A DNA stretch of 32,776 bases from an uncultured Alphaproteobacteria bacterium (GTDB lineage Bacteria > Pseudomonadota > Alphaproteobacteria > Bin95), in the NCBI GenBank assembly GCA_937891825.1, contig CALAHN010000045.1:1-32776 (forward strand). Reading direction: 5' to 3'. Below, one piece after another: positions 1 through 32,776 of this stretch. The notes beneath the pieces were generated by a model. The model was not told where the DNA came from and did not search any database. It saw only the letters and a list, made by a program, of their open reading frames with translations. How positions within the stretch are numbered: the first letter of the stretch is position 1; each line of letters starts with the position of its first letter. Both the position numbers and the translations under genes were made by a program.

Positions 1-628
1 GCCGCCGACGCCGCCCGATCCCGCGGCCCCGAATGCGCCGACGCCGCCGGAAGCGCTGGCCCAGGCGCCGGCTGCGCCGCGGCCGCGCGCCAAGGGCACG
101 CCTCTGCCGCCGAAGCGCCCCGATGATCTCAATCCGCCGGAACCGGCCGAACCGCCGCCCGTCGCGGCCTCCCCTCAGCCGTCGCCGCCGAAGCCGGGCA
201 CGGACTTCGCCGCCCTGATGAGCGGCGCCATCGGCGCCCGCACGTCCGACGCGCCGATGGCGGCGGTCGCGGAAGCGGTCGGCGTCGGCGTCGCTGCGGA
301 ATCGCTCTCGAAGACCAATCGCGACGCGCTGGCGTCCCGGATCGGCGGCTGCTGGCAAACGCCGCGCGGGCAAGCCAATGCCCATCAGCTCGTCGTCGAG
401 CTGCTGGTCAAGCTGAAGCCGACGACGGAGGTTGAGGAGATTATCGTGCTCGCCAGCCCGCCGCCGAGCATGGGCGCGCCTGGCCGGATCGCCGTCGAGC
501 GCGCGCGACAGGCGGTCCAGAAATGCAGCCCGATGAACAAGGCCGGCGCCCTGGCGCTGCCGCCGGGCGACTACAGAAACTGGCGTGAAATGCGCATCCG
601 ATTCGATCCGCAAGCCATGGCCGGATGA
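1..628 (+). CDS. tolA: TolA-like envelope protein, C-terminal part (5' end outside window)
   Basis: An open frame enters from the left edge (first complete codon at base 2) and stops at the TGA at 626-628. The visible part starts with about 70 residues very rich in Pro and Ala, then a compact C-terminal domain with a Cys-Trp pair in the context [10 protein letters not shown], as in alphaproteobacterial TolA/TonB-type C-terminal domains. TolA links the inner-membrane TolQR motor to TolB-Pal across the periplasm. The N-terminal membrane anchor would lie upstream of the window. The next genes are tolB, pal and cpoB, which makes TolA far more likely than TonB. The stop overlaps an in-frame ATG at 625, but the better tolB start is further down. 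Function is inferred from context and the C-terminal motif. Confidence 0.8.
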
Positions 629-651
629 GGATGCCCATGACAAGCCAATTC

Positions 652-681
652 GTGACAAACCCGCACGTGACGAACCCGCAC
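652..681 (+). repeat. two-copy 15-bp tandem repeat in the tolA-tolB junction
   Basis: GTGACAAACCCGCAC at 652-666 is followed directly by GTGACGAACCCGCAC at 667-681, with one mismatch. It lies between the tolA stop and the preferred tolB start at 712. If translation began at 625 it would encode a duplicated VTNPH motif before the signal peptide. Confidence 0.8.
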
Positions 682-711
682 GATCACACACGAAACATTG
701 GGACAAACGGA

Positions 712-2049
712 ATGACTTCAGCTTTGAAGTACGGCTGGCGCGCGGCGCTTGCGGCGGTCCTGTTCGCCTTCGGACTGCAGCCGGCGTCGGCGCAGATCAG
801 CATCGACGTGACCCAGGGCCTGACCGCGCCCATGCCGATCGCCTTTATCCGGTTCGTCGGCCAGGAGCCGGCGAGCGACAAGGTCGGCCGGGAAATGGCT
901 GATGTCGCTATCGCGGACCTGGAACGGTCGGGCCTGTTTCGGTCGATCGATGAGGCGGCCTTCCTGCAGACGCCCGAAGCGGCCGCATCGTCGCCGCGCT
1001 TCCCCGACTGGCGACAGATCAACGCCCAGGCGCTGGTCACGGGCCGGATTGCGAACCAGCCGGACGGGCGTATCCGGGTCGAGTTCCGGCTCTGGGACGT
1101 GCTCGGCGAAAGCCAGATGGTCGGCCAGGCCTATGTGACCGAGCGGGAAAACTGGCGCCGCGTATCGCACCTCGTGGCGGATGCGATCTACAAGCGGCTG
1201 ACCGGCGAGGAGGGTTATTTCGATACCCGGATCGTCTATATCGCCGAATCGGGACGCCCCGACCAGCGGGTCAAGCGTCTCGCGATCATGGATCAGGACG
1301 GCGCCAACCATACCTATCTGACCGATGGCCGCGACCTTGTGCTGATGCCGCGATTCTCGCCGTCGCGTCAGGAGATCGCCTATCTCTCCTATGCCGACGG
1401 CTCGCCGCGGGTGCGCATCCTGAACGTCGACACCAAGCAGCAGGAGACGCTTGGCCCGATCGAAGGCATGACCTTCGCGCCGCGCTTTTCCCCCGACGGC
1501 GATCAGTTGCTGTATTCGACCGAACAGCGCGGCAATTCCGACATCTACACCATGGACCTGCGGTCCCGGAAAAGCCGACGCCTGACCGATCATCCGTCGA
1601 TCGACACATCGCCCTCCTACTCGCCGGATCAAAGCGAGATCGTGTTCGAATCCGACCGCGGCGGCACGCAGCAACTGTATGTGATGAGCGCGAACGGCGG
1701 CAATGTCAGAAGAATTTCTTTCGGGGAAGGGCGTTATGCCGCTCCCGTATGGTCGCCGCGCGGCGACCTGATCGCGTTCACGAAACTGGCGAATGGCGAG
1801 TTCCAGACCGGCGTCATGCGGACGGACGGATCGGGGGAGAAAATTCTCTCCACGTCCTACCTGGAGGAGGGTCCGACATGGGCGCCAAATGGCCGAATTC
1901 TAATGTTTTATCGCCAGGCGCCGATGGACAGTCGCGGCCGCGGCGGCCGCACGCGACTTGCCATGGTCGACATCGCCGGCGGACCGATTCAGGACGTTCC
2001 GACGCCCGGCGATGCATCCGATCCGGCCTGGTCGCCGCTGGCGCCATGA
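712..2049 (+). CDS. tolB: Tol-Pal system protein TolB
   Basis: Periplasmic beta-propeller protein that binds Pal and is pulled on by TolA, needed for outer-membrane constriction at division. From the ATG at 712 the product is 445 residues, close to the family's usual 430-445, and begins with a clean Sec signal peptide ending QPASA before Gln28. An N-terminal alpha/beta domain (IAFIRFVG, then [12 protein letters not shown]) is followed by at least five propeller repeats of the form [FYW]SPxxxxI, for example [30 protein letters not shown] and [10 protein letters not shown]. The frame stays open to an ATG at 625 that overlaps the tolA stop, but this would add 29 residues, including a duplicated VTNPH, ahead of the signal peptide, so 712 is preferred. 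The Shine-Dalgarno before 712 is weak; translation may be coupled to tolA. Confidence 0.95.
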
Positions 2050-2076
2050 CGCAGTGCAGCGTGAAAAATGTCCCTC

Positions 2077-2105
2077 TTGTGATCGTCGCGCGGCTGACGT
2101 ATTAG
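2077..2105 (+). promoter_or_regulatory. possible sigma70-type promoter for pal
   Basis: TTGTGA at 2077-2082 is separated by 17 bases from TATTAG at 2100-2105, in the 131-bp gap between tolB and pal. A 7-bp inverted repeat (CACGTCG at 2117-2123, CGACGTG at 2151-2157) lies downstream in the leader. This is pattern-based only; pal could also be read through from tolB. Confidence 0.3.
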
Positions 2106-2180
2106 CTCGCAAATCCCACGTCGTATGGTAATTTCGCCAAGAATGTTTTGCGACGTGTAACCGTTGGGGGTACCGACATT

Positions 2181-2696
2181 ATGTACTTTAAGACTATCGC
2201 CACGGTCGCCCTGGCGCTCGCGATCAGCGCTTGCACGAGCAGCAATGAAGACGCAACCGGCAGCGGCGCCAACGCCCCCGCCCAAGTGGACACCACCCGC
2301 CAGGTCGCGACTGCGCCCTCGACGGCTTCGCGCTATACGCCCGGCAGCCAGGAAGAACTGAACGCCACGATCGGCGACCGCGTGTTTTTCGATACAGATC
2401 GCTACGATCTGTCCTCGGAAGCGCGTTCGACGCTCGACGCCGTGGCCGCCTGGATGAAGACCAACAGCAGCGTCAACCTCACGGTCGAAGGCCATGCCGA
2501 CGAACGCGGCACGCGCGCCTACAACCTCGCGCTCGGCGCCCGCCGCGCCAATGCGATGAAGGACTACGTCTCCGCGCTCGGCGTCGCCTCGTCGCGCCTG
2601 AACACGGTCTCCTACGGCAAGGAACGGCCGGCGGAGCTGGGCACGGGTCCGGCTGTCTGGGCGAAGAACCGCCGCGCGGTCGCGGTCGTTCGCTAA
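2181..2696 (+). CDS. pal: peptidoglycan-associated lipoprotein Pal
   Basis: Outer-membrane lipoprotein of 171 residues that binds peptidoglycan through an OmpA-like domain and contacts TolB. The preferred ATG at 2181 gives a short lipoprotein signal with lipobox ISAC (Cys16). An upstream in-frame start near 2148 would put extra residues before the signal. The OmpA-family core is clear: FFDTDRYDLSSEA, then LTVEGHADERGTRAYNLALG, containing the Asp and Arg that contact diaminopimelate in this family, and SYGKERPAELG near the end. It sits between tolB and cpoB in the standard order. Confidence 0.96.
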   Translation: MYFKTIATVALALAISACTSSNEDATGSGANAPAQVDTTRQVATAPSTASRYTPGSQEELNATIGDRVFFDTDRYDLSSEARSTLDAVAAWMKTNSSVNLTVEGHADERGTRAYNLALGARRANAMKDYVSALGVASSRLNTVSYGKERPAELGTGPAVWAKNRRAVAVVR

Positions 2697-2757
2697 ACGC
2701 ACGGGAGCGATGCGGCGCGCCATGAATTCGACGTATTGTTGGGGCATTAGGCCTCGC

Positions 2758-3525
2758 ATGCAAAAGATCATCGCCGCTGCCATCCTCATCTTGTCCCTCG
2801 GCGTCCCTGGGCTGGTTGCGGCTCAGCAGGCGTCGGGGGATCTCGATCTCCAGTACCGCCAGCGCATGGAAGAGCGCCTCTCGGCGCAGGACCGCCAGAT
2901 GCGCAACCTGACCGGCCTGGTCGAGCAGCTTCAGAACACGATCAATCAGACGAACAAGCGCGTCGCGAAGCTCGAAGCGGACGTCGCCGCGTTGAAGCAG
3001 GCGGCCGCCGCTCCGCCCGCGGCCACGCTGGCCCCTCCCGCGGCCACATTGGCCCCTCCTGCGCCCGCGCCGACCGCCAGCGAGCCTGCGGCCGCGCCAG
3101 CGGCGAACTCCGGGACGATGTCGCTGCCCGCCGCGCAAGGCGATCCCCAGAAGGACTATGAAGCTGCGTTCGCGCTGTTGAGCGAAGGCAAATACGGTCC
3201 GGGCGAGACTGCATTCCGGGCGTTCGTCGAGCAGCACCCCGGTCATGCGCTCACCAGCAATGCCCGCTACTGGATTGGCGAAACTCTGTATGCGCGAGGC
3301 CGCTACCAGGATGCCGGCGCGGCTTTTCTGGCCGCCTGGCAAGGCGACGCCAGCGGACCGAAGGCGCCGGATAATCTCTTGAAGCTTGGCATGTCCCTGG
3401 CGCAACTCAACAAGAAGACTGAAGCTTGCGTCAGCTTTAACAAGCTCTTGTCGGACTATAGCGGCGCCGCCGCCCGGGTCCGCAGCGCCGCCCGCCGGGA
3501 GATCCAGTCCCTCGGCTGTAGCTGA
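2758..3525 (+). CDS. cpoB: Tol-Pal accessory protein CpoB (YbgF)
   Basis: Periplasmic TolA-associated protein that coordinates outer-membrane constriction with peptidoglycan synthesis. The ATG at 2758 gives 255 residues, starting with a signal peptide ending near LVAAQQ. Next comes an N-terminal coiled coil (about residues 28-80, heptads around MRNLTGLVEQLQNTINQ) matching the YbgF trimerisation segment, a Pro/Ala linker with a duplicated seven-residue unit, and C-terminal TPR repeats (DYEAAFALLSEGKYGPGETA; YWIGETLYARGRYQDA). An earlier in-frame ATG at 2710 would place 16 polar residues before the signal and is less likely. Confidence 0.94.
   Translation: MQKIIAAAILILSLGVPGLVAAQQASGDLDLQYRQRMEERLSAQDRQMRNLTGLVEQLQNTINQTNKRVAKLEADVAALKQAAAAPPAATLAPPAATLAPPAPAPTASEPAAAPAANSGTMSLPAAQGDPQKDYEAAFALLSEGKYGPGETAFRAFVEQHPGHALTSNARYWIGETLYARGRYQDAGAAFLAAWQGDASGPKAPDNLLKLGMSLAQLNKKTEACVSFNKLLSDYSGAAARVRSAARREIQSLGCS
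3016..3057 (+). repeat. 21-bp tandem duplication in the cpoB linker
   Basis: Two adjacent 21-bp units (3016-3036 and 3037-3057) differ at two positions and encode a repeated PPAATLA linker unit. It keeps the reading frame and only lengthens the flexible region between coiled coil and TPR domain. Confidence 0.8.
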
Positions 3526-3542
3526 CCGGCGGGGCTGGCGCG

Positions 3543-4916
3543 ATGCCGGCGCCTGAGACGTCGCCGCGTCCGAGCGACCGCGGCCTGCCTGACCTCCTTG
3601 CCGACCCGGGTCCCAATTCGGCGCTGCCAATTTCCGATGACGAATTTGCGCGCGCCATGGCGCCGCTCGGCCCCTATGAGCCCGCGCCCTTGCTCGCCGT
3701 CGCTGTCTCGGGCGGACCGGACAGCATGGCGCTCGCGCTGCTGGCGGGACGGTGGGCGGCGGCTCGCCGGGGGGCCGCGGTGGCGCTTCTGGTCGATCAT
3801 CGCCTGCGCGCCGCCTCTGGCGGGGAGGCGGCGACTGCGGCGCGGGCCCTGGCGCCCTTCGCCATCGCCGCGAAACGGATGACGGTCACGGCGCCGCCGC
3901 CTGCGGCGGGCATTCCGGAATGGGCGCGGGATGAGCGCTATCGCCTGATTGACGCCGCCGCCCAGGGCATCGGCGCGCTGCATGTTCTGCTTGGCCACCA
4001 TGCGGGCGATCAGGCGGAGACCGTCCAGATGCGGCAGGGGCGCGGCAGCGGCGTCAAGGGACTTGCCGGCATGCGTCCGGTCCGGCGCGGGCCGGCGGTC
4101 CGGTATCTGCGTCCCCTGCTGGCGTTCTCGAAACTGCGGCTCGGCGCGACGGCGGCGGCCGCTGGGCTGCCGGTCGCCGACGACCCGAGCAATCGCGACC
4201 CGGCCTATACGCGGACCCGAGTCCGGGCGGCGCTTGGATCGGGCGGCGGCGCCAGCCTCGCCGCCGTCGCTGCCCGCATGGCGGTCGAGGACGATGCGCT
4301 TGAAGCGGCGCTCGCTGGCCTCGTCGCGCGGAGCGTGGCGTTTTCGCCAACGGGCGCGGTCGCGATCGACCGGAGGGCGCTGCTCGCCGCGCCCGAGACC
4401 CTGGCGCTCCGGCTCCTCATGCGGGCGGCGCATGCGGCAGGCGGGCGGGCCGATCCGCCCCGGCAAGCGCGGGCGGCCGCGCTGTTGGCGGCGCTCCGAG
4501 AGGCGGCGGACTGCCGCCGGACTCTCGGGCGCGCCCGCGTCGTGGCGCGCGACGGCGTCATCCAGCTCTGGCGGGAGCCGGCGCCGCCGCCGCGGCCGGA
4601 AACGCTGCCAGCCGGGCTCTGGGATGGGCGCTTCCGCTATCGCGCCTCGCCGACGATGCCGCCGGGCGCAGTCGTCGACGCCATCGGCTATCTAGGGCTC
4701 CGTCAGGCGGAGGCGGCGGACTGGACGCCGGCATGGGTCGGTCAGGCGCCCCGGCAGGCGCTCGCCGCCTTGCCTGGCCTCTGGTTGGACGGCTGCCTGA
4801 CGGCGTTGCCGAACCTTGCAGAAACGCGGGGAAATTCTGGACTCTCCGCCAGCGAGGCTGGTAGTCTCTGTCTTTGGGCGCGCTTTTGCCCGGAGAGGCC
4901 GCTTGCGCCTTGTTAA
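3543..4916 (+). CDS. tilS: tRNA(Ile)-lysidine synthase TilS
   Basis: Cytoplasmic ATP-dependent enzyme that converts C34 of the tRNA(Ile) CAU anticodon to lysidine, so that it reads AUA. The 457-residue product has the N-type ATP pyrophosphatase P-loop SGGPDS at residues 56-61, then LLVDHRLR and the LLGHHAGDQAETVQMR segment typical of TilS (HHxxDxxET), and DDPSNRDPAYTRTRVR. The C-terminal end (ARFCPERPLAP) resembles that of other alphaproteobacterial TilS proteins. It lies between cpoB and ftsH, a common alphaproteobacterial order. The ATG at 3543 is 17 bases after the cpoB stop. Confidence 0.93.
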   Translation: MPAPETSPRPSDRGLPDLLADPGPNSALPISDDEFARAMAPLGPYEPAPLLAVAVSGGPDSMALALLAGRWAAARRGAAVALLVDHRLRAASGGEAATAARALAPFAIAAKRMTVTAPPPAAGIPEWARDERYRLIDAAAQGIGALHVLLGHHAGDQAETVQMRQGRGSGVKGLAGMRPVRRGPAVRYLRPLLAFSKLRLGATAAAAGLPVADDPSNRDPAYTRTRVRAALGSGGGASLAAVAARMAVEDDALEAALAGLVARSVAFSPTGAVAIDRRALLAAPETLALRLLMRAAHAAGGRADPPRQARAAALLAALREAADCRRTLGRARVVARDGVIQLWREPAPPPRPETLPAGLWDGRFRYRASPTMPPGAVVDAIGYLGLRQAEAADWTPAWVGQAPRQALAALPGLWLDGCLTALPNLAETRGNSGLSASEAGSLCLWARFCPERPLAPC

Positions 4917-4989
4917 CGGGCTGTGCTGACTTATTTGATATGGGTGACCGAGGCTCGGCGCTTCGGATTGCCAGACCAAAGGGATTGAC

Positions 4990-6924
<1,935 letters not shown>

Positions 6925-6944
6925 GCCGGTCCGGTTCTCGAGGC

Positions 6945-6973
6945 CTGGCGGCCAAAGCGCCGGAAATATTTTT
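6945..6973 (+). terminator. probable intrinsic terminator after ftsH
   Basis: CTGGCG at 6945-6950 can pair with CGCCGG at 6958-6963 (one G-U pair) around a 7-base loop. It is followed by AAATATTTTT, with five T at 6969-6973. It lies 20 bases after the ftsH stop. The stem is short, so strength is uncertain. Confidence 0.5.
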
Positions 6974-6979
6974 CGGGGC

Positions 6980-6985
6980 TATAAT
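6980..6985 (+). promoter_or_regulatory. candidate -10 element for the sdh operon
   Basis: A perfect TATAAT lies at 6980-6985, 83 bases before the sdhC start and just after the ftsH terminator-like hairpin. No good -35 hexamer is visible at 16-18 bp spacing, so this may be an activator-dependent promoter or a chance match. Confidence 0.35.
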
Positions 6986-7067
6986 CCCGCCGTGATTGGG
7001 TTTATCCTGCTATCGTGAAAGACTGGTGGGACGGCTTCGCCGCCCATGCGCCGCTGAGGGGGGAACC

Positions 7068-7451
7068 ATGGCAGCCGACAATCGTCCGCTATCGCCGCAT
7101 CTGCAGGTCTATCGTCCGCAATGGACGTCTGTCCTCTCGATCTTGCATCGGGCAACAGGCGTCGCGAGCGCCATTGGCCTCGTGTATGTCGCCTGGTGGC
7201 TCGTCGCCGCCGCGACGGGCGGGGGCTATTACGACAGCTTCGTCTGGTTTGCCGGGTCGATCGTCGGCAACCTGCTGTTCATGGGCTTCACGTTTGCGCT
7301 GTTCTATCATTTGTGCAACGGCGTCAGGCACTTGATCTGGGACACGGGGCGCAATCTGGAGCTTGAGGGCGCCTATAAATCCGGGATGTTCGTGCTCGCC
7401 GGCGCCGGCGCCCTGACAGCGCTCGCCTGGATCCTGGCGCTCGCGGCTTAA
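7068..7451 (+). CDS. sdhC: succinate dehydrogenase cytochrome b556 subunit
   Basis: Membrane anchor subunit of complex II, 127 residues with three predicted helices, contributing to the haem b and ubiquinone sites. Hallmarks are RPLSPHLQVYRPQWTSVLSI with the following HRATG at the N-terminus, and LYHLCNGVRHLIWDTG, containing the family haem-ligand region (HxxxGxRHLxxD). The ATG at 7068 follows GGGGGGAA at good spacing and gives the usual SdhC N-terminus. A longer in-frame reading from 6996 would add unrelated residues. First gene of sdhCDAB. Confidence 0.96.
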   Translation: MAADNRPLSPHLQVYRPQWTSVLSILHRATGVASAIGLVYVAWWLVAAATGGGYYDSFVWFAGSIVGNLLFMGFTFALFYHLCNGVRHLIWDTGRNLELEGAYKSGMFVLAGAGALTALAWILALAA

Positions 7452-7464
7452 GGGGGGAACAGCC

Positions 7465-7845
7465 ATGACGATGATCAATCCGCTGGCCCGCGTTCGCGGC
7501 CTCGGCTCCGCCAAGGAAGGCACGCATCACTGGATCGCGCAGCGCATGACCGCAGTCGCGCTGATCCCGTTGATGATCTGGTTCGTCTTCTCGCTCACCT
7601 GCATTCTGGGCAGCGACCTTGCCGCCGTGAAGGCCTGGATCGGCTCGCCCTTTAATGCGGTGCTGACCATCCTGATGCTGGTCGCGGGCTTCCATCATGC
7701 GCAACTCGGCCTGCAGGTTGTGATCGAGGACTATGTCCACGGCCATGGCTGCAAGATTGCCCTGCTGTGGTTCGTGAAAGGCGCTGCGATCTTCTTCGCC
7801 GTCGCCGCAGTCTTCTCTGTCGTCAAGCTCGCGATCGGAGTGTGA
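7465..7845 (+). CDS. sdhD: succinate dehydrogenase hydrophobic membrane anchor subunit
   Basis: 126-residue second membrane anchor of complex II with three hydrophobic helices. The N-terminal [19 protein letters not shown] and the segment [17 protein letters not shown] are typical of alphaproteobacterial SdhD; the second contains the conserved His and the Asp-Tyr pair near the quinone site. It begins 13 bases after sdhC, behind AAGGGGGGAA, and ends just before sdhA, so the four subunits are probably co-translated. Confidence 0.95.
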
Positions 7846-7849
7846 TCGG

Positions 7850-9640
7850 ATGACCCAGTCCTACAAGATTATTGACCATACCTATGATGTGGTCGTCGTC
7901 GGCGCTGGCGGCGCCGGCCTGCGGGCCACGTTCGGCTGCGTGCAGGCCGGTCTGAAGACCGCCTGCGTCACGAAGGTCTTCCCGACGCGCAGCCACACCG
8001 TCGCCGCCCAGGGCGGCATCGCGGCGAGCCTGGCCAACATGTCGGAAGACAATTGGAAGTGGCACATGTACGACACCGTCAAGGGGTCGGACTGGCTGGG
8101 CGACCAGGACGCCATTGAATATATGTGCCGGCAGGCCGTGCCCTCCGTGGTCGAGCTTGAGCATTACGGCCTGCCGTTCAGCCGCACGCCGGACGGCAAG
8201 ATCTACCAGCGCCCCTTCGGCGGCCATATGCGGAACTACGGCGAGATCCCGGCCCAGCGCGTCGCGGCCGCGGCCGACCGAACCGGCCACGCCCTGCTCC
8301 ACACGCTCTATCAGCAGAGCCTTCGCCACAACGCCGAATTCTTCATCGAGTATTTTGCGCTCGACCTGATCATGGACGCCGACGGCGCCTGCCGCGGCGT
8401 CGTCGCCTGGAACCTGGACGATGGCGCGATCCATCGCTTCCGGGCGCAGACCGTGATCCTTGCGACCGGCGGTTATGGCCGGGCCTATTTCTCCTGCACC
8501 TCGGCCCATACCTGCACCGGCGACGGCAATGGCATGGTCGCTCGCGCCGGCCTGCCGAACCAGGATATGGAATTCGTGCAGTTCCACCCGACCGGCATCT
8601 ACGGCGCCGGCTGCCTGATCACCGAAGGCGTGCGGGGCGAGGGCGGCTACCTCACCAATTCCGAAGGCGAACGCTTCATGGAGCGTTATGCGCCGACGGC
8701 GAAGGACCTTGCGAGCCGGGACGTCGTCGCCCGCTCGATGACCGTTGAAATTCGCGAAGGCCGCGGCGTCGGCAGCGGCGCCGACCATATCCATCTGCAT
8801 CTGGAGCATCTGGGCCGCGAGGTTCTGGACCAGCGCCTGCCGGGCATCACTGAAACGGCAAAGATCTTCGCGGGCGTCGACGCCGCGAAGGAGCCGATCC
8901 CGGTGCTGCCGACCGTCCACTACAACATGGGCGGCGTGCCGACCAACTACAAAGGCCAGGTGCTGCGCCCGACGGCGACCGACCCGGCGCAGGTCGTCCC
9001 CGGCCTTATGGCGGTCGGCGAATGCGCCAGCGTCTCGGTGCACGGCGCGAACCGTCTCGGCGCCAATTCGCTGCTCGATCTCGTGGTGTTCGGCCGCGCG
9101 GCCGGCCTGTTCTGCGGCGAGCATCTGACGCCGGGCGCGACGCAGCCCGAACTGCCGGCCGGCGGCGACGAACTGGCGCTCAGCCGCCTGGATCGTCTCC
9201 GTCATGCCGACGGCTCGACCGGCACCGCCGAAATCCGTGACCGCATGCAGCGCACCATGCAGAACAACGCCGCCGTCTTCCGGACGTCGGAAGTTCTGGA
9301 GGAAGGCTGCCGCCTGATGGACCAAGCCGCCGGCGCTCTGGCCGACATCAAGGTCACCGATCGCTCGATGATCTGGAATTCCGATCTGGTCGAAAGCCTC
9401 GAGCTGGAGAACCTGATGGACTGCGCGCTCGTCACCATCTTCGGCGCGGAAGCCCGGCATGAGAGCCGCGGCGCCCATGCCCACGAAAACTACTCGGCCC
9501 GCAATGACGAGGAGTGGATGAAACACACCCTCGCCTATGTCGACGCGGACCATAAGGTTCGGCTGGATTATCGCCCGGTTCACACCTACACGCTGACGGA
9601 CGATATCGAATATATCGCGCCGAAAGAGCGCGTGTACTAA
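7850..9640 (+). CDS. sdhA: succinate dehydrogenase flavoprotein subunit
   Basis: Catalytic subunit of complex II, oxidising succinate to fumarate with covalently bound FAD. The 596-residue product shows the dinucleotide-binding GAGGAG at 18-23, and SHTVAAQGG with His49 as the expected FAD-linked histidine. Substrate-site segments follow: [33 protein letters not shown] and [21 protein letters not shown]. The C-terminal domain ends [13 protein letters not shown], as usual. The start ATG lies 4 bases after the sdhD stop. Length and motifs are normal. Confidence 0.98.
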
Positions 9641-9662
9641 GGCAGGCATAGGAGAAGCGACA

Positions 9663-10445
9663 ATGGCTGAATTCACCCTGCCGAAAAACAGCAAGGTCGG
9701 CGTCGGCAAGACGGTCAAGGCGCCCGCCGGGGCCGCCAAGGTCAAGAATTTCAAGGTTTATCGATGGTCGCCGGACGACGACAAGAACCCGACCCTCGAC
9801 ACCTTCGAAATCGATCTGAACGACTGCGGCCCGATGGTTCTGGATGCGCTGATCAAGATCAAGAACGAGATCGACGCGACCGTCACATTCCGACGCTCCT
9901 GCCGGGAAGGCATCTGCGGCTCCTGCGCCATGAACATCGACGGCACGAATACGCTCGCCTGCCTGAAGCCGATCGAGGATGTGAAGGGCGACGTCAAGGT
10001 CTATCCGTTGCCCCACATGCCGGTCGTGAAGGATCTCGTCCCGGACCTGAGCCAGGCCTACGCCCAATTGGCGTCGATTGAGCCATGGTTGAAAACCGTC
10101 ACCCAGCCGCCGCCCGATAGCGAGCGCCTGCAAAGCCCGGACGATCGCGCCAAGCTCGATGGGCTTTGGGAATGCATCCTGTGCTTCTGCTGCACCACCT
10201 CCTGTCCGAGCTATTGGTGGAACGGCGACCGGTATCTGGGCCCCGCCGTGCTGTTACAGGCCTATCGCTGGCTTGCGGATAGCCGCGACGAAGGCAAGGG
10301 CGAGCGTCTCGACGCCCTGGAAGATCCCTTCCGCCTGTATCGCTGCCACACGATCATGAACTGCACCAAGACCTGCCCCAAGGGCCTCAACCCCGCCAAA
10401 GCCATCGCCGAAATCAAGAAGATGATGGTGGAGCGTCAGGGCTGA
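9663..10445 (+). CDS. sdhB: succinate dehydrogenase iron-sulfur subunit
   Basis: Electron-transfer subunit of complex II, 260 residues. The 2Fe-2S ligands lie in [16 protein letters not shown] and the later NTLAC. The 4Fe-4S set is [12 protein letters not shown] and the 3Fe-4S/4Fe-4S set is [14 protein letters not shown], so all three clusters look intact. The ATG at 9663 follows AGGAGAAG. Last gene of sdhCDAB; the zinc-finger gene follows immediately and may be coupled to it. Confidence 0.98.
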
Positions 10446-10495
10446 CCGACGACCATGCCCATGACGCCGCCTTTGTCGCCACGGCGAAGGCGGCG

Positions 10496-10810
10496 TTGGC
10501 GGCCCGGCGGGACGATCTCCGCGCCCATGACCTGAGCGCGGCTGGCGCGCGGGCGCCGGTCGAGCTCGATCAGACGCGCGTCGGCCGGCTCTCCCGAATG
10601 GACGCCCTGCAAGGCCAGGCCATGGCGCAGGAGCAGCAGCGCCGCCGGGAAGCGGAAATCCTCCGTATCGGCGCCGCCCTGAAGCGGATCGACGACGGCG
10701 ACTATGGCTGGTGCCTGAAATGCGGCGACGCTGTCGCCCGTGCGCGCCTGGAAAGCGACCCGGCCGCCCCATTATGCGTCGATTGCGCGGGGCAATTGGC
10801 CGGAAGGTGA
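10496..10810 (+). CDS. small DksA/TraR-type C4 zinc-finger protein
   Basis: 104 residues from a TTG at 10496. The C-terminal half has a four-cysteine zinc site (CLKCGD, then CVDC) after an acidic DDGDYGWC stretch, as in the DksA/TraR family; the N-terminal half is charged and probably helical (AQEQQRRREAEILRIGAALK). DksA-type proteins bind in the RNA polymerase secondary channel, but the full DksA coiled-coil tip is not evident in this short protein, so its role is open. The frame is open further upstream to a CTG at 10442 whose last bases overlap the sdhB TGA. Starting there would give an N-terminus beginning [18 protein letters not shown], which reads like coding sequence. The true start may therefore be the non-canonical CTG. 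Confidence 0.75.
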   Translation: MAARRDDLRAHDLSAAGARAPVELDQTRVGRLSRMDALQGQAMAQEQQRRREAEILRIGAALKRIDDGDYGWCLKCGDAVARARLESDPAAPLCVDCAGQLAGR

Positions 10811-10991
10811 CCGCCGTCACAGGCGCAATCACGCAATCCTTACTATCTCCCATGCATGGGCGTAACGGGTTCGAGCCGATGACGGGGCCGGGCGGTTGCG
10901 CGGTCGATACTCTAGCTTTTCAATAGCGATCACTTATCTGGCTTATTGAGACCCCGCCAATCGATGGATCGATCGAACGGAAGTTGCGACG
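10811..10991. other. non-coding stretch after the zinc-finger gene
   Basis: 181 bases with no convincing gene. A TTGCGC at 10896-10901 sits 17 bp before TTCAAT, a poor promoter match. An AT-richer patch (about 10915-10950) could hold a promoter for the small ORF at 10992. No terminator hairpin with a T-run was found. Confidence 0.4.
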
Positions 10992-11204
10992 ATGTATGAC
11001 TTTGAGACCAAATCCCTGACGTGCGCCGATATCGCCCTGAGCCATATCGCGGCGGCTGCCCCGGCATTCGATGCCGCCGCCGACGCGGCCGCTTCGGCGA
11101 AGGCCAGCGCTTTCAGCGGCGAAGCCAGGGGCGATGGCGGCGCTCGCGACGGGGCTCCGTCGTCCCGCGTCGGCGGGGAGATCCCCGGCCGCCGCGTCGC
11201 CTGA
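10992..11204 (+). CDS. doubtful small hypothetical protein (70 aa)
   Basis: ATG at 10992 preceded by CGGAAG at about 10 bases. The first 20 residues (MYDFETKSLTCADIALSHIA) read like a real protein; the rest is Ala- and Gly-rich low-complexity sequence. It ends 16 bases before the convergent stop of the DUF4112-like gene, so it fits the available space. No family was recognised and there is no signal peptide or clear membrane segment. It could equally be a chance open frame in GC-rich DNA. Confidence 0.3.
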   Translation: MYDFETKSLTCADIALSHIAAAAPAFDAAADAAASAKASAFSGEARGDGGARDGAPSSRVGGEIPGRRVA

Positions 11205-11220
11205 GCGGAGGCGCGAGGCC

Positions 11221-11697
11221 TTAGCGCTTCAGGGCGGCGCGCAGGAGCGCCAGGTTCTTGGTGTTGGCTTTATGGGCCACATCGAACAGATCGCCGACCA
11301 CCGGGATCGAGCCGACGACCAGGTCGATCAGGATGTTGGCGAGCATCTGCCCAATCACCCGCTTCTCGACGCCCGCATGAATGGCGGCGAGCACGAACAG
11401 GCCTGAGATCAAACTCGACGCCCCGTCGCCGATGCCGGGCATGAGGCCGATGATCGCATCGAGCCCGAAGCGGATATCGGTGCCGGGCACGCGGAACGCC
11501 CGGTCGAGCAGCCATTCCAACCGCGCAAGCGTCGCATCGCTAGGCCAGCGCCCCCCGGGCCGCCCCGCATCGCGCCTGGGCGGGTTCGCCGCGCTCGGTG
11601 ATGATCGGGGTGTGGCCAAGGGGCGTTCGCGCCATGCTTCGCTAGTCGAACGGCTTGAACGGGCCGGGGAAGACGCCGCGCGGCTTGATGAAATCAT
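11221..11697 (-). CDS. DUF4112-like membrane protein
   Basis: The C-terminal 100 residues match the DUF4112 pattern: LARLEWLLDRAFRVPGTDIR, then FGLDAIIGLMPGIGDG, two hydrophobic segments, and GSIPVVGDLFDVAHKANTKN. The family is widespread and of unknown function. The ATG at 11697 would overlap the hydantoinase gene by 56 bases and give an unusual Ser/Arg-rich N-terminus. A TTG at 11619, after the hydantoinase stop, would give 132 residues with a more typical N-terminus, so the start is unsettled. It is the last gene of a minus-strand group with the hydantoinase and the msrP-like gene. Confidence 0.75.
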   Translation of the reverse strand: MISSSRAASSPARSSRSTSEAWRERPLATPRSSPSAANPPRRDAGRPGGRWPSDATLARLEWLLDRAFRVPGTDIRFGLDAIIGLMPGIGDGASSLISGLFVLAAIHAGVEKRVIGQMLANILIDLVVGSIPVVGDLFDVAHKANTKNLALLRAALKR

Positions 11698-13084
11698 ACG
11701 GTCCGCGCGCCATGAAGCGGCCGCGGCCAGGCGCCGCCTTGAATGCGCCGTCCTGCCAGAGGACCTCGCCCCGCGAGATTGTCGTCGTCGGCCAGCCGGT
11801 CACTGCCATGCCTTCATAGGGCGTGTAGTTGACGTCATGGTGCAGGTTGGCCTGGCGGATCGTAGTCTTGACGTCCGGATCCCAGATCGCGATGTCGGCG
11901 TCCTTGCCGGGCGCGATGTCGCCCTTGTTCGCAAGCCCGAACAGGCGCGCCGGGTTGCGGGCCGAGATGGCGACGAAGGTCTCGAGATCGATCCGGCCCT
12001 CGACGACGCCCTTGGAGAACAGGATCGGTAGCCGCGTCTCCAGTCCGGGCACGCCGTTCGGCATGCGCGTGAACGGCGTCTTCGGGCCGTCCGGCAGCTT
12101 CTCGCCTTCAGCTTCGCCAAAATTCGAGGGCGCGTGGTCGGACGAGACGATGTCGAGCACGCCGGTCTTGATGTAGTTCCAGAGGTTCTCGTGCTCGGCG
12201 GCGTCCCTGGGGGCAGGCGAGCAGACCCATTTGGCGCCTTCGCCATTCGGCTTGTCCAGATCGTCCGCCGTCAGGGTCAGGTACTGGGCGCAGGTTTCGC
12301 CGAAAACCTTCAGGCCGCGAGACTGGGCGCGGCGAATTTCCTCGGCCGCCTCGCCGCAGGTCACGTGGAAGATCTGGACGGGCTGATCCAGCAGCTCCGA
12401 CATGGCGACGACACGGTGGACCGCTTCACGCTCGACGACCGGCGGCTTCGACCAGCAGTGATGCTTGGCCTCGGTCAACCCGGCCGCCGTCATCGCGGCC
12501 ATCATCCACATGATCATGTCGTGGTGTTCGGCGTGGATGACCATGAACGCCTGATTGCGCCGGGCGACCGCCATCAGGTTCAAGAGGCCGGCGTCATCGA
12601 CCCGGTTCGAGGGATAGGTCATGAAGACCTTGATCGTCCGATGGCCCTGCGCGATCAGTCCCGGCAGCGCGTCCAGGGTTTCCTGGTCGGCGCGATTGAC
12701 GATCAGGTGGAAGGAATAGTCGCACGTGGCGCCCCGTTCGGCGCGCTTGTGATAATCGGCGGTCGACTGCTCGATATGCATGGTCTTGAATTGCGGGGCG
12801 AAACAGATGACCGAGGTCGTGCCGCCGCAGACGGCCGCCCGCGTGCCGGAGAGGAACGTATCGGCGTTGACGCCCCCGGTGGAGCTTGGCTGCTCGATAT
12901 GGCAATGGCTGTCGACGCCGCCCGGCATGACGATGCGGCCCTTGGCGTCGATCTCCTGCGCGCCTTTCGCAAGGTCCTTGCCGATCGCCGCGATGTGCTC
13001 GCCGACGATGCCGACATCGGCCGCATAGACGCCGCTCGCCGTCGCCACCGTGCCGCCGCGGATCACCAGATCGAAATTCGCCAA
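11642..13084 (-). CDS. dihydropyrimidinase / D-hydantoinase family amidohydrolase
   Basis: 480-residue metal-dependent cyclic amidase of the dihydropyrimidinase, hydantoinase and allantoinase group. Binuclear-site residues are visible: HCH at 60-62, Lys152 in IKVFMTYPSN (the carboxylated lysine), His184 in HAEHHD, His240 in IFHVTCGEA and Asp316 in SSDHAPSNF. Length fits the family. Substrate cannot be assigned from sequence: dihydropyrimidines, 5-substituted hydantoins or a related cyclic amide are possible, and no pyrimidine-degradation genes lie nearby. The start is a TTG at 13084 with AGGGAG upstream; the ATG at 13091 is in another frame. It begins 56 bases after the msrP-like stop, so the two are likely co-transcribed. 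Confidence 0.9.
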   Translation of the reverse strand: MANFDLVIRGGTVATASGVYAADVGIVGEHIAAIGKDLAKGAQEIDAKGRIVMPGGVDSHCHIEQPSSTGGVNADTFLSGTRAAVCGGTTSVICFAPQFKTMHIEQSTADYHKRAERGATCDYSFHLIVNRADQETLDALPGLIAQGHRTIKVFMTYPSNRVDDAGLLNLMAVARRNQAFMVIHAEHHDMIMWMMAAMTAAGLTEAKHHCWSKPPVVEREAVHRVVAMSELLDQPVQIFHVTCGEAAEEIRRAQSRGLKVFGETCAQYLTLTADDLDKPNGEGAKWVCSPAPRDAAEHENLWNYIKTGVLDIVSSDHAPSNFGEAEGEKLPDGPKTPFTRMPNGVPGLETRLPILFSKGVVEGRIDLETFVAISARNPARLFGLANKGDIAPGKDADIAIWDPDVKTTIRQANLHHDVNYTPYEGMAVTGWPTTTISRGEVLWQDGAFKAAPGRGRFMARGPYDFIKPRGVFPGPFKPFD

Positions 13085-13140
13085 GGCTCATCTCCCTGTC
13101 AGGATTGCAATGCTGACAGAGAGATTAATCCACTGGCGGC

Positions 13141-14103
13141 TCAATAGAAAAGTTTCTTCGGGTCCATTCCGGCATAAAGGCCTGCGACTTCTTCGGCATA
13201 GCCGTTGTAGAGCAGCGTCGGCACGTCCGACGATGCGCCGAGCGGCCGCTCCTTCGCCTGGCTCCAGCGGGGGTGGTCGACTTCCGGATTGACGTTGGCG
13301 TAGAAGCCATACTCGTTGCCGATCAGTTGTTCCCAGTAGCTTTTCGGCTGCTGGTCGGTGAAGGTGAACTTCACGATCCCCTTGATCGACTTGAAGCCGT
13401 ACTTCCAGGGCGCGGCGAGCCGCAGCGGCGCGCCCATCTGCTTCACGATCGGCTTGCCATAGACGCCGGTCGCCATGAAGGCGAGATCGTGGGTCGCTTC
13501 ATCCATCCGGAGGCCTTCGATATACGGCCAGGGATACCAGCGTTGGCGCTGGCCGCGGGCGATGTCCGGCATCATGAACGTCTCCATGCGCAGGAACTTG
13601 GCCCCGGCTTGAGGCTCGGCCAGCTTCACAAGCTCCTTCAGGGCGAAGCCGGACCAGGGCACGGTCATCGACCATGCCTCGACGCAGCGATGGCGATAGA
13701 GCCGTTCCTCGATCGGCAGCTTGCGGATCAGGTCCTCGACATCCAGCTCCATCGGCTTGCCGACCATGCCGTCGATCTTGACCGTCCATGGGCGGAGCGG
13801 CAGATCCTGGGCGCGTTCCCAGATGTCCTTGTGGGAGCCGAATTCATAGTAATTGTTGTAGGTCGTCGCCAGCCGCTTCTCAGTAATCTCACGGTCGATC
13901 TTGTAGGCATCGTTGCGCTTGGCGGGGTAAAGCTCCGGCGCGATCGGGGCTTCGGGCTCGGTCCGCGCGAAGGCCGGCGTCGCGAGGCCCGCGGCCAGGA
14001 GGCCGCCGGCGCCGCCAAGCAACTGGCGGCGGTTCAGGAAAACCGTTTCCGGGGTCGCGTCGCGTTCGGGAATGGCCCAGCGGGCAGGGCGGCGGATCAA
14101 CAT
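13141..14103 (-). CDS. msrP: MsrP-like periplasmic molybdopterin oxidoreductase catalytic subunit
   Basis: 320 residues of the sulfite-oxidase fold. MsrP (YedY) repairs oxidised methionine in periplasmic proteins, with electrons from the membrane haem protein MsrQ. The N-terminus carries a twin-arginine signal (LNRRQLLGGAGG, Arg25-Arg26) with a cleavage site near PAFA. Cys140 in LYRHRCVEAWSM is the expected molybdenum ligand. TYNNYYEFG, WYPWPYIEGLRMDEA and GAPLRLAAPWKYGFKSIKGI are typical MsrP segments. No msrQ gene is next to it or elsewhere in the window. Divergent from the enoyl-CoA hydratase gene across 104 bp. Close relatives include other YedY-like enzymes, so the symbol is by homology. 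Confidence 0.9.
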   Translation of the reverse strand: MLIRRPARWAIPERDATPETVFLNRRQLLGGAGGLLAAGLATPAFARTEPEAPIAPELYPAKRNDAYKIDREITEKRLATTYNNYYEFGSHKDIWERAQDLPLRPWTVKIDGMVGKPMELDVEDLIRKLPIEERLYRHRCVEAWSMTVPWSGFALKELVKLAEPQAGAKFLRMETFMMPDIARGQRQRWYPWPYIEGLRMDEATHDLAFMATGVYGKPIVKQMGAPLRLAAPWKYGFKSIKGIVKFTFTDQQPKSYWEQLIGNEYGFYANVNPEVDHPRWSQAKERPLGASSDVPTLLYNGYAEEVAGLYAGMDPKKLFY

Positions 14104-14207
14104 GGAATGCTTGCTCCTAAAGCTTGCGCGTCTTTCATCAAACTAGGATGCTCCCTGCCGGAAGGCCAATCACCGCTGCGTCAACAGCGGGCCAGAGGAG
14201 AGACGCC

Positions 14208-15017
14208 ATGAGCAGTTCCAAGGACAAGGTCGCGGTCGAGATCGACGGCGACGGCATCGCTTGGGTCACCTTGAACGAACCGGAAGTCCGGAACGCGCTG
14301 TCGCCGGAATTGCGGGCGCAGTTCTGCGAACGCATACCGCCGCTGGAGTTCAATCCGGCCGTCCGCTGCGTCGTCATTCAAGGTGCCGGGGACCACTTCA
14401 TGGCGGGCGGCGATATCCGCATCATGAAGGAACGGCTGGCGATGGACGCGAACGAGCGCGCCCGCGGCATCGTCGCTGGCCTGCATGGGCTGCATCACGC
14501 GATCTTCGCGCTCCGCCGGATGCCGAAGCCGGTGGTCGCGAGCGTCCAGGGGGCCGCCGCCGGCTTCGGGCTCAGCCTCGTGGCGGCGACGGATCTGGCG
14601 ATTGCGGCGGACGATGCGGTTTTTACCCTGGCCTATTGCCATATCGGCGCGAGCCCGGACGGCGGCTCCTCCTATTTCCTCGGCCGGACGCTTGGGATGA
14701 AGCAGCAGATGGAGCTGGCATTCCTCGGCGACCGGTTCGGCGCCGACAAGGCCAAGGAACTGGGCATCGTGAACTGGGTGACGCCAAAGGCCGAACTCGC
14801 GGCTGAAACCCTGAAGCTCGCGAAGCGCCTCGCCGCCGGGCCGACCAAGGCCTATGCGAACGCCAAGGCCCTCTTCAACGCCAGCAATCACCTGTCCATG
14901 GAAAGCCAATTGCAGATGGAGGCGATGCTGATCGCCGACAGCATGGCGACCGAAGACCATGCCGAGGGCGTGACGGCGTTTCTGGCGAAGCGGCAGCCGG
15001 CTTTCAAGGGCCGTTAG
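14208..15017 (+). CDS. enoyl-CoA hydratase/isomerase family protein
   Basis: 269-residue crotonase-fold protein, expected to act on acyl-CoA thioesters in the cytoplasm. The oxyanion-hole segments are MAGGDIRIM (65-73) and GAAAGFG (115-121), followed by DLAIAADDAVFTLAYCHIGA. The catalytic-loop position holds Asp151 in SPDGGSSYFL, as in many isomerase-type or PaaG-like members, rather than the paired glutamates of true hydratases, so an isomerase is favoured. The ATG at 14208 follows GGAGAG at good spacing; a TTG at 14124 would add 28 unrelated residues. No fatty-acid or phenylacetate genes are nearby, so the pathway is unknown. Confidence 0.88.
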   Translation: MSSSKDKVAVEIDGDGIAWVTLNEPEVRNALSPELRAQFCERIPPLEFNPAVRCVVIQGAGDHFMAGGDIRIMKERLAMDANERARGIVAGLHGLHHAIFALRRMPKPVVASVQGAAAGFGLSLVAATDLAIAADDAVFTLAYCHIGASPDGGSSYFLGRTLGMKQQMELAFLGDRFGADKAKELGIVNWVTPKAELAAETLKLAKRLAAGPTKAYANAKALFNASNHLSMESQLQMEAMLIADSMATEDHAEGVTAFLAKRQPAFKGR

Positions 15018-15207
15018 ATGCGGCGCCGTTAGGCAGGTTGACGGAGATACAGGCTAGGCATGCTCCCAGGATTGAGGCATATGCTTCAGGCGTCGGGATC
15101 GTCCGCCAGGGGGCTGAACGGGAAGATCGCGTGCGGCGCGGGACTGCCAATCGACGGGGTCGGGGCAGGCGGCGCTTTGAGTTCTAGGCAGGCGGGGAGC
15201 CGTAAAA
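15018..15207. other. gap between enoyl-CoA hydratase and the first repeat lipoprotein
   Basis: 190 bases without a convincing gene. It must hold the promoter of the lipoprotein pair if they are separately transcribed. A TTGACG occurs at 15038-15043, but no -10 hexamer sits at normal spacing. No T-tailed hairpin was seen. Confidence 0.4.
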
Positions 15208-16293
15208 ATGAAGACTTTCAGAGTGCGGGCGGCTGTCCTGGGGGCGGCGCTTCTGGCGGCGGCTTGCTCAAACGGCCGCGACGACAAGGGCGCGCGGATC
15301 GCCGCGCTCGAAACTCAATTGCAACAGACCGAAACGGCGCTCGCGCGGGAACGGGCCGAGAATGCGGGCGCGCCAGCGCCGCCGTCCGCCGACACGGCGA
15401 CGAGCGGAAATGGCGATAGTTTGCCGCCGAACGCCGAGCCAGGGCATTGCTATGCGCGGGTCCTGGTCCCGGCGATCTATCGCACCGTCTCGGAGCGGGT
15501 GCTGATCGAGCCTGAAGGCCAGCGCGTCGAGACCACGCCCGCGACCTACGGCATCGAAACCCAGCGCGTTCTGGTGCAGGAAGCCTCGGAGCGGATCGAG
15601 GTGCGCCCGGCCGAATACCGGACGGTGACCGAGCAGATCCTGGTGGAGCCGGAGCGTCGCGAACTGGTCGCCGTGCCCGCGGTCTACGAGACCCGGACCG
15701 ACCGGGTGCTGGCCCGCGCCGCCTATACGACCTGGAAGAAGGGCCGCGGACCGATCGAGCGGCTCGATGCGGCGACCGGCGAGATCATGTGCCTCGTCGA
15801 AGTGCCGGCGGAGTACCGCACGGTTCAGCGCCGGGTGGAAGTGAAGCCGGCGATGACGCGCGAGGTCGTGCATCCGGCGGTCTACCGGACGATCACGAAG
15901 CGCGTCGTCGAGCGCCCGGCGCAATCGCGGACCGTCACCATTCCACCGCGCTATGAAACTCTGGAAGTGCGCGCTGTCCGCACGCCGGCGCAGCAGCAGA
16001 CAGTCGTGACCCCGGCACGCTATGCCGACGTCCCGAAGCGCGAGAAAGTCGCCGACGAGCGGCTGGCGTGGCGCGAGATCCTCTGCGAAACCAACACCAC
16101 CGCGGATGTGGTGACGCGCCTGCAACAGGCGCTCAAGCGGAAGGGCTTCGACCCCGGGCCGATCGATGGCGTCTATGGCTCGCAGACGGCGGCCGCGGTC
16201 AATGCCTACCAGCGCCGCGCCGACATGCCGAGCGGCGGCCTGACCCTCGGGACGCTCGAAAGTCTGGGCATCCCGCTGGGCGGCGTCGAGTAG
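15208..16293 (+). CDS. repeat lipoprotein with C-terminal peptidoglycan-binding domain (paralog 1)
   Basis: 361 residues. A lipoprotein signal ends at the lipobox LAAAC (Cys20), followed by a short helical segment (RIAALETQLQQTETALARER) that could form a coiled coil and a Pro/Ala linker. Residues 87-290 are eight 23-residue repeats of the form [IV]PAxYxTVTERVxVxP, interrupted after repeat 4 by a 20-residue insert (179-198). Cysteines sit at 81, 195 and 293, at the edges and centre of the repeat array. The end (TADVVTRLQQALKRKGFDPG, PIDGVYGSQTAAAVNAYQR) matches the PG_binding_1 domain. Expected location is the periplasm, lipid-anchored, touching peptidoglycan. The family is seen in other proteobacteria as uncharacterised protein; no function is known to me. 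A paralog follows directly. Confidence 0.9.
   Translation: MKTFRVRAAVLGAALLAAACSNGRDDKGARIAALETQLQQTETALARERAENAGAPAPPSADTATSGNGDSLPPNAEPGHCYARVLVPAIYRTVSERVLIEPEGQRVETTPATYGIETQRVLVQEASERIEVRPAEYRTVTEQILVEPERRELVAVPAVYETRTDRVLARAAYTTWKKGRGPIERLDAATGEIMCLVEVPAEYRTVQRRVEVKPAMTREVVHPAVYRTITKRVVERPAQSRTVTIPPRYETLEVRAVRTPAQQQTVVTPARYADVPKREKVADERLAWREILCETNTTADVVTRLQQALKRKGFDPGPIDGVYGSQTAAAVNAYQRRADMPSGGLTLGTLESLGIPLGGVE
15466..16077 (+). repeat. eight 23-residue protein repeats with central insert (paralog 1)
   Basis: Units start at residues 87, 110, 133, 156, then after a 20-residue insert at 199, 222, 245 and 268. Each is 23 residues and opens with a Pro-Ala or Pro-Pro pair three residues before a near-invariant Tyr. 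Alternation of hydrophobic and charged residues suggests beta-hairpins. The period was counted directly from the translation. Confidence 0.85.
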
Positions 16294-16354
16294 CTCGATG
16301 GCCTGCGCTTGCCGGACCCAAGACGAACGCGCTAACCGAAGGGAAGCAATCCCG

Positions 16355-17509
16355 ATGCGCATTGCGCTCAGAACCCTGGCTGTCGCCGCATTGGCCTTGC
16401 TGGCCGGCGCCTGCTCGACCATGACCGAAGAGCAGATCGCGGTGAACCAGCTGCGGATCGAAACGCTGGAGCAGCAATTGGCGCAAAGCCAACTCCAGCA
16501 ACAACAATATTCCGCGCAATACAACGCCGTCAGCACGGAGAATGCGCGGCTGCGCAGCCAGATGGCGACGCTGCAACGGGCGCCGACCCCGCCGCCGGCG
16601 ACGCCGAGCGGCCCCTATGCCGGCGCCAACGGCCTGTTGCCGCCGAATGCGAAGCCAGGCGAATGCTATGCGCGCCTGTTGATCCCGGCGCAGTATGAGA
16701 CCCGCCAGGAACGCATCCTGATCGAGCCGGAGGGCGAGCGCATCGAGACCATCCCGGCGCGCTATGAGACCGTGACCGAGCGCGTTGAGGTCCGCGAGGC
16801 GTCCGAGCGGCTGGAAGTCGTGCCGGCCGCTTATCGCACGGTGACCGAGCGCGTTATGGTCGAGCCGGAACAGGAAATCCTGGAGCCGATCCCGGCCACA
16901 TACCGCACGGTGACCGAGCGCATTCTCGTCCGTGACGGCTACACGACCTGGAAAAAGGGCCGCGGCCCGATCGAGCGACTCGATGCGGCGACCGGCGAGA
17001 TCATGTGCCTGGTCGAAGTGCCGCCCGAATATCGAACGGTGACCAAACGGGTTACGGACCAACCCGCCGGCGCGCGCAAGGTGGTGAAGCCCGCAGTCTA
17101 CCGGACCGTGACCCGCCAGGTCGTCGAACGGCCGGCTGCGACCCGCCGCGTCGCCATCCCGCCGAAATACGAAAATGTCACTCTGCGCAAGATGGTCGAG
17201 CCGCCCGCCAACCGCCGCATCGTGACTCCAGCGCGCTATGAGACCGTGACGCGCAGGGAAAAGACTGCGGACGAGCGTCTCGAGTGGCGCTCGATCCTCT
17301 GCGAGACCAATACGACGCCGGGCGTCATCGCCAATCTGCAACGGGCGCTGCTTCAGGCCGGGTTCAATCCCGGCCCGATCGACGGACGCTACGGCCGGGC
17401 GACGCGAGGCGCGGTCGAGCGCTATCAACGCTCGAAGGGCCTGCCGCTCGGCGGCATCACGATGGATACTCTCAGGCAGCTTGGCGTGCAGCCGGGCCGC
17501 CAAACCTAA
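16355..17509 (+). CDS. repeat lipoprotein with C-terminal peptidoglycan-binding domain (paralog 2)
   Basis: 384 residues from the ATG at 16355, preceded by GAAGGGAAG. Lipobox LAGAC with Cys20; then a longer Gln-rich helical segment (LRIETLEQQLAQSQLQQQQY) that is probably a coiled coil. Residues 110-313 hold the same eight 23-residue repeats and central insert as the upstream paralog, with cysteines at 104, 218 and 316 in matching positions. The C-terminal domain (TPGVIANLQRALLQAGFNPG, PIDGRYGRATRGAVERYQR) is PG_binding_1-like. Around the insert a run of 25 residues starting TTWKKGRGPIERLDAATGEI is identical in both proteins, which points to recent duplication or gene conversion. An upstream in-frame start at 16298 would spoil the signal peptide. 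Function unknown. Confidence 0.9.
   Translation: MRIALRTLAVAALALLAGACSTMTEEQIAVNQLRIETLEQQLAQSQLQQQQYSAQYNAVSTENARLRSQMATLQRAPTPPPATPSGPYAGANGLLPPNAKPGECYARLLIPAQYETRQERILIEPEGERIETIPARYETVTERVEVREASERLEVVPAAYRTVTERVMVEPEQEILEPIPATYRTVTERILVRDGYTTWKKGRGPIERLDAATGEIMCLVEVPPEYRTVTKRVTDQPAGARKVVKPAVYRTVTRQVVERPAATRRVAIPPKYENVTLRKMVEPPANRRIVTPARYETVTRREKTADERLEWRSILCETNTTPGVIANLQRALLQAGFNPGPIDGRYGRATRGAVERYQRSKGLPLGGITMDTLRQLGVQPGRQT
16682..17293 (+). repeat. eight 23-residue protein repeats with central insert (paralog 2)
   Basis: Units start at residues 110, 133, 156, 179, then after the insert (202-221) at 222, 245, 268 and 291. Most units contain YRTVTE or YETVTE, and spacing is exactly 23 residues. 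The array length equals that of the upstream paralog. Confidence 0.88.
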
Positions 17510-17564
17510 GCATAAGCGCCGCCGGCTTCGGCCGCGGCGCCCTCACTCCGGGGAGATTTGCGTT

Positions 17565-18104
17565 TTGAAGCCGACCCGCAGAGCTGCGCTCGCCTGGCTT
17601 GCGGCGAGCGTCACAGCGGTCAGCGGCCTGGGCGCCGGCGCAGCCGCGCCCGCCGCGCCGCCACCGCGCTTCCGGCCGCTAGGACGGACCGAGGTCTTCC
17701 CCGATGTGGCGTTCAAGGATCGCGCCGGACGGGAGATCGGCTTCGTCGAATTGCGCGGCCGGCCGGTCGTCGCGGTGTTCTGGGCGACCTGGTGCGGCGT
17801 CTGCCATGGCGAGATGCCGAAGCTGAACCGCCTGCAAGCCGCGCTCGCGGACAAGGCCTGGATCGTGCCGCTTTCGATCGACCGCGGCGGCATGCCGGTC
17901 GTCGACCGCTATTTTGCCCGGCGCAAGCTGAACGCGCTGACGCCCTATCTCGATCCGGAGCAGATGTTTGCCGCCATCATGGGGATACGCGGCGTGCCGA
18001 CGGCATTTGTGCTGGATGCCGCGGGCCGGATGGCCGCGGTCGCGGAAGGTCCGGTCGATTGGGAGAGCGCCCAGGTCCGCCGCTATCTGCTGGCTTTGGC
18101 TTGA
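17565..18104 (+). CDS. exported TlpA/DsbE-like thioredoxin-fold protein
   Basis: 179 residues from a TTG at 17565 preceded by GGGGAGA. The N-terminus (MKPTRRAALAWLAASVTAVS) has twin arginines and a hydrophobic stretch, so export by Tat or Sec is expected. The thioredoxin active site is WATWCGVCHGEMPKLN, with a CxxC pair followed by the TlpA-type EMP. A cis-proline segment (GIRGVPTAFVLDAAGR) follows at the usual place. Proteins of this group reduce or isomerise disulfides in the periplasm, for example in cytochrome c maturation, but no such genes are here. It follows the cysteine-containing repeat lipoproteins, and shared transcription is likely (gap about 55 bp). Confidence 0.85.
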   Translation: MKPTRRAALAWLAASVTAVSGLGAGAAAPAAPPPRFRPLGRTEVFPDVAFKDRAGREIGFVELRGRPVVAVFWATWCGVCHGEMPKLNRLQAALADKAWIVPLSIDRGGMPVVDRYFARRKLNALTPYLDPEQMFAAIMGIRGVPTAFVLDAAGRMAAVAEGPVDWESAQVRRYLLALA

Positions 18105-18168
18105 CGCCCGCTCAGGCTAGGATGGCTCGATCCCTTCACCCGCCCAGATACCGGAGCCGCGCTGTCCC

Positions 18169-18579
18169 ATGAAGCTCAAACTGCATCACATCAACATCGT
18201 CTCCCACGACGTGCCGGGGCTTGACGCCTTTTACCGCGATGTCCTCGACCTGAAGACCGAGCCCGGCATGGGCGCCAAGCGGAAGCTGGATGAAGGCTAT
18301 CCCGGCGCTGTGTCGTTCATGACCGACGGCGCGATCCAGATGCATCTGGCGGAGAAAGACCTGGCGATCGGGTTTCGCACCGGTCAGGCGGTCAATCCCG
18401 TCGAACGCGGCCACATCGCCTTTCGGACCGACGATATGGACGGGTTCATCGCGCGGCTGAAGGCGAAGGGCATACCCTTCTCCGACTTTGGCGACTGGGC
18501 GATGGAAGGCTGGCGGCAGATCTTTTTCTATGATCCCGCAGGCACGGTTATCGAAGTCCATCAGGTCGAAGGCGAGTAA
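18169..18579 (+). CDS. VOC (glyoxalase/bleomycin-resistance fold) family protein
   Basis: 136 residues with one vicinal-oxygen-chelate module. LKLHHINIVSHDVPGLDAFY gives a first metal-ligand His, MHLAEKDLAIGFR and HIAFRTDDMDGFIARLKAKG carry the second half, and the C-terminal FFYDPAGTVIEVHQ supplies the terminal Glu. Members include lactoylglutathione lyases, dioxygenases and resistance proteins, so substrate cannot be assigned. It stands alone between the TlpA-like gene and a T-tailed hairpin at 18702. Confidence 0.85.
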   Translation: MKLKLHHINIVSHDVPGLDAFYRDVLDLKTEPGMGAKRKLDEGYPGAVSFMTDGAIQMHLAEKDLAIGFRTGQAVNPVERGHIAFRTDDMDGFIARLKAKGIPFSDFGDWAMEGWRQIFFYDPAGTVIEVHQVEGE

Positions 18580-18701
18580 CTCGGCGCCAAGCTGCTCAGC
18601 CTGCAAGATTGACGGGATGGCGCCCGCTTACTAAGGTTCCGCCGCGCATCGATTGGCGGGGGTTGGGCTGCGCCCCGCTCATGATCGCCGCACAAATCGA
18701 A

Positions 18702-18725
18702 CGGGCAGTTTTTGCCCGGTTTTTC
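18702..18725 (+). terminator. intrinsic terminator or attenuator before the small gene at 18743
   Basis: CGGGCA at 18702-18707 pairs perfectly with TGCCCG at 18713-18718 around the loop GTTTT, followed by a T-run. A second hairpin, GCGGGG at 18656-18661 with CCCCGC at 18673-18678, lies just upstream. It may simply end the VOC gene transcript (123 bases after its stop), but it is only about ten bases before the Shine-Dalgarno of the next gene. Confidence 0.7.
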
Positions 18726-18742
18726 TTTGCTTGGAGGCAGAT

Positions 18743-18967
18743 GTGGCCAAGGTTCGGATTTATCTCGACAACGTAGCGCAACCGGTGGAAATCGAAACCG
18801 ACCGCAGGGCGGCCATGCAGCTCGTCAATCAGTTCGGACGAAAGCTGGAAGGCGTCGATGTCCGCAACCGCATCCGCGTAACCGACCTGACCGGCCACGA
18901 ATCCTTCGGCGCGCTCGATCTCGACAAGGTCACGTTCGTCTATGCCGAGATGGGCGACGACCTGTAA
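18743..18967 (+). CDS. small hypothetical protein (74 aa)
   Basis: GTG start at 18743 with GGAGG at 18733-18737, a strong ribosome-binding site. The product is acidic at its end and has no membrane segment. It looks like a compact alpha/beta domain: strand AKVRIYLDNVAQPVEIETD, helix RRAAMQLVNQFGRK, then VTDLTGHESFGALDLDKVTF and YAEMGDDL. I do not recognise the family. The position between a terminator and ffh, the good ribosome-binding site and the regular composition argue that it is real. A reading from 18653 would run through the terminator hairpin and is rejected. Confidence 0.7.
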   Translation: MAKVRIYLDNVAQPVEIETDRRAAMQLVNQFGRKLEGVDVRNRIRVTDLTGHESFGALDLDKVTFVYAEMGDDL

Positions 18968-19053
18968 CGTCTGCCGCTTGGCTATGGCTTGAACCGGCGC
19001 GAGGCTTGGGTCTTGTGCGGTCGGCCCTGATCGGTCATAAAGCGCTGTCTGCG

Positions 19054-19073
19054 GCGGCTGGTTTTCCAGCCGC
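19054..19073 (+). promoter_or_regulatory. perfect 8-bp hairpin upstream of ffh
   Basis: GCGGCTGG and CCAGCCGC flank a TTTT loop. No T-run follows, so it is not a standard terminator. It lies in the 255-bp gap before ffh, upstream of a stronger T-tailed hairpin. Confidence 0.5.
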
Positions 19074-19138
19074 GCGTCGGCGCGATTGTTCGATCGCCTG
19101 AGATTTTTCCGGCGGCGCCCTTGGTTCGGCGCTGTCGC

Positions 19139-19174
19139 CGCCAGTCCGCGAGGGTTCGCGCACTGGCGATTTTT
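19139..19174 (+). terminator. intrinsic terminator 49 bp before ffh
   Basis: CGCCAGT (19139-19145) pairs with ACTGGCG (19162-19168); after one C-C mismatch, CGCGA pairs with TCGCG around a GGGT loop, and TTTTT follows at 19170-19174. It may end transcripts of the small gene at 18743. It leaves only 48 bases for an ffh promoter, so leader attenuation of ffh is another possibility. Confidence 0.75.
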
Positions 19175-19222
19175 GCGTTTGGCTGAAGGCGGGGCAGGGC
19201 TCTCGCGGAGGAGGACGGCGTC

Positions 19223-20695
19223 ATGTTCGAAAGCTTGAGCGACCGGCTCTCCGGCGCCTTCAAGAAGCTGACCGGCAAGGGCGCGCTGTCCGAGGGCGAC
19301 GTCCGCGAGGCCATGCGCGAAGTGCGGCTTGCGCTCCTGGAAGCCGATGTGGCGCTGCCGGTGGCAAAGTCGTTTATCGACCGGACGACCGAGAAAGCCA
19401 TTGGCGCGGCGGTGCTGCGCAGCATTTCGCCGGGCCAGCAGGTCGTCAAGATCGTCCATGACGAACTTGTCGCCATGCTGGGCGGCGCCGGCGCCGGGAC
19501 CGAGCTGTCGCTGGGGGCCAATCCGCCGGCCGTCGTGCTGATGTGCGGCCTCCAGGGCTCCGGCAAGACGACGACGACCGGCAAGCTTGCCGTGCGCTTG
19601 AAGCTGCGCGAGCGCAAACGGGTGCTGATGGCGTCGGTCGACGTGCATCGCCCGGCAGCCCAACAGCAATTGGCGACTCTTGGCCTGCAGGCCGGCGTCG
19701 ATACGCTCCCGGTCGTGTTCGGCGAACTTGCGCCCGCCATCGCCCGCCGCGCCATCGATACGGCAAAGCGACAGGGCTACGATGTCGTGTTCATCGATAC
19801 CGCTGGCCGCACCACCATCGACGAAGCGATGATGCGGGAGGCTGAGGAAGTCTCGCGGATCGTCCGCCCGAACGAAACCCTGCTCGTCGCGGACGCCATG
19901 ACCGGCCAGGACGCGGTCAGCGTCGCGGAAGCGTTCGGCCAGCGCCTCGGCGTTACGGGGATCGTCCTGACGCGAGTTGACGGCGACGCCCGCGGCGGCG
20001 CGGCGCTGGCGATGCGCACGGTCACCGGCAAGCCGATCCGTTTCATGGGCACCGGCGAAAAGCTGGACGCCATCGAGCCGTTCCACGCCGACCGGATCGC
20101 CGGGCGCATCCTCGGCATGGGCGATATCGTCAGCCTGGTCGAGCGGGCGGCCGAAACTATCGAGCAGGAAGACGCCGAACGGCTCGCGAAGAAGCTCGCG
20201 TCCGGCCGGATGGACCTGACCGACCTTTTGTCGCAATTGCGCCAGATGAAGAAGATGGGCGGCCTCGGCGGCCTGATGGGCATGCTGCCGCAGATCGGCG
20301 CCATGAAGAAGCAGATGGCCGAAGCAAAGATCGATGAAAAGCTTCTGGGCCGTCAGGAGGCGATCATCCTGTCGATGACGCCGAAGGAACGGGAAAAGCC
20401 CGATATCCTTAAAGCCTCCCGCAAGCGCCGGATCGCCGCAGGCGCCGGGGTTGAGGTGCAGGACGTCAACCGCTTGCTGAAGCAGTTCGATCAGATGAGC
20501 GGCATGATGAAGCAAATGAACAAGATGGGCCGGAAGAAGGGCAAGAAGGGCGGCATGCCTGCCTTGCCGCCGGGCATGGGCATGCCGGGCGCACAGTCTG
20601 GCGCCCAGCCGACACTGCCGCCCGGTCTCGGCGCCGGCCTGCCGCGTCTCCCGGGCATGCCCGGCAAGGGCGGCTTTAACCCATTCGGCCGCTAG
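19223..20695 (+). CDS. ffh: signal recognition particle GTPase Ffh
   Basis: SRP54 homolog, 490 residues, which with 4.5S RNA and FtsY targets nascent membrane proteins to the translocon. N domain (1-100: [39 protein letters not shown]), G domain with P-loop GLQGSGKT at 109-116, DTAGR at 192-196 and [10 protein letters not shown], then a Met-rich M domain ([20 protein letters not shown]) and a Gly/Pro/Met-rich tail. The ATG at 19223 follows GGAGGAGG. No 4.5S RNA gene was found in the window. The next genes are rpsP, rimM, trmD and rplS, the usual bacterial order. Confidence 0.97.
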
Positions 20696-20750
20696 CGGCC
20701 GATTTCGCAAATCGCATCCATTCGTTATTTCGACAGAAGGAAGACCAGCA

Positions 20751-21158
20751 ATGTCCGTTAAAATTCGCATGACCCGCGGCGGCGCCAAGAAGCGCCCGTA
20801 CTATCGCCTCGTGGTCGCGGAATCCTCGAGCCCCCGTGACGGCCGCTTCATCGAGCAGGTCGGCACCTACAACCCGATGCTGCCGCGCGAACACGAAGAC
20901 CGCATTCGCCTGAACACCGACCGCCTGCAGGCCTGGTTGGCGCAAGGCGCCCAGCCGTCCGACCGCGTCGCGCGCTTCCTGGCCGACGCTGGCCTGATCG
21001 CCAAGCGGCCGATCCCGACGCAGACCAAGAAGAACCTGCCGAAGGCGCGGGCGCAGGAGCGGATGAAGGAAGCCGCGGCCGCGGCGCAGGCCGTCGCCGA
21101 TGCGGAAGCCGCCGCTGCCGCGGCGCCGCCGGCTGAAGACGCGCCCGCGGACGCCTGA
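20751..21158 (+). CDS. rpsP: 30S ribosomal protein S16
   Basis: The conserved S16 domain fills residues 1-85 ([38 protein letters not shown]). The protein is 135 residues, longer than the roughly 80-90 residue core; the extra C-terminal part is rich in Lys, Ala and Glu, an extension often seen in alphaproteobacteria. The ATG at 20751 follows AGAAGGAAG. A palindrome (CGGCCGCTAGCGGCCG) spans the ffh stop just upstream. Confidence 0.97.
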
Positions 21159-21166
21159 GGCGGGCG

Positions 21167-21706
21167 ATGTCCGGCGCCCGGTTGATGCCGGCCGGCATTG
21201 TCGTCGCGGCTCAGGGGGTCAAGGGCCTGGTGCGGGTCAAGACGTTCACGGAGACTCCGGCGACGCTTGACGCCTACGGGCCGCTGACCGACGAGGCCGG
21301 CGCCGCGCGCTATGACGTGACCGTCGTCGAGGCGCGGGACGCTGTCGCGATCGCGCGCATCGCCGGGGTGCATGACCGCAGCGCCGCCGAACGGTTGAAA
21401 GGGCTGACGCTCTATCTCGACCGGGCGGCCCTGCCGGAGCCCGACGCGGACGAGTATTTTCATGCCGACCTGATCGGGCTGACCGCCGAGGTGGCGTCGG
21501 TCGGCCGGATCGGCGTCGTCGCGGCGATGCACGACTTCGGCGCCGGCGACCTGATCGAGATCGAGCTGGACGCCGGCGGCGCGCCGCTGGTGCTGCCGTT
21601 TACGGCGGAAGCAGCCCCGGAGATCGACATCAAGGGCGGCCGGATCCGGGTGGCGCCGCCGCCAGGGCTTTGGGCGCCGCCCGAGGCCGATCGGAATGAG
21701 GCATAA
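21167..21706 (+). CDS. rimM: ribosome maturation factor RimM
   Basis: 179 residues, cytoplasmic assembly factor for the 30S head that binds S19. The N-terminal domain starts [20 protein letters not shown] with ALDAYGPL-like spacing, and the PRC-barrel domain includes [15 protein letters not shown] and [20 protein letters not shown]. It starts 8 bases after rpsP and ends 5 bases before trmD, so the genes are clearly co-transcribed. Confidence 0.95.
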
Positions 21707-21711
21707 GGGCC

Positions 21712-22413
21712 ATGTCCTGGCGCGCCAGCGTGCTCACGCTCTTCCCGGAAATGTTTCCGGGGCCGCTTGGGGTTTCGCTCGCGGGGAAGGCGTTGGAAAA
21801 CGGCGCATGGTCGTTGGAAACGCTGGACATCCGCGGGTTCGCGAGCGATAAACACCAGACGGTCGATGCTGCCCCGTTTGGCGGCGGGGCTGGCATGGTC
21901 ATGCGGGCGGATGTAGTCGATGCGGCGATCGAGGCCGTAGTCGATTCAAGGCCCGTGATTTATCTATCGCCGCGCGGCGCGGCGTTCACCCAGGAGCGGG
22001 CGCGCGCGCTCGCCGAGGGGCCGGGCGTGACGTTGTTGTGCGGGCGCTATGAGGGCGTCGATCAGCGCGTGCTTGATGCGCGCGGGTTGGAGGAGATCAG
22101 CATCGGGGACTTTGTCCTCTCCGGCGGCGAGCCGGGGGCGATGGTCGTCCTGGATGCGTGTGTCAGGTTGTTGCCGGGCGTTATGGGCCAGGCGGACTCC
22201 CTGACGGAAGAAAGTTTCGAAGGCGGGCTGCTCGAATATCCGCACTATACCCGGCCTCGGGTGTGGAACGGTCTTGAAGCGCCTGCCGTCCTGACTTCGG
22301 GGGACCATGGCCGCGTTGCGGCATGGCGCCGGGAGCAGGCGGAAGCCGTGACGAAGGCGCGACGGCCCGATCTTTGGGCTGTCTACCTGAAGCGCGGCGG
22401 CGGCACGGCCTAG
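21712..22413 (+). CDS. trmD: tRNA (guanine-N1-)-methyltransferase TrmD
   Basis: 233-residue SPOUT methyltransferase that makes m1G37 in tRNAs with G36, preventing +1 frameshifting. Family marks: [20 protein letters not shown] at the start, [30 protein letters not shown], then the SAM-binding knot [15 protein letters not shown] and [15 protein letters not shown]. It ends in a short helical domain. Length is normal. Confidence 0.97.
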
Positions 22414-22500
22414 ATCGACCGCTTCGCCTTGGCGGCAGCGCCAGGGCGCGGACCGGTCGATCGCACTGGAAAGTGCAGGAGCGAGGACCTCGCGCCCATG
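22413..22500 (+). promoter_or_regulatory. structured leader between trmD and rplS
   Basis: A series of self-complementary segments. GATCGACCG (22413-22421) pairs with CGGTCGATC (22454-22462); inside this, CGCCTTGGCG and CGCCAGGGCG form a 10-bp stem (one G-U pair) closed by GCAG. Next is GCACT-GGAA-AGTGC at 22463-22476, then GCGAG-GAC-CTCGC at 22481-22493. No T-run follows. It may be a regulatory leader, an RNA-processing site or a pause site before rplS. The rest of the gap to 22643 shows no gene. Confidence 0.5.
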
Positions 22501-22643
22501 TGGGCCGGGAATGCTTCTGGGGTCAGGTCGTTGACTGAGCGTGTCTGGCGGCGGCGCTTTCGGGCGCCGAGGCCGGGCCGGCGCCGGGCAATTTCGCCCC
22601 GCGTCCCATTCATGCAAGGCGAGAAGAAAAAGGAATCGGCCTC

Positions 22644-23018
22644 ATGAACATCCTGCAGCAAATCGGGCAAGAAGAGATTGCCCGCGTCACCGAAGGCAAG
22701 GCCATCCCGGATTTCCGTCCGGGCGACACGGTCAAGGTCAACTACAAGGTCGTCGAAGGCGACCGGCAACGCATTCAAGCGTTCGAGGGCGTGTGCATCG
22801 CCCGCAAGAACGCCGGCATCGCGTCGGCATTTACGGTTCGCAAGATAGCGTCGGGCGAAGGCGTCGAGCGTATCTTTCCGCTGTATTCGCCGAACGTCGA
22901 CAGCATCGAAGTGATCCGCCAGGGCCGCGTCCGCCGGGCGAAACTGTATTACCTCCGCGGGCTCCGCGGCCGCAAGGCGCGGATCAGCGAGCGCCGCCGC
23001 ACCGTGAAGCCGACCTGA
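22644..23018 (+). CDS. rplS: 50S ribosomal protein L19
   Basis: 124 residues at the 30S-50S interface. The conserved core is complete: [53 protein letters not shown] and [19 protein letters not shown]. The ATG at 22644 follows AAGAAAAAGGAA. It is separated from trmD by a 230-bp structured gap, unlike the tight rpsP-rimM-trmD spacing, so it may have its own promoter or processing. Confidence 0.97.
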
Positions 23019-23028
23019 TAACGCCATC

Positions 23029-23072
23029 CCTTCGGTCCCGCCCGGCGCCGCAAGGCCGGGCGGGACCGAAGG
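23029..23072 (+). promoter_or_regulatory. perfect 18-bp hairpin between rplS and leuC
   Basis: CCTTCGGTCCCGCCCGGC at 23029-23046 is exactly complementary to 23055-23072, with an 8-base loop. No T-run follows on either strand. A second perfect hairpin, GCGCGTCC-ACGA-GGACGCGC, lies at 23098-23117. The pair could be a factor-dependent terminator or RNA-stability element after rplS, or part of a leuC leader. Confidence 0.65.
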
Positions 23073-23207
23073 CTAGAACCGCTACCGCTGGTGCGGGGCG
23101 CGTCCACGAGGACGCGCGATCCATGCTCCAGCGTATTGATGCCGACCATACGATCCGCCTTTCGGCGATTGCGCCGGAAGACGGGTTGATCCAGGGAGAA
23201 ACCAGCG

Positions 23208-24617
23208 ATGGCCAAGCCGCGCACGCTATTCGACAAAATCTGGGCGAACCATGTCGTCCGCACCGAAGACGACGGCACCGCGCTGATCTATATCGATCTG
23301 CATCTCGCCCATGAAGTGACGAGCCCGCAGGCGTTCGCCGGTCTGCGCGAAGCCGGCCGCAAGTTGCGTCGCCCGGATCGTACGCTCGCCGTCGCGGATC
23401 ACAACATTCCGACGACCGATCGCTCCAAGGGCATCGAAGATCCGGAATCGCGCCTGCAGGTCGAAACTCTGGAAGCCAATGTCAAGGAATTTGGCGTTCC
23501 CTATTTCCCCGTGGACGATATCCGCCAGGGCATCGTGCACATTATCGGCCCGGAACAGGGCCTGACCCAGCCGGGCATGACGGTCGTTTGCGGCGATAGC
23601 CACACGTCGACCCACGGCGCATTCGGCGCGCTGGCCTTCGGCATCGGCACGTCGGAAGTCGAGCATGTGTTCGCGACCCAGACGCTGGTGCAGAAGCCGG
23701 CGAAGAACATGCGCGTCACCGTGAAGGGTGCGCCGCCCGCCGGGACGACCGCGAAGGACCTGATCCTCGCGATCATCGGCAAGATCGGCACGGCCGGCGG
23801 CACCGGCCATGTGATCGAATTCGCGGGCGACGCCATCAAGAACCTCTCCATGGAAGGCCGCATGACGGTCTGCAACATGTCGATTGAAGCCGGCGCGCGC
23901 GCCGGCATGATCGCGCCGGACGAGACGACCTTCGAATATCTGAAGGGAAAGCCCTATGCGCCGAAGGCCGGCGCGTGGGAGCAGGCGGTGCAGTACTGGT
24001 CCAGCCTGCCGTCCGACCCGGGCGCGGTCTACGACACCGAAGTCGAACTCGACGCCGCCGACATCGTTCCCTACGTCACCTGGGGCACCAGCCCGCAGGA
24101 TGCGTTGCCGATCACCGCGACCGTGCCGAAGGCAGAAGACTTCCCCGATCCCGACCGTCAGGCCGGCATCGCGCGTAGCATCGAATATATGGGCCTGACC
24201 GGCGGCATGCCGATCCAGGACATCAAGGTCGACACAGTCTTCATCGGCTCCTGCACGAACGGCCGCCTGGAAGATATCCGCGCCGCCGCCGCCATCGCCA
24301 AGGGCCGCAAGGTGGCGTCCTCGGTGAAGGCGCTGGTCGTGCCGGGCTCCGGCCTGGTCAAGGAAGCGGCGGAAGCCGAGGGCCTCGACAAGATCCTGAT
24401 CGAAGCTGGCTTCGAGTGGCGCGAACCGGGCTGCTCCATGTGCCTTGCGATGAACGCCGACAAGTTGAAGCCCGGCGAACGCTCGGCCTCGACGTCGAAC
24501 CGCAACTTCGAAGGCCGTCAGGGCCCGGGCGGCCGGACCCACCTGGTCTCGCCGGCCATGGCCGCCGCGGCCGCGATCAAGGGCCATCTGGCTGACGTCC
24601 GGGAGTTCCTGGCATGA
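23208..24617 (+). CDS. leuC: 3-isopropylmalate dehydratase large subunit
   Basis: 469-residue aconitase-family subunit; with LeuD it isomerises 2-isopropylmalate to 3-isopropylmalate in leucine biosynthesis. The 4Fe-4S ligands are Cys349 in [11 protein letters not shown] and Cys409 and Cys412 in [38 protein letters not shown] and [20 protein letters not shown] are typical of LeuC. The ATG follows GGGAGAAA. The leader contains two strong hairpins but no leucine-rich leader peptide that I can see. Confidence 0.98.
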
Positions 24618-24826
24618 AGCGGAACTTCGCGGCCGCTTTCGCCTATGATATGAATTCCCTCGAAGACGCCGTCAGTTTCACGCCGGCGCGCGCCGTCGTG
24701 CGCGGGCGGGACGGCCTGATGCGCGCGGTCGATATTGCGCGCCTCGTCTGGCCGGACGACACTGCGACGGCTGGCGTCGATTGTATGGCTGATTTGTCCC
24801 GCGTCGGCCCGCGCGGCCGCTGCTGA
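24614..24826 (+). CDS. small hypothetical protein between leuC and leuD (70 aa)
   Basis: The ATG at 24614 overlaps the leuC stop in an ATGA arrangement, which suggests translational coupling, and the frame ends 19 bases before leuD. The product begins [20 protein letters not shown] and has no signal peptide, zinc site or membrane helix. No family was recognised. It fills the leuC-leuD gap almost exactly, which favours a real gene, but GC-rich DNA also produces such frames by chance. Confidence 0.5.
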
Positions 24827-24845
24827 ACCGGGAGGGAACCCACAA

Positions 24846-25469
24846 ATGCGCAAATTCACCACCTTCACAGGCGTCGCCGCCCCCATGCCGGCGCAGAACA
24901 TCGACACGGACAAGGTGATCCCAGCCCGCTTCCTCAAGACGATCGAGCGCAAGGGCCTGGGCAAGCACTTGTTCAACGACATGCGCTACAACACCGACGG
25001 CACCGAAAAAGAGGGCTTCATTCTGAACCAGCCCGCTTATCGGAATGCGGAAGTGCTGGTCGTCGGCGACAATTTCGGCTGCGGATCGAGCCGGGAGCAT
25101 GCCCCCTGGGCGCTCAGCGATTTTGGCGTCAAGTGCCTGATCGGCACCGACTTCGCCGACATTTTCTTCAACAATTCGTCGAAGAACGGCATGCTGCTGA
25201 TCAAGCTGCCGAAGCCGATCGTAGATGCCTTGATGGAAGATGCCAAGCTCGGCGCGAACGCCCGGCTGACGATCGATCTGGAAGCCCAGGAAATCACGCG
25301 CCCGAATGGCGAGGTCGTGAAGTTCGAGGTCGATCCGTTCAAGCGGCACAGCCTCCTGAACGGTCTCGACGACATCGGCCTGACCTTCAAGAACAAGGAG
25401 GATATCACCTCCTACGAAAGCAAGGACGGCAGTTCGCGTCCCTGGATGCCATCGCTCGCGGCCGAGTAA
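24846..25469 (+). CDS. leuD: 3-isopropylmalate dehydratase small subunit
   Basis: 207-residue swivel-domain partner of LeuC. Family signatures: [39 protein letters not shown], and [19 protein letters not shown]. The ATG at 24846 follows GGGAGGGAA; an open frame reaches back to 24735 but adds non-homologous residues. The last gene of the leucine pathway in this window; leuB is not present before the SDR gene, although it follows leuD in many alphaproteobacteria. Confidence 0.97.
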
Positions 25470-25475
25470 GCCGCT

Positions 25476-26219
25476 GTGACCGGGCCATCGGGGCCGGTCT
25501 GTCTGGTTGTCGGCGCTGGCGATTATATCGGCGCCGCCATCGCGAAGCGCTTTGCGGCCGGCGGCTATATCGTCTGCCTTGGCCGCCGGAACGGCGACCA
25601 ACTGGCGCCGCTCGTCCAGGAGATCGAGACGAGCGGCGGCCGCGCCCACGCCTTCGCCTTCGACGCGCGCAACGAAGCGCGCACGCTTGAAGTGTTCGCG
25701 GAGATCGAGCGCGACATCGGCCCATTGGCGGTCGTCATCTTCAATGTCGGCGGCAACGTCAATTTTCCCATAACCGAAACGACCGAGCGCGTTTTCCGGA
25801 AAGTCTGGGAGATGGCCTGCTTCGCCGGGTTCCTGACCGGCCGGGAAGCAGCGAAATACATGACGCCGCGCGGCCAGGGCTCGATCTTCTTCACCGGCGC
25901 CACCGCCAGCTTGCGCGGCGGCGCGGGCTATGCCGCCTTCGCCAGCGCCAAGTTCGGCCTCCGCGCGCTCGCCCAGGCCATGGCCCGGGAACTTGGGCCG
26001 AAAGGCGTGCATGTCGCGCATCTGGTCATCGACGCCGGCGTCGACACGGCGTGGGTCCGGGCGCGCCGCCGCGACAAGGGCGAGGACGCCGATACGCTCC
26101 AGGCCGATGCGCTGATGCGGCCCGACTCCGTCGCCGAGGCCTATTGGATGCTCCACAATCAATCCCGCGACGCCTGGACCTTCGAACTCGACGCGCGGCC
26201 CTTTGGCGAGAGGTGGTGA
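25476..26219 (+). CDS. SDR-fold protein lacking the catalytic Ser and Tyr
   Basis: 247 residues from a GTG at 25476, 6 bases after leuD. The Rossmann fold is clear: VVGAGDYIGAAIAKRFA with the Gly-rich nucleotide motif at 13-19, then CLGRRN after beta-2 (suggesting NADP), FDARNE, and FNVGGN in place of NNAG. Where a YxxxK motif is expected the sequence reads FASAK: Phe155 replaces the catalytic Tyr, and Lys159 is kept. The Ser expected 13 residues earlier is Ala142. It may act by another mechanism, act on a special substrate, or bind nucleotide without catalysis. Its stop overlaps the start of the next gene by one base, so the two are coupled. Confidence 0.88.
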   Translation: MTGPSGPVCLVVGAGDYIGAAIAKRFAAGGYIVCLGRRNGDQLAPLVQEIETSGGRAHAFAFDARNEARTLEVFAEIERDIGPLAVVIFNVGGNVNFPITETTERVFRKVWEMACFAGFLTGREAAKYMTPRGQGSIFFTGATASLRGGAGYAAFASAKFGLRALAQAMARELGPKGVHVAHLVIDAGVDTAWVRARRRDKGEDADTLQADALMRPDSVAEAYWMLHNQSRDAWTFELDARPFGERW

Positions 26220-26818
26220 TGCAGCCCGAGTTTCATTTCGATTTCGGCAGCCCGAACGCCTATCTTAGCCACCTGGTCATCCCGGCGATCGAAGCCCGCA
26301 CGGGCGTCCGCTTCCGCTATGTGCCGGTGCTGCTGGGCGGGGTCTTCAAGCTGACGAACAATCGATCGCCGATGGAGGCGTTCGCCGGCGTCAAGAACAA
26401 GAACGAATATCACGCGCTGGAGACGGCGCGCTTCATCAAGGCGCATGGGATTACCGACTACAAGCGCAACCCCGATTTCCCAATCAACACGCTGCAGATC
26501 ATGCGCGGCGCCTGCGCGGCCGAAGACCTTGGCTGCTTCGCTGGGTATGTGGACGCCGTGTTCCGCCATATGTGGGCCGATCCGAAGAAAATGGACGAGC
26601 CAGGCGTCATCGCAGCTGCGCTCGCGGCCTCTGGCCTGCCGGCGGCCCTGATGGAGCGCGCCCAAGCAACCGAGGCGAAGGCCCGCCTGTTCGCCAATAC
26701 CGAAGCGTCGGTCGCGCGCGGCGTCTTCGGTTCGCCGAGCTTTTTCGTCGGCGACGCGCTTTATTTCGGCAAGGACCGGCTGCCCGACGTGGAAGCGGCG
26801 ATCACAGCAGGCTCTTGA
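26219..26818 (+). CDS. 2-hydroxychromene-2-carboxylate isomerase / kappa-class GST-like protein
   Basis: 199-residue DsbA-fold protein. The N-terminal FHFDFGSPNAYLSHLVIPAI has Ser11 in the position of the glutathione-activating serine of HCCA isomerases and kappa GSTs. The helical insert and the cis-Pro segment VFGSPSFFVGDALYFGKDRL are typical. In naphthalene degradation the family isomerises 2-hydroxychromene-2-carboxylate, but no aromatic-degradation genes are here, so a general glutathione-dependent role is as likely. The ATG overlaps the SDR stop (TGATG). Its 3' end overlaps the convergent permease gene by 17 bases. Confidence 0.88.
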   Translation: MQPEFHFDFGSPNAYLSHLVIPAIEARTGVRFRYVPVLLGGVFKLTNNRSPMEAFAGVKNKNEYHALETARFIKAHGITDYKRNPDFPINTLQIMRGACAAEDLGCFAGYVDAVFRHMWADPKKMDEPGVIAAALAASGLPAALMERAQATEAKARLFANTEASVARGVFGSPSFFVGDALYFGKDRLPDVEAAITAGS

Positions 26819-27650
26819 CGATCAACGAAACGGCGCCGGCGAGCAGCATCAAGCTGAGGCCCCGGAAGAAGCGGGCGGCGTCGGCCTTGCGGAACCAGCG
26901 CCCGCCGATCCAGCCGCCGAGCAGGACCACAGGCATTAACAGCAGAGCTTCGATGACGGTTTCTAGGTCGATCATGCCGGCGATCAGCACGAACAAGGCC
27001 CGGCCCAGCATGAATATGCCCGACACCACCAAGCTGGTTGAGCGAAATCCGACCGGCGTCGGGCACATATGCCGCAGGAACGGCGCCAGGAAGTAGATGC
27101 CGCCGCCGCCGGAAACCGTGCCGACGAAGCCCGAGACGACCGAAAGTCCGGCGACCAGCGCCCGCCCGCTGAGATCGACGACGCGGCCGAGGCGGCCAAT
27201 CGCGTCGAAGCGGTCCATCAGAACGATCAGGATGACCAGCGCGCCGAGGATCGGCGCCAGTGCTTCCGCCTTGAGCGAGGCGAAGACATAGGTCCCAAGC
27301 CCGATCCCGACATAAACGCCGACCGTAAGTCGGCGGGCCAGCCCCCAGTCGGCGCGCTTGAAGCCCTGGGGAAACAGATGCGCCTGGGCGAAGGTCGCCG
27401 TCAGGATGACGAGGATTATGGCGTGATGTGGGCCAAGCGCCCAGGTCGTCAGGATGATGATCGGCAGGTTCGACCCAAAGCCGAATGCGCCCCGGATCAG
27501 AAAGCCCGCGAAATGCGCGAGCGCCACAAGCGCCACGGCCCAGGCCAGCGTGCCGTCGAACGGCGAAAACCCAAAGATATCCAGCGTCTGTCCCCCGGCG
27601 GCCACACAGGTCTGGCCGCCACCCGTGCATGGCGTACTCGTTTGGATCAA
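26802..27650 (-). CDS. TauE/SafE family membrane permease
   Basis: About 282 residues with roughly eight hydrophobic helices. The first half has FLIRGAFGFGSNLPIIILTT, the second VSGFVGTVSGGGGIYFLAPF, the two inverted half-repeats that mark the TauE/SafE family. Relatives export sulfite, sulfoacetate or other small organosulfur anions; the substrate here is unknown. The start given is a TTG at 27650, with GAGAG upstream; a GTG at 27605 is an alternative that would remove 15 polar residues and leave a large inverted repeat outside the gene. Divergent from ridA. Confidence 0.88.
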   Translation of the reverse strand: MIQTSTPCTGGGQTCVAAGGQTLDIFGFSPFDGTLAWAVALVALAHFAGFLIRGAFGFGSNLPIIILTTWALGPHHAIILVILTATFAQAHLFPQGFKRADWGLARRLTVGVYVGIGLGTYVFASLKAEALAPILGALVILIVLMDRFDAIGRLGRVVDLSGRALVAGLSVVSGFVGTVSGGGGIYFLAPFLRHMCPTPVGFRSTSLVVSGIFMLGRALFVLIAGMIDLETVIEALLLMPVVLLGGWIGGRWFRKADAARFFRGLSLMLLAGAVSLIVKSLL

Positions 27651-27692
27651 ATTATCCGCTCTCAGGCAGTTCCGCCTAAGAGTGGTTTGATC
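27645..27692. repeat. 48-bp imperfect palindrome in the permease-ridA divergent region
   Basis: The arms GATCAAA (27645-27651) and TTTGATC (27686-27692) enclose a further stem: CTCT-c-AGGC at 27659-27667 pairs with GCCT-a-AGAG at 27674-27682 around a 6-base loop, and a CC/GG pair sits between. It lies over the possible TTG start of the permease and upstream of ridA, so it could be an operator for one or both genes or a hairpin in the leader. Confidence 0.6.
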
Positions 27693-27764
27693 TAGGTTCT
27701 TATCCGATGGGCCAAGGCCCCGAAAGACGCCATACCGTCACGCTGGACAAAGGGATTTGGAGCC

Positions 27765-28229
27765 ATGAGCGGCAAGATCAATGAACGCCTGAAATCGCTT
27801 GGGGTGACTTTGCCGCCGGCGCCGAAGCCGGTCGCCAACTATGTGCCCTATGTGGTCACGGGCAATCTTGTGTTCATCTCGGGGCAGGTGTCGGCCGCCG
27901 GCGATGAGAAATATATCGGCAAGGTCGGCGTCGAGGTTGACGTCGCTGTCGCCCAGAAGGCCGCGCGGGCCTGCGGCCTGGCGATCCTGGCGCAGCTCAA
28001 TGCGGCGCTCGGCGGCGATTTGGACCGGGTGAAGCGCTGCGTGAAGCTTGGCGGCTTCGTGAACTGCTCGCAGGACTTCGATCAGATGCCGGCGGTGATC
28101 AATGGCGCGTCCGACCTGATGGCCGAAGTGTTCGGCGAGGCCGGCGCCCATGCGCGCTTCGCCGTCGGCGCGCCCAATCTGCCGTTCAACTTCTCGGTCG
28201 AAGTCGACGCGATCTTTGAGATCGCCTGA
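27765..28229 (+). CDS. RidA/YjgF family protein
   Basis: 154-residue member of the RidA family, whose best-known members hydrolyse reactive enamine/imine intermediates from PLP enzymes in the cytoplasm. The core is seen as VFISGQVSAAGDEKYIGKVG and the C-terminal AHARFAVGAPNLPFNFSVEV. Arg131 is at the position of the catalytic arginine of active RidA. The protein is longer than typical RidA (about 130), like the subgroup with an N-terminal extension. The ATG at 27765 follows GGGATTTGGAG. The acyltransferase gene begins 7 bases later. Confidence 0.9.
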   Translation: MSGKINERLKSLGVTLPPAPKPVANYVPYVVTGNLVFISGQVSAAGDEKYIGKVGVEVDVAVAQKAARACGLAILAQLNAALGGDLDRVKRCVKLGGFVNCSQDFDQMPAVINGASDLMAEVFGEAGAHARFAVGAPNLPFNFSVEVDAIFEIA

Positions 28230-28236
28230 CGGGCCG

Positions 28237-29397
28237 ATGCCGTCGCCAGACGCCGAGATTGAAGTTCGGGTCGTCGAGCGGATCGCTGAGATCTCCCGCT
28301 CGGCTTGGGACGCCTGCGCCGGAAAGGCGAACCCATTTCTGTCCCATGATTTTCTGGACGCGCTGGAGCAGAGTTTGTCGGTTTCGGCTGAAGAAGGCTG
28401 GCTGCCCCGCCATCTCGCCGCCTATGACGCCGACGGCCGCCTGGCGGCGGCGGCGCCGTTGTACCTGAAAGGCCATTCCCAGGGGGAATATGTCTTCGAT
28501 CATGGCTGGGCGCAGGCCTGGGAGCGCGCCGGCGGCAGCTATTATCCGAAGCTCTTGTCCGCCGTGCCCTTCACGCCGGTGACCGGCGAACGCTTCCTGG
28601 TCCGCCCTGACCTCGATCGCCCGACCTATGAGGCCGCCCTCGCTGAGGCCATGATCGCGCTCGTCCGGCAATCGAAGGTCTCGACCCTGCATGTCAATTT
28701 CCTGACCCGCGGCGAGTGGGAGCGGGCGGCGGACTATGGCTTCCTGCAACGCGCCGGCCAGCAGTATCACTGGGTGAACGCCGGCTACAAAAGTTTCCAG
28801 GACTTTCTGGACGCGCTATCCAGCCGGAAGCGCAAGAACATTCGCAAGGAACGGGAGGCTGTCGCGGCCCAGGGCGTCACGATGCATGTGCTGACAGGCA
28901 GCGACCTGACCGCCGCGCACTGGGACGCCTTCTACGGCTTCTACCGGAATACGACGGACCGAAAATGGGGCTGGGACTATCTGAAGCGGCCGTTCTTCTC
29001 CTACCTGCATGAACGCATGTCGGACCGGGTGGCGTTGGTGATGGCGGAGCATGAGGGCCGCTGGGTCGCCGGGGCCCTCAATTTAATCGGCGACGATACG
29101 CTCTATGGCCGGAACTGGGGCTGCGCCGCCAATTTCAAGCATCTGCATTTCGAGACCTGTTATTACAAGGCCATCGACTTCGCGATCGAGCGCGGCGTGG
29201 CCCGCGTCGAGGCGGGCGCCCAGGGGCAGCACAAGATCCAGCGGGGTTATCTCCCGGTCGAGACCTATAGCATCCACTATATCCCGGACCCGAACTTCCG
29301 CCGCGCCGTCGATGACTTCCTGAAGCGGGAACGGAGGGCGGTCGGCGAGGAAATCGCATTCCTCGAGGACTTGTCGCCCTTCCGCAGGTCTGGATAG
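28237..29397 (+). CDS. FemAB-like N-acyltransferase (GNAT fold, DUF482-type)
   Basis: 386 residues from the ATG at 28237. WDACAGKANPFLSHDFLDAL at the N-terminus, GGSYYPKLLSAVPFTPVTG, and the later LSSRKRKNIRKEREAV and FETCYYKAIDFAIERGVARV match the PF04339 group, annotated as peptidoglycan biosynthesis/recognition or GNAT proteins. The family is thought to transfer acyl or aminoacyl groups, but substrate is not established. The 7-base spacing from ridA and 4-base spacing to the next gene suggest one transcript. Confidence 0.88.
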   Translation: MPSPDAEIEVRVVERIAEISRSAWDACAGKANPFLSHDFLDALEQSLSVSAEEGWLPRHLAAYDADGRLAAAAPLYLKGHSQGEYVFDHGWAQAWERAGGSYYPKLLSAVPFTPVTGERFLVRPDLDRPTYEAALAEAMIALVRQSKVSTLHVNFLTRGEWERAADYGFLQRAGQQYHWVNAGYKSFQDFLDALSSRKRKNIRKEREAVAAQGVTMHVLTGSDLTAAHWDAFYGFYRNTTDRKWGWDYLKRPFFSYLHERMSDRVALVMAEHEGRWVAGALNLIGDDTLYGRNWGCAANFKHLHFETCYYKAIDFAIERGVARVEAGAQGQHKIQRGYLPVETYSIHYIPDPNFRRAVDDFLKRERRAVGEEIAFLEDLSPFRRSG

Positions 29398-29401
29398 AGC
29401 G

Positions 29402-29587
29402 ATGTCCTTCTGGGAGGTCCTTGCGAGCCAACTGACGTTTCTCAGCATCATGGGCCACCTGTCGTTCGGCCTGACGGCCGTGTCGCTGGCGATGCGGGAC
29501 ATGCTGCTGCTCCGAGCGCTTGGCGTCGCCTCTGGCCTGTTCGGCGTCATAACTATCTGGTGCCGGGCGGGCCGCTTTGGCTGGTGA
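29402..29587 (+). pseudogene. N-terminal part of a frameshifted membrane cyclic-nucleotide-binding protein
   Basis: ATG at 29402, 4 bases after the acyltransferase stop. The first 48 residues (SFWEVLASQLTFLSIMGHLS, FGLTAVSLAMRDMLLLRALG) give two membrane helices. After FGVI the frame turns into IWCRAGRFGW and stops at 29587, while the next frame continues with NYLVPGGPLWLVIFW, a third helix. Reading ATA then AAC TAT near 29549-29556 (a shift of -1) joins the two parts smoothly. So this and the following entry are one gene broken by a small indel, or a sequence error. No slippery heptamer is visible. Confidence 0.7.
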
Positions 29588-30084
29588 TCTTCTGGCTTGG
29601 CGTGTTCCTCGCGATCCATGTCTGGCGGATCGTCGAAATTGTCGCCGAGCGGCGCCAGGTCAAGTTCACCGAAGAGGAGCAGGAACTCTACGCGACGGTG
29701 TTTCGCGGCTTCGAGCCGATCGAATTCATGCGCCTGCTGAACGCGGCCGACCGCAGCGCCTTCGCGCCGGGCGAGGTGCTACTGGAGCAAGGGCAGATCG
29801 CGCCGCGGCTGTTTATCGTGATTGACGGCGAGGCCAGGATCGAGCGGGACGGCGCCGTCATCGCGGCCGTCGGGCCAGGCGGGGCGCTTGGCGAGATCAG
29901 CTTCATGCAGGACCGGCCGACGACCGCGCGGGCGGTCGCGGCCACGCCCATGCGCTGCCTCGCGTTTCCCGTGCCGAAGCTCCGGCGCGTGCTCGCCAAT
30001 CGCCCCGCCATGCGCCTTTCGATGTCGGCGCTGTTGTCGGGCGATCTGGCGCGCAAGCTGACCGGCAATCCGTCCGCTACTTGA
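29560..30084 (+). CDS. C-terminal part of the same protein: third helix plus cyclic-nucleotide-binding domain
   Basis: Open frame from a GTG at 29560, 174 residues, but probably the second half of the gene starting at 29402. It opens with a membrane helix (GPLWLVIFWLGVFLAIHVWR) and continues with FTEEEQELYATVFRGFEPIE, then a beta-roll of the CRP type: LEQGQIAPRLFIVIDGEARI and the phosphate-binding cassette GEISFMQDRPTTARAVA, with its conserved Glu and Arg. Three helices followed by such a domain resemble Popeye-domain proteins. If expressed alone it would have one helix only. Its end overlaps the convergent TadG-like gene by 8 bases. Confidence 0.72.
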   Translation: MPGGPLWLVIFWLGVFLAIHVWRIVEIVAERRQVKFTEEEQELYATVFRGFEPIEFMRLLNAADRSAFAPGEVLLEQGQIAPRLFIVIDGEARIERDGAVIAAVGPGGALGEISFMQDRPTTARAVAATPMRCLAFPVPKLRRVLANRPAMRLSMSALLSGDLARKLTGNPSAT

Positions 30085-31468
30085 CCAGCCGAAGAACGCT
30101 GAGCTGCAAGGCGATCGCCCGGAATGTATTCCGCAACTGATCGCCGGTGACCGCCGGGAAGAACAGGTCCGGCGAGGACGCGCAGCTTTCGTAGAGCGAG
30201 TAGAGATTTTCCGGCATCGCGAAGTTCACCGACACCAACGTAATGCCCTGGGCCTTGATATTGTTGCAGATACGGGTAAGCGCCGGATTGGATGTGCTGG
30301 TATAGCTATTCGCGCCGTCGGTCATCAGCACGACGACCTTGGTGTTCAGCGGCGCATCGGTATCGAGCGGATGGCTCGCGTCGCTGACATTCCAGTAACC
30401 GCGCCATTTCGGGGAGATCGTGCGCCAGCCCCATACGGCGCCCCGGTCCGTCGCCGTGCCGCCGTGGGGCACAAGGGCGTCGATGTGGTTCTGAATGGCG
30501 GCGCGGTTGTTGGTCAGCGGCAGCACTGTATGCTGGGCGGCCGGACAGAGATAGCCGTTGGTCGCCTTCACATCATAGTGGTACTTCGACCCATGGTAGC
30601 CCTTGTAGGTCCATTCATATTCGTACCATGAAGGGAATTTGTTGGCCTCGCTGCTCGGCGGCGTGTCGCCTTCCGCGAGCGCCTGGGTCCCGCGGGCGCC
30701 GTAGCAGAAAGCGTCGCCGCCCGCGAAGTTCGGATGCGGGTTCCAGGTGAAAACTTCGTTCGGATACGGTTGCGGGAGCGGGGGGATCAGGCCGCCTGTT
30801 TTGATCCAGTTCGGGTTGGTCTGCGCCTGGACGCTGCGGGTGAAGGGCGCCACCGATATCCAGACCTTGGGATGGGTCGCCTTGTCATCGAAGATGATGT
30901 CCAGCAGATCGGTCGCCGAAGCTTTCAGGGCTTCAATGCGGTTCATGCCAGGCGTGCCGCTCGCCCATTCCATCGAGCCGGTGACGTCCAACGCGAGCGC
31001 CAGTTCGAGGCCTTTGATTTCGCGCCGGACCATGGCGGATTTCTGCAGATCCACCGTCGCTTCGCCGTCGACCATGCCGAGCATGGTCGTACGCAGCTTG
31101 GCGGTCGCGCGAATTTCCTTCAGGTCGTCGGTCGGTCCATCGAACAGGGCGATCGTCAGGTCGCCGGCGCCGAAATCGCCGGTCAGGCCGAGTAGCGACG
31201 GCGAGACGTTCGCCTTGATATACTTCTCCGCGAGCGCCAGCAGTTCGGCGTCGCTCATGGACTTCATTTCCTTGCCGATCGCAATTGCGGCGGAATCGAC
31301 CGCATAGTGCAATTGCGAGCGCAGGATATGGGCGCGGGCGCCGTCGACGGCGAGCGCCATGAAGCCGATGATCGGAAGGCCGGCCGCCGCGTAGATGATG
31401 GCGACCGAGCCGCGCGTGTCCGTCGTGAACCGAGCTGCGGCGACGACGATGCGGTCAAGTATGCGCAT
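30077..31468 (-). CDS. TadG-like pilus-assembly protein with vWA domain
   Basis: 463 residues from the ATG at 31468, preceded by GGAAGG. The N-terminal TRGSVAIIYAAAGLPIIGFM is the TadE/TadG-type segment with one helix, followed by DGARAHILRSQLHYAVDSAA. A von Willebrand factor A domain follows: Asp161-Thr163-Ser165 in ALALDVTGSM form a DxTxS variant of the MIDAS, with later GGTATD and VVVLMTDGAN. A long insert between the first MIDAS strand and GGTATD is rich in Trp, Tyr and Pro. The protein is expected to be inner-membrane anchored and periplasmic, acting in Flp/Tad pilus biogenesis. Third gene of a minus-strand group. Confidence 0.87.
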   Translation of the reverse strand: MRILDRIVVAAARFTTDTRGSVAIIYAAAGLPIIGFMALAVDGARAHILRSQLHYAVDSAAIAIGKEMKSMSDAELLALAEKYIKANVSPSLLGLTGDFGAGDLTIALFDGPTDDLKEIRATAKLRTTMLGMVDGEATVDLQKSAMVRREIKGLELALALDVTGSMEWASGTPGMNRIEALKASATDLLDIIFDDKATHPKVWISVAPFTRSVQAQTNPNWIKTGGLIPPLPQPYPNEVFTWNPHPNFAGGDAFCYGARGTQALAEGDTPPSSEANKFPSWYEYEWTYKGYHGSKYHYDVKATNGYLCPAAQHTVLPLTNNRAAIQNHIDALVPHGGTATDRGAVWGWRTISPKWRGYWNVSDASHPLDTDAPLNTKVVVLMTDGANSYTSTSNPALTRICNNIKAQGITLVSVNFAMPENLYSLYESCASSPDLFFPAVTGDQLRNTFRAIALQLSVLRLVK

Positions 31469-31485
31469 GATGAAATCGCCTTCCG

Positions 31486-32076
31486 TTAGGGTTGAATGAT
31501 GTTCAGCGAGCCGAACCGCGCCGCGAAGATCGAGCGGCCGTAGATGTCCAGGTCGATAAAATCCAGATTGAAGACGGCGCGGGAGACGAAGAATGCCGGC
31601 ACGAAGGTGTAGCAAGCCTCGGCGACGATCACCGTTTCGTCGGACCCGATGGTGAAGCCGTTCGGCAGGACGGCGGTCTCGCCGGTATTGCCCACCTGCT
31701 GGCAAGCGCCCGTATAGCCGTCTGCGCCGGTTTTATCCCGCCGCCATGCGACCGTCGCCGCGTCCGTGCCTGGCTTGTGGACCGACGCGACGGTGATGAT
31801 CGCCGTGCCGCCCGTGGCGCCCGGGTTGATCGTATCGGCGGCATGTCCGAGGAAGGAGAACACTTGGGTGTCGGTGACGCCGTTCTGGCGGGCGATCGCG
31901 TCCGCGGTGGTGTTGGCCGCCCGCACGACGCCTTCCTGCACTTGCAGATAGCGCACGATGTCGATCGCCCCGAACAGGGCCAGCAGAATGAACGGCGTCG
32001 CAAGCGCGGTTTCAACCACGACATTGCCATCCCGCGCGCGACAGAAGCGGGCGAGGATCCGCGCGAGGGCGATCAT
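31486..32076 (-). CDS. TadE-like pseudopilin (second)
   Basis: 196 residues. The N-terminal RDGNVVVETALATPFILLAL carries the TadE pattern: a Glu near the start of the single hydrophobic helix. ALFGAIDIVRYLQVQEGVVR follows, then an extracytoplasmic part with two Cys (ACQQVG, EACYTF) that could form a disulfide. TadE-type minor pseudopilins assist Flp pilus assembly. The ATG at 32076 overlaps the stop of the preceding gene by 4 bases, and TadG-like begins 18 bases later. Confidence 0.85.
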   Translation of the reverse strand: MIALARILARFCRARDGNVVVETALATPFILLALFGAIDIVRYLQVQEGVVRAANTTADAIARQNGVTDTQVFSFLGHAADTINPGATGGTAIITVASVHKPGTDAATVAWRRDKTGADGYTGACQQVGNTGETAVLPNGFTIGSDETVIVAEACYTFVPAFFVSRAVFNLDFIDLDIYGRSIFAARFGSLNIIQP

Positions 32077-32585
32077 GACTCCGTCTCCGGTTCATTGTAG
32101 ACGATGATTTCGGCCACGTGATTGAACTGGACGCTGTCCATCAGCATGCCGACAAAAGGCGTGTAGTAGTCCATGTCGTAGGTCAGACGGTATTTGACGA
32201 TCTGATCCGGACGTCCGCCGGGCGGCGCGCCGCCAGCGGTCTGGCCGTTCGCGAGATCCTGGAAGTTATCGTAGACCGTGGTCACGACCGTGACGTCGGC
32301 GGGCGTCAGAAAGCCCGATGCCCGCGCGGCGATCGTCGCCAGCGCATGGGTGGAGAATTCGACCCCGGAATACGGCGTTTCGCGCACGCGGTTTTCCCGT
32401 GAGATCGATCGGATCGAATCGCTGAGCAAGCCGTTGACGATGAATGCCCGGCCGACATCGATCACCGCGAAGATGATCGCAACCGCCACCGTTGCGGCGA
32501 TGGCGAACTCCGCGGCGGTAGAGCCGTCGGTCGAGCGGCCGAACCGCGCGATCAGACAGTTGGCTTGCTGGCGCCAAGCGCGCAT
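32073..32585 (-). CDS. TadE-like pseudopilin (first)
   Basis: 170 residues from the ATG at 32585, with GGAGGGG five bases upstream; a GTG at 32591 would overlap this ribosome-binding site. The N-terminal segment STAAEFAIAATVAVAIIFAV has the Glu before the hydrophobic helix that marks TadE-type pseudopilins. The rest is an extracytoplasmic domain rich in Thr, Val and Tyr (RLTYDMDYYTPFVGMLMD). First gene of the minus-strand TadE-TadE-TadG group; the pilus ATPase, secretin and major pilin genes are not in the window. Confidence 0.83.
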   Translation of the reverse strand: MRAWRQQANCLIARFGRSTDGSTAAEFAIAATVAVAIIFAVIDVGRAFIVNGLLSDSIRSISRENRVRETPYSGVEFSTHALATIAARASGFLTPADVTVVTTVYDNFQDLANGQTAGGAPPGGRPDQIVKYRLTYDMDYYTPFVGMLMDSVQFNHVAEIIVYNEPETES

Positions 32586-32776
32586 GACCACCCCTCCTCT
32601 GGGTATGACTGCCGGGATCGCACCGCTCGCCGAAGGGCGTCGTCTGCGATCCCTGTATTCGAGGATTATGGTCGATGCGTAGTTTCCGGCCGGTTAAGTT
32701 AATTGGATACTGCCCGCGCGCTTAGGGCTTCATCCGCTTGCGGGGCGAGCGGCGGGAGCGGCGGTAGGGTCACCCA
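32586..32776. other. upstream region of the tadE-tadE-tadG group
   Basis: 191 bases to the window edge without a convincing gene. An AT-richer patch at 32693-32712 (around GTTAAGTTAATTGG) could hold the promoter of the minus-strand group. No clear -35/-10 pair could be assigned. Confidence 0.35.

Follow-up and report, generated by a model that had tools for sequence, protein, structure and literature searches.

Adjacent lipoprotein genes of an uncultured alphaproteobacterium encode 23-residue repeat proteins that likely form giant beta-hairpin stalks

Two adjacent genes in the window, the whole 32,776-nucleotide stretch of alphaproteobacterial DNA analysed here, encode repeat lipoproteins, each of which is likely a giant antiparallel beta-hairpin stalk with both anchors at its base and a conserved tip at its far end. 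The hairpin topology is well supported by equal arms, an antiparallel covariation register and an apex turn. In function, the proteins may be wall-anchored stalks that present their tip.

Both genes lie on the forward (+) strand, as do all of the features listed here, and are separated by a gap of 61 bases; their products share 61% identity across 293 aa and the same order of parts: lipobox Cys20, helical segment, PPNAxPGxCYAR, four units, a 20-residue insert, four units, W-R-x-I-L-C-E-T-N, and a PG_binding_1 domain. Gene A (15208..16293, 361 aa) starts with a signal peptide and lipobox LLAAAC containing Cys20 (15208..15267), followed by the base cysteine Cys81 (15448..15450), which lies opposite Cys293 in the fold-back register, arm 1 with four 23-residue units (residues 88–179, 15469..15744), the tip formed by the conserved 20-residue insert with Cys195 (residues 180–199, 15745..15804), arm 2 with four units (residues 200–291, 15805..16080), the base cysteine Cys293 in the motif ILCETN (16084..16086), and the PG_binding_1 domain (residues 301–351, 16108..16260). 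Gene B (16355..17509, 384 aa) has a signal peptide and lipobox LLAGAC with Cys20 (16355..16414), a helical segment (residues 25–74, 16427..16576; pLDDT 93–95 over most of the segment), the base cysteine Cys104 (16664..16666), arm 1 with four units (residues 111–202, 16685..16960), the tip with Cys218 (residues 203–222, 16961..17020), arm 2 with four units that partner arm 1 along i+j = about 418 (residues 223–314, 17021..17296), the base cysteine Cys316 (17300..17302), and the PG_binding_1 domain (residues 326–367, 17330..17455). In both proteins, the three conserved cysteines beyond Cys20 are located ahead of the first block, inside the insert, and past the last block.

The units begin with P-A-x-Y at residues 88, 111, 134, and 157 and 200, 223, 246, and 269 of gene A and at residues 111, 134, 157, and 180 and 223, 246, 269, and 292 of gene B, with a repeat period of exactly 23 and an insert of exactly 20 residues in each. 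BLOSUM62 autocorrelation at lag 23 was 0.05 for A and 0.25 for B, whereas 500 shuffles of each sequence never exceeded −0.27 and −0.29, respectively, and PF01471 scored 45.5 and 41.4 bits, above the curated cut-off of 23 bits, marking the C-terminal domain as a putative peptidoglycan binder. The unit positions, autocorrelation, and PF01471 score thus confirm the initial annotation, which had described two adjacent lipoprotein genes of one plan with 4+4 exact units, an insert, and a PG_binding_1 domain; the length difference between the two proteins also sits in the N-terminal segment, as had been claimed, with a confident helix at residues 25–74 of B. Each signal peptide ends in a lipobox with Cys at +1, as expected of a lipoprotein, and the Ser at +2 would fit outer-membrane sorting by the E. 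coli rule. No OmpA match was found in A or B, where PF01471 is present instead, and a Pal/OmpA-type wall anchor was therefore rejected.

The unit consensus is P-A-x-Y-x-T-V-x-E-R-V-L-V-x-P-A-x-x-x-x-x-x-I. Searches with Pfam and NCBIfam gave no significant model over the repeats of A and B, nor did Pfam over those of eight relatives, and in a PDB profile search (profile A2) the matches were limited to the wall-binding domain, with none on the repeat. A known repeat family was accordingly ruled out as the identity of the repeat, in agreement with the earlier view that it resembles no named family. Our literature search on repeat lipoproteins, long hairpin stalks, and two-stranded envelope ribbons likewise found nothing that names this repeat family, and by database and literature searches the proteins appear to form an undescribed class, as had been proposed. 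HxsA (TIGR03979) gave a weak match (E 5e-11) via the C-terminal wall-binding region of the window protein; membership was rejected at 43 and 37.6 bits against a cut-off of 121.65.

To compare unit numbers across the family, a position matrix was applied to 121 non-redundant relatives with 2–6 units per block from Alphaproteobacteria, Gammaproteobacteria, and further groups represented by MAGs. The arms were equal throughout: 67 proteins were 4+4, 41 were 3+3+3+3, five were 3+3, five were 2+2, two were 6+6, and one was 5+5. Blocks start after a cysteine and stop before a cysteine, and the cysteines around the last block are spaced by 52, 75, 98, or 121, following 6 + 23n. Two relatives (L109 and L111) were scored unequal through degenerate units that the matrix missed, their cysteine spacing still fitting equal arms; another two (L107 and L124) were scored unequal and judged equal by eye, and incomplete or degenerate proteins were left unscored. 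The sole clear exception is a 10+6 relative (L112/L133), in which the near-identical units of arm 1 probably reflect a recent expansion. It adjoins a 4+4 paralogue (L112 and L133 at G612:C2, L133 on the minus strand with an open frame of 441 aa). The largest equal-arm members, both 6+6 (L171, 103–1851, and L188), have an inter-arm insert of 43 to 51 residues, and one four-block gene (L193, G926:C1) carries an in-frame stop and occurs in two identical-scoring copies in its genome. The six unit-number classes require at least five changes, and 13 on the best tree built from the sequence outside the repeats, which is poorly resolved. Different unit-number classes have their cap and insert sequences in common, which indicates that the number of units changed in both blocks once the two-block plan existed.

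The equal unit numbers led us to suspect that the arms pair, and we therefore examined covariation between block 1 and block 2 using APC-corrected mutual information, with other registers and other block pairs of the same sequences as controls. The first 44 4+4 proteins showed an antiparallel register at a+b = 84 with a z score of 9.6, a measure that does not correct fully for relatedness, while the best parallel register reached 2.9 and shuffles did not exceed 3.1. The 23 later-fetched 4+4 proteins alone gave a z score of 6.8 at 83, and all 67 together gave 10.8 for the antiparallel and 3.4 for the best parallel register. For the four-block proteins, the predicted register is 84 − 23 = 61; the M2 × M3 pair scored 7.3 at 60 and the M1 × M4 pair 6.2 at 61, whereas the other four block pairs scored 0.4 to 1.4 at 61. 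Inside the blocks, an i,i+2 beta-strand pattern scored 9.5. Between the arms, stacking of the facing units gave scores of 7.2 for long strands and 8.4 for short strands, with other unit offsets at or below 2.8. The enriched facing residue pairs were K-D, E-K, E-R, and W-K/R, plus G-P at the joint; charges were swapped between facing positions of the two arms as in salt-bridge swaps, and Gly and Pro were swapped at the joint. In 66 of 81 proteins, the C-terminal half was the more basic one, but an acidic arm 1 against a basic arm 2 has many exceptions and was kept only as a minor supporting observation.

The register was then transferred to a remote subfamily of one-unit (1+1) relatives, in which turn type had played no part in deriving it. 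These relatives (L014, L123, L127, L129, L132, and L197–L214) are small lipoproteins in which each arm has a single unit and PG_binding_1 is combined with two cysteines. They come from a taxonomic family resembling Rhodobacteraceae (taxonomy inferred), where at least 66 of 120 genomes carry the gene, in one copy (E 1e-30). The residues at the apex were D-G or N-G in 16 of 19 sequences, with Gly there in 19 of 19; D-G and N-G are the classical tight beta turn.

AlphaFold2 modelled a 3+3 relative (L055) with a mean pLDDT of 88.9 and a pTM of only 0.40, so that the model was read as a strand pattern and not as an arrangement of the arms; 12- and 7-residue strands alternate in it, with two-residue breaks at the Pro-Ala joints, and its C-terminal domain matched SltB3 with a VIA Z of 10.8. 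The gene B model was confident in the helix and good at the repeat ends but poor in mid-arm (pLDDT about 45), and its fold search returned a confident match for the wall-binding domain only. A search of the repeat part against the PDB gave no confident match (model pTM 0.40). The weak matches included long hairpin stems of pore-forming proteins at chance level (VIA Z 2.0–3.2, rmsd 4 to 12), several of them with the tip aligned close to the model's midpoint; these would agree with a long fold-back but prove nothing.

In the proposed fold, the units of block 1 would form arm 1 and the 20-residue insert the tip, and block 2 would run back, pairing with arm 1 residue by residue so that residue i of gene B faces about 418 − i. 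Each unit would consist of a 12-residue and a 7-residue strand split by Pro-Ala type joints that lie level in both arms, and length would be altered by one unit in both arms per step. Pairing of the arms would bring the N-terminal helix and the C-terminal wall-binding domain together at one end, so that both the peptidoglycan-binding domain and the helical linker carrying the lipid anchor would exit from the base. Projecting from this fixing point at the outer membrane and wall, the hairpin would show its tip loop to something else. An arm of about 105 residues would extend some 35 nm if straight, an upper bound calculated at 0.33 nm per residue, and the proline joints may bend it. A two-stranded ribbon that stands alone with about 100 residues in each arm is unusual, and partners may be needed.

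The base of the hairpin is probably closed by the two conserved base cysteines (Cys104 and Cys316 of gene B), which would meet there and could form a disulfide. Of the 55 two-block proteins that possess both, 54 have them two positions away from exact symmetry, an offset attributable to their fixed spacing. The pair is retained where the insert cysteine is missing (1+1 members, L091, and L106), and the last cysteine is missing in some relatives without the wall-binding domain. Few parts are as conserved as the insert, whose tip loop reads WKKGxGPIxRxDxATGEIMC and in which W199, G202, G204, T213-G-E-I216, and C218 are invariant in 37 sequences, and we therefore propose it as a docking loop at the tip of a base-fixed stalk. 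A further possibility, which we put forward tentatively, is that these represent a new class of repeat protein, length-tunable zipper stalks that sit with their base on membrane and wall and whose tips are joined either to a partner or, via the odd tip cysteine, to one another, serving as a periplasmic ruler or bridge.

Other arrangements were weighed against the hairpin. The initial annotation had read the proteins as a tether or spacer, and its two anchoring parts, the lipidated N-terminus (by sequence) and the wall-binding domain, were borne out. A straight spacer between a lipid anchor and a peptidoglycan-binding domain at opposite ends was not: the chain order of the domains and the presence of the lipobox and PF01471 suit it, but the equal arms, the antiparallel ladder, the nested pairing in four-block proteins, and the D-G apex turn of the minimal relatives need a fold-back, and the hairpin is kept in relatives that lack the lipid anchor or the wall domain, so that this reading is largely refuted and very improbable. 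We consider it just as improbable that each block forms its own meander sheet or solenoid, with equal counts inherited from an ancestral block duplication. Although the AlphaFold2 strands break every 12 and 7 residues, which would permit tight turns, there was no hairpin covariation within blocks (scores no higher than 3.0 in the complete set), and the caps and insert shared between classes indicate that units changed in both blocks after the two-block stage.

Two further rivals keep the antiparallel pairing or the ribbon itself and place it in a larger assembly. Since covariation is blind to whether pairing is intra- or intermolecular, the two blocks could pair between molecules of a swapped dimer, in which the insert would be an extended link and its conserved odd cysteine would be available for a bond between molecules; the tight D/N-G turn of the one-unit relatives leaves no room for swapping, and we regard such a dimer as quite unlikely. 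Single hairpins could also be subunits that join edge to edge in a beta tube or sheet resembling the stems of pore formers, an idea compatible with the two free edges of the ribbon and with the presence of such stems among the best weak fold matches (VIA Z 2.0–3.2). Both strand faces, however, mix charged residues, Thr, and Val without a single oily face, and the stem matches are at chance level, which makes this assembly unlikely. We therefore favour the single hairpin stalk.

An alignment search identified 56 loci in named genomes, spanning Alphaproteobacteria and many Gammaproteobacteria (Vreelandella, Alloalcanivorax, Amphritea, Neptuniibacter, and Chromatiales) as well as MAGs labelled Campylobacterales, Desulfobulbaceae, Desulfuromonadales, and Myxococcales; patterns inside the insert were used for this collection, so that insert-less relatives are under-sampled. 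The class of the window matched in 15 of 385 drawn genomes (E 1e-10), and a second class, probably from Gammaproteobacteria (taxonomy inferred), in 46 of 369 (E 1e-25). Within the window's own taxonomic family, the repeat lipoprotein is almost confined to the window's genus. The tandem gene pair was found in the window, in L010 and L030 of the same genus, and once elsewhere (L112/L133), and was absent from the other named loci; the survey of paired occurrence suggested earlier thus shows the pairing to be a feature of the window's genus and not of the whole family. Many relatives (L049–L054, L056, L059, and L060) have neither the lipid anchor nor the helical segment but an ordinary signal peptide, and others (L095, L113, L116, L120, and L124) lack the wall-binding domain, which leaves the hairpin as the part common to all and the anchors as exchangeable. 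No match was found to plasmids (72,556) or phages (50,697) or in viral contigs, and relatives searched against plasmids gave none either; a plasmid or phage origin was ruled out on these grounds.

Among known envelope proteins, the C-terminal domain of A and B belongs by sequence, and that of L055 by fold, with PG_binding_1 proteins such as SltB3, SleB, and CtpB, but A and B have no enzyme domain and carry PG_binding_1 fused to the repeat hairpin. Pal, Lpp, PapS, and DalA are outer-membrane lipoproteins that combine a lipid anchor with wall contact, as predicted for A and B. PapS (PMC11369160) and DalA (PMC10470522) are alphaproteobacterial lipoproteins linked to the wall-synthesis machinery, and PapS carries an OmpA-like domain (PMC11369160), unlike A and B. 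DalA of R. sphaeroides is about 18 kDa (PMC10470522), and the one-unit relatives are near it in size. Whereas RSP_1199 (YkuD) and RSP_1200 (DalA) have consecutive locus tags, a crude motif search of the flanks of the one-unit genes revealed no YkuD (L,D-transpeptidase) gene. Periplasmic adaptors of the HlyD/AcrA type have an alpha-helical hairpin whose two arms lengthen or shorten in concert by whole repeats; our proteins are alike in these paired steps but differ in having 23-residue beta units instead of alpha-helical heptads, and no relationship in sequence was seen. Single-layer beta proteins are represented by the middle sheet of OspA and the G5-E rods of SasG/Aap, which share a Lys-, Glu-, Thr-, and Val-rich beta structure without a clear one-sided oily core, whereas here two repeat rows would pair across a fold-back and no confident PDB match was obtained.

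An adjustable protein stalk made of zipped repeat rows seems not to have been described before, and it shows how protein length can change in paired steps. Most Alphaproteobacteria lack Lpp (PMC10470522), and the family adds a candidate contact between outer membrane and wall for this class. A widespread envelope family whose main part had so far been without a model gains a testable fold, a residue register, and an equal-arms rule, and the register is precise enough for the direct design of cross-links.

Gene neighbourhoods were also compared. A gene for an exported thioredoxin-fold (Redoxin/AhpC-TSA) protein with WCGVC, a candidate member of the system (17565..18104, + strand), starts 55 bases downstream of gene B, and a thioredoxin-fold gene also follows the pair in L030 and the gene B homologue in L029. 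In L045, a thioredoxin-like gene (5199–5588) lies upstream of the repeat lipoprotein homologue. Such neighbours hint at thiol chemistry on the hairpin cysteines, in two lineages only. A conserved operon was rejected as a clue to function, the 56 loci sharing no neighbour gene and the top clusters occurring in 4 to 10 loci. By eye, a Sel1-repeat-like gene adjoins the repeat lipoprotein gene in four gammaproteobacterial loci (L036, L038, L039, and L047), and a small LysM/BON Kbp-like protein is encoded just upstream in L037, L041, and L048 and two genes upstream in L039.
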